From positions 3,968,001 to 4,032,000 of the forward strand of contig NZ_AP022610.1 in assembly GCF_010729665.1 (NCBI RefSeq): a stretch of DNA of 64,000 bases. The letters are read 5' to 3'. The notes beneath the pieces are model-generated. The model was not told the DNA's origin. It saw only the letters and a program-made list of their open reading frames with translations, and ran no database searches. Below are positions 1-64,000 of the stretch, in pieces; within the stretch, counting starts at the first letter, position 1, and each line of letters starts with the position of its first letter. The DNA is from Mycolicibacterium madagascariense (GTDB taxonomy: Bacteria > Actinomycetota > Actinomycetes > Mycobacteriales > Mycobacteriaceae). Made by a program: the position numbers and the translations under genes.

Positions 1-2
1 AG

Positions 3-734
3 CGCAATGCCGCTTCCCTGGAGGACGCGAAGGCCGACGCCCGGCGGGTGATCGACCGACTCGGCGGTCAGGTACTCAACCTGAGCGGCACCAACGACGC
101 CTCGAAGCAGGCCCTGGCGGACGCGTCGGAACGCTTCACCGCCGCCGGGTCGCAGATCGAGCAGGCGACGACCGCCCGTCAGGCACAGCTCGCGAAGGAG
201 AGCGCCATGGAGGGCCTCTACTACGTGCGCGCCGCGCGAGTGGCGATGGGCATCGACCCGGGGCCCGAACTCGAGACGCTGGCCGGTCAGAATGCGGCGG
301 GCACCGTCACCGAGGACCGTCGCGTCGACTTCGACGGCCGCCAGATCGAGGCCTCACCGCAGCCGTCGCAACGCACGCCGAACTACTACCCCGGTGGCCG
401 AGTCGCGGGCCGACCCGTTCCGGCCGGCTGGTACTCGGAACCCTGGTGGAAGCCCGCGCTGGTGGCGGGCGCGTGGGGCGTCGGGTCGGCGTTGCTGTTC
501 AGCTCGTTGTTCTCGGGCATGGGTGGGGTCGGCTACGGCGCGCAGGGCTTCGAGAACGGTTATGGCGACGGCTACGGCGACGGTTTCGACCAGGGTCAGC
601 TCGACGCTGCCGGGCAGGATGGCGGCTGGGACAACGGGGGCGGCTGGGACGGCGGCGGCGGCGGTTGGGATTTCGGCGGTGGCGACTTCGGTGGCGGTGG
701 CGACTTCGGCGGCGGCGGGGACTTCGGCTTCTGA
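3..734 (+). CDS. DUF1542-like membrane protein, C-terminal part (5' end outside window)
   Basis: The frame is open from the first complete codon in the window, so the gene begins upstream. What is visible is a charged Ala-rich helical segment, then a conserved Pro/Tyr-rich stretch ending in GWYSEPWWKP, one hydrophobic segment (ALVAGAWGVGSALLFSSLF), and a tail made of GGGDFGG-type glycine repeats ending DFGF. This architecture matches mycobacterial proteins usually labelled DUF1542, which are membrane anchored and of unknown function; that family name is from memory. The gene converges on nei2, with a repeat-rich 147-bp spacer between the stop codons. A function cannot be assigned. Confidence 0.75.
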   Translation, partial: RNAASLEDAKADARRVIDRLGGQVLNLSGTNDASKQALADASERFTAAGSQIEQATTARQAQLAKESAMEGLYYVRAARVAMGIDPGPELETLAGQNAAGTVTEDRRVDFDGRQIEASPQPSQRTPNYYPGGRVAGRPVPAGWYSEPWWKPALVAGAWGVGSALLFSSLFSGMGGVGYGAQGFENGYGDGYGDGFDQGQLDAAGQDGGWDNGGGWDGGGGGWDFGGGDFGGGGDFGGGGDFGF

Positions 735-738
735 CCTC

Positions 739-764
739 GCGCGGCGGGCTGGCGCGGCGGGCTG
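739..764. repeat. Tandem 13-bp repeat, two copies
   Basis: The 13-mer GCGCGGCGGGCTG occurs twice without interruption and a third copy begins and then decays. It starts four bases after the stop codon of the DUF1542-like gene. It may be part of the transcript end between two convergent genes, or simply local slippage. Confidence 0.7.
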
Positions 765-825
765 GCGCAGGTGCGGGCCTCGAGACTGCGGTGAGATCGC
801 GTCAGCGGCCGCAGATGTGATCTCC

Positions 826-884
826 CAGCAGTCTCGGCGCGGTCACAGCAGTCTCAGCGCGGTCATGCAGTCCCGCCGCGGTCA
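826..884. repeat. Three 19-20-bp direct repeats at the nei2 3' end
   Basis: Copies at 826-845, 846-865 and 866-884 share the pattern GCAGTCtcgGCGCGGTCA with a few substitutions. The third copy contains the nei2 stop codon. A partial copy in opposite orientation (GAGACTGC) lies at 782-789, so the block could fold. It may belong to a dispersed mycobacterial repeat family; that is inference. Confidence 0.65.
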
Positions 885-1673
885 CACCTGACAGGTCGGG
901 CACCAGAAGAGGTTGCGGCCCTCCATGACCTCGGTGCGAATCTCGGTGCCGCACACCCGACACGGCTCCCCCGCCCGGCGGTAGACGTAGGTGCGCGGTC
1001 GTCCGCGCAGACCCGGCATCCCCTTGTCGTCGGACTTCCTGATGGTGATGATCTTGCCGCGGGTGACGCCGACCTTCATCAGCGCGACCAGATCGGTCCA
1101 CGCCGCGTCGAACTCCTCTTCGGCGACGTGCGTACCCGGCCGGTGCGGGTCGATCAGGTGTCGGTAGAGCAGTTCGTTGCGGTAGACGTTGCCCACCCCG
1201 GCGATGACCTTCTGATCCATGAGCAGGGCACCAATTGGCCTGCGCGACTTGCTGATCCGGGTCCATGCGGGCGCCGGGTCGGGGGCGCGCCGCAGCGGGT
1301 CGGGACCGAGCCTGGCGACGATGTCCTCGACCTCGGCCTGATGGATCACCTCGCAGGCGGTCGGCCCGCGTAGATCGGTGCCGTACTCCTCGCCGACCAT
1401 GCGCATGCGGACCTGGCCGACGGGCTCGGGCATGGGCACGGGACGTTCGGTGAACTTGCCGTAGAGGCCGAGGTGGACGTGGACCACCGCGCCGCCCTGA
1501 TAGTGGTGAAACAGGTGCTTGCCGTAGGCCTCTGCCCGACGGAGCACGCGTCCGCTCACCGCCTCGGCGGCCTCGGCGAAGCGGCCCTGCGGGCTGGTGA
1601 CCGTCACCGGCGCCCCACCGAACCGCTTCTGGTGCAACCGGGCCAGCCGGTGGATGGTGTGCCCTTCGGGCAT
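882..1673 (-). CDS. nei2: Endonuclease VIII-type DNA glycosylase (Nei2)
   Basis: Fpg/Nei-family base-excision repair enzyme that removes oxidised bases and cleaves the abasic site. The N-terminus MPEGHTIHR gives the catalytic Pro2-Glu3 pair, Lys52 sits in AYGKHLF, the H2TH helix carries VGNVYRNELLY, and a C-terminal zinc finger has Cys238, Cys241, Cys258 and Cys261 around a conserved EGRNLFW loop. All residues needed for activity are present and the 263-residue length is normal. It starts 3 bp after the rpiB stop, so the two are co-transcribed, the same pairing as Rv2464c-Rv2465c in M. tuberculosis. Its stop codon lies inside a short direct-repeat array. Confidence 0.95.
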   Translation of the reverse strand: MPEGHTIHRLARLHQKRFGGAPVTVTSPQGRFAEAAEAVSGRVLRRAEAYGKHLFHHYQGGAVVHVHLGLYGKFTERPVPMPEPVGQVRMRMVGEEYGTDLRGPTACEVIHQAEVEDIVARLGPDPLRRAPDPAPAWTRISKSRRPIGALLMDQKVIAGVGNVYRNELLYRHLIDPHRPGTHVAEEEFDAAWTDLVALMKVGVTRGKIITIRKSDDKGMPGLRGRPRTYVYRRAGEPCRVCGTEIRTEVMEGRNLFWCPTCQV

Positions 1674-1676
1674 CGC

Positions 1677-2150
1677 TCAGGCGCCCGGGACGGGCGGCGC
1701 GACGTGCGTCTGCTCGTACTCGGCGAGGATGTCGATGCGTCGCTGGTGACGCGGGGCCTGCGACCAGGCGGTGGTGAGGAACGCATCGACGAAGGTGAGC
1801 GCGTCCGCGACGGTGTGCATGCGGCCGCCGATGCCGATCAGCTGCGCGTTGTTGTGCTGGCGGGCCAGCGACGCGGTCTCGACGCTCCACGCCAGCGCAC
1901 ATCTGGCGCCGGGCACCTTGTTGGCGGCGATCTGTTCGCCGTTGCCGGAGCCGCCGATGACGATGCCGAGACTGTCGGGGTCCGCGACGGTCCGCTCGGC
2001 CGCCGCGATGCAGAAGGCCGGGTAGTCGTCCTCGGCGTCGTAGGTGAAGGCGCCGCAGTCGATCGGCTCGTGGCCGCCGGCCTCGAGGTGCTCGACGATG
2101 GCCTGCTTGAGTTCGTATCCGGCGTGGTCAGAGCCGAGGTAGACGCGCAT
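1677..2150 (-). CDS. rpiB: Ribose-5-phosphate isomerase B
   Basis: Interconverts ribose 5-phosphate and ribulose 5-phosphate in the pentose phosphate pathway. The N-terminus MRVYLGSDHAG carries the Asp8-His9 pair. The active-site loop reads GGSGNGEQIAANK: the cysteine used by E. coli RpiB is absent and Glu72 occupies the place of the catalytic base described for the mycobacterial enzyme. Length is 157 residues. An AAGG element lies about 7 bp before the ATG. It is followed after 3 bp by nei2 and preceded after 29 bp by the TetR gene on the same strand, so the three may share a transcript. Confidence 0.96.
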   Translation of the reverse strand: MRVYLGSDHAGYELKQAIVEHLEAGGHEPIDCGAFTYDAEDDYPAFCIAAAERTVADPDSLGIVIGGSGNGEQIAANKVPGARCALAWSVETASLARQHNNAQLIGIGGRMHTVADALTFVDAFLTTAWSQAPRHQRRIDILAEYEQTHVAPPVPGA

Positions 2151-2179
2151 GGCGCCACCTTACTTTCCCTCGCTGCCGG

Positions 2180-2731
2180 TCAGCGCGTCGCCACCACGCC
2201 GTCGAGCAGCAGGTCGACGAGCCGACGGGCCTGCTCGGGGGACCCGCTCGCCAGGAAGATTCCGACGAGGCTCGTCACCACGTCGTCGGCGCGGACGTCG
2301 GATCGCATCGTGCCGTCGGAAACGCCTGCGGCCAAGAGGGTTTCGACGGCGCGGACGATGCTCTGCCGGGTGGCGCCCGGCTCCACGGTGCCCGCGGCGA
2401 ACATCGCCCGCAGCGACTCGGCCATGCCGCGCTTGGTGGCGACGAAGGCCGCGTAGCGATCCATCCAGCGACGCAGCGCGACGAGCGGCGGGTGGCGCTG
2501 CAGCAGGTGCTCCGCCGCCGTCGCCACCTCGGCGAGCTCGGTGCGGTAGACGGCCTCGACGAGCGCCTCGCGCGTGGCGAAGTGCCGGTAGAGCGTTCCG
2601 ATCCCGACGCCGGCCTCGCGCGCGATGCCCTCGAGGGACACGGCGGTGCCGTCGGCGGCGGCGAACGCGTCGGTGGCCGCGGCGAGCAGGCGTTCGCGGT
2701 TGCGGTGCGCGTCGGCACGGACTCGCGCCAT
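2180..2731 (-). CDS. TetR-family transcriptional regulator
   Basis: A 183-residue regulator with a typical TetR N-terminus: helices around residues 10-50 include the recognition segment GVGIGTLYRHFATREAL, followed by an all-helical ligand/dimer domain. It is divergent from the aldo/keto reductase gene, and the 79-bp spacer holds two copies of the palindrome CGGAGG-NN-CCTCCG, the expected arrangement for autorepression plus control of the reductase. Ligand unknown. Since rpiB begins 29 bp downstream on the same strand, read-through into rpiB and nei2 is possible. Confidence 0.92.
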   Translation of the reverse strand: MARVRADAHRNRERLLAAATDAFAAADGTAVSLEGIAREAGVGIGTLYRHFATREALVEAVYRTELAEVATAAEHLLQRHPPLVALRRWMDRYAAFVATKRGMAESLRAMFAAGTVEPGATRQSIVRAVETLLAAGVSDGTMRSDVRADDVVTSLVGIFLASGSPEQARRLVDLLLDGVVATR

Positions 2732-2733
2732 AG

Positions 2734-2747
2734 CGGAGGCACCTCCG
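2734..2747. promoter_or_regulatory. Putative TetR operator 1
   Basis: CGGAGG-CA-CCTCCG, a perfect 6+6 inverted repeat with a 2-bp centre, lying 3 bp upstream of the tetR start codon. It overlaps the expected -35 zone of the reductase promoter. The same arms recur in operator 2, which makes a shared regulator likely. Confidence 0.7.
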
Positions 2748-2754
2748 TTTCTGC

Positions 2755-2760
2755 TACGGT
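2755..2760 (+). promoter_or_regulatory. Candidate -10 box for the aldo/keto reductase
   Basis: TACGGT fits the mycobacterial TANNNT -10 consensus and lies between the two palindromes, so binding at either site would be expected to block initiation. Predicted start of transcription is near 2766. No clear -35 hexamer was seen. Confidence 0.4.
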
Positions 2761-2768
2761 CGATGAAG

Positions 2769-2782
2769 CGGAGGATCCTCCG
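2769..2782. promoter_or_regulatory. Putative TetR operator 2
   Basis: CGGAGG-AT-CCTCCG, inside the perfect 16-bp palindrome 2768-2783. Its centre is 35 bp from that of operator 1, and the arms are identical to operator 1 while the two central bases differ. Confidence 0.7.
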
Positions 2783-2810
2783 CCTTGGTCATCATCCACC
2801 AGGGAGCACC

Positions 2811-3731
2811 GTGACGCACACAGAATCCGTGACGCACACCAAGTCACCGGGCGGTCGCGGCCGCCTCGGCCCGTTCGAGGTCAACCGCCTCGGATACGGC
2901 GCGATGCAGCTCGAACCCGAATCGATCTCCACCGACGACGCCGTCGCACTCCTCAGGCGCGCAGTCGAACTCGGCGTCGACCACGTCGACACGGCGTCGT
3001 TCTACGCCGACGGCGAGGTGAACCGCCGCATCCGCACCGCCCTCGCGCCCTACCCCGAGGACCTCGTCATCGTCAGCAAGGTCGGCGGGCGCAGCGTCAT
3101 CGGACCGGTCCCCATCGCCGCCGCCCAGCAACCCGCCGAGCTGCGCGCCGCCGTCGAGGCCGACCTCACGCAGCTCGGCGTCGACCGCATCCACGTGGTT
3201 AACCTGCGCCGGCTCGACCTCCCGCTCGGCGTGCAGGCGCAGGGCGACCAGATCGTCGACCTCGACGACCAGCTCGCCGAACTGATGGCGCTGCGCGACG
3301 AGGGCAAGATCGGCGCGATCGGCCTCAGCAGCGTGGCGCTCGACGTCCTGCAGCGGGCCCTCCCCGCCGGGATCGTCTGCGTGCAGAACGCCTACAGCCT
3401 GCTCGACCGCTCGCACGAGGGTCTGCTGGAGCGCTGCGTGGCCGAGGGCGTCGCGTGGGTGCCGTTCTTTCCACTGGGTTCGTCGTTCCCCGGCTTCCCC
3501 AAGGTGGCCGAGGATCCGGTCGTCGTCGAGGTCGCCGGCGAAATGGCTTGCACGCCCTCGCAGGTCGGCCTGGCCTGGCTGCTGGCCCATGCGCCGAATA
3601 CCCTGCTCATCGCGGGCACCCGCTCGGCCGACCACCTCGAGGAGAACCTCCGCGCGGGCGACGTCGTCCTCACCCAGGACGCGCTGGGGCGGCTCGACGC
3701 GATCTACGAACACCGTCGCGTCAACGATTGA
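2811..3731 (+). CDS. Aldo/keto reductase family protein
   Basis: NADPH-dependent oxidoreductase fold (TIM barrel), about 306 residues. The GTG start at 2811 is chosen because AGGGAG lies 4 bp upstream; longer reading would run through the operators. The N-terminus contains a duplicated THTES/THTKS hexamer, so a start at 2829 is also possible. The barrel shows the AKR Asp and Tyr (HVDTASFYADG) and Lys (IVSKVGG). At the position of the usual catalytic His the sequence reads VVNLRRLD, an Asn, so the tetrad is incomplete. It is divergent from tetR across two operators and is presumably induced by that regulator's ligand. Substrate unknown. Confidence 0.88.
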   Translation: MTHTESVTHTKSPGGRGRLGPFEVNRLGYGAMQLEPESISTDDAVALLRRAVELGVDHVDTASFYADGEVNRRIRTALAPYPEDLVIVSKVGGRSVIGPVPIAAAQQPAELRAAVEADLTQLGVDRIHVVNLRRLDLPLGVQAQGDQIVDLDDQLAELMALRDEGKIGAIGLSSVALDVLQRALPAGIVCVQNAYSLLDRSHEGLLERCVAEGVAWVPFFPLGSSFPGFPKVAEDPVVVEVAGEMACTPSQVGLAWLLAHAPNTLLIAGTRSADHLEENLRAGDVVLTQDALGRLDAIYEHRRVND

Positions 3732-3846
3732 TGACGCGGTCTCGCGCGACGTCACCCGACGAGGCGGTAGAGCGCGACCTGCGCACGGACGCGTCGTCCG
3801 CTTCGATGAAACGAACAGCAGTCCGCATTGCTCCAGGAGGCTAGCC

Positions 3847-4587
3847 ATGGACGAACTGCACGACAGGGTGGTTGCCATCACCGGCGCCAGCAGCGGCATC
3901 GGCGCCGCCACCGCGCGTCGACTCGCGCGCCGCGGGGCCGCCGTCGTCCTCGGCGCGCGCCGCACCGACCGGCTCGACGACCTGGCCGCCGAACTGCAGG
4001 CCGAGGGCGGTCGCGCCGTCGCGGTCACCGTGGACGTCACGCGCGCCGAGGATCTGCACCGACTGGTCGCGACGGCGGTGTCGACCTACGGCCGACTCGA
4101 CGTCCTGGTCGCCAACGCGGGCGTCGGACCGATCTCGCCGATGACGGCCCGTCGCACCGCGGACTGGAACGCGATGATCGACGTCAACCTGCGTGGCGTG
4201 CTGCACGGCATCGACGCGGCGCTGCCCGTTTTCGAGCAGCAGGGCCGCGGCCACTTCGTCACGATCGTCTCGACGGCCGGCATCAAGATCGTGCCGACGA
4301 TGGCGGTGTATGCCGCCACCAAGAACGCCGTCCGCACCCTGCTGGAGGGGCTGCGTCAGGAGTCCACCGACGGCACGCTGAAGACGACGGCGATCTCACC
4401 GGGGTACGTGCGCACCGAGTTCGGCGACTCCGTCACCGATCCGACGATCCGAGCCCAGATCGACCGCGGCATGCAGGAATTCGCGCTCGACCCGGATGCG
4501 GTGGCACGGGCCGTCGAGTTCGCCGTCGATCAGCCGTGGGAGGTGGAGATCGGCGAGCTGTCGATTCGACCGACGGTCCAGGGCTAG
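3847..4587 (+). CDS. Short-chain dehydrogenase/reductase
   Basis: Classical SDR of 246 residues: TGASSGIG nucleotide-binding motif near residue 12, NAG motif, catalytic Ser in VSTAG and YAATK as the Tyr-x-x-x-Lys pair, then PGYVRTEF. The ATG at 3847 follows AGGAGG by 6 bp, an excellent ribosome site. It lies 115 bp after the aldo/keto reductase on the same strand and may share its induction. Its stop codon overlaps the stop of the convergent oxygenase gene (shared CTAG). Substrate cannot be read from sequence. Confidence 0.92.
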   Translation: MDELHDRVVAITGASSGIGAATARRLARRGAAVVLGARRTDRLDDLAAELQAEGGRAVAVTVDVTRAEDLHRLVATAVSTYGRLDVLVANAGVGPISPMTARRTADWNAMIDVNLRGVLHGIDAALPVFEQQGRGHFVTIVSTAGIKIVPTMAVYAATKNAVRTLLEGLRQESTDGTLKTTAISPGYVRTEFGDSVTDPTIRAQIDRGMQEFALDPDAVARAVEFAVDQPWEVEIGELSIRPTVQG

Positions 4588-5543
4588 CCGACGGTGATGG
4601 CGTCGAGGCGCGCCTTGATGAAGTCGGCGCACGTGACGGCCGACAGACCGTCGACCCGCCCGACCGGCGGCGCCAACGGCGTGACCACGGCGTCGTGATT
4701 GGCCTCGTAGAAGTAGATCAGCGAGACCAGGTCCTCCTCGGGGGCCTCGGGCTGGGGCGGCAGCACGCGGTGTCTGCCGGACGGCCAGCGCCGCCCGCTC
4801 CAGTACTCGAGCAGATCGCCGATGTTGACGGTCAGCGCGTCGGGGTCATACGGCGCGTCCTGCCACCCCTCGGCGTCCGAATACACTTGCAGCCCACCGG
4901 CTCCCGGCTCCCGATCCAGTACGGTCACGGTGCCGAAGTCGGTGTGCGGCCCGATCCGGAACTGGCCCGGCTCGGGCGTGCCGACCACGCTGACGGGCGG
5001 ATAGTGGTTGATGTTCATCGTCCAGGTGGGACGGTTCGCCAGCATCGCCCACGGGTTCGCGGGCAGGCCGAGGGCGTGGGAGAAGAGCGCCAACAGGTCG
5101 TCGGACAGCTGGCGCACCGCCGCGGTGTACTGCGCCACCAGCGTATGCAGCTGGGGCACCTCGGCAGGCCAGACGTTGGGCGCGAACCAGATTCGGTCGA
5201 CCTCGGGGTCACCGGTGGGCGTCTCGGCCCCCAGGCTGTAGCTCTCCTTGAGGTCCGGCGGCGTCTCGGTGCCCTCGGCGTACCCGTTGGCCTCGGCGCC
5301 GGGGCCGATCCAGCCGTGCCCGCCGACCGGCACCGAGTACCGTCGCTTGACGTCGTCCGGCAGGGCGAAGAACTCGCGGCTGACGGTCCGCACCGCGGAC
5401 GCCAGCCCCTTGTCGACGCCGTGCCCGGTGACCAGGATGAAGCCCGCCTGCTGCAGGCTCTCGTCGACCTCGGCGGCGACGGCATCCGCTTCGGCTCCCC
5501 CGGCGCGCCATCGCGAGATGTCCACCGTGGCAATGACACTCAT
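4584..5543 (-). CDS. Isopenicillin-N-synthase-type Fe(II) oxygenase
   Basis: Double-stranded beta-helix oxygenase of 319 residues with a DIOX_N-like N-terminus (FILVTGHGV) and iron ligands His200 and Asp202 in GPHTDFG and His258 in SGRHRV. The Arg-x-Ser motif that normally holds the 2-oxoglutarate carboxylate (typically RYS about ten residues after the last His) reads LVS here, in EDLVSLIYFYE, so cofactor use is uncertain. It is the last gene of a strand with permease and cytosine deaminase, 9 bp after the deaminase stop. The IPNS-type superfamily includes fungal thymine 7-hydroxylase, so a pyrimidine substrate is an attractive inference, not shown. Confidence 0.85.
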   Translation of the reverse strand: MSVIATVDISRWRAGGAEADAVAAEVDESLQQAGFILVTGHGVDKGLASAVRTVSREFFALPDDVKRRYSVPVGGHGWIGPGAEANGYAEGTETPPDLKESYSLGAETPTGDPEVDRIWFAPNVWPAEVPQLHTLVAQYTAAVRQLSDDLLALFSHALGLPANPWAMLANRPTWTMNINHYPPVSVVGTPEPGQFRIGPHTDFGTVTVLDREPGAGGLQVYSDAEGWQDAPYDPDALTVNIGDLLEYWSGRRWPSGRHRVLPPQPEAPEEDLVSLIYFYEANHDAVVTPLAPPVGRVDGLSAVTCADFIKARLDAITVG

Positions 5544-5552
5544 GCGCCGGCC

Positions 5553-5993
5553 CTACTCACCGATGTCCTCCAACCACACGTCCGGATGCGCCGCGATGAA
5601 CTCCGTCATCATCTCGACGCACCGCTGATCCTCGAGAACCGTGACCGCGACGCCATGCTCGGCCAGCCAGTCGTGGCCACCGCTGAACGTCTGCGCCTCG
5701 CCGATGACGACGGCGCCGATGTTGAACTGACGCACCAGCCCACTGCAGTACCAACAGGGCGATAGCGTCGTCACCATGATCGTCGATCGGTAGTCGCGCT
5801 GGCGGCCGGCCGCGCGGAAGGCATCGGTCTCGCCGTGCACCGACGGGTCGTCGTCCTGCACGCGCCGGTTGCGACCGCTGCCCAGCAAGACCCCGTCGGC
5901 GCTGAAGAGCGCGGCGCCGATCGGTATTCCGCCCTCGGACAACCCCTTTCGCGCTTCGCCGACGGCGACGTCGAGCATCTCCTCCTGGGTCAT
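5553..5993 (-). CDS. Yeast-type cytosine deaminase (zinc CDA fold)
   Basis: A 146-residue zinc deaminase with ligands His53 (HGE, Glu55 as proton shuttle) and Cys80/Cys83 (SPCWYC). It resembles Saccharomyces Fcy1 through most of its length, including GGIPIG, TTLSPC and the closing WLEDIGE against WFEDIGE in yeast (from memory), rather than E. coli CodA or tRNA/guanine deaminases. Expected reaction: cytosine to uracil, and possibly 5-methylcytosine to thymine as in yeast. The start is fixed by ATGA overlap with the permease stop codon, implying translational coupling, and context with an NCS1 permease supports a nucleobase substrate. Guanine or creatinine deaminase is less likely. Confidence 0.87.
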   Translation of the reverse strand: MTQEEMLDVAVGEARKGLSEGGIPIGAALFSADGVLLGSGRNRRVQDDDPSVHGETDAFRAAGRQRDYRSTIMVTTLSPCWYCSGLVRQFNIGAVVIGEAQTFSGGHDWLAEHGVAVTVLEDQRCVEMMTEFIAAHPDVWLEDIGE

Positions 5994-7384
5994 ACCGCCA
6001 GTCGCTCTGCGGCGATCTTGGAACGGCACATCAGCAGGTACAGACCACCCGCGAGCAGGAAGCCGACGAAGAACGTCACGTCGCCCAGCTGCGGGACGGC
6101 CTTCGCGACGACGCCGACGAACTTCTCCTGGTTCGAGAACAGCAGGACCGACACGACCATGCCGATGGCGAACGAAGCGAGCCCCAACCAGTTCGAATAG
6201 GACCGGTCGTACAGGAACCCCGCGATGCGCTGATCGCGCCGCATGTACTGATCGGCGAACACCACGCCCAGCCACGGGCCGATCCAGTAGGCGATGACCA
6301 ACAGGAACGCCTCGTAGCTCTGGGCGGCGTCGGGCAGGGCCCACTTGGCGACCAGGAACCCCGCCACCCCGAAGAACACCGTGACCAGCGCACGGGCCAC
6401 GTGCGACGGCAGCTTGATGCCGATGGTGACGAACGCCATGGCGCCGGAGTAGATGTTGATCGAGTTGGCCGCGATGGCCCCGATCGCGATCGCCAGCAGC
6501 GTGGCCTTGGCGATCGGCGAGGCCAGCTCGCCGGTGAACGCCTCGGTCGGGTTCTTCGACAGCGCGGGTCCGATCGTCACCGACGCCGCGCCGACGATCT
6601 CCAGCACCGCGCACGACAGGAACAGACCAGCCGAGGCAAACAGCCCGGTGGCGGCCGTCGACACCGAGGACGGCAGGTAGCGGGTGTAGTCCGCCGCGTA
6701 CGGGGTCCAGCCCGCCGCGTAGCCGAACGCGGTGCCGACGGTGAGCAGGAAGCCGCCCAACCCGCCGACGCCGCTGGGCAGGGCAGGCGCGCCGACGTGG
6801 GACTTCATCAGGATGGCGACCGACGCCACCGCGAAGATGACGGCCAGCACGGGGAACGACCACCGCTCGAAGGCCTGCACCAGGTTGTGGCCGAAGAACG
6901 CGAAGGCGGTCTGCACCAGCACCACGATGACCAGCGCAAGCAGCGGGCCGATGCCGAACAGCGCGGCCAGCGCGTACGCACCGCTCACGCTGTTGGTGGC
7001 GAACCAGCCGACGCCGGCGGTCACCGACATCAGCACCGCGGGCACGGCGTTGCCCTTGAAGCCGAACGCCAGCCGCCCCAGCACCATCTGCGGCACCCCG
7101 TGCAGCGGGCCGCGCGCCGACAGGAAGTAGTGCGCCACCGCGCCGAGCCCGGTACCGATGACGATGCCGACGACCGCCTGCCAGAACGACATGCCATAGA
7201 AGGCGACCGCCAGCACGCCGACGTAGATCGTCGCGAACTCCAGGTTCGGCGAGGTCCAGGTCCAGAACAACTGGCTCGGCTTGCCGTGGCGGTCTTCCTC
7301 GGCGATGAACTCGTTTCCGCCGGGCTCGACGGCCACCAGTTTGTTGCGGTAGGAGCCGTCGGTGGTGGGCTCGGTCGCTGTCAT
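5990..7384 (-). CDS. NCS1-family nucleobase (cytosine/purine-type) permease
   Basis: A 464-residue integral membrane protein with about 12 hydrophobic segments and the NCS1 hallmarks: a polar N-terminus running into SPNLEF, and GLGAVAHYFLSARGPLHGVPQM in the first helices, like CodB and fungal Fcy2-type carriers. It probably imports cytosine or a related base by cation or proton symport. Its TGA overlaps the ATG of the deaminase, so uptake and deamination are made together. The ThrE-like gene ends 45 bp upstream on the same strand, so the transcript may start further up. No strong ribosome site precedes the ATG. Confidence 0.88.
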   Translation of the reverse strand: MTATEPTTDGSYRNKLVAVEPGGNEFIAEEDRHGKPSQLFWTWTSPNLEFATIYVGVLAVAFYGMSFWQAVVGIVIGTGLGAVAHYFLSARGPLHGVPQMVLGRLAFGFKGNAVPAVLMSVTAGVGWFATNSVSGAYALAALFGIGPLLALVIVVLVQTAFAFFGHNLVQAFERWSFPVLAVIFAVASVAILMKSHVGAPALPSGVGGLGGFLLTVGTAFGYAAGWTPYAADYTRYLPSSVSTAATGLFASAGLFLSCAVLEIVGAASVTIGPALSKNPTEAFTGELASPIAKATLLAIAIGAIAANSINIYSGAMAFVTIGIKLPSHVARALVTVFFGVAGFLVAKWALPDAAQSYEAFLLVIAYWIGPWLGVVFADQYMRRDQRIAGFLYDRSYSNWLGLASFAIGMVVSVLLFSNQEKFVGVVAKAVPQLGDVTFFVGFLLAGGLYLLMCRSKIAAERLAV

Positions 7385-7429
7385 GGGTACACCGTGGTCC
7401 GAGCCGCCGCCCGACGCAACCGGAGTGGG

Positions 7430-8725
7430 CTATTCGGGGCTCTTGCGCCGCGGTATGACGAACGCGTGGAAGATGCTGAACCCCGCCAGCGTGCCGAGCG
7501 CGATCGAGAAGACCGCGGCGACCGTCGTGCCCAGCGTCGTGACGTCCGCGCCGCCTCCGGTGGCGGCCTCGCTCAGCGAGACGAAGCTCAGCGCGCCGGG
7601 AACCAGCGACCAGAAGGCGGCGAGCATCAGCACGATGGCCGGCGGTGAGGACCTGATGCGCGAGGCCACCATCGCGAACGGGACCACCAGGAACGCCCCG
7701 ACCGCGCCGCTGTAGGAAGCCGGCAGGACGAGACCGCCGACCTGCTGGCCGATGAGCGCGACCCCGACGGCGGCGATCAGCCACGGCAGCGAACCCGGTG
7801 GCGCCGACAGATAGACGTACAGGCCCACCGCCACCACGACGATCCCGACGTACAGCGCCCACATGCCCATCTGTGGCGACGGGTCCTGCGGGGCGACGCG
7901 GCCGGCGATGTGCGTGCCCAGCGCGACGCCGAAGACCAGCAGCATCAGCTGCGTGACGCCGTAGATCAGCCGGCTGGCCCCCGCGACGATCTCCGAGCTC
8001 GCCAGCTCCATCGACCCGATCGTGATCGACATGCCGGGCAGCATCGCCACCAGCGGAGGGCTGATCACCCGCAGCAGGCCATCGTTGGCGGCGTCGGCGA
8101 CGAACCACGTCGCGAGCACCGTCACCAACGCCGCCGACAGCGTGGGCAGGATCGGGTTGAGCGACGGGAACGGCCGGCCCAGCAACACCACGGCGCCCAC
8201 CACCACGCCGAGGAATAGGTAGCCGGGCAGCGCCGCCCACGTCGGGTTGATGACCATTCCGAACCCGACCGTCGTGACCGCGTAGCCGATGATCGTGACG
8301 ACGGCGCCGAACCGCGGCCGCATCGCGCGGGCGGCCTCCACCGCCGCGATGGCGTCGGCAGGGGTGATGGCGCCCACCGAGGCGAGGTCGGCGATGTCGT
8401 CGATGCGGCCCGCGAGATCGAGCTGGATGGTCGCGCGGGTGGACACCTCGACCTCGTAGCCGACGGACCCGACCTGGACGACGAGCGCCGTCGGCAGCGC
8501 CACCACGCGGACCTTCTCGCGCGTGTAGTTCGCTCCGATGGCGATCAGCCGCCCCACGACCAGCTGGGTGGGCTGCTCGACCTCGAGCAGCGCGATGCCG
8601 ACCTCGCGCAGCATGGCCGCCACGTCAGCGTCGTCGTGCGAATCGGGATCGCCGAGCGCGTCGGGCGTCTCCTTGCGCAACCTCAGCCAGGCGCGGCGGG
8701 CCCGGCTGTCCCCCGAGTCGGTCAT
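7430..8725 (-). CDS. ThrE-family threonine/serine exporter-like protein
   Basis: A 431-residue protein with a soluble N-terminal domain (about residues 1-125) and about ten membrane segments, in the order of the ThrE fusion family (PF06738-like half followed by a second ThrE half). Corynebacterium glutamicum ThrE exports threonine and serine by proton antiport; whether this homologue does so is inference. The N-terminal half carries the family-type stretch RRAWLRLRKETPDALGD. It lies upstream of the permease, deaminase and oxygenase genes on the same strand with a 45-bp gap, so co-expression is possible though no functional link is evident. Confidence 0.8.
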   Translation of the reverse strand: MTDSGDSRARRAWLRLRKETPDALGDPDSHDDADVAAMLREVGIALLEVEQPTQLVVGRLIAIGANYTREKVRVVALPTALVVQVGSVGYEVEVSTRATIQLDLAGRIDDIADLASVGAITPADAIAAVEAARAMRPRFGAVVTIIGYAVTTVGFGMVINPTWAALPGYLFLGVVVGAVVLLGRPFPSLNPILPTLSAALVTVLATWFVADAANDGLLRVISPPLVAMLPGMSITIGSMELASSEIVAGASRLIYGVTQLMLLVFGVALGTHIAGRVAPQDPSPQMGMWALYVGIVVVAVGLYVYLSAPPGSLPWLIAAVGVALIGQQVGGLVLPASYSGAVGAFLVVPFAMVASRIRSSPPAIVLMLAAFWSLVPGALSFVSLSEAATGGGADVTTLGTTVAAVFSIALGTLAGFSIFHAFVIPRRKSPE

Positions 8726-8765
8726 GTCGCGATTGTCGCCCAGGCGCGGGCCGGTCAGGCTCGGG

Positions 8766-9389
8766 TCAGTCGAATTCGGGAGATTCGTGCCGCGTGCGCT
8801 TCAGCTCGAAGAAGTGCGGATACCCGGCGAAGATCACCGACGCGTCCCACAGCTTGCCGGCTTCCTCGCCACGCGGGATGCGGGAGAGCACCGGACCGAA
8901 GAACGCCACGCCGTTGACGTGGATGGTCGGGGTGCCGACGTCGTCACCGACGGCGTCCATGCCGTCGTGGTGGCTCTTGCGCAGCGCGTCGTCGAACTTG
9001 TCGCTGGTGGCCGCCTCGGCCAATTCGGCGGGCAGGCCGACCTCCTCGAGCGATTCGCTGATGACGCGGTGGAAGTCGGGATCGGACTCGCGATAGTTCT
9101 GGTTGTGGATCCTGGTCCCCATCGCGGTGTACAGCGGGCTCAGAACGTCGCTGCCCTTCGCCTGCTCGGCGGCGATCGCGACGCGCACCGGGCCCCAGGC
9201 CTTCTTCATCATCTCCTGGTACTGCTCGGGCAGGTCGCGGCCCTCGTTGAGCACCGCGAGGCTCATGACGTGGAATTCGACGTCGATGTCGCGCACCTTC
9301 TGCACCTCGAGAATCCAGCGCGAGGTGATCCAGCACCAGGGGCACAGCGGGTCGAACCAAAAACCGGCGACATCCTTGTTGGCCATCAT
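8766..9389 (-). CDS. DsbA-like mycothiol-dependent oxidoreductase (Rv2466c homologue)
   Basis: Thioredoxin-fold protein with an inserted helical domain. The active site Cys16-Pro-Trp-Cys19 sits in [14 protein letters not shown], and cis-Pro in GTPTIHVNG. In M. tuberculosis the orthologue is a mycothiol-dependent reductase of the SigH regulon and activates the thienopyrimidine TP053. The start at 9389 (MMANKD) follows GAGAGG by 5 bp; the next ATG, 9386, is equally possible. An in-frame extension to 9467 was rejected because it would run through the SigH-type promoter. Divergent from pepN, as in M. tuberculosis. Cytosolic, no signal peptide. Role: repair of oxidised thiols under disulfide stress. 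Confidence 0.93.
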
Positions 9390-9432
9390 CGAATCCTCTC
9401 GGCAGGCGGTGGGAGACAGAGTTCCGTTCAGC

Positions 9433-9461
9433 TCAACCAAGCATGCCCCGGCTGTGTTCCC
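9433..9461 (-). promoter_or_regulatory. Putative SigH-type promoter for the DsbA-like gene
   Basis: On the minus strand GGGAACA is followed after 18 bases (counted from GGAAC) by GTTGA, the GGAAC-N17-19-GTT pattern of the mycobacterial SigH/SigE group. The predicted transcript starts a short distance before the ribosome site, leaving a leader of roughly 35 bases. It agrees with the known SigH control of Rv2466c. Confidence 0.65.
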
Positions 9462-9471
9462 CCACACCGTC

Positions 9472-9477
9472 TAGGCT
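9472..9477 (+). promoter_or_regulatory. -10 box of a likely leaderless pepN transcript
   Basis: TAGGCT matches TANNNT and ends six bases before the GTG start of pepN, the spacing typical of leaderless mycobacterial messages. No Shine-Dalgarno sequence lies upstream of the GTG, consistent with this. Confidence 0.6.
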
Positions 9478-9483
9478 TCCGTC

Positions 9484-12054
<2,571 letters not shown>

Positions 12055-12063
12055 CCCGCCGCG

Positions 12064-14364
12064 TCACCCCTGGGATCCGGAGTTCGCGACGACGGAGTTG
12101 TACTGGTCGATCAGTCCCGACACCGCGCCGTAGCCACCCTCGGCCGGACCTAGCACGGTGGCCAGGGCCTTCCCGACGGCCTCTTGGTATTGCGCCGGGG
12201 CGACACCCTCGGGTCTGACGATCCGGCCGCCGTCGATCACGGCGTGGGCACCCGGCGGCCCGACGACGCGGCCGTCCACCTTCACCGCGTCCGGCAGCAC
12301 GTCGGCGTGACCCGCGGCGATCACGCCCTGCAGGAGGTGCTCGCCGGCGGCCTGCGGCGACATCGGTTCGACGACGCTGGTCGACGCTGGTCCGGGCGGC
12401 TCTCCCACCACGTAGTCCTCCAGCGCTGAGCCGACGACGGCGACGAGGGGACCCGCGAGGGGCCCGTATTCCCCCAGCAGTTCGCTGCCCGCGGTACTCA
12501 GGAGGTTGAGGCTCAGGTCGTAGGCCTGCTTCTTCCACTCCCACTCCGTCGTGGCCATCTCGCGCTGGTTCTCGTCGAAGACCTCGAAGGCCCGATGGGT
12601 CGACGAATCGATCAGTCCCCGCAGCGTGGCCGACGCTCGAATGTGGACGTCGGTACCAGAATTGGAGGGGTTCGAGGCGAACGCGGTCTCGTGCAGCAGC
12701 GCCCGGCGATAGACCTCGGCGTTCCAGGCCTTCGCGGTGTTCTCGTCGCCGTTGAGCACGGTGAACAAGCCCTTGGCGACCGGTAGCGAGCCGTCGCCCT
12801 TGGTGCCCGTGCAGCCGTCGACGCATTCGTTGCCGGCGAACTCGTCGACGTAGGGCACCAGCCCGATGGCCGCGCTATGCATTAGATGCGGATTGACCTC
12901 ACCGGCGGTGTGCACCCCGTCGAGCCCCGTGACGCTGGCATCGGTGAGGTGCATGAGGTCGTTCGACGCGTTGCCCAGGTACGTCCCGTAGGCGTGCGCG
13001 GTCGACGCGGCCAACGCCGCCTCGGGTCCACCGGCTACGCGGCCGGTCCACTCGAACAGGGCTCCCGCCGCAGCGCCGCGGTCGTCCCACTCCTCGTGGG
13101 TCAGATCGTGCAGCAGATGCTGCGAGTCGACGTCGAACTGGTGCCGAACGTCGTTGTCCGCGTGGGTCGTTCCGGTGATCGCGTCGTGAACGACCTGGTG
13201 GTCGCCGGACACGACCTGAAGGGCGGAGGTGGCGGCCGCGTCGAACTGGGCATGGCGATGCCCGACGGGAATCATCCCCCTTGCGGTCGGTTGCGGCACG
13301 TCGCCCTGCCGCCACTTGGGTGCGTCCAGCATGGCCGCGGTCTTGTGCATCAGGCCGCGGTCGAAGTCGGTGTCGGTCTGCACGGTGCGACCGCCGGCGA
13401 GTGCGATGTCGGCGATCGTCTTCACCTGCGCGCTGTGCTCGATGCCGGGGGCCGCGAGGGTGGCCCTGATACCGTCGGGCAGCGCAGCGAAGCCGCCCCT
13501 GACGGTCGCGCTGCCCTGGAGGGCGCCGTCGATCGACTCCGTCTTGGGGAACTCGAGTCTGGGATTGCTCATCAGGTGCCACGAGGTGGCCATGATGTCG
13601 GCGGCACCGGCCGTGGCCGCTTCGGCCAGCTGGTCGACGTTGCGCAGCTTCTGCTGCGCCTGCATCTGACTGAGGTACGCCGACTGTTCCGGCGTCAGCG
13701 GCCTGCTGCCCCGAAGCTGTTCTGCGGCAACGGTATCGAGGACCAGACGCACGCGCTGCTGGGCGGCCTCGTCGCCCTTGAGCGCCCCGTCGACGTCACG
13801 GCGGGCTCTGAGCGCCTGGTCGTTGGCGGCGGCGTCGGCGCCCACCCCGTCGGGGCCCTGCCCCTCCTTGGCGCGGGTACCGAGTGACCGGTACTCGCCG
13901 CCGATGCCGCGCAACCGACCCGCGATGGCATCGAGATCGCCGTTGGACTTCTGGACGATGTCGACGACCTCACCGGAGCCCTTGCTGATGATCGTGTACA
14001 GCGCCCGTTCGCCCTGCGGTGTCGACGGCAGGTGGGACGCCGCGCTGACCACCCACTGCCGTACCGAGTCGAGTTCCCGGCGGCCGGCCGTGACCACCGC
14101 CGCCGCACGTTCGACCTCCGAACGCAGCCGTCGATCGAGCGCGGCCGTCTCGCCGAGCACACCGCGCTGCCGCTGGTTCGCCGAGTCATAGGACGTGGCC
14201 GCCGATCCCGTCCATTGGGAGCCCGGCCGGGCGTCGCCGATCTCGGCCTGCAGCTGGCGCAAGCGGAGGCCGTCGTCGAACTCGGCGCCCTCCAGTGGCA
14301 TACCGCGCCCGAAGGTGTCCCGGGCCGCCGACCACGTCGCCAGGAAGCAATCGAGTGCACTCAC
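12064..14364 (-). CDS. Large mycobacterial protein with WXG-like N-terminal helical domain
   Basis: A 766-residue protein without signal peptide or clear membrane segment. The first 120 residues are helical and carry QWTGSAATSYD, with Trp51-x-Gly53 and Tyr59 as in WXG100/Esp-type type VII secretion proteins; a strict YxxxD/E export signal was not found. The middle is Ala-rich helical with His-rich segments, and a region around NECVDGCTGTKGDG has the only close cysteine pair. No toxin or enzyme motif was recognised. GTG start preceded by GGGGAGGGG. It lies between the homologues of Rv2467 and Rv2468c, which are adjacent in M. tuberculosis, so it is an accessory insertion. It may be a type VII-exported protein; inference only. 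Confidence 0.75.
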   Translation of the reverse strand: MSALDCFLATWSAARDTFGRGMPLEGAEFDDGLRLRQLQAEIGDARPGSQWTGSAATSYDSANQRQRGVLGETAALDRRLRSEVERAAAVVTAGRRELDSVRQWVVSAASHLPSTPQGERALYTIISKGSGEVVDIVQKSNGDLDAIAGRLRGIGGEYRSLGTRAKEGQGPDGVGADAAANDQALRARRDVDGALKGDEAAQQRVRLVLDTVAAEQLRGSRPLTPEQSAYLSQMQAQQKLRNVDQLAEAATAGAADIMATSWHLMSNPRLEFPKTESIDGALQGSATVRGGFAALPDGIRATLAAPGIEHSAQVKTIADIALAGGRTVQTDTDFDRGLMHKTAAMLDAPKWRQGDVPQPTARGMIPVGHRHAQFDAAATSALQVVSGDHQVVHDAITGTTHADNDVRHQFDVDSQHLLHDLTHEEWDDRGAAAGALFEWTGRVAGGPEAALAASTAHAYGTYLGNASNDLMHLTDASVTGLDGVHTAGEVNPHLMHSAAIGLVPYVDEFAGNECVDGCTGTKGDGSLPVAKGLFTVLNGDENTAKAWNAEVYRRALLHETAFASNPSNSGTDVHIRASATLRGLIDSSTHRAFEVFDENQREMATTEWEWKKQAYDLSLNLLSTAGSELLGEYGPLAGPLVAVVGSALEDYVVGEPPGPASTSVVEPMSPQAAGEHLLQGVIAAGHADVLPDAVKVDGRVVGPPGAHAVIDGGRIVRPEGVAPAQYQEAVGKALATVLGPAEGGYGAVSGLIDQYNSVVANSGSQG

Positions 14365-14462
14365 GTTGGCTAGCCCCTCCCCGTCGTCACACCCTCGGCG
14401 TCGAGTCTATGAGGGGACGACGGGGGCACGGCGCGGCAATTCTGCGCGCCCGAACGGGCCGG

Positions 14463-14945
14463 CTAGCGGGGTGAGACTCCCGCGCTGAGCACGCGAACGG
14501 CGCTGATCAGACCGTCCATGAGGTTGCCCTCCTGGAACGACGCGGCAGCCGCCGACACGCCCAGTGGCGCGGCCTCCTCGATGCCGCGGCCCTTGACCTC
14601 CGAGCCGTAGACCACCTCGATCGCCCGCTGATTCGGCGAGACCGCGAGCAGCACCGCGTTGTCGGGGGTCGGCACCTTGGCCAGGATGTCGCGCGCCGTC
14701 GCGGCGGTGTCGGCTCCCAGGTCCCCCAGATACACCGCGAACCGTGCCTTGGCGGCGCGCGAGCCGTACTTCAGCGCGTCGTCGAGCACGACGAGGTCCT
14801 TGACGGGGAAGGGGTAGTGCACCGACAGCTCGCCGGGCTCGGTTACCGCCGAGATCCGGCCGCTCGCGGTGTACGCATAGCCGTAGGGCAGCGCTTCCGC
14901 AGAGGCCTTGGCTACCTCGGTCGGATGATCGCTACCAGCGGCCAC
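14463..14945 (-). CDS. DUF5130 / TPM-like conserved protein (Rv2468c homologue)
   Basis: About 160 residues with an alpha/beta pattern ([39 protein letters not shown]) that resembles TPM-domain proteins and actinobacterial DUF5130. No signal peptide and no catalytic motif is certain. GTG at 14945 is preferred because GGGAGG lies 8 bp upstream; the alternative GTG at 14954 would sit directly on that element. The start overlaps the end of the small membrane-protein gene, so the two are coupled. Family assignment is from memory of the M. tuberculosis neighbourhood. Function unknown. Confidence 0.78.
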
Positions 14946-15153
14946 TTGCGCCACCTCCCACCGTCAGATGCGCACCGTGTCCGTGATCGGCCGGCTCGTC
15001 GGATGCCCAGAGGATCGGCGCGTGCGTCCACTCCTCGGTCATCTGGTACGTCTTGGGGTGCGGGCCCCTGCGCCGGAAGATCAGCACGGCCAGCACCAGG
15101 GTCAACAGCAGCGGCACCCCGCCGAGGAGCGAATGAGTAAGTGCGATGCTCAC
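14932..15153 (-). CDS. Small single-pass membrane protein
   Basis: A 73-residue protein: short N-terminus, one hydrophobic helix ([18 protein letters not shown], residues 9-26), positive RRRG stop-transfer, then a soluble tail with [17 protein letters not shown] and a His-rich end. It begins with GTG and overlaps the start of the DUF5130 gene by 14 bp. The tail motif looks conserved rather than random, which argues for a real gene. Likely partner or anchor for the overlapping gene product; inference only. Confidence 0.75.
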
Positions 15154-15213
15154 GCCGCAAACCGTATCAGCAATGGTCTCGACGAGCGCCGGTGTGCGGA
15201 GCCAACGGCCCGG

Positions 15214-15858
15214 TCAGGCCGCACCCTCGCCCAGATAGCGCACCCAGGCCGGGTCGAGCTCCTTGATCGAGGACAGCAGCCGCCAATGCTGCCCCTTCGG
15301 CGGGAGGGGCGTCGACCGCAGCGTCCAGCCCAACTCGGCGAGGAGCCTATCGGCCTTGCGGTGATTGCAATTGGCGCACGCGGCAACGCAATTCTCCCAG
15401 GTGTGACCGCCCCCGCGGCTGCGCGGCACCACGTGGTCGACGGTGTCGGCCTTGGCCCCGCAGTACGCGCAGCGGAACCGGTCGCGGTGCATCAGGGCGG
15501 CCCGGGTCATCGGTACCCGGGCCCGGTACGGCACCCGCACGAAGGAGCGCAGCCGGATCACCGACGGCAGCACGATCGCGCGCGTCGCGGAGTGGATGAC
15601 CGGTCCGCTGGGGTCGGCGTGCACGACGTCGGCCTTGCCGCACAGCAGCATCACCACCGCCCGCCGCGCGGGCAGCGCAGCCAGCGGTTCGTAGGTGGAG
15701 TTCAGGAGGAGCACCCGGCGGCGGCCCCAGACGCTGCCGTCGGCAACCGGTGGGCGGGGCTCGAGGCCGGCGAGCGGCAGGGTCTGCGCAGCAAGCACCG
15801 TTGAGCCGGTCGAACTGGCCGCGGTCAGATGTCCGCGGCTCCTCCTTCGCTGCGACAT
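15214..15858 (-). CDS. HNH endonuclease family protein (Rv2469c homologue)
   Basis: A 214-residue protein with a C-terminal HNH fold: Cys130-x2-Cys133, Asp141-His142 in DHVVPRSRGG, Asn156, and Cys161-x2-Cys164 followed by NHRK. The two CxxC pairs bind a structural zinc and the DH/N/H residues form the metal-dependent nuclease site. The N-terminal half is a conserved actinobacterial region (RVLLLNSTYEPL) found in housekeeping HNH proteins of this genus. ATG at 15858 has GGAGG four bases upstream; an in-frame extension to 15903 lacks one. Target unknown; no methylase or restriction partner is nearby. Confidence 0.9.
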   Translation of the reverse strand: MSQRRRSRGHLTAASSTGSTVLAAQTLPLAGLEPRPPVADGSVWGRRRVLLLNSTYEPLAALPARRAVVMLLCGKADVVHADPSGPVIHSATRAIVLPSVIRLRSFVRVPYRARVPMTRAALMHRDRFRCAYCGAKADTVDHVVPRSRGGGHTWENCVAACANCNHRKADRLLAELGWTLRSTPLPPKGQHWRLLSSIKELDPAWVRYLGEGAA

Positions 15859-16023
15859 GTGTCCTCCGAGACACAGTGCACCACGGATCGCCGACGATCG
15901 CACGACAATTCCGGGCGAGTCCGCTGGTCGCTCCGATGAACATCAGATGACGCGGGCCGCCCGCGGGTGCCGAAGCCCCGCCCCGGTGGCCCCGCCGGAG
16001 CGCACCGGAGAACAATGGGGCCC

Positions 16024-16419
16024 GTGACGGAGCAACCCCGGTCGTTCTACGACGAAGTCGGCGGCGCCGAGACGTTCCGGACCATCGTGTCGACGTTCTA
16101 CCAACTGGTCCGCGAAGACGAGATCCTGCGGCCGCTCTATCCCGAGGACGAACTCGACGCCGCCGAGGAGCGGCTGCGGATGTTCCTCGAGCAGTACTGG
16201 GGTGGTCCACGGACCTACTCCGATCAGCGCGGGCATCCGCGGCTGCGGATGCGCCACGCGCCGTTTCGGATCGGCTTCCTGGAGCGCGACGCCTGGCTGC
16301 GCAACATGCACATCGCCGTGGCGGAGATCGACTCGGCAACCCTCGACGACGCCCACCGCGAGGTCCTCATCAATTACCTCGAGATGGCCGCGCAGTCGAT
16401 GGTCAACTCGCCGTTCTGA
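16024..16419 (+). CDS. glbO: Group II truncated haemoglobin (trHbO)
   Basis: Heme protein of about 131 residues. Proximal His78 lies in RMRHAPF, TrpG8 is Trp91 in ERDAWL, and distal tyrosines Tyr26 (B10) and Tyr39 (CD1) are present, which are the residues that define M. tuberculosis trHbO. Expected roles are O2/NO binding, peroxidase-like chemistry and association with respiration under low oxygen. The GTG ([10 protein letters not shown]) is chosen by comparison with relatives; an in-frame ATG at 16015 is preceded by GGAG and may be used instead. A 6-bp stem hairpin lies at 15951-15965 in the spacer from the divergent HNH gene. aglA follows after 15 bp. Confidence 0.95.
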
Positions 16420-16434
16420 ATTCCGGCATGATGG

Positions 16435-18012
16435 GTGAGCGTGACCAACTCCCCCGTCTCCCCGTGGTGGTCGGACGCCGTCTTCTACCAGGTCTATCCG
16501 CGGTCGTTTCGCGACGGCAACGGCGACGGCGTCGGTGACCTCGATGGCGTCGTCGAGCACCTCGACCACCTGAGCAACCTCGGCGTCGACGCGATCTGGC
16601 TGAATCCGGTGACGGTCTCGCCGATGGCCGACCACGGCTACGACGTCGCCGATCCCCGTGACGTCGACCCCCTGTTCGGCGGGCTGGGCGCCCTGGACCG
16701 CCTGGTCGAGGCCGCCCACGCCGTGGGCATCAAGGTCACGATGGATCTGGTCCCCAACCACACCAGCTCGCAGCACCCGTGGTTCCAGGCGGCGCTGGCG
16801 GCGGGTCCCGGCAGCGCACAACGCCAGCGGTACCTCTTTCGAGACGGCACCGGACCCGGCGGCATCCATCCGCCGAACAACTGGCCGTCCATCTTCGGCG
16901 GCCCGGCCTGGACCCGGGTGGTCGAGCCCGACGGCAGCCCCGGCCAGTACTACCTCCACCTGTTCGACCCGGAACAGCCCGACCTGAACTGGGAGAACCC
17001 CGAAGTCTTCGACGACCTCGAGAAGACGCTGCGGTTCTGGTTGGAGCGCGGGGTCGACGGTTTCCGCATCGACGTCGCGCACGGGATGGCCAAACCGCCG
17101 GGCCTGCCCGACATGTCCCTCACCGGCAATGCCCTGCTGCGCAACAGCGACGACGACCCCCGCTTCAACAACGACGCCGTGCACGACATCCACCGCGGCA
17201 TCCGCTCGGTGCTCGACGACTTCCCCGAGGCCGTGACGATCGGCGAGATCTGGGTCTTCGACAACGCCGACTTCGCGAAGTACCTGCGGCCCGACGAGTT
17301 GCACCTCGGGTTCAACTTCCGCCTGGTGCGGGCCGACTTCGACGCCACCGAGATCAAGGAAGCCATCGAGAATTCGCTCGCCGCCGCCGAGCTGGCGGGA
17401 TCGCCCGCGACGTGGACACTGTCCAATCACGACGTGGAGCGCGAAGTCACCCGCTACGGAGGAGGGCCCGACGGCCTGGCGAAGGCCAGAGCCATGGCGC
17501 TGGTGCTGCTGGCGCTGCCCGGCGCGGTGTTCGTCTACAACGGCGAGGAACTCGGGCTGCCCAACGTCGAGCTGCCCGACGACGTCCTGCAGGACCCCGT
17601 GTGGGAGCGCTCCGGGTACTCCGAGCGTGGGCGCGATGGCTGCCGCGTGCCACTGCCGTGGGCCGGTGCCGCTCCCCCGTTCGACTTCTCGACCTCCCAC
17701 GACGTGTGGCTGCCGATGCCCACCGAGTGGACCGATCTCACGGTCGCCGCGCAGGAGCGCGATCCCGACTCGACACTGGCGCTCTTCCGGCGGGCCATCG
17801 AATTGCGCCACGGCCGAGGGTCTTTCGGCCCAGGCGTGGAATTCCTCGAGGCACCACCCCACGTGCTGAGCTTCCGGGGCACCGACGGGGTCACGTGCGT
17901 GGTCAACACCGGGACCACACCGACCGCGCTCCCTCCGGGCGACCTGCTGATCGCGAGTGCCGCCCTCGACGACGGGCAACTGCCCCCGCAGACGGCGGCG
18001 TGGGTGCGTTAA
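16435..18012 (+). CDS. aglA: GH13 alpha-glucosidase (AglA-type)
   Basis: Family 13 glycoside hydrolase of 525 residues, (beta/alpha)8 barrel. Region I is MDLVPNHTS, the nucleophile is Asp213 (GFRIDVAHG), the acid/base Glu271 (IGEIWVFD) and the stabiliser Asp333 (LSNHDVER). The early motif FYQVYPRSFRDGNGDGVGDL is typical of oligo-1,6-glucosidases and alpha-glucosidases. It releases glucose from alpha-glucosides such as maltose or trehalose-like sugars; exact linkage is not predictable. No signal peptide, so cytosolic. GTG start; another GTG six bases downstream is possible. Follows glbO by 15 bp, same order as Rv2470-Rv2471. Its last 4 bp overlap the convergent next gene. Confidence 0.95.
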   Translation: MSVTNSPVSPWWSDAVFYQVYPRSFRDGNGDGVGDLDGVVEHLDHLSNLGVDAIWLNPVTVSPMADHGYDVADPRDVDPLFGGLGALDRLVEAAHAVGIKVTMDLVPNHTSSQHPWFQAALAAGPGSAQRQRYLFRDGTGPGGIHPPNNWPSIFGGPAWTRVVEPDGSPGQYYLHLFDPEQPDLNWENPEVFDDLEKTLRFWLERGVDGFRIDVAHGMAKPPGLPDMSLTGNALLRNSDDDPRFNNDAVHDIHRGIRSVLDDFPEAVTIGEIWVFDNADFAKYLRPDELHLGFNFRLVRADFDATEIKEAIENSLAAAELAGSPATWTLSNHDVEREVTRYGGGPDGLAKARAMALVLLALPGAVFVYNGEELGLPNVELPDDVLQDPVWERSGYSERGRDGCRVPLPWAGAAPPFDFSTSHDVWLPMPTEWTDLTVAAQERDPDSTLALFRRAIELRHGRGSFGPGVEFLEAPPHVLSFRGTDGVTCVVNTGTTPTALPPGDLLIASAALDDGQLPPQTAAWVR

Positions 18013-18689
18013 CGCAGCACGACCGCGGGGTCACCGCGCCGGCGGTACACGGTGCCGAATCGTGCGTCGACACGCAGCCAGGTCGGCAGCACCCTGACCC
18101 GGACCACCTCGTCGGGCGTCACGGACTCGGGCGCGAACTGGTCCACGGTCTTGGCCTGCGGCAGGAAACCCATTGCGGTCAAGGCGAATACGCATCGCAT
18201 CGGGATGCCGACACTGACGTCGCCCGCGCTGACTGCGACGACCTCCTGATCCAGAAGCGAGGCGGGCGGCCCGTGTGCACTGCCGTACTCCTTGGCCAGC
18301 GCCACCCCGCGCTGCGCGAGATCGAGCACCACCCGGGCGGGCACGTCGTCGAGGTGGGTGAAGCCCGTCTCGGGCGGCAGCATGCCGCGCCACGCCGAAT
18401 CCATCGCGAAACCGGGGTCCACGTAACCCGTCCGGTCCATCGCCGGTAGGGCCGCCGCGAGTGCGTCGGCGCCCACCGACATGTCCGCGGGCGTGATGCG
18501 ACCGCCGACGACGCGACTGGCCAGAACGTCGAAACCCGTTGCCAGCCATGCCACGACCTGGCGTTCACCCCGAGCGCGCAGCCGGATGACGCCGGTGTCG
18601 TCGAGGCGCATCGCGCGCTCGACGAACGTCGCCAGATCCTCCCGATGTGCGGCATCGTCGAGCCACAGACCGCGCTCGCCGGTGCTCAC
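18009..18689 (-). CDS. Conserved actinobacterial protein (Rv2474c homologue)
   Basis: A 226-residue soluble protein, GTG start, without signal peptide or membrane helix. No enzyme motif was recognised. Visible conserved-looking segments are VVAWLATGFDVLASRVVGGRI and VLPTWLRVDARFGTVYRRRGDP at the C-terminus. By position it corresponds to Rv2474c, a conserved hypothetical. It begins 36 bp after the thioesterase-like gene and is probably the last cistron of the gdh strand. Stop codon overlaps that of aglA. Confidence 0.8.
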   Translation of the reverse strand: MSTGERGLWLDDAAHREDLATFVERAMRLDDTGVIRLRARGERQVVAWLATGFDVLASRVVGGRITPADMSVGADALAAALPAMDRTGYVDPGFAMDSAWRGMLPPETGFTHLDDVPARVVLDLAQRGVALAKEYGSAHGPPASLLDQEVVAVSAGDVSVGIPMRCVFALTAMGFLPQAKTVDQFAPESVTPDEVVRVRVLPTWLRVDARFGTVYRRRGDPAVVLR

Positions 18690-18725
18690 GCGCTCATCGC
18701 CAACTTCTGCTCTTCGCGCAAGCGC

Positions 18726-19139
18726 TCATCGCTGGTACCGCTGGAGGTACTCCCGGTGGTGCGGCGCCAACCGGACCAGCCGCTGATCGGCGATGTGGAA
18801 CGCCGCCAGCTGCGACTCCCCGATCACCGCCGGCTTGGAGTCGGGGTCGGCCAAGGCGGACCGCACCTCGTAGCCCAGCGTGAAGTCGACCGCACGCAGC
18901 CGATTCACCCAAATGGTCACCTGCAGAGGCGAATCCGCGAGCCGCAACTGGCCCTTGTAGATCACGCGCACCTCGGCGATCAACAGCCCGATCGTGTCGA
19001 AGTCGTTGGCGAACGGCTCGGTGAGGAACGGCACGCGTGCCTCTTCGAGGATCGTCACCATGGTGCCGTGGTTGACGTGCTGGTACATGTCGATGTCCGA
19101 CCAGCGCACCGGCACCGGGGTCGTGAACCGTTCGGTCAC
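18726..19139 (-). CDS. Hotdog-fold acyl-CoA thioesterase (Rv2475c homologue)
   Basis: A 137-residue 4-hydroxybenzoyl-CoA-thioesterase-type protein. The N-terminal catalytic block [16 protein letters not shown] holds the Asp and the His/Asn pair of this family, followed by a long helix (LEEARVPFL) and beta strands. Expected to hydrolyse an acyl-CoA; chain length unknown. The GTG at 19139 shares GTGA with the stop of gdh, so it is translationally coupled. A longer in-frame reading to 19289 would lie entirely within gdh and has no family-like sequence. Cytosolic. Confidence 0.9.
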
Positions 19140-22100
19140 CCCGTCGTTCCCGTCCCGCTGGTCCGCGTCATGCTCCTGAGCTGACGCGCCGCCACCGACA
19201 GCGTCGCCAGATCCTTGTCGCCGTCCTCGTAGATCTCGGCCAGCGTGCGACGAGCGCGGGCCAGCCGCGAACTGTTCGACAGCTCCCACTCCTCGATCTT
19301 CTGCTCCCCGGTCTCGTCCGGCTCTCCTACGGCGAGCACGTCGAAGGTCAGCGACCGCAGCGAGCCGTAGATGTCGTCGCGAATCGCCAACCGCGCCAAC
19401 GAATGCCAGCGATCGTCGCGCGGCAGCCGGGAGATCGCCGTCAGGAGACTGTCGACGCCGAGGTGATCCATCAGCGTGAAGTAGGCGTCGGCCACCTCCA
19501 CGACGTCGCGCTCGACGATGTCGGAGATGTCGATGACGTCGAGCAGGCTGAACTGGTACAGCCCGGTGGCGACCATCATCGCCAGGTCCTCCGAGACGCC
19601 CTGGGCGGCGAACTCACCAGAGTCCTTCGCCACGATGGCGCGGTCGTCGCCCCGCAGCCACTCCGACATCCGCGGCGTCAGCTCGGCCACCGTGGCGGCG
19701 AACCGATTGACCTCGGCGCCGACGGCCAGCGGCTGGGGCCGGTAGTTCAGCAGCCACCTGGCCGCCCGGTCGATCAGCCGGCGCAGGTCCAGGGTCATGC
19801 GATCGGTCACCGCGACGGGCGCGCCCGCCTCACCCGCCGCGCGGATCTGGCGCCAGACGTCGCCGACCCGGAAGATCTCGTCGGTGGCGACGTAGGCGCG
19901 CACCGCGTCCACGGGTCCGACGCCGACGTCTTCGCAGACCCGGTACGCGTAGGTGATGCCCGCGGTGTCGACCAGGTCGTTCACCAGCATCGTGGTGACG
20001 ATCTCGCGGCGCAGCTGGTGCGTGCGAATCTCGGCGCCGAAGCGATCGCGCAGCTGGTGGGGGAAGTACTCGGGCAGCCGCGCGGCGAACACCTCCTGAT
20101 CGGGCACCTCGCTGGCCAGCAGCTCGTCCTTGAGCGCCAGCTTCACGTACGCCATCAGGGTGGAGAGCTCCGGCGAGGTCAGTCCCAGCCCCAGTTCGGT
20201 GCGTCGGCGAATCTCCTTGTCGGTGGGCAGCGCCTCCAGTTCGCGGTTGAGGCCGCGCTCGGCGACGAGGCCCTTGATCTGACGGGCGTGCACCGTCAGC
20301 AACCCGGCGGCGTTCGCGCGGCTGGTACCCATCAGATCGTTCTGCGCGGCGTTGTCGTCCAACACAAGTGAGCCGACCTCGTCGGTCATCGACATCAGCA
20401 GCGGCGTGCGCTCCTCGACGCTCACCTGACCGCCCGTGACGAGGGAGTCGACGAGGATCTTGATGTTCACCTCGTGGTCCGAGCAGTCGACGCCCGCGGA
20501 GTTGTCCAGCGCGTCGGTGTTGACGTGGCCGCCGTTGAGCTCGAACTCGATGCGACCGCGCTGCGTCACACCGAGGTTGCCGCCCTCGCCGATCACCTTG
20601 GCGCGCAACTGATTTCCGTTCACGCGCACCGGGTCGTTGGCACGGTCGCCGACGTCGGCGTCGGACTCGGTCTCGGCCTTGACGTAGGTGCCGATGCCGC
20701 CGTTCCAGAACAGGTCGACCGGGGCCTGCAGAATCGCCTTCATCAGCGCCGGGGGCGTCATCTCCTCGACGTCGTCGACGAGTCCGAGCGCGGCGCGCAC
20801 CTGCGGGCTGATCGGGATCGACTTGTGCTCGCGGCTGTAGACGCCGCCGCCCTCGCTGATCAGGCTCCGGTCGTAGTCGTCCCAACTGGACCGGGGCAGC
20901 GCGAACATGCGGTCGCGTTCGGCCCACGACGCCGCCGCGTCGGGGTTGGGGTCGAGGAACACGTGGCGGTGGTCGAAGGCCGCGATGAGCCGAATGTGCT
21001 TGGACAGCAACATCCCATTGCCGAACACGTCACCGCTCATGTCGCCGACGCCGACGACGGTGAAGTCCTCGGTCTGCGTGTCGACGCCCATCTCGCGGAA
21101 GTGCCGCCGCACCGATTCCCAGGCGCCCTTGGCAGTGATGCCCATCGCCTTGTGGTCATAACCGACCGATCCACCGGAGGCGAACGCGTCGCCGAGCCAG
21201 AAGCCGTAGGACTTGGCGACGTCGTTGGCGATGTCGGAGAACGTCGCGGTGCCCTTGTCCGCGGCGACCACCAGGTAGGCGTCGTCGCCGTCGCGCCGGA
21301 CCACCCCGTCGGGAGGCGTGACGACGCCGGTCGTCGTGTCGACGTTGTCGGTCACGTCGAGCAGCCCGGAGATGAACAAGCGGTAGCAGGCGACGCCCTC
21401 GGCGCGCTGCGCGTCCCGGTCGGCGGCGGCGTCGCCGGTAGGAACGGGCGGGTTCTTCGGGACGAAGCCACCCTTCGCACCCACGGGCACGATGACGGCG
21501 TTCTTCACCGCCTGCGCCTTGACCAGGCCCAGGATCTCGGTGCGGAAGTCCTCGCGGCGATCCGACCACCGCAGGCCCCCGCGGGCGACGAAACCGAACC
21601 GCAGGTGCACGCCCTCGACGCGCGGCGAGTAGACGAAGATCTCGAACTTCGGTCGCGGCAAGGGCAATTCGTCGATCAGGCCCGGATTCATCTTGATCGA
21701 CAACACGTCCTGGCTGCGCGCCGACCCGGGGCTGGTGACGAAGTAGTTGGTGCGCAGCGTCGCCTGAATCATCGACGCGAATGCCCGCAGCACCCGGTCG
21801 GTGTCGAGGCTGACGAGGGCGTCGATGTCCTGTGCGACCACGGTCGCCGCCGCCGAGGCATCGCCCTTCCTGTCGGTCCCGGCCTCGGAGTCGCCGGGAT
21901 CGAAGAGCGCCTCGAACAGCTCGACCAGCGCCCGTGCCGTTCCGGCGTTGTCGTTGACGACCGTCTCGATGTGGGACTGGCTGTACGGAAAACCAGCCTG
22001 CCGCAAGTACTTTGCGTAGCTCCGCAGCACGGTGACCTGCTGCCAGGTGAGACCGGCGCGCAGGACCAGCTCGTTGAAGCGGTCGATCTCGACGCGACCG

Positions 22101-24019
22101 TGCCAGATCGCGGTGACGGCGTCGGCGAACCGCATCGCGGTGGCCTCCCGCTCGACGGCGTCCTGCTCCTCGCGGATGGAGTGGTGCGTCGAGATCTTGA
22201 ACTGGTAGATCCAGACCGGCACGCCGTCGGCCCTCGTCACCGAGAACGGACGTTCCTCCAGCACCACGACGCCCATGCACTGCAGCATCGGAAGCAGCAC
22301 GCTCAACGACGCCGAGCGGCCCGCGAGGTACCACGTGAGGTTGGCGGGTTGTCCTTCGCCACCGTCGGCGTACACCAGTTTGACCGAATCATCGTGCAGC
22401 TCTTCGATGATCGCGATGTCACCGATCGCGTCGTGCGGCGAGAACGCCTGGCGGTAGACCTCGGGAAACGCCACCGAGTAGTGCTCGGCGTTCGCGCGGC
22501 TGATCGCACCGGTCCGCACCGCCCCCATCAACCGGTCACCCCAGGTGCGCGCGGCCTCGGTCAGCAGGTTCTGAATCCGGTCCTCGTTCTCCAGCGACGT
22601 GTCCACGTCGCTGGCCGGGGTGCCCGCCGGCAGCCGAACCGTGAAGTGCACGACCGCCCAAGGTGATTCACTGACGCGCGCGGTGTACTCGATGCTCTCG
22701 CCGTGGAGTTCGCGGACCAGGATGTCCTGCATCTCGAGCCGGACGACGGTCGTGTACCGGTCGCGGGGCAGGTAGACCAGGCACGACACGTAGTGCGACA
22801 GCTGATCGGTGCGCAGGAACAGCAGGGCCCGGCGACGGGAGCCGAGATCGACGACCGCGGTGGCCATGTCGAGCAGTTGCCTGGCCGTGAGGGAGAACAG
22901 TTCCGAACGCGGAATCGTCTGGATGATGTCGAGGGTGAGCTGGCCGGGGTGGCTGTTGTCGCCGTGCGACAGCGCCAACGCCTCGTGGACCCGACGCGAG
23001 ATGAGCGGGATCTCTAGGACATTGGCGTTCGACGCCGCGACCGTGAAGAGGCCGACGAACCGATGCTCGACGGCAGCGGTCTGACCCGGCAGCGTCTGGC
23101 GGACCACGACGATGTGCGGATGCGCGCCGTAGCGCAGGTAGCTCGGCATGGTCGCCTGGGCCAGCACCAGCAGATCGTCGGGCGAGGTAAGCGGCGGAAA
23201 GACGTCGGTGCGCAGGCGGAGCACGCCAAGCCGGCTGGTGGGGTCGACCGTAGCCACGCCGTCGTCGACCGTGCAGCGCTGATAGCCGAGGAGCACGAAG
23301 TGCCCGTCGGCCAGCCAGCGCAGCAGTGCCGCGGCGTCCCTGCGGTCGTAGGACGGGAAGTGCCCGTCGCGGTCGGAGTCCATCGTGCTGGCCAAGACCA
23401 CGAGCGACGCGTTCAACGCCGCGTCGTCGAGGGCGACCTGACGGGCGTCGGCGAGGACGTTCGGCAGCAGGGCTGCGGCCTCGGCGACGGCCGCGTCGTC
23501 CGCAGAGGGTGCGAGCTCCACGTGGATCCACGCTTCGTCGACCCCGTCGACGGGCGCCTCGGGGTCCGACGAGGGATGGACGTCGAGCAACTCTCCCGCC
23601 GGATTCCGGCGAACCCGGAACACCGGGTTCATGATCGCGGTGTACGCGACGCCGAGCCGGTGCAGCAGCACCGTGACGGTGTCCATCAGCATCGCGCTCT
23701 GATCGGTCACGATCTGGATGGCGGGGCCGATGCCGCTGGCGTCGTCGGCCGCGTAGACCTGCACCTTGGTATCGCCGGTGGATCGCCGGCGTCCGACCTC
23801 CGCGTGCGCCTCGAGCAGTTCGGGCGGAACCGCCCGACCCGAGAGGTCCAGCGGCATCGTGATCGAGGTGTCGGCGGCGGCGGCGTCGCCATGCGGGCCC
23901 TGGTGGGTGGCGAGATACGCCCTGGCCAGGTCCCCGGCGGGTCCGGTGTCCAGCACCGCCGTCTTGGTGTGTCCGTGGTCGCGCTGCGGGCCTGGAAACC
24001 CAGGATTCGCCGTCGTCAT
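19136..24019 (-). CDS. gdh: Large NAD-specific glutamate dehydrogenase
   Basis: A 1627-residue enzyme of the 180-kDa class that deaminates glutamate to 2-oxoglutarate with NAD. An N-terminal regulatory region of about 750 residues is followed by the dehydrogenase domain: substrate-binding block with [15 protein letters not shown] and VPVGAKGGF near residues 815-850, and the conserved [12 protein letters not shown] near 990. ATG at 24019 has AGGAG eight bases upstream; an extension to 24061 has none. In mycobacteria this enzyme is inhibited by unphosphorylated GarA. It starts 94 bp after the ABC-F gene and its stop overlaps the start of the thioesterase gene. Confidence 0.97.
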
Positions 24020-24070
24020 GCCGATCGCTCCTGACTCACATCCGCGTCCCCACGCTGGCACGCCGATGTG

Positions 24071-24076
24071 ACACTA
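24071..24076 (-). promoter_or_regulatory. Candidate -10 box for gdh
   Basis: On the minus strand TAGTGT fits TANNNT and would start transcription about 45 bases before the gdh ATG, in the 94-bp spacer after the ABC-F gene. No convincing -35 was found, and read-through from upstream is also possible. Confidence 0.35.
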
Positions 24077-24113
24077 GTTGCCCCCGGGGGTGCTCCGGCT
24101 CACCTCCGGCGGA

Positions 24114-25787
24114 TCAGTCGCGAGTGAGCCTGCGGTGAGTGACGCGGTGCGGCCGGGCGGCGTCCGCACCCAGCCGCTCGAGCTTGTTCTCCTCGTAGCC
24201 GCCGAAGTTGCCCTCGAACCAGAACCACTTGGCCTCGTTGTCGTCGTCGCCCTCCCACGCCAGGATGTGGGTGCACGTGCGGTCCAGGAACCACCGGTCG
24301 TGAGAGATGACCACCGCGCACCCGGGGAACTGCTGCAGCGCGTTCTCCAGCGAGCTGAGCGTCTCCACGTCCAGGTCGTTGGTGGGCTCGTCGAGCAGGA
24401 TCAGGTTGCCACCCTCCTTGAGGGTGAGCGCCAGGTTCAGACGGTTGCGCTCGCCACCGGACAACACGCCGGCCGGCTTCTGCTGATCGGGACCCTTGAA
24501 GCCGAACGCCGAGACGTAGGCCCGGGACGGCACTTCGTTCTGCCCGACCTCGATGTAGTCCAACCCGTCGGAGACGACCTCCCACACGTTCTTCTTGGGG
24601 TCGATGCCGCCGCGGTTCTGGTCGACGTAGCTGAGCTTGACGGTCTCGCCGACCTTGACGATGCCGCTGTCGGGCTGCTCCAGTCCGACGATCGTCTTGA
24701 ACAGCGTCGTCTTGCCGACGCCGTTGGGACCGATCACCCCGACGATCCCGTTGCGGGGCAGCGTGAAGGACAGGTCCTTGATCAGGATGCGGCCGTCGAA
24801 GCCCTTGTCGAGGTTGGAGACGTCGACGACCTGGTTGCCCAGCCGCGGGCCGGTCGGAATCTGGATCTCCTCGAAGTCGAGCTTGCGCGTCTTCTCCGCC
24901 TCGGCGACCATCTCCTCGTAGCGTCCGAGGCGGGCCTTGTTCTTGGCCTGCCTGGCCTTGGCGCCCGACCGGACCCACGCGAGTTCCTCGGTCAACCGCT
25001 TCTGCAGCTTCTGGTCCTTGCGGCCCTGGACGGCCAAGCGCTCGGCCTTCTTCTCCAGGTACGTCGAGTAGTTGCCCTCGTACGGGTACGCGCGGCCGCG
25101 GTCGAGTTCGAGGATCCACTCGGCGACGTTGTCCAGGAAGTACCGGTCGTGGGTGACGGCGAGGATCGCACCCTTGTAGTCGGCGAGGTGGCGCTCCAGC
25201 CACAGCACGCTCTCGGCGTCCAGGTGGTTGGTGGGTTCGTCGAGCAGCAACAGGTCGGGCTCCGACAGCAGCAGCTTGCACAGCGCGACCCGACGCTTCT
25301 CGCCACCGGACAGGTGGGTGACCGGCTCGTCGGGTGGCGGGCAGCGCAGCGCGTCCATCGCCTGCTCCAGCTTGGAGTCCAGATCCCACGCGTCGGCGGC
25401 GTCCAGCTCCTCCTGCAGCTTGCCCATCTCCTCCATCAGCTCGTCGCTGTAGTCGGTGGCCATGAGCTCGGCCACCTCGTTGTAGCGATTGAGCTTGGCC
25501 TTGGCGGGCACGCCCTCCTCGACGTTCTGGCGAACGGTCTTCGCCTCGTCGAGTTGGGGCTCCTGCATCAGGATGCCGACCGTGGCGCCGTTCGCGAGGA
25601 AGGCGTCACCGTTGTTGGCCTTGTCCAAGCCAGCCATGATCTTCAAGACGCTCGACTTGCCGGCGCCGTTCGGACCGACCACGCCGATCTTGGCCCCGGG
25701 GAGGAAGTTCAGCGTGACGTCGTCCAGGATGACCTTGTCACCGTGCGCCTTGCGGACCTTCTTCATCGTGTAGATGAACTCAGCCAT
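24114..25787 (-). CDS. ettA: ABC-F translational factor EttA
   Basis: A 557-residue soluble protein with two ABC cassettes and no membrane domain. Cassette 1: Walker A GPNGAGKSS, signature LSGGEKRRVALCK, Walker B LLLLDEPTNHLD. The charged linker (KKAERLAVQGRKDQK) precedes cassette 2: GPNGVGKTT, LSGGERNRLNLALT, LILLDEPTNDLD. EttA binds the ribosomal E site and gates entry into elongation according to ATP/ADP. It matches Rv2477c, once described as a macrolide transporter. ATG at 25787 opens MAEFIYTMKKVRKAHGDK, the family's usual N-terminus; only a weak ribosome site precedes it. A longer in-frame reading to 26096 would overlap the SSB-like gene. Confidence 0.95.
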   Translation of the reverse strand: MAEFIYTMKKVRKAHGDKVILDDVTLNFLPGAKIGVVGPNGAGKSSVLKIMAGLDKANNGDAFLANGATVGILMQEPQLDEAKTVRQNVEEGVPAKAKLNRYNEVAELMATDYSDELMEEMGKLQEELDAADAWDLDSKLEQAMDALRCPPPDEPVTHLSGGEKRRVALCKLLLSEPDLLLLDEPTNHLDAESVLWLERHLADYKGAILAVTHDRYFLDNVAEWILELDRGRAYPYEGNYSTYLEKKAERLAVQGRKDQKLQKRLTEELAWVRSGAKARQAKNKARLGRYEEMVAEAEKTRKLDFEEIQIPTGPRLGNQVVDVSNLDKGFDGRILIKDLSFTLPRNGIVGVIGPNGVGKTTLFKTIVGLEQPDSGIVKVGETVKLSYVDQNRGGIDPKKNVWEVVSDGLDYIEVGQNEVPSRAYVSAFGFKGPDQQKPAGVLSGGERNRLNLALTLKEGGNLILLDEPTNDLDVETLSSLENALQQFPGCAVVISHDRWFLDRTCTHILAWEGDDDNEAKWFWFEGNFGGYEENKLERLGADAARPHRVTHRRLTRD

Positions 25788-25836
25788 GCTTTGGGTATTG
25801 CCTTTCCGGTCTGCGGTTACTGCTCGACGAACCATC

Positions 25837-26307
25837 CTAGGCGCGCAAGCTTGCGGCCATGCCCTCAGTGGGGAGGGCCCGGTCCTGCATCGGGTCCTCG
25901 TCGGTCGGCGCGTCGGTCTCGGCGGGGTCGCTTCTGACGTCTCCGTCGGCACGCTTGCGGGCTTCGATCCGGACCGTGCTGCGGGCGACGTCGGGGCCCA
26001 CGGCGAAGGCCCGCACCTCGGCCGACGAGCGTCGGTTGCCGTCGCGATCGTCGTACTCGCTCGTGTAGAGGTGACCGACCACGACGACGGGATCACCCTT
26101 GCTCAGCGTCCCGCTGACGCCGTCGACGAGCCGACCCCAACAGTTCACGTTGACGAACAGCGAGTTGCCCGCCTCCCACTCGCCCTCGGCGGTGCGGCGT
26201 CTCGAGTTGCTCGCCACCCGAAACTTGACGACCTGCTGCTCGCCGACGCGACGCAGGATCGGGTCGGTGACGATGGTTCCGACGATGAAGAACGGTGTCT
26301 CGAACAC
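25837..26307 (-). CDS. Second single-stranded DNA-binding-like protein (SsbB type)
   Basis: An OB-fold protein of about 156 residues beginning FETPFFIVGTIV, with the SSB-like segments VVKFRVASNSRRR and VNCWGRLVDGV and the strand GDPVVVVGHLYTSEYDDRDG. The C-terminal tail is short and acidic but lacks the DDDIPF-type tip of replicative SSB. It corresponds to Rv2478c, the second mycobacterial SSB. The GTG at 26307 is chosen because GGGAGG-type sequence lies exactly 7 bp upstream; the ATG at 26313 would leave a gap of one base, and the GTG reading matches the M. tuberculosis N-terminus as I recall it. Likely role in DNA repair or stress. Confidence 0.88.
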   Translation of the reverse strand: MFETPFFIVGTIVTDPILRRVGEQQVVKFRVASNSRRRTAEGEWEAGNSLFVNVNCWGRLVDGVSGTLSKGDPVVVVGHLYTSEYDDRDGNRRSSAEVRAFAVGPDVARSTVRIEARKRADGDVRSDPAETDAPTDEDPMQDRALPTEGMAASLRA

Positions 26308-26395
26308 GTGCATTCCCTCCAGTGGTCCACTCGGGCAGCGCGGTCGCTGCCGTGACCAGTTGGCCTCCCGCCCCCGACGCGGACGGCCGACGCAC

Positions 26396-26442
26396 ACCGG
26401 ATGAACCCGGTGCCTGTGGATGAATGACGCTCTGTGGATGAA
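26396..26442. promoter_or_regulatory. Direct and inverted repeats upstream of the SSB-like gene
   Basis: CTGTGGATGAA occurs at 26414-26424 and 26432-26442, 18 bp apart. Each contains TGTGGATGA, one mismatch from the classical DnaA box TGTGGATAA. Adjacent at 26396-26411 is the inverted repeat ACCGG-6-CCGGT. The block sits between the plsB stop and the SSB-like gene, where its promoter must be. Confidence 0.5.
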
Positions 26443-26461
26443 CGGCGGCGACGAGGCCCGC

Positions 26462-28801
26462 TCAGACGCTCTGCTCGCGCACGGCCAGCTCGCGGGCGAA
26501 GAACTGCTCGCGGGAGAACTCCTCGATCTTGCTCATGTCGTCGAGGATGCCGCGCAACTCACCCAGGAACGCCGAGCGACGCTCCTCGAGGTCGGCCGCG
26601 GGTGCCAGCAGATTCTGGTCGGCCACCACCTGCCGCGCCGTGGCGAACAGCAGCGCCGACACCGACTCGTTGCTGCGGACCCGCTCCTGAGCGACGTACT
26701 GCCGGCCGACGCCGAGTGCCAGCTGCGTCAGATCCTTCTCACCGATCTCGGGTGGGGCCCCTCGGAGCACGTCGGCGACGATCTCGTAGGCCTCGAAGAA
26801 CGGCCGCAGCATGGCACCGGCGATGAGCGGCCGCTTGGCCCGCAGCAGCGCGTCCACCGCGTCGCCGCCGTCGGCGACGTGCCGCTCCCAATCGTCGTGC
26901 CATGACATCTCCTCCGCGACGTGGGATCGGAAGGCCGCGGAGTCGGCGAAGTAGAACTCGAACTTGAGGAGGTCGCGCAGTCGCATCGCCTGGGCCCAAA
27001 ACGCCTGCAGCCGATCGCCTTTCGCGCGACCGGCGTAGGCGAGTGCCAGTTCGACGATCGACGTCTCGAGGAAGGCATGAATCAGGGTGTTGCGGTAGAA
27101 CGCCGCCTGGTGCTCGTTCTCGGGGGCGATGCGCCACACCGGCTCTCGCCCGCCGTCGACACGCGTGACGGGGTGACCGCCGGACAGCGCGTCCACCGCC
27201 GAACGCACGCCCTCCGTGGTGCGCAACCGCAACGCGCTGTTGGTCATCGGCGTCTTCGTCCGCTGCAGATAGTCCAGCGAGTCCTGCAGCGTGTGGTGCA
27301 GCTGACGGAGGGTGAGCGCGACGCCGTTCGTCGTCAACAGCAGGGCCGACACCAAGCCGGTGGCGTTGATGGGGGTGACCCGCAGGATGCGCCAGGCCAC
27401 CTCGAACGCCATCTTCTGCATGGCCAGTCGCTTCGCGGCCTCGTCCTGCGTCATCGGGCCGTTCGGCTCGCCCAGGTACTCGCGCATCGACACGGCCTCG
27501 GGGAAGCGGACGTAGATCTTCCCGTAGTTGCGCTCACCCTGCGCCTTGATGAAGTTGTAGAGCCACGACAGACTCTCGGGCGTCTTCTCCCCGCCGCGGG
27601 CGTAGGCGGCGTACTCCGCGGTCTCGTGCAGCTGGTCGAAGCTGATCGACACCGGCTGCAACAGGATGTCCTCGCTGCGCCCAGCGAGGTAGGCGTCGGC
27701 CACGTAGGCGAGCAGACCGAGCTTGGGCGGCAACATCTTTCCGGTCCGCGACCGAGTTCCCTCGATCGACCAATTGAGGTTGAAGCGCTTCTCTACGATG
27801 TAGCCGACGAACTCCTTGAGCACGTACTTGTAGGTTGGGTCGTCGAGCTTGCGGCGGATGAAGATGACCCCCGAGCGGCGCATCAGCGGGCCCAACCCGC
27901 CGAACGACAGATTGATTCCGGCGAAGGTGAACACCGGCGGCAGGCGGTTCTCCTGCATCGCGACCGGCACGATCGCCCCGTCGAGATAGGAGCGATGGGA
28001 GAACAACAGCACCGCAGGGTGCGTCTCGAGTGCGACCCTCATCGCCTCGATCTCGGCGCGGTCGTAGTCGATGTTCGGATCGAACCCGCGGCTGAAGATC
28101 GCCCGCCCGAGCGTCGGAATGAGGTCGACCGAGAAACGACTCCAACCCGTCGCGAGTTCGTCGAGCATCTTGCCCGCCGACTCCAGCGTCGCCCCGGGAA
28201 TCTTGTCCAGCCCCTCGCGAAACCGGTTGGACGACAAGATCTCCGGCTTGACCAGTCGGGGCGACTTGTACTCCGGGCCAAGCAGCCGCAGTTCGACGCG
28301 GTCGATCGCCAGCTCCGCCCGCCGCATCACGAAACGCGCGAAGTCGCGGGGATTCTCGGCGACGGTGGTCTCACTCCAGCGCTGACGCAGTTCCGACACC
28401 GTCGCCGGCTCCCCCGCCACGACCCGCGCTCGCGCCGGATCCTTGCGAAGAATGCTGCGCTGCAACACCTTCGGCGGACGGTAGGTGTCCCGACCGCTGA
28501 GGAAGGACACCACCTTGGAGCGGGTGGGCAGGCCACCGGGAATCCAGAACACCCGCACCGGGACGACGGAACGACTCTCGTCGACCTCGAGCAGCTCGAC
28601 CAGACGCGCGAGCGTCGCCGGCGGCGGCTCGTTCTCACTCGGCAGCTGCAGCACCTCGATGCGGGCGTCGGGGTGCTTCTCGCGCTGAGCGGCTAGCCAG
28701 TCGTCGAGCAGCTGCACTTCCGCGGCGGAGTCGACCGACGCCAGCACCAGGGCGTCGTCGGTCGGCGTGAAGCTGTGCAGCGCCTCGGCGGTGACCTTCA
28801 C
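26462..28801 (-). CDS. plsB: Glycerol-3-phosphate 1-O-acyltransferase
   Basis: Membrane-associated GPAT of 779 residues, first step of phospholipid and triacylglycerol synthesis. The acyltransferase block I is HRSYLDG (His269, Asp274), followed by [24 protein letters not shown] and [13 protein letters not shown], the diagnostic PlsB motifs. The N-terminal 150 residues and the C-terminal 330 residues are the usual PlsB extensions. Corresponds to plsB2 (Rv2482c). GTG start overlaps the plsC stop (GTGA), giving translational coupling within the operon acyltransferase-plsC-plsB. Confidence 0.96.
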
Positions 28802-30459
28802 GGCCGTCCCTTCTTGGCCGTGTTCGGTTGCGCCGCAGCCTTTTTCGCGGGAGCCTTCTTGGCCGGCGCCTTCTTGGCGGGCGCCTTCTTCGCGGGCGCC
28901 TTCTTGGCGGGCGCCTTCGCGGCGGGTGCCTTCGCGGCCGGCGTGCCGAGACGTTCGTACAGCGGCGCACTCGGCAGGTCACCCCGGGGCCAGTCCCGTA
29001 GCGTATCGAGGTAGAGCTGGCGCACCTCGGCGATGCGTTCCTCGAGGTTCTCGGTGGTCCAATCGTCGACCGGGATCGGCGGGTAGACCGCCACGTCGAC
29101 GCTGCCGGCGTTGAACGTGGTCGAGTTCCGCTCCGCGATGATCTCAGCGTTGCGAATCACGATGGGCACCAGCGGCACACCGGCCGCCATCGCGATGCGG
29201 AACGGTCCCTTCTTGAACTCGCCCACCTCGGTGGTGTCCAGACGCGTGCCCTCGGGTGCGATCAGCACCGAAATACCCTTGCGGGCAAGCTCTTCGATCT
29301 TGTGCAGGCTCTCGACAGCCGCCTTCGGATCGTCGCGGTCGATGAACGCGGCGTCCAGCACCCGGCCGACGGTTCCCATCAGCGGGTCCTTCTCGAGTTC
29401 CTTCTTGCCCACCGAGGTGAAGTTGTCGCTGATCAACCTGCCCGCGATGAACGGGTCGACCTGGTTGCGATGGTTGAACAGGAAGACCGCGGGCCGGGCG
29501 GCCTTCAGGTTCTCTTCGCCGGTGACGTTCAGGTCGATTCCGACGGCCGCCATCAACAGCCGAGTCCACGCCGAGGTGAAGAAGTTCACCCCCGTGCGAC
29601 GATTGCGCGTCAGCAGGCCGACCCCGAGGGCTCCCGCCGCGGCGGGGACCAGCGAGGCGATGCCGGCCACCGTGCGCAGCTGCGCCACCGGGCTACTGCC
29701 GCTGCGGCTGTTGACCTTCAGCACCGGCCATCCACGCTTGGCGGCGACGGCCGCCAACTTGCCCGCCGGGTTCGTCGGACGCGGATTGCCGACGAGGTAC
29801 ATCAGCGCGACGTCCTCGTCGCCGTCGGCATAGAAGTAACTCTTGGCGAGGTCGATACCGTGGTCGGCCGAAAACGTCTGCACCGCACGCGCTTTGCCCG
29901 GCCCCCAGATGATCGGCGTCTTGACCTCACCGGTGATGCGGCCGTCGTCGTCGGTCTCGAAGACGTTGCTCAGCACGTTGTCGATGCCGAGGAATCTGGC
30001 GACCGGGTCCACCTGGACGGTCAACGCCGATGAGCTCAGCACGACGGTGTGGCCGCGCGCCTGATGGGCGCGCACCAACGCCCGCATCTCGGGATAGATC
30101 CGCTTCTGGACGTGCTGGACGAACAGCCGCTCCCCCAGTTCGTCGAGGTCGCTGATCGAGTTGCCGTGCAGCATGCGAGCGCCCTTGCCGATGAGATCCT
30201 CGAACTCCGACCGTCCGAGCTGATGGTTGAGCCCCGCCTGGACCATGCCGATGAACTCGCCGACGCTCATCTGCCCGCGGCGCAACCGATCCTGCGTCAT
30301 CAGGACGCCGGTGTATCCGGCGACGAGGGTGCCGTCGAGGTCGAAGAACGCCCCCACCTCGGGGCCCTGCGGGCTCGCCTCGACCTCCGCGACCGATCCC
30401 GGCAAGCGGAGGACGACGTTGTCGCCGTGGCGGCTGTTCTGCCCGTTCTGCGAACTCAT
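28798..30459 (-). CDS. plsC: HAD-phosphatase/1-acylglycerol-3-phosphate acyltransferase fusion with KAPAKKA tail
   Basis: Bifunctional-looking protein of 553 residues. N-terminal HAD-IB (SerB-like) domain with Asp40-x-Asp42 (FFDLDGT), SSSA motif II and YADGDEDV motif III. C-terminal PlsC domain from about residue 290 with NHRNQVDP (His330, Asp335) and PEGTR (403-406). The last 45 residues are a Lys/Ala/Pro tail of repeated AKKAP units, like those of mycobacterial HupB. Expected activities: acylation of lysophosphatidate, and possibly dephosphorylation of the product or another phospholipid. Corresponds to Rv2483c. ATG overlaps the upstream stop as ATGA, and its stop overlaps plsB. Confidence 0.95.
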
Positions 30460-31949
30460 TGCGCGGCACCCTCATTGGTCGAGATGGACACCGACGTCGG
30501 CGCGATTGCCGCATCGGAGGTGAACGAGGCAGGCGTCGACCGTCCGTCGCCGCCGAGCGCGAGGACCTCGTCGAAGCCGGCTTGGAGGCATCGCGCCCAC
30601 AGCGCTTCGTCGGCGATCGCCGCGCGGTCGTAACGGGTGGTGATCGTGCAGTAGCCGGCGCGCGACACCAGGACGACCATCATGGCCACCCCCGGCAGCG
30701 GCCCAATCCCGTAGTGGCGCAGGATCTTCGCACCCGCGATGAACGTATCGCCCGGGTAGATGGGCACGTTGCTCGCCTGGACGTCGGAATTGACCACCGA
30801 CCCGGCCACCGACTCGAGGATGGCGTCGGGCAGCAGGCTGATCAACGGCGCCATGGCACCGACCATGTCGATGGCGCGTTCCTCGCGCTTGACCATCATC
30901 TGCTTGCGCACCTTCTGGACGCGCTTGGCCGGATCGACGACGCCGACCGGCGCGGCGAGGTTGACCCCGGCGAAACGGTTGCCCCCCGCGGGGTCGTCGT
31001 CGGAACGCAAGTTGACCGGGACGGCCATGGGCAGGGTGGCCACGGGAATGCCCTTGGCTTCGTGGTAGAGCCGCAGGGCCCCGCACAGGCCGGCGAGGTA
31101 GGCATCGTTGATGGACCCGCCCGCCGCCTTCGACGCCCGGTGCAGATCGCCGAACACGATGTCGATCGCCTCGGTGCGCGATGCCAGGCTGCGCCGGCGC
31201 AGCAACGGCGACGGGTCGGCGACCGGGCCCATCACGCGGGCGCTCGACCGCGCGTAGTTGACCACGCCGCCGACCGCGGACACCGGATCGCGGACGACCC
31301 GTCCGAGTACCGAGGCCGCGCCACCGACCGCTCCGCGCAGGCCACCCGCGAGTGAACCGGGGAGCCGGCTCAAGCCCTCCCGCATGAGGTCATTGGGCGA
31401 GAGGTCCTCGGGGATGGGGAGCGGCGCGACGTCGGCCGGTGGTGGGTCGCGTTCGAGGTCGTAGATGTTGGCAAACATCTCGATGGCGCCGACGCCGTCG
31501 GTGACGGCATGGCTGAGGTGCAGCATCGACGCCGCGGTGCCGTCGGCCAGGCCCTCGACGAGCGTTGCCGTCCAGAGCGGCCGGGAGATGTCCATGGGCG
31601 ATTGCACGGCAACCTCGGCCAGGTCGAGCACCTCACGCAGTGTCCCCGGCGCGGGCACCCGCACCCGCCGGACGTGGAAGTCGATGTTGAAGTCGGGGTC
31701 GATGACCCAGCGTGGGGCCGCCGTCGGCAGCGTCGGCATGACGACCTTCTGCCGCAGGCGCAGAACCTTGCGCGACGCGTTCTCGAAGCGGGACCGGTAG
31801 CGCTCCCAGTCCGGCGCAGCGTCGAGCAGCTCGACGCCCATGATTCCCGAGCGGGTGCGCGGATTTGCCTCACCACGGTGCAGCAACTGATCGACGGCAC
31901 TCAGTTCCTCGGGCAGTTCGGCCGCGTCCATCTCCGGCACGTCGGTCAT
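30456..31949 (-). CDS. Wax ester synthase/diacylglycerol acyltransferase family protein
   Basis: WS/DGAT of 497 residues, expected to form triacylglycerol or wax esters from acyl-CoA. The family starts with LSAVDQLLHRGE-type sequence, the catalytic block reads LSHAVTDGVG (Ser146-His147 to Asp151-Gly152), and later PLWTATLVEG and VNLRSDDDPAGGNRF follow the usual order. The motif is normally HHxxxDG: the second, essential His is kept but the first is Ser. Corresponds to Rv2484c. ATG at 31949 is chosen; the frame stays open through the antisense of the tRNA gene to 32231, which is not real coding. First cistron of the lipid operon. Confidence 0.93.
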   Translation of the reverse strand: MTDVPEMDAAELPEELSAVDQLLHRGEANPRTRSGIMGVELLDAAPDWERYRSRFENASRKVLRLRQKVVMPTLPTAAPRWVIDPDFNIDFHVRRVRVPAPGTLREVLDLAEVAVQSPMDISRPLWTATLVEGLADGTAASMLHLSHAVTDGVGAIEMFANIYDLERDPPPADVAPLPIPEDLSPNDLMREGLSRLPGSLAGGLRGAVGGAASVLGRVVRDPVSAVGGVVNYARSSARVMGPVADPSPLLRRRSLASRTEAIDIVFGDLHRASKAAGGSINDAYLAGLCGALRLYHEAKGIPVATLPMAVPVNLRSDDDPAGGNRFAGVNLAAPVGVVDPAKRVQKVRKQMMVKREERAIDMVGAMAPLISLLPDAILESVAGSVVNSDVQASNVPIYPGDTFIAGAKILRHYGIGPLPGVAMMVVLVSRAGYCTITTRYDRAAIADEALWARCLQAGFDEVLALGGDGRSTPASFTSDAAIAPTSVSISTNEGAAQ

Positions 31950-31990
31950 CGTTTGCCGATCCCCTTTCGTCACCACTGAGTGCGGAGCCC

Positions 31991-31996
31991 ACGCTA
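31991..31996 (-). promoter_or_regulatory. Candidate -10 box for the lipid operon
   Basis: Minus-strand TAGCGT fits TANNNT and lies about 42 bases before the acyltransferase ATG, between that gene and the divergent tRNA. An AAAGGGG element precedes the ATG by about 11 bases. No -35 is obvious. Confidence 0.35.
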
Positions 31997-32062
31997 GTCG
32001 GCGGCTTGTCTGTGCGGGTCGCATTACCGGTGTTGCAAGGCTGTCGGCAGGTGGGATGGAGA

Positions 32063-32068
32063 TAGACT
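32063..32068 (+). promoter_or_regulatory. -10 box for tRNA-Arg
   Basis: TAGACT fits TANNNT and lies 12 bases before the mature tRNA 5' end, a normal distance for a short leader trimmed by RNase P. The sequence TTGCAA at 32033 is 24 bp upstream, too far for a standard -35. Confidence 0.45.
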
Positions 32069-32080
32069 CTCCTGCGCGTT

Positions 32081-32157
32081 GCCTCCGTAGCTCAGTCGGA
32101 TAGAGCAAGGGCCTTCTAATCCCTAGGTCGCAGGTTCGATTCCTGCCGGGGGCGCCA
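32081..32157 (+). tRNA. tRNA-Arg (anticodon TCT)
   Basis: A 77-base cloverleaf. Acceptor GCCTCCG pairs with CGGGGGC (one G-U), D stem GCTC/GAGC, anticodon loop CTTCTAA with TCT at 32115-32117, T arm GCAGG-TTCGATT-CCTGC, discriminator G, and encoded CCA at 32155-32157. The base pair closing the anticodon loop (C-T) is a mismatch; otherwise all stems close. It reads AGA/AGG, rare codons in this GC-rich genome. The antisense strand gives the well-known false peptide GRNRTCDLGIRRPLLYPTEL. No integrase or repeated tRNA 3' end was found nearby. Confidence 0.97.
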
Positions 32158-32227
32158 GCGTGCGATGGCAGACGTTTCGTCGTGAGGCCTGTGTCGGTCG
32201 TGCCGAGGGTGGACACCGTCGCACCCC

Positions 32228-32809
32228 TCATCCCCCGAGCAGGATCGCGACCCCCACCACGATGAGGACGACCGGCAGTAGGACGTGGCCCCAGCGGCTC
32301 AGGAGGCTGGCGATGGCCGGCCGGGTGGCCAGGTACCTGCCGGCGACGAGCAACCCGGCGAGCAGAACGAGGAACACCACCACGTACAGGGCGGTACGGG
32401 TGGCCCCGGACGTCGCGAACACCGGCACGTAGACGCCGACGTTGTCACCGCCGTTGGCAAACGTGACAGCCGCGACCGACCACGTCGTCGGTCCGCCGCC
32501 GCGGCGCACGCCGTCATCCGCGCTCCGACGGTGGCGCCACGTCTGCCAGGCGGCGTTCAGACCGAGGGTCAGCGGAATGAGGCCGAGGTAGTGGATCGAG
32601 GACTCCGGCAAGAACGTCGCGCCGTAGGCGGCGGCCACGGCGATGGCAAGGATGCCGACGAACCCCAGGTACTGGCCGACCGCGATGCGTGCCGTTGCTC
32701 CGTCCCTGCCTGCGCCCTGCGCGAAGAACAGGGCCAACATCACCAGATCGTCGACATTGGTGACCGCGAACAGGATTGCCGCCTGTAGGGCTAGACCCAG
32801 AGTCGTCAT
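32228..32809 (-). CDS. CadD-family cadmium resistance/cation transporter-like membrane protein
   Basis: A 193-residue membrane protein with about six hydrophobic segments. The helix-1 motif AVTNVDDLVMLALFFAQ and the mid-protein TFANGGDNVGVYVP, with paired acidic residues in the membrane, are those of the CadD/LysE-like family. Staphylococcal CadD gives cadmium resistance; the substrate here is unknown. ATG at 32809 is preferred over an upstream TTG at 32818. It follows the giant repeat gene by 181 bp on the same strand, and its end lies 70 bp from tRNA-Arg. Confidence 0.85.
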   Translation of the reverse strand: MTTLGLALQAAILFAVTNVDDLVMLALFFAQGAGRDGATARIAVGQYLGFVGILAIAVAAAYGATFLPESSIHYLGLIPLTLGLNAAWQTWRHRRSADDGVRRGGGPTTWSVAAVTFANGGDNVGVYVPVFATSGATRTALYVVVFLVLLAGLLVAGRYLATRPAIASLLSRWGHVLLPVVLIVVGVAILLGG

Positions 32810-32939
32810 CCCGTCCAATCCGTCGGCTGTCCCGGGCCAGACTCTACGGCCGTGGACGCCCCCGGAGGTTCCCGCTTGGTGATCCCGTCCGATCTGTACC
32901 GCTACCTACTCCGCGACGCGTGTCTGACTGACCAATGGG

Positions 32940-32963
32940 CGGTTCAGACGGGCAGTCGAACCG
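32940..32963 (-). terminator. Possible small hairpin after the repeat-protein gene
   Basis: CGGTTC pairs with GAACCG across a 12-base loop, 28-51 bases past the stop codon of the repeat protein. The stem is short and there is no T tract, so termination is only a possibility. The rest of 32819-32990 shows nothing else recognisable. Confidence 0.25.
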
Positions 32964-32990
32964 ATCGTCATGGCAGGCGCAAAACCGTTG

Positions 32991-35900
32991 TCAGGAGCCA
33001 CTTTTGGGAGTCGTCGGTCGGTCTTCAGCCGGCACTGACGTGGGTTCATCGGAATCGGCCGCCTTACCCGCGGCTGCGCTGGGTCGCGCTGCGCCTCCGC
33101 TGTGCGACGCCGCGCTCGGAGCGTCGTCGACGGCCTTGGCGTCTGATGCGTCGCCGTCCCCATCGCCCTCTCGCTCGTCGACGTCGGCGAGTCGGCCGTG
33201 TTTCCCGACGCGGTCCTGTTGCTTGAGAGCGTCGACCTCTTCCTTGCTCGAGTGTGCGTCGCTACTGGCGGCATCGAGCGAGCCATCGTCGTGTGAGGCT
33301 CCGCTGCCGCGCAGCGGCGTGTCAGAAGCAGCGGCCTTCGAAGCATCGCTGACGTCGCCATCATCGGAGCCATCCGCACTCCGGCTACCGGGAGCGGCGA
33401 CCGCGTCGGCATCCTTGACTCGAGGAACCTCCACGAAGTCTCGAGCCGTGCGTGCCTCGGGAGCCGTCGACGTCTCAGCTGCGTTCTTGGCAGCCGCCTG
33501 ACTCTTGGCCAACTCGTAGAGATCCTTTGCACGTCTAGCTCCATCTATCGCCTTGTTTCTGGCGTTCGAGGCGTCGGTCAGTTCGTTCTGATATGGCACC
33601 AACCTGGCCAGGTACTCGTCGTTCGTCTGGTTGGTCTGACGGCCTGTGACGGAGGGGTCTTCGTAATCTCGCAGGGCCTTGTCGTATCTCGCCTGAGCAT
33701 CCGCGAGGGCCTTGTCCGCTGCCTCAGAGGCCTTCCGAGCTTCTTCGACCTTGTCCGAGGCGGCGTTCTTGTCCGCTGCCGCTTTATCGTCGGCCGCTTT
33801 CTTGTCCGCGGTGGCCTTCTCATCAGCCGCCTTCTTCTCATCCGCAGCCTTCTCATCTGCAGCCTTCTTGTCTGCCGCGGCCTTTTCGTCAGCAGCCTTC
33901 TTCTCGTCGGCCGCATTCTCATCTGCAGCCTTCTTGTCTGCCGCAGCCTTCTCGTCGGCGGCTTTCTTATCAGCGGCAGCTTTCTCGTCAGCAGCCTTCT
34001 TCTCAGCTGCAGCCTTGTCCGCGGCAGCCTGGTCGGCCGCAGCCTTCTCGTCGGCGGCTTTCTTATCAGCGGCGGCTTTCTCGTCAGCGGCCTTCTTCTC
34101 AGCTGCAGCCTTGTCCGCGGCGGCCTGGTCCGCCGCAGCCTTCTCGTCAGCAGCCTTCTTGTCAGCGGCAGCTTTTTCATCAGCAGCTTTCTTCTCAGCT
34201 GCAGCCTTGTCCGCGGCGGCCTGGTCGGCGGCGGCCTTCTCGTCAGCCGCCTTCTTGTCCGCGGCAGCCTTTTCATCAGCGGCCTTCTTCTCAGCTGCAG
34301 CCTTGTCCGCGGCAGCCTGGTCCGCCGCAGCCTTCTCGTCAGCCGCCTTCTTGTCCGCGGCAGCCTTTTCATCAGCAGCCTTCTTCTCCGCCGCGGCCTT
34401 GTCCGCGGCAGCCTGGTCCGCCGCAGCCTTCTCGTCGGCAGCCTTCTTGTCGGCGGCCGCCTTTTCATCAGCAGCCTTCTTGTCGGCGGCAGCTTTCTCA
34501 TCAGCGGCCTTCTTGTCCGCTGCGGCCTTGTCCGCGGCAGCCTGGTCCGCCGCGGCCTTCTCGTCGGCAGCCTTCTTGTCCGCGGCAGCTTTCTCATCAG
34601 CGGCCTTCTTGTCCGCTGCGGCCTTGTCCGCGGCAGCCTGGTCCGCCGCAGCCTTCTCGTCAGCAGCCTTCTTCTCGTCGGCCGCCTTCTCATCTGCAGC
34701 CTTCTTGTCCGCGGCGGCCTTGTCCGCGGCGGCCTTGTCCGCGGCGGCCTTCTCGTCGGCAGCCTTCTTGTCGGCGGCGGCTTTTTCATCGGCAGCCTTC
34801 TTGTCCGCGGCGGCCTGGTCGGCGGCGGCCTTCTCGTCAGCAGCCTTCTTGTCCGCGGCAGCTTTCTCATCAGCGGCCTTCTCGTCGGCAGCCTTCTTGT
34901 CCGCCGCGGCCTTGTCCGCGGCAGCCTGGTCCGCCGCAGCCTTCTCGTCAGCAGCCTTCTTGTCCGCGGCAGCCTTTTCATCAGCGGCCTTCTTGTCCGC
35001 GGCGGCCTTGTCCGCGGCAGCCTGGTCCGCCGCAGCCTTCTCGTCGGCAGCTTTCTTATCGGCGGCGGCCTTCTCATCAGCAGCCTTCTTATCGGCGGCA
35101 GCTTTCTCATCAGCGGCCTTCTTCTCAGCTGCAGCCTTGTCCGCGGCGGCCTGGTCAGCCGCGGCCTTCTCGTCGGCCGCCTTCTTCTCGTCAGCAGCCT
35201 TCTTCTCGTCAGCGGCTTTTTCGTCAGCAGCCTTCTTGTCCGCGGCAGCCTTTTCATCAGCGGCCTTCTTATCGGCTGCGGCCTTGTCCGCGGCAGCCTG
35301 GTCCGCCGCAGCCTTCTCGTCAGCAGCCTTCTTCTCGTCGGCCGCCTTCTTCTCGTCGGCCGCTTTCTCATCAGCAGCCTTCTTATCGGCGGCAGCTTTC
35401 TCATCAGCGGCCTTCTTGTCCGCGGCGGCCTTGTCCGCGGCAGCCTGGTCCGCCGCAGCCTTCTCGTCAGCAGCTTTCTTATCGGCGGCGGCCTTCTCAT
35501 CAGCAGCCTTCTTGTCCGCGGCGGCTTTTTCATCAGCAGCCTTCTTCTCAGCTGCAGCCTTGTCCGCGGCGGCCTGGTCAGCCGCGGCCTTCTCGTCAGC
35601 AGCCTTCTTCTCGTCAGCAGCCTTCTTCTCGTCAGCAGCCTTCTTCTCGTCGGCCGCCTTCTCATCAGCAGCCTTCTTGTCCGCCGCGGCTTTGTCCGCG
35701 GCAGCCTGGTCCGCCGCAGCCTTCTCGTCGGCGGCTTTCTTATCGGCGGCGGCTTTTTCATCAGCGGCCTTCTTCTCGGCTGCGGCCTTGTCCGCGGCAG
35801 CCTGGTCGGCCGCGGCCTTCTCGTCGGCGGCCTTCTTGTCGGCGGCAGCTTTCTCGTCAGCAGCCTTCTTCTCAGCTGCAGCCTTGTCCGCGGCAGCCTG

Positions 35901-37427
35901 GTCCGCCGCGGCCTTCTCGTCGGCAGCCTTCTTCTCGTCGGCAGCCTTCTTCTCGTCGGCCGCCTTCTCATCTGCAGCCTTCTTGTCCGCTGCGGCCTTG
36001 TCCGCGGCAGCCTGGTCCGCCGCAGCCTTCTCGTCGGCAGCCTTCTTCTCGTCGGCCGCCTTCTCATCTGCAGCCTTCTTCTCAGCTGCGGCCTTGTCCG
36101 CGGCAGCCTGGTCCGCCGCAGCCTTCTCGTCAGCAGCCTTCTTATCGTCAGCAGCCTTCTTCTCGTCAGCAGCCTTTTTCTCGTCAGCAGCCTTCTTCTC
36201 GTCGGCCGCCTTCTCATCTGCAGCCTTCTTGTCCGCCGCGGCCTTGTCCGCGGCAGCCTGGTCCGCCGCAGCCTTCTCGTCAGCAGCCTTCTTATCGGCG
36301 GCGGCTTTTTCATCAGCAGCCTTCTTGTCCGCTGCGGCCTTGTCCGCAGCAGCCTGATCCGCTGCAGCCTTCTCGTCAGCGGCTTTCTTATCGGCGGCGG
36401 CCTTTTCGTCAGCAGCCTTCTTCTCATCGGCTGCCTTCTTCTCATCGGCTGCCTTCTTCTCGTCGGCCGCCTTCTCATCTGCAGCCTTCTTGTCCGCCGC
36501 AGCCTTCTCGTCGGCGGCTTTCTTATCGGCGGCGGCTTTTTCATCAGCGGCCTTCTTCTCGGCTGCGGCCTTGTCCGCGGCGGCCTGGTCGGCCGCAGCT
36601 TTCTCGTCAGCAGCCTTCTTGTCCGCGGCCGCCTTTTCATCTGCAGCCTTCTTCTCAGCTGCCGCCTTGTCCGCCGCCGCCTTGTCCGCCGCGTCCTTAT
36701 CTGCAGCAGCCTTGTCCGCCGCAGCCTTCTCGTCGGCAGCCTTCTTGTCCGCCGCAGCCTTCTCGTCAGCAGCCTTCTTCTCAGCCGCAGCTTTCTCGTC
36801 AGCAGCCTTCTTGTCCGCGGCCGCCTTATCATCTGCAGCCTTCTTCTCAGCTGCCGCTTTGTCCGCCGCCGCCTTGTCCGCCGCGTCCTTATCTGCAGCA
36901 GCCTTGTCCGCGGCAGCCTTGTCGTCAGCAGCCTTCTTGTCGGCCGCAGCCTTCTCAGCGGCCGCCTTCTTGTCATCCGCAGACTTCTTGGCGGCAGCCG
37001 CCTTCTTCTCGTCAGCCGCCTTCTTCTCGTCAGCCGCCTTCTTCTCGTCCGCTGCCTGCTTATTGGCCTTGCCCGCATCAGAGCCCGTAGGCGGCAGAAG
37101 GTGTTTCACCGCTTGGGCGAGTGCATCGCCGATTTCCTTGAACGGATCCTTGAACCCGGGAGGTGCCTTCAGCCAACCGTTGTTGATTGCCAGACTGAAC
37201 GGGTACACGCTGTGCGCCTTCGCGTTTGGCCCCAGGCCGATCGCCAGACTCAGGGGCGCACTCTTGCAGCCATACCCGAGATTGAAACCGGAGAACGAAA
37301 CGCACGTGGCCGCTGCTTCCGGGGCGGCGCCCACTGCGGTACCCACCAACGTACTGGTGGTCACGGCCCCCGAGATCAGCGCCAATGTGCGAATGGCTCG
37401 CTTGCTTCCAGCCCGGTGCTTGGCCAT
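32991..37427 (-). CDS. Giant secreted Ala/Lys/Asp/Glu repeat protein
   Basis: 1478 residues. A Sec-type signal (MAKHRAGSKRAIRTLALISG, then a hydrophobic stretch ending AAPEAAA) is followed by a short domain with two Cys and YadA-like LSLAIGLGPNAKAHS/FSLAINNG segments (about residues 42-75), then KDPFKEIGDALAQAVKHLL. Residues about 124-1223 are an uninterrupted repeat of A, D, E, K and Q, with no Gly, Pro, Cys or Trp, predicted as very long helix. The C-terminal 255 residues begin helical (VEEARKASEAADKALADAQ) and become a Ser/Asp-rich disordered tail without LPxTG or membrane anchor. GAAGG precedes the ATG. Function unknown; a surface stalk or spacer is inferred. TolA similarity is compositional. 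Confidence 0.85.
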   Translation of the reverse strand: MAKHRAGSKRAIRTLALISGAVTTSTLVGTAVGAAPEAAATCVSFSGFNLGYGCKSAPLSLAIGLGPNAKAHSVYPFSLAINNGWLKAPPGFKDPFKEIGDALAQAVKHLLPPTGSDAGKANKQAADEKKAADEKKAADEKKAAAAKKSADDKKAAAEKAAADKKAADDKAAADKAAADKDAADKAAADKAAAEKKAADDKAAADKKAADEKAAAEKKAADEKAAADKKAADEKAAADKAAADKDAADKAAADKAAAEKKAADEKAAADKKAADEKAAADQAAADKAAAEKKAADEKAAADKKAADEKAAADKKAADEKAADEKKAADEKKAADEKKAADEKAAADKKAADEKAAADQAAADKAAADKKAADEKAAADKKAADEKAAADQAAADKAAADKKAADEKAADEKKAADEKKAADEKKAADDKKAADEKAAADQAAADKAAAEKKAADEKAADEKKAADEKAAADQAAADKAAADKKAADEKAADEKKAADEKKAADEKAAADQAAADKAAAEKKAADEKAAADKKAADEKAAADQAAADKAAAEKKAADEKAAADKKAADEKAAADQAAADKAAADKKAADEKAADEKKAADEKKAADEKKAADEKAAADQAAADKAAAEKKAADEKAAADKKAADEKAAADKKAADEKAAADQAAADKAAADKKAADEKAAADKKAADEKAADEKKAADEKKAADEKAAADQAAADKAAADKKAADEKAAADKKAADEKAADEKKAADEKKAADEKAAADQAAADKAAAEKKAADEKAAADKKAADEKAAADKKAADEKAAADQAAADKAAADKKAADEKAAADKKAADEKAAADQAAADKAAADKKAADEKAADEKAAADKKAADEKAAADQAAADKKAADEKAAADKKAADEKAAADKAAADKAAADKKAADEKAADEKKAADEKAAADQAAADKAAADKKAADEKAAADKKAADEKAAADQAAADKAAADKKAADEKAAADKKAADEKAAADKKAADEKAAADQAAADKAAAEKKAADEKAAADKKAADEKAAADQAAADKAAAEKKAADEKAAADKKAADEKAAADQAAADKAAAEKKAADEKAAADKKAADEKAAADQAAADKAAAEKKAADEKAAADKKAADEKAAADQAAADKAAAEKKAADEKAAADKKAADEKAAADKKAADENAADEKKAADEKAAADKKAADEKAADEKKAADEKATADKKAADDKAAADKNAASDKVEEARKASEAADKALADAQARYDKALRDYEDPSVTGRQTNQTNDEYLARLVPYQNELTDASNARNKAIDGARRAKDLYELAKSQAAAKNAAETSTAPEARTARDFVEVPRVKDADAVAAPGSRSADGSDDGDVSDASKAAASDTPLRGSGASHDDGSLDAASSDAHSSKEEVDALKQQDRVGKHGRLADVDEREGDGDGDASDAKAVDDAPSAASHSGGAARPSAAAGKAADSDEPTSVPAEDRPTTPKSGS
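33757..37057 (-). repeat. Coding repeat array of 10/11-residue modules with 96-bp higher-order unit
   Basis: The modules are DKKAADEKAAA (11 residues) and QAAADKAAAE (10 residues), with hexads DEKKAA interspersed. Counting the Asp-Gln dipeptide as a phase mark gives 22 marks from 34029 to 36585. Ten of the 21 intervals are exactly 96 bp (32 residues, 10+11+11), including four in a row from 34029 to 34413. All others are longer by multiples of 3, most often by 33 bp. Alanine and lysine-flanking codons vary synonymously between copies, so the units are not recent identical duplicates. Confidence 0.9.
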
Positions 37428-37854
37428 CGACCTTCTCTTCTTCAGTATGAATACGACTGATGCAGACCTGCATCAACGCGAAAAGGTAACAGCGGCAACA
37501 CGAATCGTCTGAGGCGCAATTGAACAGCGATACGACGCGGGCGGGCGACCAGGATGGCCGAGTGGCCGCTCGACCGGTCGGGATCATCCGAGCCCTGGGC
37601 CGGCGATCGGCCTGCGGCCCAAAGTGAATTTGGTTGCCGAAGAACGCGATCCGGTCACGACGTAAGAATGCAGGGAGCGCCCTGGCGTCACCACGGGCGA
37701 AGAACCCCATCACACGTCAACCGTGTCCGTCTCCCCACCCGCGGCGTCCGCGGCATTTGCACACCCCGCCGAGCAAGCGAGCCCACGAGCCCGGCCGCAG
37801 CGGCGGCACCCCGTGCTGGGGATTCAGGAGCGTCGATGCGGGTAAGGGCTACAC
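37428..37854. other. 427-bp divergent intergenic region
   Basis: Lies between the repeat-protein start (minus) and the flavoprotein start (plus). The 100 bases next to the repeat protein are less GC-rich than the surroundings and hold the 18-bp palindrome at 37458-37475. The remaining stretch contains only overlapping open frames with no family-like sequence or ribosome site. No tRNA, insertion sequence or small gene was seen. Confidence 0.6.
37458..37475. promoter_or_regulatory. Perfect 18-bp palindrome upstream of the repeat-protein gene
   Basis: TGATGCAG-AC-CTGCATCA, 8-bp arms with a 2-bp centre, 31-48 bases before the ATG of the repeat protein on its upstream side. On the minus strand it begins one base inside TTGATG, a possible -35, with TATTCA 17 bases further. 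The position suits an operator for a dimeric repressor. Confidence 0.5.
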
Positions 37855-39036
37855 ATGCAGCCCGCCAGCACCTTCTTCGACGTTCTCATCGTCGGCGGCG
37901 GCAATGCCGGAATCAGCGCTGCCGCGCTTCTCCTCCGACGCGGCATCACCAACGTCGCCGTCATCGAACCCCAACTCGTCCACACCTACCGCCCGCTACT
38001 GTCCTACGTCGGCGCCGGTGAGGCGTCGCTCGACCGCGCCGAACGCACGCAGCGCTCAGTGACGCCCAAGGGGTGCAGGTGGATTCGCGATGCCGCGGTC
38101 GCCGTGGACGCGACCGAGCACACGGTGCGCTGTGCCAGCGGCGCGGTCTACGGCTACCGCGACCTCGTGCTCGGCACCGGCCTGGTGCCCGACGACGAGG
38201 CACTGCCGGGCAGCTGCTCCGCAGCCGCCTCGCCTGCGGTTTCCAGCAACTACCTCGATCGCGCTGAGAAGACGTGGCAGCTGGTGCGGTCCATGCGACG
38301 CGGCCAGCATGCCGTGTTCACCGTGCCGCGCCCCCCGGTGAGCTGCACGGGCACGACGATCAAGCCGCTGTTCCTCGCCGCCGCCCGCTGGAGGGGGCTC
38401 GGCGTCGACATCACCCTGGTCATCGACCGACCCCATCTGCTCGGTGTGCCCGACCTGGATCGCAGGCTGCAGCGGGCGCTCGACGACCACGGCGTTCGGG
38501 TGCTGCACGGCACCGCGGTCACGGCGCTGCACCCCGAGCGGAACGCGGTGACGGTGAGCGGACCGACGGGCACCACCGACGTCGGCTACGACATGCTGCA
38601 TCTCGTCCCGCCCTTCCGCGGACCGGATTGGGTGTGTGATTCCGGTCTGGCCGCCGACGGCCTCGGGCTGGTCGACGTCGACCCGCGCACGTTCCGTCAT
38701 CGCGCCCACCCCGACGTCTGGGCCGCCGGCGACGGCGCGACGGTGGACACCGACCCGTCCGGCGGAGCGTTGCGCCGGCAGGTCAAGATCCTCGTCGGCA
38801 ACCTGCTCGCCGCACGCGCCGGCGACGGTTTCGAGGAGTACGACGGGTACACCGTGGCGCCGATCGCCACCGACGCCCACCGACTGATCGCCGCCGAGTT
38901 CGACCGCACGGGGACGGTGACGTCGTCGCTGCCGTCGGTCCTCGACCCTCTGAAGCCACGGCGTAGCGCGTGGGCGTTCGATCGCTACGCCCTGCCGCAG
39001 AGCTATTGGCACCTGATTCTGAAGGGTCGTATCTGA
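37855..39036 (+). CDS. FAD-dependent pyridine nucleotide-disulfide oxidoreductase, SQR-like
   Basis: A 393-residue flavoprotein with the FAD-binding LIVGGGNAGISAA at residues 11-23, a second nucleotide-binding region, and the late VWAAGDGA motif. Overall it resembles sulfide:quinone oxidoreductases: PPVSCTGTTIKP carries Cys164, equivalent to one active-site Cys, and Cys121 is also present. The third SQR cysteine is missing, since the usual YDGYTSCPL reads YDGYTVAPI, so classical sulfide oxidation is doubtful. The next gene, a radical SAM protein, begins one base after the stop, which implies a shared transcript. Cytosolic or membrane-peripheral; no signal peptide. Confidence 0.88.
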   Translation: MQPASTFFDVLIVGGGNAGISAAALLLRRGITNVAVIEPQLVHTYRPLLSYVGAGEASLDRAERTQRSVTPKGCRWIRDAAVAVDATEHTVRCASGAVYGYRDLVLGTGLVPDDEALPGSCSAAASPAVSSNYLDRAEKTWQLVRSMRRGQHAVFTVPRPPVSCTGTTIKPLFLAAARWRGLGVDITLVIDRPHLLGVPDLDRRLQRALDDHGVRVLHGTAVTALHPERNAVTVSGPTGTTDVGYDMLHLVPPFRGPDWVCDSGLAADGLGLVDVDPRTFRHRAHPDVWAAGDGATVDTDPSGGALRRQVKILVGNLLAARAGDGFEEYDGYTVAPIATDAHRLIAAEFDRTGTVTSSLPSVLDPLKPRRSAWAFDRYALPQSYWHLILKGRI

Positions 39037-39037
39037 G

Positions 39038-40135
39038 ATGACCATGCCCGCGTCGACCGCCGACGCACCCGTGCTGTGGGTACCGTCGCGGGTGCTCGTC
39101 ACCCGCTCGGCCGCCGAACTCCCCCACGGCGCCGACATCGTCGCGCGCTGTGAAGCCGCCGGTGTCAACGACATTGAGCTGCTCTCGGGCGATCGTCTTC
39201 CGTCGTTGAAGGGTGAGGACGAGCGGTCGACCTACGCCATGGCCAAGCGCACGCTGGCGGTGGTGGTCGCACCACCGTCGAAGCTTCGGCCCCAACCCAT
39301 TCCGCCCAGCGCCGACTGGCGCATCGACCTCGCCACCGGATGCCCGGGCCATTGCCAGTACTGCTACCTCGCCGGCTCGCTGTCCGGGCCGCCGATCACG
39401 CGGGTGTATGCGAATCTGCCCGAACTCCTGTCGCAGATGGACGATTACGTGGGGCAGGGCACCGTCACGTCGGCCTCGATCGACCGCGCCGACGAAGGAA
39501 CGACCTTCGAGGTGTCGTGCTACACCGATCCCCTTGCGCTGGAGCATCTCTCGGGTTCTCTGTCGACGACGATCAGACACGTCGGCGAGCACTCCTGGGC
39601 CGGGCCCGTCGGGCTGCGCTTCACCACGAAGTACGACAACGTCGCGCCGCTGCTCGACCTCCCGCACGGTCGCCGGACCCGCGTTCGCGTGTCGGTCAAC
39701 GCCGACGAGATCGCCGGCCGCTTCGAAGGCGGTACGGCGCGGCTGCCCAAGCGCATTCACGCGCTGAGGCGTCTGGGCCTGGCGGGCTACCGCATCGGTC
39801 TGACCATCGCGCCGATCATGCCCGTTCCGGATTGGCGGGAGGGCTACGGCGCCCTGCTCGCCGACGTCGCCGAGGCCGTCGCCGACGTCCCCGATCTGGA
39901 CCTGACGGTCGAATGCATCACCCACCGCTTCACCGCCATCAGCAAGGACGTGCTGACCGGCTGGTACCCGAGGACCAAGCTCGAGATGGACGAGCCCAGT
40001 CGCACGCGCAAGTTCGGCAAGTTCGGCGCCGCGAAGTACGTCTACCCCAAGGACACGATGTCCGAGCTGCGGTCGTGGTTCACGGCCGAACTCGAGCAGA
40101 CCCTGCCGCAGGCCCGGCTCCTGTACTGGACGTGA
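39038..40135 (+). CDS. Spore-photoproduct-lyase-family radical SAM protein
   Basis: A 365-residue radical SAM protein with the 4Fe-4S motif Cys102-x3-Cys106-x2-Cys109 (GCPGHCQYCYL) and Cys161 in EVSCYTDPL, at a distance similar to the hydrogen-donor cysteine of Bacillus SP lyase (Cys141). The SPL family repairs the UV lesion 5-thyminyl-5,6-dihydrothymine using S-adenosylmethionine. Mycobacteria do not form Bacillus-like spores, so the physiological substrate here may be a UV photoproduct in vegetative or dormant cells, or something else. It starts one base after the flavoprotein stop; an ATG six bases further is also possible. The flavoprotein could supply electrons to the cluster; inference. 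Confidence 0.88.
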   Translation: MTMPASTADAPVLWVPSRVLVTRSAAELPHGADIVARCEAAGVNDIELLSGDRLPSLKGEDERSTYAMAKRTLAVVVAPPSKLRPQPIPPSADWRIDLATGCPGHCQYCYLAGSLSGPPITRVYANLPELLSQMDDYVGQGTVTSASIDRADEGTTFEVSCYTDPLALEHLSGSLSTTIRHVGEHSWAGPVGLRFTTKYDNVAPLLDLPHGRRTRVRVSVNADEIAGRFEGGTARLPKRIHALRRLGLAGYRIGLTIAPIMPVPDWREGYGALLADVAEAVADVPDLDLTVECITHRFTAISKDVLTGWYPRTKLEMDEPSRTRKFGKFGAAKYVYPKDTMSELRSWFTAELEQTLPQARLLYWT

Positions 40136-40162
40136 TCGCCGGGGTTGGTAGCGTCCCGTGCG

Positions 40163-40849
40163 ATGTCTGACGACCCACTGGACAACCCCGTCTACGCCTC
40201 GCTGACCGGTCCGCACGCACACTTCGCCCGCCGGCTCGAGCACTCCGCGCGCTATCCCACCGAGGTCGCGGCCTTCGCCGGATTCGCCGGACCGCCGTCG
40301 GCCGACGACTGGGCCGACATGGCCGAGATATCAAGGCCTGCAAGCGTTCTCCTACTGACCGGCGTCACGGGCGACCCGCCTCCCGACTGGCAGGTCGTCG
40401 ACCGCATCCCCGGTGTCCAACTGGTCGACGACGGCGTGGTCGCGGCTGCGGACGCCGACGCCGTGCGGCTGGGTCCCGACGACGTGCCCGAGATGATGGC
40501 GCTGGTCGAGAGGACCCGGCCGGGGCCGTTCTTCGCGCGCACGATCGAACTCGGCACGTACCTCGGCGTGCGCCGCGGCGGCAGGCTCGTCGCGATGGCG
40601 GGCGAACGGATGCACCCGCCGGGACACACCGAGATCAGCGCGGTGTGCACTGCCCCCGAGCACCGCGGCCAGGGACTGTCCACGCGGCTGGTGCATGCCG
40701 TCGCCCACCAGATCCACGCCAGGGGCGAGACGCCGTTCCTGCACGCCTCGGCGTCCAACGAGAACGCCATCCGGCTCTACCGGTCGCTGGGGTTCCGGTT
40801 GGTTCGAACGCCGACGTTCCTCGCCGTCCGCGTGCCACCGACGCGCTGA
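40163..40849 (+). CDS. GNAT-family N-acetyltransferase
   Basis: A 228-residue protein. The C-terminal half is a GNAT/FR47-like domain: EISAVCTAPEHRGQGLST contains the acetyl-CoA pyrophosphate-binding motif, followed by FLHASASNENAIRLYRSLGF. The N-terminal half is a less conserved region typical of FR47-like proteins. Acceptor unknown. TAGCGT lies eight bases before the ATG, a possible -10 for a message with almost no leader, so it may be transcribed apart from the SPL-like gene that ends 27 bp upstream. Confidence 0.88.
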   Translation: MSDDPLDNPVYASLTGPHAHFARRLEHSARYPTEVAAFAGFAGPPSADDWADMAEISRPASVLLLTGVTGDPPPDWQVVDRIPGVQLVDDGVVAAADADAVRLGPDDVPEMMALVERTRPGPFFARTIELGTYLGVRRGGRLVAMAGERMHPPGHTEISAVCTAPEHRGQGLSTRLVHAVAHQIHARGETPFLHASASNENAIRLYRSLGFRLVRTPTFLAVRVPPTR

Positions 40850-40946
40850 CCGTGCGGCGTGTCGTCGCTCAGGTCAACCGATCTCGACGGCTACCCGCAC
40901 ACTCGGCGCACGGACCCGGCGTCCAGGTTGCCCCAGCCGACGCCCG

Positions 40947-40952
40947 TACGCT
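40947..40952 (+). promoter_or_regulatory. -10 box of a likely leaderless transcript (TauE/SafE gene)
   Basis: TACGCT fits TANNNT and ends exactly six bases before the ATG at 40959. No Shine-Dalgarno sequence is present. Confidence 0.55.
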
Positions 40953-40958
40953 GTCGCG

Positions 40959-41738
40959 ATGCCCGTGCACGAGATCGTCTTCATCGCACTCGCCGCATTC
41001 GGGGCAGGTGCGATCAACGTCGTCGCCGGTTCGGGCACGCTGATCACCTTTCCCACGCTCGTCGCGTTCGGCTTCGACCCGGTGGTCGCCACCATCTCCA
41101 ACGGCATCGGCCTGGTGCTCGGCAACGTCTCGGGGGTGTGGGGCTACCGGCGGGAGCTCAGCGGCCAGTGGCCGCGGCTGCGCTGGCAGATTCCGGCGGT
41201 CGGGGTCGGCGCGGTGATCGGGTCGTTCCTGCTGCTGCTCCTGCCGGTCAGCACGTTCCTCGCGGTGGTGCCGGTGCTGCTGGTGCTGTCGCTGATCCTC
41301 GTCGTGACGGGTCCGCGCATTCAGCGGTGGGCGCGCAGGCATGCCGAGGAGAAGGGCGAGTCGGCCGAGGAACTGTCGCGCAACCGGATGGCGACCCTGA
41401 CCGGTGGCAACTTCCTGGTCGGCATCTACGGCGGCTACTTCACCGCCGCCCAGGGCATCATGCAGATCGCGCTCATGGGCGCGCTGCTTCCCGAGTCGAT
41501 GCAGCGGATGAACGCGACCAAGAACGTCCTCACCCTCGTCGCCAACGTCGTCTCGGCCATCGCCTACGTCGCGCTGGCCGCCGGCCGGGTCGACTGGCCG
41601 GCGGCGATCATCATCGCGGCGGGCTCGTTCATCGGGGGCCTCGCGGGCGCACGGTGGGGGCGCCTGCTCTCCCCCACGGCCCTGCGCGCGGTCATCGTCG
41701 TCGTCGGCCTCGTCGGTCTGTGGCGTCTGCTCTTCTAG
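40959..41738 (+). CDS. TauE/SafE (TSUP) family permease
   Basis: A 259-residue membrane protein with about eight hydrophobic segments and the internal duplication of the family: FGAGAINVVAGSGTLITFPTL near the N-terminus and LTGGNFLVGIYGGYFTAAQGI after a charged cytoplasmic loop (RWARRHAEEKGESAEE). TSUP proteins carry sulfite, sulfonates or other small anions; the substrate here is unknown. ATG start with a -10 box six bases upstream. Converges with the DUF3887-like gene, 10 bp between stops. Confidence 0.9.
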   Translation: MPVHEIVFIALAAFGAGAINVVAGSGTLITFPTLVAFGFDPVVATISNGIGLVLGNVSGVWGYRRELSGQWPRLRWQIPAVGVGAVIGSFLLLLLPVSTFLAVVPVLLVLSLILVVTGPRIQRWARRHAEEKGESAEELSRNRMATLTGGNFLVGIYGGYFTAAQGIMQIALMGALLPESMQRMNATKNVLTLVANVVSAIAYVALAAGRVDWPAAIIIAAGSFIGGLAGARWGRLLSPTALRAVIVVVGLVGLWRLLF

Positions 41739-41748
41739 ACCGCCGGCC

Positions 41749-42165
41749 TCACGGAACGGGGACGCCCTCCTTGAGGAAGTACAGGCCCGAGACGGTGCCG
41801 TCGCCGTGGACGGACAGCCGGAACTGCCCGGGCCGATTCGCCATCTGCAGGGGCACGTTCACGACGGTGAGGTCATCGCGCGGCGTGTCCTGCGGGTCGC
41901 CGTGGGACTGGTAACCACCCTGCAATTGCTGATAGGCACTCCAGGCCTGGCCGAGCATGTTCGGGGGCAAGCGCTTCTGCAGCGTCGGGTCGAACGGGGC
42001 GGCCGCCGCCACGAAGTCGCCGGCCACGATGTGGTCCAGGGTGGCCAGCGCCAGCTCGTCGGGGGTCGCGGCGGCCGCGGGCGGTGCCAGCGCGCCGGCT
42101 CCGAGGAGGGCGGCCGCGACGCCGACGACGAGGGTGCGCAGGGGACGGGACGACATGACCGACAT
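41749..42165 (-). CDS. Secreted DUF3887-like protein
   Basis: About 138 residues with a Sec signal (basic start, then TLVVGVAAALLGAGALAPPAAAA) and a mature domain beginning TPDELALATLDHIVAGDF. The pattern of a helical start, LPPNMLGQAWSAYQQLQGGY, and beta strands resembles DUF3887, whose members accompany hydrolases. The start at 42165 is uncertain; 42156 would also retain the signal. It begins 10 bp after the glycosyltransferase stop on the same strand, so the two are co-transcribed. Function unknown. Confidence 0.75.
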   Translation of the reverse strand: MSVMSSRPLRTLVVGVAAALLGAGALAPPAAAATPDELALATLDHIVAGDFVAAAAPFDPTLQKRLPPNMLGQAWSAYQQLQGGYQSHGDPQDTPRDDLTVVNVPLQMANRPGQFRLSVHGDGTVSGLYFLKEGVPVP

Positions 42166-42175
42166 GCTAGGCCCG

Positions 42176-43501
42176 CTATACCGACGAGTCGGCCGTGTCG
42201 AGTCCGGCCAACACGTCGTCGATGGTGTCAAAGGGCGTCGTCCCCGCCATGTCGCGGCTGATGCGCCCGGCCGCCGCGTGGTAGCGATCCGTCGACATGA
42301 TGCGCTGCACGGCGTCGGCGATCGCGTCGGGCGTCGGCCGGTCGGTCTTGAGGTCGATGCCCGCGCCGATGAACTCGATCCTGGCGGCGATCTCGGGCTT
42401 GTCCGCCGTGCGACCCGCCACGATCAGGGGGATGCCGTGCAGCAACGCGTGCTGCACGCCGCCGTAGCCCCCGTTGGTGATCATGATGTCGACGTGCGGC
42501 AGCAGGGCACCGTAGGGCACGTAGTCGGTCATCACGGCATTCGCTGGGACGGATCCGGCGAACGACGGCTGATCGGGTAGCCCCGAGGTGGCGATCACCA
42601 GGACGTCGTCGCGGTCGGCCAGCGCATCGAGCGTCGGCTGCAGCAGCTGACCATGGTCGCGGTTGTCCCAGGTGCCCTGGGTGACGTGCACGACCGTCCT
42701 GTCGCACGCCGCGCCGGACCGCCACGACGGGAGACCGTCCACCTCCCCGGCGGGGGCCACGCCTGCGGGATCCACGTCGACGAGGTGCTCGGCGATCACC
42801 GGACCGGTGAACGTCACCGACGACGGCAGATCCCGCCGCGGGTACTCCGTGCCGGGCACGGTGAGCTGCAGCATGCGGTCGGCCAGCTTGGGCCAGTCGG
42901 TCAGGAACACCGGTGACGGCGCGGCGCCGACGCTGCGCAGCGCGGCGTTCAGGCGCGACTGCACGTCGGCGAACAACACGTTCTGGACGAACCAGTTCAT
43001 GGACCCGTAACCGAGCCACGACCGGGGATGCCAGCCGATGCCGAAGGACGGGGTGTCGACGCTGGAGAGCATGAGCGGTCCGACGCCGCACACCACCAGC
43101 GGCGGACGACTGCCCTCGATCAGCAGCAGCGGAAGCGCTCCGGTGAAGGCCATGTCGACCAGCACCGCGTCGACGGGCGCGGCGTCCAGCTGAGCCCGCA
43201 GTCCGCGGTACTGCGCGGCCAGCGGCTCGATGAACATGGCCCGCATGTCGGTCCGTCCTGACAACCACAGATCCACCATCGGCGGCGACTTCAGCAGCGT
43301 CGAGTGATACCGCGGCGGCTGCGGCTGGGCGTCGGCGGGCAGCGCCGCCGCCGTGATGCCGAACCGACTGATCGCGCCGTCGAACTGGGCTCCGCTGAGG
43401 AAGGTGACGTCGTGGCCGCGACGGTGGAGGTCGGCGGCGATGCCCAGCATCGGCATCACGTGTCCGGCGAGCGGACTGGCGGCCACCAGATAGCGCGCCA
43501 C
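42176..43501 (-). CDS. UGT/MGT-type glycosyltransferase
   Basis: GT1-like (GT-B fold) transferase of 441 residues. N-terminal acceptor domain opens VARYLVAASPLAGHVMPMLGIAADL, with the catalytic-type His in GHVMP. The C-terminal nucleotide-sugar domain contains VVHVTQGTWDNRD and VDIMITNGGYGGVQHALLHG, the region that binds NDP-sugar. It resembles macrolide and glycopeptidolipid glycosyltransferases; sugar and acceptor are unknown. GTG at 43501 has AAGGAG six bases upstream. Followed after 10 bp by a secreted DUF3887-like gene and divergent from the epimerase gene. Confidence 0.92.
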   Translation of the reverse strand: MARYLVAASPLAGHVMPMLGIAADLHRRGHDVTFLSGAQFDGAISRFGITAAALPADAQPQPPRYHSTLLKSPPMVDLWLSGRTDMRAMFIEPLAAQYRGLRAQLDAAPVDAVLVDMAFTGALPLLLIEGSRPPLVVCGVGPLMLSSVDTPSFGIGWHPRSWLGYGSMNWFVQNVLFADVQSRLNAALRSVGAAPSPVFLTDWPKLADRMLQLTVPGTEYPRRDLPSSVTFTGPVIAEHLVDVDPAGVAPAGEVDGLPSWRSGAACDRTVVHVTQGTWDNRDHGQLLQPTLDALADRDDVLVIATSGLPDQPSFAGSVPANAVMTDYVPYGALLPHVDIMITNGGYGGVQHALLHGIPLIVAGRTADKPEIAARIEFIGAGIDLKTDRPTPDAIADAVQRIMSTDRYHAAAGRISRDMAGTTPFDTIDDVLAGLDTADSSV

Positions 43502-43541
43502 GTCACACTCCTTCGCCACTCTCGGATCGACCTCGACTGCC

Positions 43542-43547
43542 ACGATA
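43542..43547 (-). promoter_or_regulatory. Candidate -10 box for the glycosyltransferase operon
   Basis: Minus-strand TATCGT fits TANNNT, about 40 bases before the GTG and upstream of its AAGGAG ribosome site. The 195-bp divergent spacer should also carry the epimerase promoter, which was not recognised. Confidence 0.4.
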
Positions 43548-43696
43548 GCTGGGAGCCATACCGCCGCCATGGAGCGAATGCCCGCTGCCACGGCCGTCGA
43601 CACCACGCGAAGCTCAGTTTGCCGGGACCGACGGCGGGTATGTCGCCAGCACATGAACACTTCACGATCGGTCCCCGTCGCGCGGCCCCTGCCGTC

Positions 43697-45058
43697 ATGA
43701 CGGCCGCGCCAACGCGGGTGGTGGTGACCGGCGCCTCGGGCAACGTCGGGTCGGGTGTCCTGCGCGCACTCGCCGCCCAGCTGCCCGACGTCGAGGTCGT
43801 CGGCGTCTGCCGGCGGCCGCCCACCGAGGGCGCGATCTACGAGCGCGTTCGGTGGCATGCGGTCGACCTGTCCGCCCCCGATGCCGCCGCGCGTCTGGCT
43901 CCGGCGATGCAGGGCGCGGACGCCGTCATCCACCTCGCGCTCGCCGTCCGCCCGGTCCGTGACGAGGAATACCTCTACCGCGCCAATGTCCTTGGCTCGC
44001 AAGCGGTTCTGACGGCCATGGCGTCGGCCGGGATCGACCAGCTGGTCTACGCGTCGAGCCTCGGCATCTACGCCGCGGGGGCGACGGCGCCGGTGCGCGA
44101 GGACTGGCCCGACACCGGGCAGGCGACGTCGATCTACAGCCGCCACAAGGTCGTCGTCGAGCGCATCCTCGACCAGTTCGAGCTCGAGCATCCCGAGATC
44201 GCGGTGGCCCGCTTCCGTCCGACCGTCGTCGTGCAGCGCGAGGCGGCGTGGCTGATCCGCTCGCTCTACCTCGGGCCCTTCATCCCCAGGACGCTGCTGG
44301 AGCTGATGCGCGATCGCCGGCTGCCCGTCCTGCCGCTGCCCGCGGGTCTCGGCCTGCAGTTCGTGCATGCCGACGACGTGGGCGACGCCGTGATCCGACT
44401 GCTGACGCAGCGGGCCGAGGGCTCCTTCAACGTGGCCGCCGACGCGTTGGACACCCGTGAGGTCGCGGCCCTCGTCGGCGCGCGCCCCGTCGAGCTGAAC
44501 CCGGGCTTGGTGCGGCGCATGGTCTCGGCGCTCAGCGGCGCCCGCGTCGTGGCGGTGACTCCCGGCTGGTACGACGTCGCCACCAACACCCCGCTGATGG
44601 ACACCTCGAAGGCGCGCGACGAGTTGGGTTGGGAGCCGACGCGGTCCTCGACGAGCAGCGCGCTGGAACTGCTCGACGGCCTGGCCGAGGGCGCCACCGG
44701 ATTGAGCGCCGCGACGGGACGAGACGACAAGTCCGCCACCGTGATTCGCGAGCGGGTACAGCGCGCCCACGACGTCAGCCTGCTGCTCTGGGGCGCGACG
44801 GCGTTCGCCCGCGCGCTCGGGGTCAGGCACGCGTGGGCACCGCAGGCCGTGGCCGCGGCGACGAACCTCGCCGCCGGCACGCCGATGGCGCTGGAGCGGG
44901 TGCGCGAGCGGCGTCGCGACCCCGTCGCGCTGATCGCCCCCGTGGCCGTCATGGCGGCCGTGGGCACCAGCTTGCGCGGCGGTTGGGCGCCGGTCGCCGC
45001 GACCGCCGTCCTGCAGCTGCTCAATGCGAGCGAACGGCGTCGCGCCGCGGTGACATGA
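43697..45058 (+). CDS. NAD-dependent epimerase/dehydratase with hydrophobic C-terminal extension
   Basis: A 453-residue extended-SDR protein. Residues about 1-330 are the epimerase fold: VVVTGASGNVGSG, IHLALAV, VYASSLGIY and the Tyr-x3-Lys pair in IYSRHKVVVE. The last 100 residues hold weakly hydrophobic Ala-rich segments (LLLWGATAFARALGV, LIAPVAVMAAVG) and are not part of the usual fold. ATG at 43697 is chosen; an in-frame ATG at 43640 is possible and neither has a good ribosome site. Divergent from the glycosyltransferase and followed after 43 bp by an SDR. Sugar or steroid substrate cannot be told apart. Confidence 0.85.
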   Translation: MTAAPTRVVVTGASGNVGSGVLRALAAQLPDVEVVGVCRRPPTEGAIYERVRWHAVDLSAPDAAARLAPAMQGADAVIHLALAVRPVRDEEYLYRANVLGSQAVLTAMASAGIDQLVYASSLGIYAAGATAPVREDWPDTGQATSIYSRHKVVVERILDQFELEHPEIAVARFRPTVVVQREAAWLIRSLYLGPFIPRTLLELMRDRRLPVLPLPAGLGLQFVHADDVGDAVIRLLTQRAEGSFNVAADALDTREVAALVGARPVELNPGLVRRMVSALSGARVVAVTPGWYDVATNTPLMDTSKARDELGWEPTRSSTSSALELLDGLAEGATGLSAATGRDDKSATVIRERVQRAHDVSLLLWGATAFARALGVRHAWAPQAVAAATNLAAGTPMALERVRERRRDPVALIAPVAVMAAVGTSLRGGWAPVAATAVLQLLNASERRRAAVT

Positions 45059-45101
45059 TCGGCTTCCTCCCGCGAGGGATGTGCAATGAGGTGACGAGGA
45101 C

Positions 45102-46013
45102 ATGAATCAGATTGAGCCAGTTGAGGTTTCGCAGGTAGTAGTGGTCACCGGCGCCTCCTCGGGAATTGGCAGGGAGACCGCCATTCGCTTCGCGGGCAGG
45201 CACGCGCGCCTCGCGCTGGCCGCCCGCTCGGAGGAGACGCTCGAGGAGGTCGCCGAGGAATGCCGGGCGGCCGGCGCCGCCGGAGTGCTGGTGCATCCCA
45301 CCGACATCGCCGACGCCCAGCAGGTGCAGAGTCTCTTCGACGCGGCCATCACCGAGTTCGGCCGGATCGACGTCGCGGCGCAATGCGCGGCGATCACGGC
45401 GTTCGGCCGGTTCGAGGACGTCCCCGTCGAGGTGTTCGACGGCATCGTGCGGACGAACCTCCTCGGCGCCGCGAACGTCGCGAGGGCGGCGCTGGCGCAC
45501 TTCCAGTCGGAGGGGTCCGGGCACCTCGTGCTGGTGGGCTCGCTGCTGGGCCGCACGGCCGTGCCGTTCCAATCCGCCTACGTGGTGAGCAAGTTCGCGC
45601 TGCGCGGGTTGGTCCGCGTCCTGCGACAGGAGAACCGCCGCTTCCCCGGAATCCGGGTGCACGGCATCTACCCTGGTCCGGTGGACACCCCGGTGTACAG
45701 CACGGCGGGCAACTACTTCGGCCGCGCGCCGAGAGTCCCACCCACCGCGGTGTCGCCCGGCACGATCGTCGGCGCCATCGTCCGCGCCACCGACGGCCGC
45801 CGCTCCAGCGAGCGCCAGGTCGGCTGGATGAACCGGCCGGCGATCTTCACCTACGCCGTACTGCCCGCTCTCTTCGATGCGGTCATCGGGCCGTTCCTGC
45901 GGGTGGTGGCCTTCACGTCCGGACCCGTCGAGTCGACGTCGGGCAACGTGTTCGACCCACCGCCTACCCCGGGCGGCCGCGCGAGCGACGGCGCCGCCCG
46001 CCCCGCGGGCTGA
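45102..46013 (+). CDS. Short-chain dehydrogenase/reductase
   Basis: A 303-residue SDR: TGASSGIGRETA, catalytic Ser in LVGSLLGR, and SAYVVSKFALRG as Tyr-x3-Lys, then GIYPGPVDTPVY. The usual NNAG motif reads QCAAI, an atypical substitution. The C-terminal 60 residues extend beyond the SDR core and include a hydrophobic segment (PALFDAVIGPFLRVVAF). GAGG sequences lie shortly before the ATG. The esterase gene follows after 12 bp, so they are co-transcribed, probably with the epimerase gene. Confidence 0.9.
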   Translation: MNQIEPVEVSQVVVVTGASSGIGRETAIRFAGRHARLALAARSEETLEEVAEECRAAGAAGVLVHPTDIADAQQVQSLFDAAITEFGRIDVAAQCAAITAFGRFEDVPVEVFDGIVRTNLLGAANVARAALAHFQSEGSGHLVLVGSLLGRTAVPFQSAYVVSKFALRGLVRVLRQENRRFPGIRVHGIYPGPVDTPVYSTAGNYFGRAPRVPPTAVSPGTIVGAIVRATDGRRSSERQVGWMNRPAIFTYAVLPALFDAVIGPFLRVVAFTSGPVESTSGNVFDPPPTPGGRASDGAARPAG

Positions 46014-46025
46014 CCGCCCTCGCCC

Positions 46026-47330
46026 ATGACGGCACTGGGGTTCGCCGCCGCATCCCCGTCGCTGATGGACGGTTGGCTGCCGGTCACCGCCCAGGTGGTG
46101 ACCGCGGTGCTCCTGTTCGCAGCGGTCGGCTACCGGTCGCGGCGCTGGCTGGTGGTGGGCATGCCCGCGCTGGTGGCCCTCGGGGTCGCGGCGGCGCTCG
46201 TCGCGCACTCGGTGTTCACGACCCTCGGGCTGGCGAGCGAACCGGCGCCGCTCGCGTTGTGGGTCTGGGTGGCGCTGACGGCGCTGGCGCTGGGCAACCT
46301 GGTGGCGGGATGGCGCGGTGACGGGTGGGCGCGGCGCAACCTCTGCGCACTGGCCACCTCGCTGTGCCTGTTGAGCACCGGCCTGACCATCAACGGCTGG
46401 ATCGGGTACTTCCCGACGGTCTACACCGCGTGGAATCAGCTGACGTCGGGCCCGCTGCCCGACGAGACGGACTGGGCCGCGGTACGGGAGCGTCAGCGGG
46501 TGGCCGACGGGTCGGGTCCCGGCGCGGTGCTGAAGATCGACACCGGTTCCGCCGCATCGGGTTTCACGCATCGCACCGAATACGTCTACCTTCCGCCCGC
46601 CTGGTTTCGCACGACCCCGCCGCCACCGCTGCCGACGGTCATGATGATCGGCGGTCAGTTCAACACCCCGGGTGACTGGCTGCGCGCCGGTGACGCCGTA
46701 GCGACGTTGGACGCCTTCGCGACGCAACACGGCGGCAACGCTCCGGTCGCGGTGTTCGTCGATCCCAACGGCTCGTTCGCCAACGACACCGAGTGCGTCA
46801 ACGGCTCCCGCGGCAACGCGGCCGACCACCTCACCAAGGACGTCGTGCCGCACGTGATCGCGGCATTCGGCACCAGCCCGCGCCGGTCGGACTGGGGCGT
46901 CGTCGGCTTCTCCAGTGGCGGGACGTGCGCGGTCGACCTCACCGTGATGCATCCGGAGCTCTTCAGCGCCTTCGTCGACGTCGCGGGCGATCTCGGCCCG
47001 AACGCGGGTGACCGGGAGCAGACGATCGACCGCCTCTTCGGCGGCGACGCGCAGGCGTGGTCGCGGTTCGACCCCGTCACGGCGATGGCGAGACACGGAC
47101 GGTACACCGGTGTCGCCGGGCTGTTCGTCGTCCCCGAGCCCGACGAGAAGAGCGCGCGGATCGCCCGCACCCTCTGCGATGCGGGCACCGCCCAGGGCAT
47201 CACCTGCGCGGTGGTCGCGCGTCCGGGTCGCCACGTCTGGCCGTTCGGAAGTACCGCGTTCGCAACGACGTTGCCCTGGTTGGCCGCCACGATCCGAACG
47301 CCGGGGGTACCGCCCGCCCCCGTCCCGTGA
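46026..47330 (+). CDS. Membrane-anchored esterase (Esterase D/antigen-85-like fold)
   Basis: A 434-residue protein in two parts. Residues about 15-135 contain four hydrophobic segments, from WLPVTAQVVTAVLLFAAVG to ICLLSTGLTINGW-like sequence. The remaining 300 residues are an alpha/beta hydrolase of the Esterase D/mycolyltransferase superfamily: PTVMMIGGQFNTPGDW, nucleophile in VGFSSGGTCA, a later acidic loop (VPEPDEKS) and His in GRHVWPF. The catalytic part is likely extracytoplasmic, acting on cell-envelope lipids or sugars by analogy with antigen 85; that is inference. Two cysteines in the hydrolase part could form a disulfide outside the membrane. Confidence 0.85.
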   Translation: MTALGFAAASPSLMDGWLPVTAQVVTAVLLFAAVGYRSRRWLVVGMPALVALGVAAALVAHSVFTTLGLASEPAPLALWVWVALTALALGNLVAGWRGDGWARRNLCALATSLCLLSTGLTINGWIGYFPTVYTAWNQLTSGPLPDETDWAAVRERQRVADGSGPGAVLKIDTGSAASGFTHRTEYVYLPPAWFRTTPPPPLPTVMMIGGQFNTPGDWLRAGDAVATLDAFATQHGGNAPVAVFVDPNGSFANDTECVNGSRGNAADHLTKDVVPHVIAAFGTSPRRSDWGVVGFSSGGTCAVDLTVMHPELFSAFVDVAGDLGPNAGDREQTIDRLFGGDAQAWSRFDPVTAMARHGRYTGVAGLFVVPEPDEKSARIARTLCDAGTAQGITCAVVARPGRHVWPFGSTAFATTLPWLAATIRTPGVPPAPVP

Positions 47331-47393
47331 CGCGCGGAACACGTTTCGCACCGATGCCGCTCACCCGGCCGTGGCGCTCACTACGGTGGCAGG

Positions 47394-47810
47394 GTGGCCG
47401 CGCCGATGTTCACCGAACGTGAATACCGGCACCTGCACGCCCGCGGGCGGGGCAGGCTGACGAGCATCGGGCCCGGCGACACCCCGCAGATCCATCCGGT
47501 CACCTTCGTCGTCGCCTCGGCGTCGGCCTGCGTCGAGGTCTTCGGCCGGCACCTGCGCGATACGCAGAAGTACCGGAACCTGAGGCGGGACCCCCGGGTG
47601 ACGCTGGTCGTCGACGACGGTTCGTCCCCGCCGCTCGGGCCCGACCGCGAGCGGGGCCAGGTCGTCGAGATACACGGCGTCGCGGAGCTCGCCGAAGCCG
47701 CCTGGCCCGCCGAGCGCGGGTACGGCACCGACATCGTCCGCGTCCGCCCGATCCGCGTCGACGCGTGGAATCTCGACACCCCCGGACATTCCTCCCGCTT
47801 CGTGGACTGA
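47394..47810 (+). CDS. PPOX-class flavin/F420-dependent oxidoreductase-like protein
   Basis: A split-barrel protein of about 138 residues: FTEREYRHLHARGRGRL, IHPVTFVVA, DTQKYRNLRRDPRVTLVVDD and a terminal RIRVDAWNLD are arranged as in pyridoxamine-phosphate-oxidase-like F420 enzymes of actinobacteria. It probably binds F420 or FMN; the reaction is unknown. The GTG at 47394 directly follows AGG; the in-frame ATG at 47406 (MFTERE) agrees with many relatives and may be the true start. Confidence 0.82.
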   Translation: MAAPMFTEREYRHLHARGRGRLTSIGPGDTPQIHPVTFVVASASACVEVFGRHLRDTQKYRNLRRDPRVTLVVDDGSSPPLGPDRERGQVVEIHGVAELAEAAWPAERGYGTDIVRVRPIRVDAWNLDTPGHSSRFVD

Positions 47811-47866
47811 ACCTGAACGGCCGCACCATGATTCGGATCTCTCCGCCCACCCCTGGCCCGGCCCGG

Positions 47867-47872
47867 TAGGGT
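47867..47872 (+). promoter_or_regulatory. -10 box of a likely leaderless transcript (choline-kinase-like gene)
   Basis: TAGGGT fits TANNNT and ends exactly six bases before the GTG at 47879, with no ribosome site in between. Confidence 0.55.
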
Positions 47873-47878
47873 CGACGC

Positions 47879-48805
47879 GTGCACCCGCTCTCCCTCGACG
47901 TCGCCGGGCTCGACGAGCTCCTGGGGCGGTTGCCGACGCTGGCGGGCCTGCCCCGACGGCTCGAGGACCTCCCCGGCGGCCTGACCAATCGCAACGTCAA
48001 GGTGACCACGCCGAAGGGCGTCTTCGTCGCCAGGTGCTGTGACACGACGTCGAACCTGTTGGGCATCGACCGCGAGCGGGAATATCTCAACACCAAGGCC
48101 GCCGAACGGGCCGGGGTCGGCGCGCCGGTCATCGACTACGCACCCGAACTCGGCATCCTCCTGCTGGGTTACCTGGAGGGAAAGACCCTGTCGGACAGTG
48201 ACTTCGGACGCGAGGGCGTCATCGCCAAGGCGGCCGCGGCGATCCTGGCGCTGCACCGGGGGCCGCGCTTTCACGGCGACTTCGACATGTTCGAACGGCA
48301 GCCGAGTTACCTCGACACCGTGCAGCGCAACGGGTTTCGCATGCCCAGCGACTACCTCGACCACGCGGAGGGGTTCGCCAGGATCCGGGAGGTTCTCGGC
48401 ACCGGCGACCGGACGACGGTGCCCTGTCACAACGATCTGCTCGCGGGCAACTTCATCGAGGACGGTGACACCGTACGGCTCATCGACTACGAGTACTCCG
48501 GCAACAACGATCCGCACTTCGAACTCGGCAACGTGTGGAGCGAATGCGGGCTGACCCTGGACCAGCTCGACGAATTGGTGACCGCCTACCACGGCCGCCG
48601 GAGCCGCCGCGCGATCGCGCGGGCCCGCCTGCAGGGCATCGTCGCCAAGTACGGCTGGACCCTGTGGGGATGCATCCAAAGCGCCTCGTGCGCACTGGAC
48701 TTCGACTTCTGGGGTTGGGCGATGGAGCGCTACGACGGCGCCGTCGCCGAGTTCCGGGGACCCGACTTCGACCGCCTCCTCGCCGACGCGGCCACACCCG
48801 ACTGA
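47879..48805 (+). CDS. Choline/ethanolamine-kinase-like phosphotransferase
   Basis: Protein-kinase-like fold of 308 residues, APH/ChoK family. GGLTNRNVKVTTPKGVFVAR forms the nucleotide loop and Lys-bearing strand, catalytic loop CHNDLLAGNFI has the Asp and Asn, and RLIDYEYSGNNDPHFELGN provides the metal-binding Asp. The NDPxFELGN form is characteristic of choline/ethanolamine kinases and LicA rather than aminoglycoside kinases. The next gene encodes a dimethylglycine/sarcosine-dehydrogenase-type protein 24 bp downstream, so a choline-derived or amino-alcohol substrate is plausible. Confidence 0.87.
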   Translation: MHPLSLDVAGLDELLGRLPTLAGLPRRLEDLPGGLTNRNVKVTTPKGVFVARCCDTTSNLLGIDREREYLNTKAAERAGVGAPVIDYAPELGILLLGYLEGKTLSDSDFGREGVIAKAAAAILALHRGPRFHGDFDMFERQPSYLDTVQRNGFRMPSDYLDHAEGFARIREVLGTGDRTTVPCHNDLLAGNFIEDGDTVRLIDYEYSGNNDPHFELGNVWSECGLTLDQLDELVTAYHGRRSRRAIARARLQGIVAKYGWTLWGCIQSASCALDFDFWGWAMERYDGAVAEFRGPDFDRLLADAATPD

Positions 48806-48829
48806 GCCCACCCACCCGATCGGAGCACC

Positions 48830-51289
48830 ATGGCCACCAAACCCCTGCCGGATCGCGCGCGCGTCGTCGTGATCGGTGGCGGCGTCATCGGCACCAGCGT
48901 CGCCTATCACCTGACCAAGCTCGGCATCACCGACGTGGTGTTGCTCGAGCAGGGCCAGCTCTCCTCGGGCACGACGTGGCACGCCGCGGGTCTGGTCGGA
49001 CAGCTGCGGGCCTCGGAGACCCTGACCAGGCTGGTGCAGTACTCCACCGCGCTGTATGCCGAACTCGAGGCCGAGACCGGGCTGTCGGCTGGATACAAGC
49101 AGTGCGGGGGCGTGACGGTCGCGCGCACCGAGGACCGCATGACCCACCTGCGCCGCACCGCCACCAGCGCCGCCGCCTTCGGTCTGGAGTGCGAGCTGCT
49201 CACGCCGCGGCAGGCGCTCGACCACTACCCGATCATCCGCATCGACGACCTCGTCGGCGCCATCTGGTTGCCCAACGACGGCAAGGCCAACCCCACCGAC
49301 CTGACGTTCGCGCTGGCCAAGGGCGCCCGCAACCGCGGCGCGGTGGTGATCGAGAGGGTCAGGGTGCTCGACGTGCTGACCCACGCGGGTCGCGTCACCG
49401 GCGTACGCACCGACGCGGGCGACGTCGAGGCCGAGATCGTCGTCAACTGTGCCGGGCAGTGGGCCAAGCAGGTCGGCGCGATGGCGGGGGTCAACGTGCC
49501 GCTGCACTCCGCCGAGCACTTCTACGTGGTGAGCGAGACCCTCTTCGGGGTGCATCCCGACCTGCCCATCCTGCGCGATCCCGACGGGTACACCTACTTC
49601 AAGGAGGAGGTCGGCGGTCTGGTCATCGGCGGCTTCGAGCCGCAGGCCAAGCCGTGGGTGTCCCCCGATGCGATCCCCTACCCGTTCGAATTTCAACTCC
49701 TGGAAGAGGATTGGGAGCACTTCGCGATCCTGATGGACAACGCGCTGCTGCGCATCCCGGAGCTCGAACGCACCGGCATCAAGAAGTTCTACAACGGCCC
49801 CGAGAGCTTCACCCCGGACAACCAGTTCATCCTCGGCGAGGCACCGGAGGTCGCAAACTTCTTCGTGGGCGCGGGCTTCAACTCGGTCGGCATCGCGACG
49901 GCGGGGGGTGCGGGACGGGCACTGGCCGAATGGATCGTCGAAGGGGCTCCGGTCGGTGACCTGACCGGCGTGGACATCCGTCGCTTCGCGCCGTTCCACG
50001 GCAACCATCGCTGGCTGCACGACCGCGTCGCGGAAATCCTTGGCGCGCACTACGAAATCCCCTGGCCCAACCGCGAATCGACCACGGCCCGGCCGTTCCG
50101 CCGGTCGCCGGTGCACCACCTGCTCGAGTCGGCCGGCGCCCACTTCGGCAGCAGGATGGGCTGGGAGCGGGCCAACTTCTTCGCCCCGGCGGGCGTGGCT
50201 CCCGTCCTCGAATATGGTTGGGGCACGCCGAATTGGCTCGCGTGGTCAGCCGCCGAGCAGACCAGCACCCGCACCGGGGTCACGGTGTTCGACCAGACGT
50301 CGTTCTCGAAGTACCTCGTCGTCGGGTCGGGCGCCGAGGCCGCACTGCAGTGGCTCTGCACGGCGGACGTCGCCGTACCGGTCGGCCGCACCGTCTACAC
50401 CGGACTGCTCGACGAGCGGGGGTGCTACCAGTCCGACGTCACCGTCACCCGCACGGGCGCCGAGGAATTCCTCGTCGTCAGCAGTGCGGCCACGACCGAG
50501 CGCGACAAGGACCACATTCGCAGGAACCTGCCCGAGGGCGCGACCGCCACCCTGGTCGACGTGACGTCGGCATACGCGGTGTTCGGGGTGATGGGCCCGC
50601 GCTCGCGCGAGCTGCTGGCGGAGCTCTCCGACGCCGACCTGACGACGGCCGCGTTCCCGTTCGGCACCAGTCGGATGATCTCGCTGGGCTACGCCACGGT
50701 CCGCGCCACCAGGATCACCTACGTCGGCGAGCTCGGCTGGGAACTGTACGTGCCGACCGAGTTCGCGGTGGGCGTGTACGAGGACCTCGTGGCGGCCGGC
50801 GCGCGGTTCGGCCTCGCGCGGGGCGGCTACTACGCGATCGAGGCGCTGCGGCTGGAGAAGGGCTACCGCGCGTTCGGCAGGGAGTTGACGCCGAGTGAGA
50901 ACCCCGTCGAGGCCGGGCTGCTGTTCACCTGCAAGCTCGATACCGACGTCGCGTTCCTGGGCCGCGAGGCGGTCGAGAAGGCCAGGGCCGAGGGACCCCG
51001 CAAGAAACTGGTGAGCTTCGCCGTGGAGTCCGCCGAACCGATGCTGTGGGGCGGTGAGCTGATCCTGCGCGACGGCGCCGTGGCCGGACAGGTCACCTCG
51101 GGCGCGTGGGGCGAGACGACCGGGGCGTGCGTCGGGCTGGCCTACGTGCGGGCGACCGATCGGGCGACGATCACCGCCGAGTGGGTCGGCGCCGGCAGCT
51201 ACGAGGTTGAGGTCGCGGGCCGCCGGTATCCGATCACCGTGTCGCTCGCGGCATTGCACGATCCGGCGAACGCGCGCATCCGCGCCTGA
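48830..51289 (+). CDS. Dimethylglycine/sarcosine dehydrogenase-type FAD-GcvT fusion
   Basis: An 819-residue two-domain enzyme. Residues 1-400: DAO-type FAD domain with VVVIGGGVIGTSVAYHL and SGTTWHAAG, where His51 is the residue that carries covalent FAD in the mammalian enzymes. Residues about 420-819: FAO-linker and GcvT-type folate domain, with VFDQTSFSKY and YVGELGWELYVP. Expected to oxidise an N-methylated glycine and pass the methylene group to tetrahydrofolate. GGAG lies four bases before the ATG. The upstream choline-kinase-like gene suggests a role in methylated amine catabolism; exact substrate (dimethylglycine, sarcosine or other) cannot be told from sequence. Confidence 0.9.
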   Translation: MATKPLPDRARVVVIGGGVIGTSVAYHLTKLGITDVVLLEQGQLSSGTTWHAAGLVGQLRASETLTRLVQYSTALYAELEAETGLSAGYKQCGGVTVARTEDRMTHLRRTATSAAAFGLECELLTPRQALDHYPIIRIDDLVGAIWLPNDGKANPTDLTFALAKGARNRGAVVIERVRVLDVLTHAGRVTGVRTDAGDVEAEIVVNCAGQWAKQVGAMAGVNVPLHSAEHFYVVSETLFGVHPDLPILRDPDGYTYFKEEVGGLVIGGFEPQAKPWVSPDAIPYPFEFQLLEEDWEHFAILMDNALLRIPELERTGIKKFYNGPESFTPDNQFILGEAPEVANFFVGAGFNSVGIATAGGAGRALAEWIVEGAPVGDLTGVDIRRFAPFHGNHRWLHDRVAEILGAHYEIPWPNRESTTARPFRRSPVHHLLESAGAHFGSRMGWERANFFAPAGVAPVLEYGWGTPNWLAWSAAEQTSTRTGVTVFDQTSFSKYLVVGSGAEAALQWLCTADVAVPVGRTVYTGLLDERGCYQSDVTVTRTGAEEFLVVSSAATTERDKDHIRRNLPEGATATLVDVTSAYAVFGVMGPRSRELLAELSDADLTTAAFPFGTSRMISLGYATVRATRITYVGELGWELYVPTEFAVGVYEDLVAAGARFGLARGGYYAIEALRLEKGYRAFGRELTPSENPVEAGLLFTCKLDTDVAFLGREAVEKARAEGPRKKLVSFAVESAEPMLWGGELILRDGAVAGQVTSGAWGETTGACVGLAYVRATDRATITAEWVGAGSYEVEVAGRRYPITVSLAALHDPANARIRA

Positions 51290-51322
51290 GGCGGGTTTCG
51301 CCGCCCCGAGGCGGGTAGTACG

Positions 51323-51328
51323 TAGAGT
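51323..51328 (+). promoter_or_regulatory. Candidate -10 box for the moxR operon
   Basis: TAGAGT fits TANNNT, giving a leader of about 17 bases that includes the ribosome site AAAGGA before the moxR ATG. No -35 was recognised. Confidence 0.45.
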
Positions 51329-51351
51329 CGGGACGCCTACCGAAAGGACCC

Positions 51352-52353
51352 ATGACCGAAGCACCCCCACGTCTGAACCAGCGCGACCTGACGGAGGTTC
51401 GGCGGATCGTGGATGCCGTGGCCAGCGCGTTCTCCGCGAAGGTCGTCGGACAGCAGCACCTCCGCGAATCCCTGCTCATCGGCCTGCTCGCCGGCGGCCA
51501 CATCCTGTTGGAGAGCGTTCCCGGGCTGGCGAAGACCACCGCGGCCCGGGTCGTCGCAGAGTCCATCCGCGGTGGCTTCCGGCGCATCCAGTGCACCCCC
51601 GACCTGCTGCCCAGCGACATCGTCGGCACCCAGATCTACGAGGCGGCCACCAACTCCTTCGTCACTCAGCTCGGGCCGGTGCACAGCAACATCGTCCTGC
51701 TCGACGAGATCAACCGGTCCAGCGCCAAGACGCAGAGCGCGATGCTCGAGGCGATGGAGGAGCGGCAAACCACGATCGCGGGCGTGGAGTACCCGATTCC
51801 CGAGCCGTTCCTGGTGATCGCCACCCAGAACCCGGTCGACCAGGAGGGCACCTATCCCCTGTCGGAGGCTCAGACCGACCGCTTCATGATCAAGGAGATC
51901 GTGCACTATCCCACCGCCGAGGAGGAGGTGGAGGTCATCGCCAGGATGGACGCCGGACTCTACGACAGGGGTCACCACACCGCCCCGGTCGTCGGCGTCG
52001 AGGACATTCGCCGCGTGCAGGCGATGGTAGGCGTCGTCCACATGGACCGCGCCCTGATCCAGTACGCCAGCCACCTGGTGGGCGTGACCCGCGAACCCGA
52101 TCGCTACCTGCCCGCGAGCACCGCCCGGTTGATCGAGTACGGCGCGAGCCCGAGGGCCACGATCGCGTTCTGCCGGACCGCGCGGGCGCTGGCCGTGCTC
52201 AACGGCCGCGGTCACGTCGTCCCCGACGACGTCGCCCGCCTCGCTCACCGCGTGCTGCGGCACCGGTTGGTGCTCGGCTTCGAGGCGGCCACCGCCCGCG
52301 TCACCCCCGACGTCGTCGTCGACGCGGTGCTGCGCGCGGTGCCGGTGCCCTGA
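51352..52353 (+). CDS. MoxR-family AAA+ ATPase
   Basis: A 333-residue AAA+ chaperone-like ATPase. Walker A is ESVPGLAKTT (54-63), Walker B VLLDEIN (115-121), sensor and Arg-finger region ATQNPVDQEGTYPLSEAQ. MoxR proteins work with VWA-domain partners to assemble or activate complexes, and such partners follow here. Start ATG has AAAGGA upstream. First gene of a six-gene operon. Confidence 0.95.
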   Translation: MTEAPPRLNQRDLTEVRRIVDAVASAFSAKVVGQQHLRESLLIGLLAGGHILLESVPGLAKTTAARVVAESIRGGFRRIQCTPDLLPSDIVGTQIYEAATNSFVTQLGPVHSNIVLLDEINRSSAKTQSAMLEAMEERQTTIAGVEYPIPEPFLVIATQNPVDQEGTYPLSEAQTDRFMIKEIVHYPTAEEEVEVIARMDAGLYDRGHHTAPVVGVEDIRRVQAMVGVVHMDRALIQYASHLVGVTREPDRYLPASTARLIEYGASPRATIAFCRTARALAVLNGRGHVVPDDVARLAHRVLRHRLVLGFEAATARVTPDVVVDAVLRAVPVP

Positions 52354-52373
52354 GGCCGTGGGGTAACCGCATC

Positions 52374-53243
52374 GTGGGCACCCACCTCGACCGGGCCAAG
52401 GCGCACTTCGGCCGCGACACCAGCGGCATGCTCGAAGGCGGCCGGTATGCGCTGATCCACACCCGCAGCCTGGAGTTCGACGACCTGCGGCCCTACGTGC
52501 GCGGCGACGACGTCCGCGACATCGACTGGAAGGCCACCGCGCGGTCCGGGCACACCCTGGTCAAGCGCTTCGTCACCGAGAAGCACCACAAGATCGTCGT
52601 CGTCGCCGACGCGGGTCGCAACGCCGCGGCGCCCGCGCCCTCCGGTGAACCCAAGGGCGAGGTGGCCGCCAACCTGATCGGGGCGATGGGTCTGATCACC
52701 ATGCGGCGGTCCGACGAGATCGGGATGGTGTTCGGCGACGTGCGCGGCTGCCGCGAGATCCGGCTGCGCCGCGGTGAGACCCACGTCGAGTACCTGCTGC
52801 ACCGATTCGTCGAGCACGCCAGCGGCCGGCCCGCCGCCAGCGACGTCGTCACCCAGCTCGAGTGGGTCAGCCGTCACCACCGGCATCCGCGTCTGCTCTT
52901 CGTGGTGTCCGACGAGCCCGACGTCGACGACCGGCTGACCGACGTGGTGGGCCGGCTCACCGGACGCCACGACGTGCTGTGGGCCATGGTCGCCGATGCA
53001 CCCGCGGTCGGCGGCGCCGGGGACGAATCCGACGGTTACGACGTGCGCGACGGCGCCTTCGTCATCGGTCGCGATCTCGGTCCGCGAGTGATCGAGGCCT
53101 ACCAGAAGGCCGAACGCGAACGGCGACAACGTCTTTCGGCGTTCCTGACCGCCAACGGCATACCCCACGCGGTGGTGCGCGGCAGCGCGTCCATCCGCAC
53201 CGCGCTGAGCGCCATGACCGAGGTCCACGCCCGTGCCCGATGA
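52374..53243 (+). CDS. DUF58 family protein
   Basis: A 289-residue DUF58 protein: SLEFDDLRPYVRGDDVRDIDWKATARSG is the family signature, followed by a VWA-like fold (HKIVVVADAGRN) in which the metal-site Ser are not conserved. The only in-frame start after the moxR stop is GTG at 52374. DUF58 genes nearly always follow moxR. No membrane segment. Confidence 0.92.
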   Translation: MGTHLDRAKAHFGRDTSGMLEGGRYALIHTRSLEFDDLRPYVRGDDVRDIDWKATARSGHTLVKRFVTEKHHKIVVVADAGRNAAAPAPSGEPKGEVAANLIGAMGLITMRRSDEIGMVFGDVRGCREIRLRRGETHVEYLLHRFVEHASGRPAASDVVTQLEWVSRHHRHPRLLFVVSDEPDVDDRLTDVVGRLTGRHDVLWAMVADAPAVGGAGDESDGYDVRDGAFVIGRDLGPRVIEAYQKAERERRQRLSAFLTANGIPHAVVRGSASIRTALSAMTEVHARAR

Positions 53244-53706
53244 TCTGCTCCGCCACGTCGTGGGCCCGCAGCCGTATGCGTCGTGGTGGCTGTGGCTGGC
53301 GATCGCGCTGACGGTCGCCCTGGTGGCCTTCTACGCCGCGGTGTTCCTGCTGACCGGACCCGGTCGCGGCGGGCGGGAGCTGCCGCTGCTCGGCGCGGCC
53401 CGCGAGCGCAGGCTGCGGCAGCGGTCGGCCAGGGCCGTGCGACGCATCGGTGAGCGATACCGCGCGGGCGAACTCGCGGCGGCGCCCGCGGGGACGGCCG
53501 CCAGCCACGAGCTGCGCCGGTTCCTGCACCTCGCCACCGGCGTGCCGGCGGAGTACCTGCAGGTGAGCGATCTCGCCGACAGCGAGATCGCGTCAGCGGC
53601 ACCGGTGTTGGAGCAGTTCGTCGACATCCAGTTCAATTCCGCGTCCGAGGCGGACGTCGCCCGAGTCCTGCGGGACGCCGAGGAGCTGATCCTGTCGTGG
53701 ACCTGA
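53233..53706 (+). CDS. Single-pass membrane protein of the moxR operon
   Basis: A 157-residue protein with an N-terminal membrane helix (WWLWLAIALTVALVAFYAAVFLL) and a cytoplasmic helical domain that begins with a basic RERRLRQRSARAVRRIG segment. The position corresponds to the DUF4381-like gene of Bat operons, though identity at the motif level is low. Start GTG overlaps the DUF58 gene by 11 bp and its end overlaps the next gene by 10 bp. Confidence 0.85.
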   Translation: MPDDLLRHVVGPQPYASWWLWLAIALTVALVAFYAAVFLLTGPGRGGRELPLLGAARERRLRQRSARAVRRIGERYRAGELAAAPAGTAASHELRRFLHLATGVPAEYLQVSDLADSEIASAAPVLEQFVDIQFNSASEADVARVLRDAEELILSWT

Positions 53707-54674
53707 TCTGGATGGGCGCCGCGATCGCGGGGTGCGTCGCGCTGGCGCTGTGCATCGCGGCGGCGCTGCTGCGCCCCATGGAGGACGAGCGGCGTCGGCT
53801 GCGGCCCATCGCGAACGCTCACCGTCTCACCGGCCTGCCGGAGTACGTCCGCGCCAAGCGCAGTCGCACCCGACGGGCGGTCCTCACCATCGCGCTGCTG
53901 GCGGCGCTGTTCGCCTGCGCGGTCGTCGTGACGTCGCGTCCGACCGGATTGCCCACCGCCGCACGCCAACTCGACGGCGGTGACCCCGAGGACGTCATGG
54001 TGTGCGTCGGTGGACCGCCCACCGACCCGGCCGTCGGCGCCGCGCTGGGGTACTTCGCCGACCACGTCGGGGGTTTCGGCACCCAGCGCATCGGGTTGAC
54101 CTCGCCCAACCGCCGCGTCATCCCCCTCACCCGCGACTACCAGTACGCCAGGGACGTCTTCTCCGGCTACGCCGCCGGGCACAGTGCGGCGGGACCGCTC
54201 GACGCGGAGGTGTCCTACGTCGACTACGCCGCGAGCGTGGAGGACGTCGTGGCGTTGTGCCTGACCGGATTTCCCGACTTCGACGCCAAGGCGTCCCAGC
54301 GCCGCTCGCTGATCTACGTCGGACCCGGCGAGCTGCGGGCCCCCGGCGAGACCCGTCCCGCGCTGTTCACCGCCGACCGGGTCGACGCCATGGCGACGGC
54401 CGCGGGTGCGCAGGTCAACGCGGTGTTCACCGATGCGGGGTCGCCGTCGCTGGCCGCGCTCGCCACGACCACCGGCGGCCGGTCGCTGAGCGCCGACACC
54501 GCCGCCGCCGTCGACGCCGGGCTCACCGAGATCCGCGCCCATCCGCCCGCGGTGTCGTTCGACGCCACCGACGCCGAGCGGCGGGCGTCGACCGAATCCC
54601 CCGACGTGCCACTGGCGCTCGCCCTGCTGGCCGCCCTCGCCCTGGCCGCCGCCCCGGTGGTGTGGCGCCGATGA
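53697..54674 (+). CDS. Membrane protein with degenerate VWA-like domain
   Basis: A 325-residue protein with helices at residues about 5-25, 62-82 and 305-322 enclosing a soluble domain. The domain begins with EDVMVCVGGPPTDPAVGAALG where a VWA metal site would be, but no DxSxS is present. GTG start overlaps the previous gene, and the stop overlaps the ATG of the next (ATGA). Looks like a metal-free partner of the following VWA protein. Confidence 0.82.
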   Translation: MDLIWMGAAIAGCVALALCIAAALLRPMEDERRRLRPIANAHRLTGLPEYVRAKRSRTRRAVLTIALLAALFACAVVVTSRPTGLPTAARQLDGGDPEDVMVCVGGPPTDPAVGAALGYFADHVGGFGTQRIGLTSPNRRVIPLTRDYQYARDVFSGYAAGHSAAGPLDAEVSYVDYAASVEDVVALCLTGFPDFDAKASQRRSLIYVGPGELRAPGETRPALFTADRVDAMATAAGAQVNAVFTDAGSPSLAALATTTGGRSLSADTAAAVDAGLTEIRAHPPAVSFDATDAERRASTESPDVPLALALLAALALAAAPVVWRR

Positions 54675-55636
54675 CCTTCGAGCCGGTGCTGCCGACATGG
54701 GTGCTGCTCGGCGTGACCGCGGCCATCGTGATCGCCCGCGTCGTCGCGCTGCGCCAGACCGGCCGGGCCCCGACCTGGCGCTGGGTCGGGCTGACGCTGG
54801 CGATGCTGCTGCTGTGCCTGGCCGCCGCCCGCCCGGTGCCGAGCTCCAACGACGACACCGCCACCCGCGTCGCGAACCGGTTGGCGCCCAACGTGTTCCT
54901 CGTCGTCGACCGGTCGCCGGACATGGCGGTGGCCGACCAACCCGGCGGTCAGACCCGGATGGCGCGCGCCCGTGCCGACCTTGTCGCGCTCGTCGACCGG
55001 TTCCCCGAGGCCAGGGTCGCGGTGATCTCGTTCGGGGCCCGCTCGACGCTGCAGTGGCCGCTCTCGGCCGACACCTGGAGCCTGCGGCCGTCGCTGGCGA
55101 CCTTCGAGCCGTACGCGTCGGCCCCCGACGCCATCGACCAGACCAACGCGGGGGCGGCCGGAAACATGTTGCGCTACCTCCTGATTGGCGCCCGACAGCA
55201 GTACCCGGCCGCCAAGAACCTGGTCTACTACCTGGGCGCCGGTGCGGCCGAGGCCAACGAGCCCGCCCGCGACTTCAACCTGCCCGAGCATGCGGTCGAC
55301 GGCGGTGCGGTCCTCGGCTACGGCACGACCGCGGGCGGTCCCATCCCCGGAACGGACGTCGCGCGGTCGGCGATCGACGAGCCGGTCCTGCGGGGCATCG
55401 CCGCCCAGATCGGCGTGCCCTACGTGAGCCGGGTCGGCGATGCACCCCTGGCCGACGCGGTGCCCCCGGGGCCCACCGAGCCCCGGCCCGCCATCGCGCG
55501 CTCGACGGGCCGCGAACGCACCGAGCTCTACTGGATCCCGGCGAGCCTGTCGGCGGTCCTCGTCCTCGTCGAGCTGTACCTGGTGCTGCGCGAATTCCGC
55601 AGGACCAGGCTGGTGCAGCGGGACGTGATCGTGTGA
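54671..55636 (+). CDS. VWA-domain membrane protein (BatA/BatB-like)
   Basis: A 321-residue protein with two N-terminal helices (10-25 and 38-54) and one near the C-terminus, the BatA/B layout. The VWA strand reads FLVVDRSPDMAVAD: Asp80 and Ser82 fit the metal site DxSxS but the last Ser is Asp84. A downstream segment ARVAVISFGARSTLQWPLS is the usual VWA strand. ATG overlaps the upstream stop codon, implying coupling, and the stop overlaps the next GTG. Confidence 0.87.
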   Translation: MTFEPVLPTWVLLGVTAAIVIARVVALRQTGRAPTWRWVGLTLAMLLLCLAAARPVPSSNDDTATRVANRLAPNVFLVVDRSPDMAVADQPGGQTRMARARADLVALVDRFPEARVAVISFGARSTLQWPLSADTWSLRPSLATFEPYASAPDAIDQTNAGAAGNMLRYLLIGARQQYPAAKNLVYYLGAGAAEANEPARDFNLPEHAVDGGAVLGYGTTAGGPIPGTDVARSAIDEPVLRGIAAQIGVPYVSRVGDAPLADAVPPGPTEPRPAIARSTGRERTELYWIPASLSAVLVLVELYLVLREFRRTRLVQRDVIV

Positions 55637-56340
55637 CGCGCCGGCGACTGCTGCTGTTCTCGGCGCCCGTCGCGGTCGTCGTGCTCCTGGCGGTCATCAA
55701 GCTGTGGTCGGTCGTGATCGCCGGCGGCGCGGCCCCCTCCGACTTCGCCAGGGGCGACACCGCCGCCCTGCGCGGTGACGTCGCCGCCCTCAGCGTCGTC
55801 GACGTCGTCGAGCCGGCGACGACGTCGTTCGCGGCGGGCACCCTGGCGGTCCTCGACGACCGCCTCACCGACGCACGAGCACACTTCTCCGCGGCGCTCG
55901 CGGGCACCGAACCCGCCCGGTCGTGTCCCGTGCGCGTCAACCTCGAACTCGTCGACGAGACCCTCGGCGACCGGGCCGTGGCCGCCGCGGACCCGGCTGG
56001 CGCGCTCGTCCACTACCGGGGCGCGCTGAAGGTCGTCACCGAGGCCCCGGGGGGTTGCTTCGCGGGCAGCGCCGACCCCGACGCCGCCCGCCGCGCCGTG
56101 CTCGACGCCGCCGGCGGCCGACTCGTGAACAAGATCAATGCCCTTGCGCCTCCTGCCCTTCCACCACCACCGCCCCCGCGGGGGGCCGCCCCGCCGCCAC
56201 CTCCCCCGGCGTCGACGTCGGCGGGGACGACGGCCGCACCCGACCAACCTCGGCGCCTCGACCCCGGCGCCGGGGACCCGCTCGACCGGCTGCAGCAGAT
56301 CCTGCGCGACGCGGCCGGCGCGGCGCCGAGCAGCGGCTGA
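55633..56340 (+). CDS. Membrane-anchored TPR-like, proline-rich protein (BatC/E-like position)
   Basis: A 235-residue protein: N-terminal membrane anchor (LLLFSAPVAVVVLLAVIKLW), a helical domain with the TPR-like pattern RLTDARAHFSAALAG and PAGALVHYRGALKVV, and a C-terminal proline-rich segment (ALPPPPPPRGAAPPPPPP) ending in a short helix DRLQQILRDAAG. In Bat operons a TPR protein follows the VWA proteins, so it probably serves as partner of that complex. GTG shares GTGA with the VWA stop. Confidence 0.82.
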   Translation: MTRRRLLLFSAPVAVVVLLAVIKLWSVVIAGGAAPSDFARGDTAALRGDVAALSVVDVVEPATTSFAAGTLAVLDDRLTDARAHFSAALAGTEPARSCPVRVNLELVDETLGDRAVAAADPAGALVHYRGALKVVTEAPGGCFAGSADPDAARRAVLDAAGGRLVNKINALAPPALPPPPPPRGAAPPPPPPASTSAGTTAAPDQPRRLDPGAGDPLDRLQQILRDAAGAAPSSG

Positions 56341-56508
56341 GAGGGCGCCCGCACGGCCTCCTGCTCGTGAAGCGGCTGCCAACCCTGGCGATGGGTTTGC
56401 GTCTGGTGGCAACGGATGGCATGGTCGGTCGCAACCCGCGACCGGTTGTTTCACGCTGCGACACACCGACGGGCCCGGACCGCAAGCGATAGGTGGGAGC
56501 ACCGACGA

Positions 56509-57285
56509 GTGCCGGACTACGTCTACGACATGTCGGACCACGAGCGCGACGCGCTCACCGCACGATTCCTCAGCACCAAGAAGCTCGGGTGCAATCGCTT
56601 CGCGTGCTTCGCCATCGAGGGTGACGATCCGTTCGCGAACATCGCGCGGCAGGTCGAGCGCGAGGTGTTCGAGGACTCCTGGGGCAACGACGCGGAGACG
56701 ATGGCACAGGAGTACGGCCCCTACGACGACGCCAGTGTCTTCTTCATGGCGGTCGACACCCACGCGGGCGTCCCGGCCGGCGTCCTGCGGATGATCCGCA
56801 ATTCGCCGCGGGGCCTCAAGACGATCGTGGACCTCGACGACAGCGCCAAGTCGCCCATCGCGCCGGCGGTCATCTCCGTCGATCACGTCATGCGCCACCA
56901 CGGGATCGACGATCTCGATCGCTGCTGGGACGGTGCCACCGCGGCCATACCGCGCGTCTACCGTCGCCGGCTGGCGGCCACCCACGTGCAAATCATGCGC
57001 ATCGTCGCCCTCGCCGCGATGCGCGAGAACATCGAACACTTCGTCGCCGTCCTGGACGAACCCGTCGTCAAGGCCGCCCGCGACGTCCTCGGGCTGCCGC
57101 TGGAGCCGCTGGCGGGCACGCCGCCGTTCACGCACATGGACGCCCCGAACAACCAGGCCGTCTACGCCCACGTGCCGACGTTGCTGCGGATCGGTCAGCG
57201 ACGCAACCGCAAGGTCAAGCAGAAGATCCGCGACTGCTTCGCCGAGAAGACCCTGCCCAGCCTGGAAGAGCTCGCCGCCAGGTGA
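56509..57285 (+). CDS. Unrecognised protein, possibly GNAT-like acyltransferase
   Basis: A 258-residue soluble protein I do not recognise with confidence. The first 120 residues contain FFMAVDTHAGVPAGVLRMIRNSPRGLKTIVDL, a pattern like the acyl-donor side of GNAT or autoinducer-synthase-type folds, followed by conserved helices (RLAATHVQIMRIVALAAMRENIEHFVAVLDEP) and a final basic KVKQKIRDC segment. GTG at 56509 follows GGGAG by about 9 bp. The ABC transporter ATPase gene begins 4 bp after its stop, so it probably makes or handles the transported compound. The 168-bp spacer before it shows nothing recognisable. Confidence 0.7.
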   Translation: MPDYVYDMSDHERDALTARFLSTKKLGCNRFACFAIEGDDPFANIARQVEREVFEDSWGNDAETMAQEYGPYDDASVFFMAVDTHAGVPAGVLRMIRNSPRGLKTIVDLDDSAKSPIAPAVISVDHVMRHHGIDDLDRCWDGATAAIPRVYRRRLAATHVQIMRIVALAAMRENIEHFVAVLDEPVVKAARDVLGLPLEPLAGTPPFTHMDAPNNQAVYAHVPTLLRIGQRRNRKVKQKIRDCFAEKTLPSLEELAAR

Positions 57286-57289
57286 CGCC

Positions 57290-58132
57290 GTGCTGACGGT
57301 CGAACTGACGAACGTCGTGCGCGAGTACCGCACCGGCGGTCATACCGTCCGCGCTCTCGACGGCGTGACGATGCACCTCGGCGGCGGCGAGTTCACCTCC
57401 ATCGTCGGACCGTCGGGCGCGGGCAAGAGCACGCTCCTGCAGCTGCTCGGCGCGCTGGACACCCCCGATTCGGGATCCATCCAATTCAACGGCACCGAGA
57501 TCTCGACCATGACCGACGAACAGCAGTCGACGTTCCGCCGCCACCAGGTCGGGTTCGTCTTCCAGTTCTTCAACCTCCTGCCGACCCTGACGGCGTGGGA
57601 GAACGTGGCCCTGCCGATGCTGCTGGACGGGAAGAAGCTGCGTCACGTGCGCCGTGACGCCGTCCGGCTGCTCGACCGCGTCGGGCTCGGCAATCGCCTC
57701 GGCCACCGACCGGCCGAACTGTCCGGCGGTCAGATGCAGCGGGTCGCCGTCGCCCGCGCCCTGATGATGAACCCGCCGCTGATCCTCGCCGACGAGCCGA
57801 CGGGCAACCTCGACTCGTCGACCGGCGCGGCGATCATGGACCTGCTGTGCCACGTCGCCCACGACGACGGCGCCGAACGGGCGGTCGTGATGGTCACGCA
57901 CAACCTGGAGTCGGCGTCGCGCACCGATCGCGTCATCACCGTCCAGGACGGCAAGCTGCACTCCGACGTCGTGCCGCAGCCGCTCACCCCGCTCGGCGGG
58001 CGGCACGCCGCGGGCATGCGGGAGCAGCAGACGGAGATCATCCCGACCGTGCACCACGGCACGTTCCTGTCCAAGGCGATGGTGTCGGGACCTCCCGCGC
58101 GTCGGGGCAGACATTCGGCGCGCCGGTCCTGA
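57290..58132 (+). CDS. MacB/LolD-type ABC transporter ATP-binding protein
   Basis: A 280-residue ATPase. Walker [10 protein letters not shown] (40-48), Q-loop [18 protein letters not shown], signature [15 protein letters not shown], Walker [14 protein letters not shown] and switch His in MVTHNLE. The Q-loop form and TGNLDS are diagnostic of the MacB/LolD/FtsE branch, which pairs with FtsX-type permeases, one of which follows 4 bp downstream. The last 40 residues extend beyond the cassette. GTG start. Confidence 0.93.
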
Positions 58133-58136
58133 CGCA

Positions 58137-60635
58137 GTGCCCCTCGCCGTCCTCAGCCGCGTCGCGGTCCTCAACGTTCGCGAGCTGCGCACCCACTGGG
58201 GGCGCGCGCTCGCCTCGATCGCGGTCGTCGCGGTGTCGGCCGCGCTGCTCGTCGCCGTCCTCGGCGTCTCGGGCTCCATCACCGGGTCCATCGACCGGCT
58301 CGCCACCAGCATCGGCGGCGACGCCAACCTCGAGGTCTCCGGAATCACCGGCGACGGCATCGACGACGGCATGCTCGACACGGTCGCCAGGGTCGAGAAC
58401 GTCCGCGCCGCAGTGCCGTTGGTGCGGACCCGCGTCACCGCCGACTCGCGGCCGGCGCTGCTGATCGGCCTCGGCCAGAACGCCGCCGAGCTGCACTCGG
58501 ATCTGCAGACCGCGATCCAGGACCAGCTGCAGTCCGGCGCGCCGGTCACCTCCGCGCCCAACGGCGTCATCGTGGGCGGCGGCCTCGGAGTCACCAAGGG
58601 GCGGCAGCTGCAGATCGCCGGGACGACGGTGACCGCCGCCGCGGTCGTCGACGGTCCCGCGGCCCGGCGTCTCAACGACGCACACTTCGTCATCGCGCCA
58701 CTGGCTCTGGCGCAACGGATCTCGGGCCGCGACCACCGCCTCGACTCGATCCTCGTCTTCACCGACCCGCGGGCGGACGTCGGTCGGGTGCGCGAGGCGG
58801 TGACGGCGGCGCTCGGCGGCCGCGCCGTGGTGTCGACGCCCAGTTTCCGTGCCGCACAGGCCAGTAGCTCGTTCGCCATCCTGCAGGCCATGACGCTGTT
58901 GGCGGCGTCGGTGTCGCTCGTGGTGGCCGCGTTCCTCAGCTACAACGCCATGAGCATCGCGATCGCGCAGCGGCGGCCCATCATCTCCACCATGCGCGCC
59001 CTGGGCGGGCGCCGGCGCACCATCATGTCCGACATGCTCGGCGAGGCCGCGGTGGTGGGCCTGCTCGGCGGGCTCGTCGGATCGGCGGCAGGCGTGGTCA
59101 TTGGGCGGCTGGCGATCGGCCGGCTGCCCTCGACGATGGTGCAGACCCTCGACGCCCGCCTCGAATACGTCCTCGCACCGTGGGTGGTACCGGTCGCCGT
59201 GACGGCCTGCGTCGTCGCGAGCGTCGCGGCGTCGGCACTGGCGGCCCGGCAGGTGCACGCGGTGGCCCCGATCGAGGCCATGGCGCCCAGCGGGTCGGCG
59301 GTCACGGAGGCGGGTTCCGCGCGGCTGCGGGTCGTCGCGGGCGTCGCGGGCGTGGCGCTGCTGGCTGCCACCGTGCTCGTCGTCACCGGCGGCTTCGGAC
59401 AGCTGGCGATCGTGGCGATCGCGTTGTCGTTCATCGGGTTCAGTGCTTTGTGCTTCGCCCTGTCGGGGCCCATCATCGCGGCCGCCGCGGCGGTGGCCCG
59501 CTGCTTCGGGGCGGCGGGCGTGCTGGGCGCGGCCACCATCGAGCGCGCACCCAGGCGCATGTGGGTGGCAATGATGACCGTGCTGACCGCGGTCGTCACC
59601 ACCGTCGCGGTGACCGGCGCGACGAGCAATGCCGTGGACTCCACGGTCGCCTCGTTCGCCTCGATCGCCAAGGCCGACGTGTGGGTCAGTTCCGCTGCCG
59701 CGACCGACTATTCGTCCGCGTTGCTGCCGCCCGGGACGGCCGACGCCGTGGCCGCCGTCCCCGGCGTCGAACGCGTCGTGCCCGACCAGATGGCGTTCGC
59801 GACCGTCGGCGCGACGCGGGTGATGCTGCTGGGCATCGCCGCCGACTCACACCGAGACATCTACGCGTCCCTGTCTCCGGGGGACCGTCGGGAGCTGCTC
59901 TCCGGCGAGGGCGTCGCCCTCTCGCGCGATCTTGGCAAGTCCATGAATGTCGTTGCCGGACAACAGATCACGTTGCAGACACCCTCGGGACCGCACACGG
60001 TGCGGGTGCTGGCGCTGGTGCCCTACTTCTCCGGGATGACCGGCACCGTGGCCATGAGCCTGGACGCCATGCAGGGCTGGTTCGGCAGACCCGGCGCCAG
60101 CGATCTGGAGGTCACCGTGGCGCCGGGCGCCGTCCCCGCCGTGGTGCAGGCGGCCATCCGCAAGGTCGTCGCCCCGGAGGCCTTCGTGTACTCCGGCGAC
60201 GACGCGCTGGCCGGGGTCGCCAGCGCACTGGATCAGGTGATCGCCGTCATCACCGCCATCGCGTGGATCGTCGTCGTGGTGTCGGCCGTCACGCTGCTGA
60301 ACACGCTCATGCTGTCGGTCCTCGACCGGCGGCGCGAGATCGGCGTGCTGCGCGCGATCGGCGCGACCCGGGCCTTCACGCTCAAGGCCATCCTCGCCGA
60401 GGCCGCCGGCATCGGCATCGTCGGCGGCCTGCTGGGGATGATCCTCGGCGCGGCCATCCAGTACCTGACGTCGATCGCCCTGACCGACGTGCTCAGCATC
60501 GACGTGACGTGGGCGCCCAGCCCGTCGATGCTCGCCATTGGCCTTGGCGCACTGGCCATTTGCCTGCTGGGCTCGGTACCGCCCGCCGTGCGCGCGGCAC
60601 GCCTGGACATCGTCGAGGCCGTCAGCGTCGACTGA
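58137..60635 (+). CDS. FtsX-like (MacB/LolCE-type) ABC permease
   Basis: An 832-residue permease with two FtsX domains. N-terminal helix (ALASIAVVAVSAALLVAVLG) then a periplasmic MacB-type core domain, three helices around residues 250-370, a second N-terminal helix and core domain (about 470-690), and three final helices with RRREIGVLRAIGATRAFTLKAI, the FtsX signature. This duplicated form is common in actinobacteria. It works with the preceding ATPase as a mechanotransmission transporter for a lipid, peptide or antibiotic; cargo unknown. GTG start. Confidence 0.92.
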   Translation: MPLAVLSRVAVLNVRELRTHWGRALASIAVVAVSAALLVAVLGVSGSITGSIDRLATSIGGDANLEVSGITGDGIDDGMLDTVARVENVRAAVPLVRTRVTADSRPALLIGLGQNAAELHSDLQTAIQDQLQSGAPVTSAPNGVIVGGGLGVTKGRQLQIAGTTVTAAAVVDGPAARRLNDAHFVIAPLALAQRISGRDHRLDSILVFTDPRADVGRVREAVTAALGGRAVVSTPSFRAAQASSSFAILQAMTLLAASVSLVVAAFLSYNAMSIAIAQRRPIISTMRALGGRRRTIMSDMLGEAAVVGLLGGLVGSAAGVVIGRLAIGRLPSTMVQTLDARLEYVLAPWVVPVAVTACVVASVAASALAARQVHAVAPIEAMAPSGSAVTEAGSARLRVVAGVAGVALLAATVLVVTGGFGQLAIVAIALSFIGFSALCFALSGPIIAAAAAVARCFGAAGVLGAATIERAPRRMWVAMMTVLTAVVTTVAVTGATSNAVDSTVASFASIAKADVWVSSAAATDYSSALLPPGTADAVAAVPGVERVVPDQMAFATVGATRVMLLGIAADSHRDIYASLSPGDRRELLSGEGVALSRDLGKSMNVVAGQQITLQTPSGPHTVRVLALVPYFSGMTGTVAMSLDAMQGWFGRPGASDLEVTVAPGAVPAVVQAAIRKVVAPEAFVYSGDDALAGVASALDQVIAVITAIAWIVVVVSAVTLLNTLMLSVLDRRREIGVLRAIGATRAFTLKAILAEAAGIGIVGGLLGMILGAAIQYLTSIALTDVLSIDVTWAPSPSMLAIGLGALAICLLGSVPPAVRAARLDIVEAVSVD

Positions 60636-60638
60636 CGC

Positions 60639-61796
60639 TCAGCGGATGAACCAGGCGAACCAGTCCCGGCTCGACGGCGAGAAGTAGTGTCGCGGAGACA
60701 CCTTCTCGTCGGGGAAGAGCTTGAAGCTCTGCGGCTGACCCGTGGGCTGCGGGTGGAAGTACGCCCCGCTGACCCAGTCCGGATTGATGTCGAGCTCCAT
60801 GCCGCGGACGACGCCGGCGTCCTGCAGGATGCGCCCCAGCGTGCACACCGACAGCGCCGGGCCCGCCACGTAGACCTCGACACCGCTTGCGGTGACGCCG
60901 AATCCGGAGCGGTTGATGAATGCGGCCTGCCCGATGGTGGCGCCCCACTCCCGCGTTCCGCCGGTCGCGCACGTCTGGTTGAGCTCGCCGCCGTCGATCA
61001 GCGGAACCAGGTTCTGTCGCACGCTCACGACGTCGGGGGCCATCCGCACCTCGCGGTTCCAGCTGCCGACGTCGGCGGTGCCGTTGGCGTGCAACACCAG
61101 GCTGGCCTCGCCGTCGACGAGTCGGTGCACGGTGCGGCCCTGACTGTAGTAGCCGGGGTGGCTCGGGTCGGTCAACCGGAATCCGCCGTTGAAAACCGCT
61201 GCGACACCGCGCATCTCACTCGGTAGCAGAGACGTGGCCGACCGCCATGCCCCACCGGGATCCATGGTGCCGGGCCGCAACTCGCCGCGCACCAGCGTCG
61301 GATCCATCCGCAGCACCCCGACCACGAACGAGGTGTGCTGGCCGTCGGGACGCAGCGAGGCCACCTGCACGGCGGGCCTGCCCTGCGAGCTGACGACCGT
61401 CTGCCAGCTGCCCTCACCCGGCAGCGCCGTGGAATGACTGAGCGGCGCCAGCGGCACCGACGGCAGGACGCGCGACTCGGCCGCGTGCGGTACCACTCCC
61501 GCCGCGGCGGGGATGCCGCCGGGCGGCAGTCCGCCCACGACGGGCTGGTTGCGCAGGTAGACCTGTCGCTCCAGCCAGGTGATCTCGCCGTTGAAGCCGT
61601 GCCCGCGCCCCCACTCGGCGAGCTTCGCCGCCACGCTGTCGCTGCCCGGGACCCGCAGCGCGTCCACCACGCAGTAGCCGATGGCCACCCCGAGGACGGT
61701 GAGCAGGACGAGGACGATCCGACGCCAGCGCCGTGGCCCGGATCTGATCGAGGGGCTGCCGGACGGGTCGTCGCGCTCGAGCACGCTGACCACCAC
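60639..61796 (-). CDS. Phosphodiester glycosidase (NAGPA-domain) membrane protein
   Basis: A 385-residue protein with one N-terminal membrane helix (RIVLVLLTVLGVAIGYCVVDAL) and an extracytoplasmic NAGPA domain (about residues 160-385): FNGGFRLTDPSHPGYYSQGR, GSGVEVYVAGPALS-like sequence and GMELDINPDW. NAGPA proteins cleave GlcNAc from phosphodiesters; in bacteria the substrate is generally unknown and could be a teichoic-like or phosphoglycan component. GTG at 61796 or 61793 after a G-rich ribosome site. Converges with the ABC permease gene, 3 bp between stops. Confidence 0.88.
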   Translation of the reverse strand: MVVSVLERDDPSGSPSIRSGPRRWRRIVLVLLTVLGVAIGYCVVDALRVPGSDSVAAKLAEWGRGHGFNGEITWLERQVYLRNQPVVGGLPPGGIPAAAGVVPHAAESRVLPSVPLAPLSHSTALPGEGSWQTVVSSQGRPAVQVASLRPDGQHTSFVVGVLRMDPTLVRGELRPGTMDPGGAWRSATSLLPSEMRGVAAVFNGGFRLTDPSHPGYYSQGRTVHRLVDGEASLVLHANGTADVGSWNREVRMAPDVVSVRQNLVPLIDGGELNQTCATGGTREWGATIGQAAFINRSGFGVTASGVEVYVAGPALSVCTLGRILQDAGVVRGMELDINPDWVSGAYFHPQPTGQPQSFKLFPDEKVSPRHYFSPSSRDWFAWFIR

Positions 61797-61866
61797 CCAC
61801 CCCCTGACCCGTTGCGGACGATTCCTGTGTAGAGGTTGCCAGCGGTTCCTGGCAGGTTGCTGAACG

Positions 61867-62820
61867 TTAGGTGGATGCCACGAATCGCGCGATGAGCCCG
61901 CCCAGCTCCTCCCCGCGCTGCTCCTGCACGAAGTGGCCTGCGCCAGCGATGGTCACGTGGTCCTGCCCTCTCGCCCCGGGGACCCGCCGCTGAAAGACCC
62001 CGTCCCACCCCCGGGTTGCCGGATCACCGTCGGAGTAGGCGGTGAGGAACGGTTTGCGCCATTGCTCCAGCACCGCCATCGTGGCGCGCCCGATGACCGC
62101 GCCGGGGTCGTTGCGCGTCAGGGGAATCAGCGCGATGAGGTGGCGCAACCCGGCCGTGTAGGACCGATCCGGGAACGGCGCGTCGTAGGCGGCGAGGACG
62201 TCGGCGGGTAGCGGGCCCGCGACCGCGTCGAGGAAGAAGCTCGGCACGAGGTCGGGTGCGCGCTGATAGAACCGGACGTAGTCGAGCAGCGTCTCCTCCA
62301 GCATCATGCGGCTCTCGCCTACGCCGTGGTGCGCCCAGGTGAGCTCGCCGGCGAGTTCGGGGTCGCACGTGTGCAGGATGGTGTTCGTCGCGACGACCCG
62401 CGCGAAGCGATCCTGCTCGCGGGCCAGCACGCTCAGCCCGAGCGGCCCGCCCCAGTCCTGCACGACGAGCGTGACGTCGCGCAGGTCGAGCCGGGTGACC
62501 AGGTCGTGCAGCCAGTCGACGTGCCGGGCGAACGTGTAATCCGTTGCCTCGCTGAGCTTGTCGGATCGCCCGTAGCCGATGTTGTCCGGCGCCACGACCC
62601 GCAGCCCCGCCTCGGCGAGCACGGCGATCACCCGTCGGTACAGGTACGACCAGGTGGGTTGGCCGTGCAGCAGCAGGACGACCGGCCCGTCGCGCGGTCC
62701 GGCGTCCACGAAATGCATTCGCACGGGCTCGATTCGGCGCGCCTGAACCTCGACGTAGTGTGGCGCGAACGGGTAGTCGGGCAGCGTCTCGAACCGCTCG
62801 TCGGGCGTCCTGAGGATCAC
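61867..62820 (-). CDS. Haloalkane dehalogenase, subfamily I
   Basis: Alpha/beta hydrolase of about 317 residues beginning ILRTPDERFETLPDYPFAPHYV, the typical N-terminus of HLD-I enzymes (DhlA, DhmA). Nucleophile Asp122 in VVQDWGGP with halide-binding Trp123, HGQPTW at 52-57 (Gln where DhlA has Glu), acid Asp264 in AYSDGDP and base His296 in GAGHF. It converts haloalkanes to alcohols; natural substrate unknown, and an epoxide-hydrolase-like or other hydrolase cannot be excluded. GTG at 62820 is set by family length; upstream is low-complexity sequence that stays open but is not protein-like. Confidence 0.87.
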   Translation of the reverse strand: MILRTPDERFETLPDYPFAPHYVEVQARRIEPVRMHFVDAGPRDGPVVLLLHGQPTWSYLYRRVIAVLAEAGLRVVAPDNIGYGRSDKLSEATDYTFARHVDWLHDLVTRLDLRDVTLVVQDWGGPLGLSVLAREQDRFARVVATNTILHTCDPELAGELTWAHHGVGESRMMLEETLLDYVRFYQRAPDLVPSFFLDAVAGPLPADVLAAYDAPFPDRSYTAGLRHLIALIPLTRNDPGAVIGRATMAVLEQWRKPFLTAYSDGDPATRGWDGVFQRRVPGARGQDHVTIAGAGHFVQEQRGEELGGLIARFVAST

Positions 62821-62926
62821 GTCCGCGCGTCCCTCTCGCCCTCTTCTCGCGCGTCGTCCCTCTCGCGCGTGCCCCTCCTCCGCGCACCACTTCCCCGCGC
62901 GTCCCTCCCCCGCGCGTCCCTTCCCC
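62821..62926. repeat. C-rich low-complexity tract with short tandem repeats
   Basis: Pyrimidine-rich sequence with repeated CCCCGCGCGTCCCT units (around 62893-62920) and CGCGCGT/CTCTCGC variants. It lies immediately upstream of the dehalogenase start and after the SDR terminator-like hairpin. It probably arose by slippage. If transcribed it is the dehalogenase leader. Confidence 0.6.
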
Positions 62927-62986
62927 GCGAGCAGACGCCAAAGTGCGCCACGCCCGGCGTGTCGCGACGCATTTGCGGCTGCTCGC
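62927..62986 (-). terminator. Large hairpin after the SDR gene
   Basis: The left arm GCGAGCAGaCGCcAAAgTGCG and right arm CGCATTTGCGgCTGCTCGC are near-complementary with a few mismatches, around a 20-base middle that contains a second hairpin CACGC-CCG-GCGTG (62949-62961). It begins 10 bp after the SDR stop on that gene's strand. There is no T tract, as is usual for mycobacterial terminators. Confidence 0.55.
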
Positions 62987-62995
62987 CAGCGAAAG

Positions 62996-63697
62996 TCACT
63001 GGGCGAGTTGAGGATACAGCGCGGCGACGCCATTCGCGAGACCGGCCCGCACATGGCGACTGGTGTCGTCGGCGAGCACCTCGTACTCCCCCGCCGCGAC
63101 GGCGTCGAGCGACTGCGCAGCCACGTCGGCGGGGTCGGCCTTCGGTCCGTCCAGACCCGCGCCCATGTCGGTGTCCATCAGGCCGACGTGCAGGGCGGTG
63201 ACCACGATGCCGCGCTCGACGAGCTGCGCGCGCACCGCGTTGGTCATCGACCAGGCCGCCGACTTCGACGCGCAGTAGCCGCTGATGTCGGGATAGCTGA
63301 TCCAGGACAGCACCGACAGCACGTTCAGGATGCCGCCACCGCCGTTGCGCTCGATGACGGGCGCGAAGGCCCGCACCATCGACAGCGTGCCGAAGTAGTT
63401 GGTGTCCATCTCGCGGCGCGCGCCGTCCAGGTCGCCGGTCAGCAGGTTGACGTTCGCCGCGATGCCCGCGTTGTTGATCAGCAGCGTCACGTCGCCCGCG
63501 GCCTCCACGGCGGCCGAGACCGACGCAGGGTCGGTGACGTCCAGGGCGAGCGGCTCCACGCCGTCGACGTCGATCGACGCCGGGTTGCGGGCCCCGCCGT
63601 AGACGCGAGCGCCACGTTTCAGCAACTCAAGACTGAATTGCTTGCCAAGCCCACGGTTGGCGCCGGTGACGAGTGCGGTGCAGCGAGAGATGTCCAT
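62996..63697 (-). CDS. Short-chain dehydrogenase/reductase
   Basis: A 233-residue SDR without extension: TGANRGLGKQF, NNAG, Ser in LSVLSWISY and Tyr-x3-Lys in YCASK. The ANRGLG variant is common in short cytosolic SDRs acting on small carbonyls. It starts 36 bp after the alpha/beta hydrolase stop on the same strand, so they may be one transcript, ended by the hairpin at 62927-62986. Substrate unknown. Confidence 0.92.
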   Translation of the reverse strand: MDISRCTALVTGANRGLGKQFSLELLKRGARVYGGARNPASIDVDGVEPLALDVTDPASVSAAVEAAGDVTLLINNAGIAANVNLLTGDLDGARREMDTNYFGTLSMVRAFAPVIERNGGGGILNVLSVLSWISYPDISGYCASKSAAWSMTNAVRAQLVERGIVVTALHVGLMDTDMGAGLDGPKADPADVAAQSLDAVAAGEYEVLADDTSRHVRAGLANGVAALYPQLAQ

Positions 63698-63733
63698 GAC
63701 GTCATCCTGCCCCCGGGATCGGTCCGGCGGGCG

Positions 63734-64000
63734 TCAATCGTCGCCGAGGGCGTCCCGCACCAATGCGGCGAACAGCTCCGGGCTCTCCACCGGGGTGAAG
63801 TGACCGGCACCGTCGGCGGGCGTCACGCGCACGTCGGCGAAGAACTCGTCGAGCCGATCCGACCACGCGCGGGGAAAGAGCGGGTCGTGCTCCGGCCACA
63901 GCACCGACGTCGGCGTGGCGATGCGATCCTCGGCGGCGGGCGCCTGCTCGGCGAGCGCGGTGACGACCGTTCCCGCGCCGGCGCGATACCAGCCGATCGA
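63734..64000 (-). CDS. Alpha/beta hydrolase, C-terminal 88 residues (start outside window)
   Basis: Open in frame from the window edge to TGA at 63734. The translated end carries the strand and acidic residue ATPTSVLWPEHDPLF, then the catalytic-type His in DGAGHFTPVESPELF, the usual last third of an alpha/beta hydrolase. The nucleophile lies outside the window. Same strand as the SDR and dehalogenase genes. Confidence 0.85.
   Translation of the reverse strand, partial: SIGWYRAGAGTVVTALAEQAPAAEDRIATPTSVLWPEHDPLFPRAWSDRLDEFFADVRVTPADGAGHFTPVESPELFAALVRDALGDD

Follow-up and report, generated by a model that had tools for sequence, protein, structure and literature searches.

A predicted helical rod with a Lys-to-acid pairing code in a family of secreted proteins of Mycolicibacterium madagascariense

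Stable single alpha-helices have been described for ER/K segments, for myosin-6 and for designed sequences such as EK3. A paper on designed single helices (PMC5347031) describes them as lacking a hydrophobic seam and names K-to-E(+4) as the orientation that stabilises short peptides more. It also reports that replacing charges by Ala gave no single helices, with EK2 (AEEAKKA) apparently dimerising and EK1 (AAEAAKA) being soluble at very low salt only. A second system to compare is domain II of TolA, a long Ala/Lys/acid-rich helix at the envelope. A third is the set of extracellular proteins Giant1-5 of Apilactobacillus kunkeei, which are 3,000-8,000 aa long and carry DUF5776 C-termini; PMC12863079 presents a lower-confidence model of Giant5 with a 2,000-residue single helix, which its authors say might be a di- or trimer.

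Here, we compare these systems with the product of gene 32991..37427 (minus strand) in a 64,000-nucleotide stretch of DNA, the whole of which we call the window. Like the helices of PMC5347031, its rod is long, has many i,i+4 opposite-charge pairs and shows no hydrophobic seam; unlike them, it would be secreted and bacterial, is 47% Ala and pairs almost solely from Lys to the acid at +4, with Asp about twice as frequent as Glu, no Arg, and units of 5 or 6 residues. With TolA domain II it shares a long, Ala/Lys/acid-rich and probably helical part with a predicted role at the envelope, but it has no TolA C-terminal domain, and both the pairing and the distribution of Ala differ. Giant1-5 (PMC12863079) and the window family have in common a Sec signal peptide, very long repeats and the occurrence of both solenoid domains and helical repeats. 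In Giant1-5 the solenoid and the helices coexist, whereas in the window family one stands in for the other. The kind of protein is already known, both as single-helix rods and as modular giant surface proteins; the strict code, the repeat swap and the series of paralogs look new. No description of the module family was found in the open-access literature searched (titles and the beginnings of abstracts).

Layout of the gene and its surroundings

The gene is one uninterrupted frame of 1478 codons, from an ATG at 37427 to a stop at 32991-32993 on the minus strand, and encodes 1478 aa; coordinates, strand and length are exact, and the first agree with an earlier note on this DNA. The genome is 5.94 Mb in two contigs. 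A Shine–Dalgarno-like purine run, gaagaagagaaggtcgATG (37431..37442, minus strand), can be read directly upstream of the ATG, and a scan of 37400-37900, which reaches sigma-70-type promoters only, found none. The plus-strand frame 33712-36357, which runs across the repeat, is taken as the mirror of the same repeat and not as a gene.

Residues 1-40 (37308..37427, minus strand) form a signal peptide with a predicted cleavage site A-x-A(40)/T-C. In an alignment of 14 rows from this genome, M1, R13, A38, A40, C42, G47 and C54 are invariant, and the residue preceding Cys42 is S or T in 13 and N in one; the invariant A-x-A suggests signal-peptide cleavage. The shared N-terminal module follows at residues 41-83 (37179..37307, minus strand), with a Cys42-x11-Cys54 loop and then SAPLSLAIGLGPNAKA, and is the part to which profile matches in the genus are found. 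By reading, there is no lipobox (the signal peptide ends A-x-A-T-C), no LPxTG-type C-terminus (the end is PTTPKSGS) and no C-terminal membrane helix. A signal peptide, a small Cys-containing domain and the lack of a visible C-terminal anchor had been noted before, and all are borne out here, the signal peptide being of ordinary appearance and the cysteines being C42 and C54.

Behind the module, residues 96-111 (37095..37142, minus strand; FKEIGDALAQAVKHLL) are predicted to form an amphipathic helix. Their hydrophobic moment is 0.62, a value reached by 0/500 composition shuffles, and 11 of the 12 other intact paralogs give 0.52-0.77 with at most 6/500 shuffles as high (P1407 is the exception); these counts are flattering, because the real sequence was scanned for its best window and the shuffles were not rescanned. 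For 12 of the 13 intact members, the prediction is thus a segment that would be strongly amphipathic if helical. A low-confidence fold of residues 1-143 (mean pLDDT 51, three sequences), which takes in only about 21 residues of the rod, places strands within 42-83 and helices at 95-110 and 118-142.

The charged, predicted alpha-helical rod occupies residues 123-1222 (33762..37061, minus strand). It is followed by a non-repetitive, probably helical segment, residues 1223-1320 (33468..33761, minus strand), recognised and delimited by eye, and by a Ser/Ala/Asp/Pro-rich acidic tail that is probably disordered (residues 1321-1478; 32994..33467, minus strand). All residues after the rod together carry a net charge of -18.

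The flanks of the gene look ordinary. According to Pfam, one holds cadmium-transporter family, WS/DGAT, HAD/acyltransferase and glycerol-3-phosphate acyltransferase genes, and the other an FAD oxidoreductase, a spore-photoproduct-lyase family gene and an acetyltransferase. Among the loci fetched, 11 contain a relative of the divergent FAD gene, at 66-72% identity. A conserved neighbourhood was rejected, since the 1.5-kb flanks of these loci contain no module, Cad gene or photolyase-like gene (tblastn, E <= 1e-5); one of the 11, L074, has a weak WS/DGAT match in its flank. The spore-photoproduct-lyase family protein is encoded at window positions 39038-40132 (PF20903, E 9.8e-87), and mycobacteria are generally regarded as non-sporulating. 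The mechanical ORF list gives the opposite WS/DGAT gene as 30456-32231, and a tRNA-Arg(TCT) at 32081-32157 (plus strand) falls within its 5' part; the start of that gene is hence probably further downstream.

The pairing code of the rod

The earlier note spoke of about 1100 residues of Ala, Lys, Asp, Glu and Gln, and this is correct, as these five account for 1097 of the 1101 residues (A 517, K 262, D 194, E 101, Q 23). It also offered the term polyelectrolyte, which suits the acidic tail and not the rod, since the charges of the latter almost cancel out (net -33 in 1101 residues), which makes it a polyampholyte.

The rod can be divided into 205 pieces that start with Ala, mostly of 5 or 6 residues, the main ones being AADEK, AAADKK, AAADK, AADEKK, AAADQ and AAAEKK. 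An Asp or Glu stands at +4 after 258 of 261 Lys; permuting the order of whole units leaves 207.5 +/- 3.6 such pairs, with a maximum of 220 in 2000 trials. The order of the units is far from random, and the repeat is a code, more than a composition. The excess arises from a rule of succession: a unit ending in KK is followed by AAD[DE] in 78/80 cases, a unit with just one terminal K by AAA[DE] in 85/96, and a unit with terminal Q by AAAD in 22/23. The reverse pairing, an acid with Lys at +4, occurs in only 2/294, and like-charge pairs are rare (2 at +3 and 11 at +4).

Alanine recurs with a period of 5.42 residues (power 23.7), and its power is at most 0.41 at 3.4-3.8 residues, compared with a mean power of 0.27. 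The mean unit of 5.36 residues corresponds to about 176 degrees of helix turn, which puts the Ala patches on alternating faces of the helix. The Ala moment is 0.050 against 0.096 +/- 0.005 in residue shuffles; as permuting the units gives a nearly equal value, this halving is an effect of unit length. A coiled coil was rejected for this rod, with only 3 L/I/V/M in the Ala/Lys/acid-rich stretch and no Ala seam.

Two marks of single alpha-helices are accordingly seen in the rod: i,i+4 opposite-charge pairs beyond what composition gives (258/261 against a maximum of 220), and the absence of a hydrophobic seam, as judged from the Ala moment and the Ala power at 3.4-3.8 residues. Of a single alpha-helix, a coiled coil and disorder, the pattern agrees best with the first. 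The description as a secreted alpha-helical repeat protein gains support from the signal-peptide features of the paralogs and from a Lys-to-acid(+4) grammar without an Ala seam. One continuous helix is suggested, and would measure 1100 x 0.15 nm = 165 nm (about 160 nm in the earlier note). With 47% Ala, the rod may self-associate; the two failing Ala-rich designs have an Ala face and the rod has none, which is the only difference in its favour.

The likeness to TolA raises the question of a spacer inside the envelope, stretched between inner and outer membrane as TolA domain II is. TolA chains are indeed the best PDB matches to the rod (phmmer, E 1.5e-7), and both are Ala/Lys/acid-rich, but the match is confined to the low-complexity rod. 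Pfam finds no TolA C-terminal domain in the whole protein up to E = 1, and the helical stretch of TolA taken from the PDB match, counted in the same way as a control, pairs 29/54 Lys/Arg with an acid at +4 against 258/261. A helix of 165 nm would in addition be far longer than the envelope is wide, and we consider such a spacer improbable.

Composition alone also draws matches from nucleoid proteins. The protein scores 114.3 bits with NCBIfam NF038053 (cut-off 80) and 51.7 bits with Pfam HC2 (cut-off 40), and the paralog P1418 reaches NF038053 at 55.1 bits, below the cut-off, so that an automatic annotation as a histone H1-like nucleoid protein is possible. H1-like histones are strongly basic and cytoplasmic, whereas this rod is net negative and is preceded by conserved signal-peptide features. 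Residues 1-122 and 1210-1478 on their own match neither HC2 nor NF038053, and the score therefore comes from the A/K runs. These matches are compositional and should be disregarded, and we give the histone reading next to no credence; one should be aware that current profile libraries would score a secreted protein of this kind as a histone.

A further possibility is that the gene is a low-complexity sequence enlarged by replication slippage, without selection for a function. Its GC3 is low (0.71, against 0.87-0.90 in seven neighbouring genes), sister copies have broken frames and the residues after the rod have no match but themselves in 148 genomes (see below for both). The codons speak against it. 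The AADEK unit is present in 63 copies with 21 DNA versions. In 90 AAD[DE] units, position 3 is Asp in 90/90, encoded by GAC in 57 and GAT in 33 and never by GAG or GAA, while position 4 is Glu in 86/90. At position 3 the third base varies while Asp is kept, a purine being enough to give Glu, and this is evidence of selection acting on the amino acids. With the non-random unit order and a frame open across 1478 codons, slippage has, in our view, a small chance of being the explanation.

One N-terminal module before two kinds of repeat

The earlier note recommended searching with the two ends alone. For the N-terminus this revealed a family, and the protein, there presented as a lone giant, is instead one of 13 genes of its genome with an intact common module, in a family that extends through the genus. 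Residues 1-122 give 16 matches in the own genome, and a profile 17. By reading, these are the 13 intact-module genes (the window gene included), one module split over two frames, the divergent P1385, which has lost much of the module, and L033:7586-8776, which has the signal peptide only. Module identity is up to 49% to paralogs, and 53% over residues 1-74 to a member from genome G013 (E 6.2e-14). By eye on the ORF lists, no recurring partner was seen around the paralogs.

Each of the 13 own members continues as a different charged and probably helical part, with a K+D+E content behind the module of 0.21-0.46 in the 14 own-genome members measured. Rods of A, K, D and E like that of the window follow the module in P1407, P1418 and P1422, and mixed regions or a mainly acidic tail in others. 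Rod length is very different: under the threshold applied, an Ala/Lys/acid-rich segment is absent from P5650 and is 56 residues long in each of P1417 and P5080. The rod of P4458 has hydrophobic residues at a spacing of seven (42 such spacings) and looks more like a coiled coil, which is the reading we keep for it.

Some copies deserve separate mention. P1418 and P1422 (L034:5909-7189 and 9043-9966; 1.42 Mb) stop within their rods, and the repeat goes on in other frames; at L036:3300-3700 (4.45 Mb) it is the module that is split over two frames. These may be broken copies, assembly errors or on/off switching. L033:7586-8776 looks secreted and has a family-like signal peptide without the Cys module; by eye, its AQQEYDAITTP piece resembles pieces of P1407 and P1417. 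P5080 (L040:5834-6820) has two NGPCPECD CxxC motifs in its charged region, unseen in the other paralogs printed.

With the C-terminus the same recommendation was less productive. The part behind the rod (residues 1223-1338) found only itself in 148 genus genomes, the own one included. AQxEYDAxTTP-like pieces can be seen by eye in three own-genome proteins, and BLAST supports one pair, P1407/P1417, over 27 residues (E 0.002-0.003). Homology among the C-termini of the paralogs was rejected, as this 27-residue pair is the only one that BLAST returns with the N-terminal modules set aside.

Beyond this genome, the residues 1-122 search finds the module in 12/36 relatives of the same genus and in 0/24 genomes of other genera, and the profile finds it in 66/297 sampled genus genomes, the own one included. 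Within the order, one genus out of the 55 sampled has it (E <= 1e-5). Named module-bearing records elsewhere are from Mycobacterium sp. and uncultured Mycolicibacterium; they come from a pattern scan that needs closely similar modules, and 2/39 pattern matches were confirmed in the contig scan. Plasmids and phages gave no match, and neither did viral contigs by pattern and tblastn, so a mobile origin of the module was rejected.

The module proteins of the genus share with the window protein the signal-peptide features, the two-Cys loop and the first strands, then run into an elongated repeat, and many have a charged tail. We fetched 111 distinct members from outside this genome (de-duplicated by about 60 module letters) and 21 more, 132 in all and a part of the module matches listed. 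In these, the module leads into neutral repeats rich in Gly, Asn, Ser, Thr, Val and Ile, and no charged rod was found among the 132; the type of repeat was judged by composition and by reading the printed parts. Their K+D+E content is 0.03-0.18 as compared with 0.21-0.46 in the own-genome members, two ranges that nearly touch (0.18 and 0.21) and whose starting points for the count differ slightly; at the outside extreme, the values of L107 and L067 are due to acidic tails. Where these proteins have a neutral solenoid-like repeat after the module, the window protein has its A, K, D, E, Q rod. One solenoid-type query matches the own genome at only the 13 module places and aligns with the window gene in the module region only (query 8-77).

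The outside repeats appear solenoid-like. A low-confidence single-sequence fold of L041 (mean pLDDT 51, as poor a model as that of the window N-terminus) has a strand at every 9-10 residues along much of the chain, a spacing as in a beta-solenoid. Foldseek returned 0 matches at E <= 0.001 with this model, which is too weak for use; its upper rows include many proteins that we presume to be beta-helices. The solenoid-like relatives may resemble the YadA head of trimeric autotransporters. Pfam gave 0 families, the YadA head included, for five outside members (L041 and L042 up to E = 10, three others up to E = 0.1), and NCBIfam 0 families for the one tested.

The amphipathic segment has no clear homologue in the 111 outside members, the best being L042 at E 0.013 (profile, filters off). 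L067, L107 and L136 have a solenoid-like repeat, then a Trp-Pro-Phe segment with the look of an amphipathic helix, then a long acidic tail, which is the part order of the window protein minus the rod. We rejected a homology between the window protein's segment and the helices that precede the acidic tails in L067 and L107; neither of these two is among the profile matches listed, and the resemblance is one of layout only.

In a quick tree of 72 modules (13 own and 59 outside; 85 columns), the own modules form one group with an SH-aLRT of 95. With a better model and 66 columns, the group receives 83/84 and is present in 87% of 200 bootstrap trees. Both trees have few columns and mostly weak forks, and were built with the outside members thinned to 59 of 111, without the 21 fetched later and without P1385. 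Compared over 3.2 kb around rpsG, the nearest of the genomes scored are G090 and G035 (90%), neither of which has a module match among the matches listed; four others reach 91-92% over a shorter 2.6-kb part, and one of these, G175, has the solenoid-like member L137. As 140/396 genomes are without a score in this comparison, a closer relative may exist. The simplest story is one repeat replacement followed by multiplication of the gene, and the direction from solenoid to charged part is suggested by the breadth of the solenoid type. In genome G307 (L117, L123) there are 16 module matches, several of them close together, and the members fetched are solenoid-like; the module family expands there too.

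Proposed role at the cell surface

The likeliest reading, to which we assign a probability of roughly one half, is a surface rod that is tethered by its N-terminus and carries an acidic tail, in line with the stalk or spacer considered in the earlier note. The protein would be secreted through Sec; it consists of the two-Cys module, with its cysteines probably in a disulphide, the amphipathic segment, the coded rod of about 1100 residues and the acidic tail. The module and the amphipathic helix would hold the rod at the mycobacterial outer envelope, and the rod, as one semi-rigid single alpha-helix of up to about 165 nm, would lift the tail off the cell. Together with sisters of other lengths it would form a brush, charged and hydrated, that keeps the waxy surface at a distance from its surroundings and may affect clumping, adhesion or phage access. 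That one cap precedes two rods so different in kind is in keeping with a division into an exporting and attaching cap and a spacing rod.

Some of the same features would also suit a released extracellular polyampholyte in a biofilm or hydration matrix, comparable to an LEA-type protectant. The AxA motif, the lack (by reading) of a lipobox, sorting signal and C-terminal membrane helix, and the near-neutral rod (net -33 of 1101) are what one would expect of such a polymer, and its units of 5 and 6 residues are reminiscent of the 11-residue LEA pattern. Searched against Pfam up to E = 1, the entire protein gives HC2 only and no LEA family, however, and a conserved module and amphipathic segment would seem superfluous for a simple protectant; we rank release second and regard it as rather unlikely.

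For the family as a whole, the surface-rod reading can be extended, tentatively. On one occasion in this lineage, the charged part would have taken the place of the solenoid-like repeat that the wider family has, the gene being multiplied afterwards. A genus-wide secreted beta-solenoid family would thereby have given rise, in a single event and behind the same export-and-attachment cap, to alpha-helical rods, now encoded by at least 13 genes and ranging from almost none to more than 1000 residues. This would be a natural length series of surface single alpha-helices, that of the window being written in a strict Lys-to-acid(+4) code, and a tunable charged brush on a waxy cell. We see this fuller account as possible but short of probable.

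If it is right, the rods would offer a regular source, in nature, of single helices that are very long and keep to one pairing orientation. These would be of use as molecular rulers and would allow a test of which orientation of salt bridges stabilises long helices in spite of a high Ala content. The effects of rod shape could also be separated from those of rod chemistry, and a surface-protein family would have changed its fold class, from a beta rod to an alpha rod, while retaining its cap.
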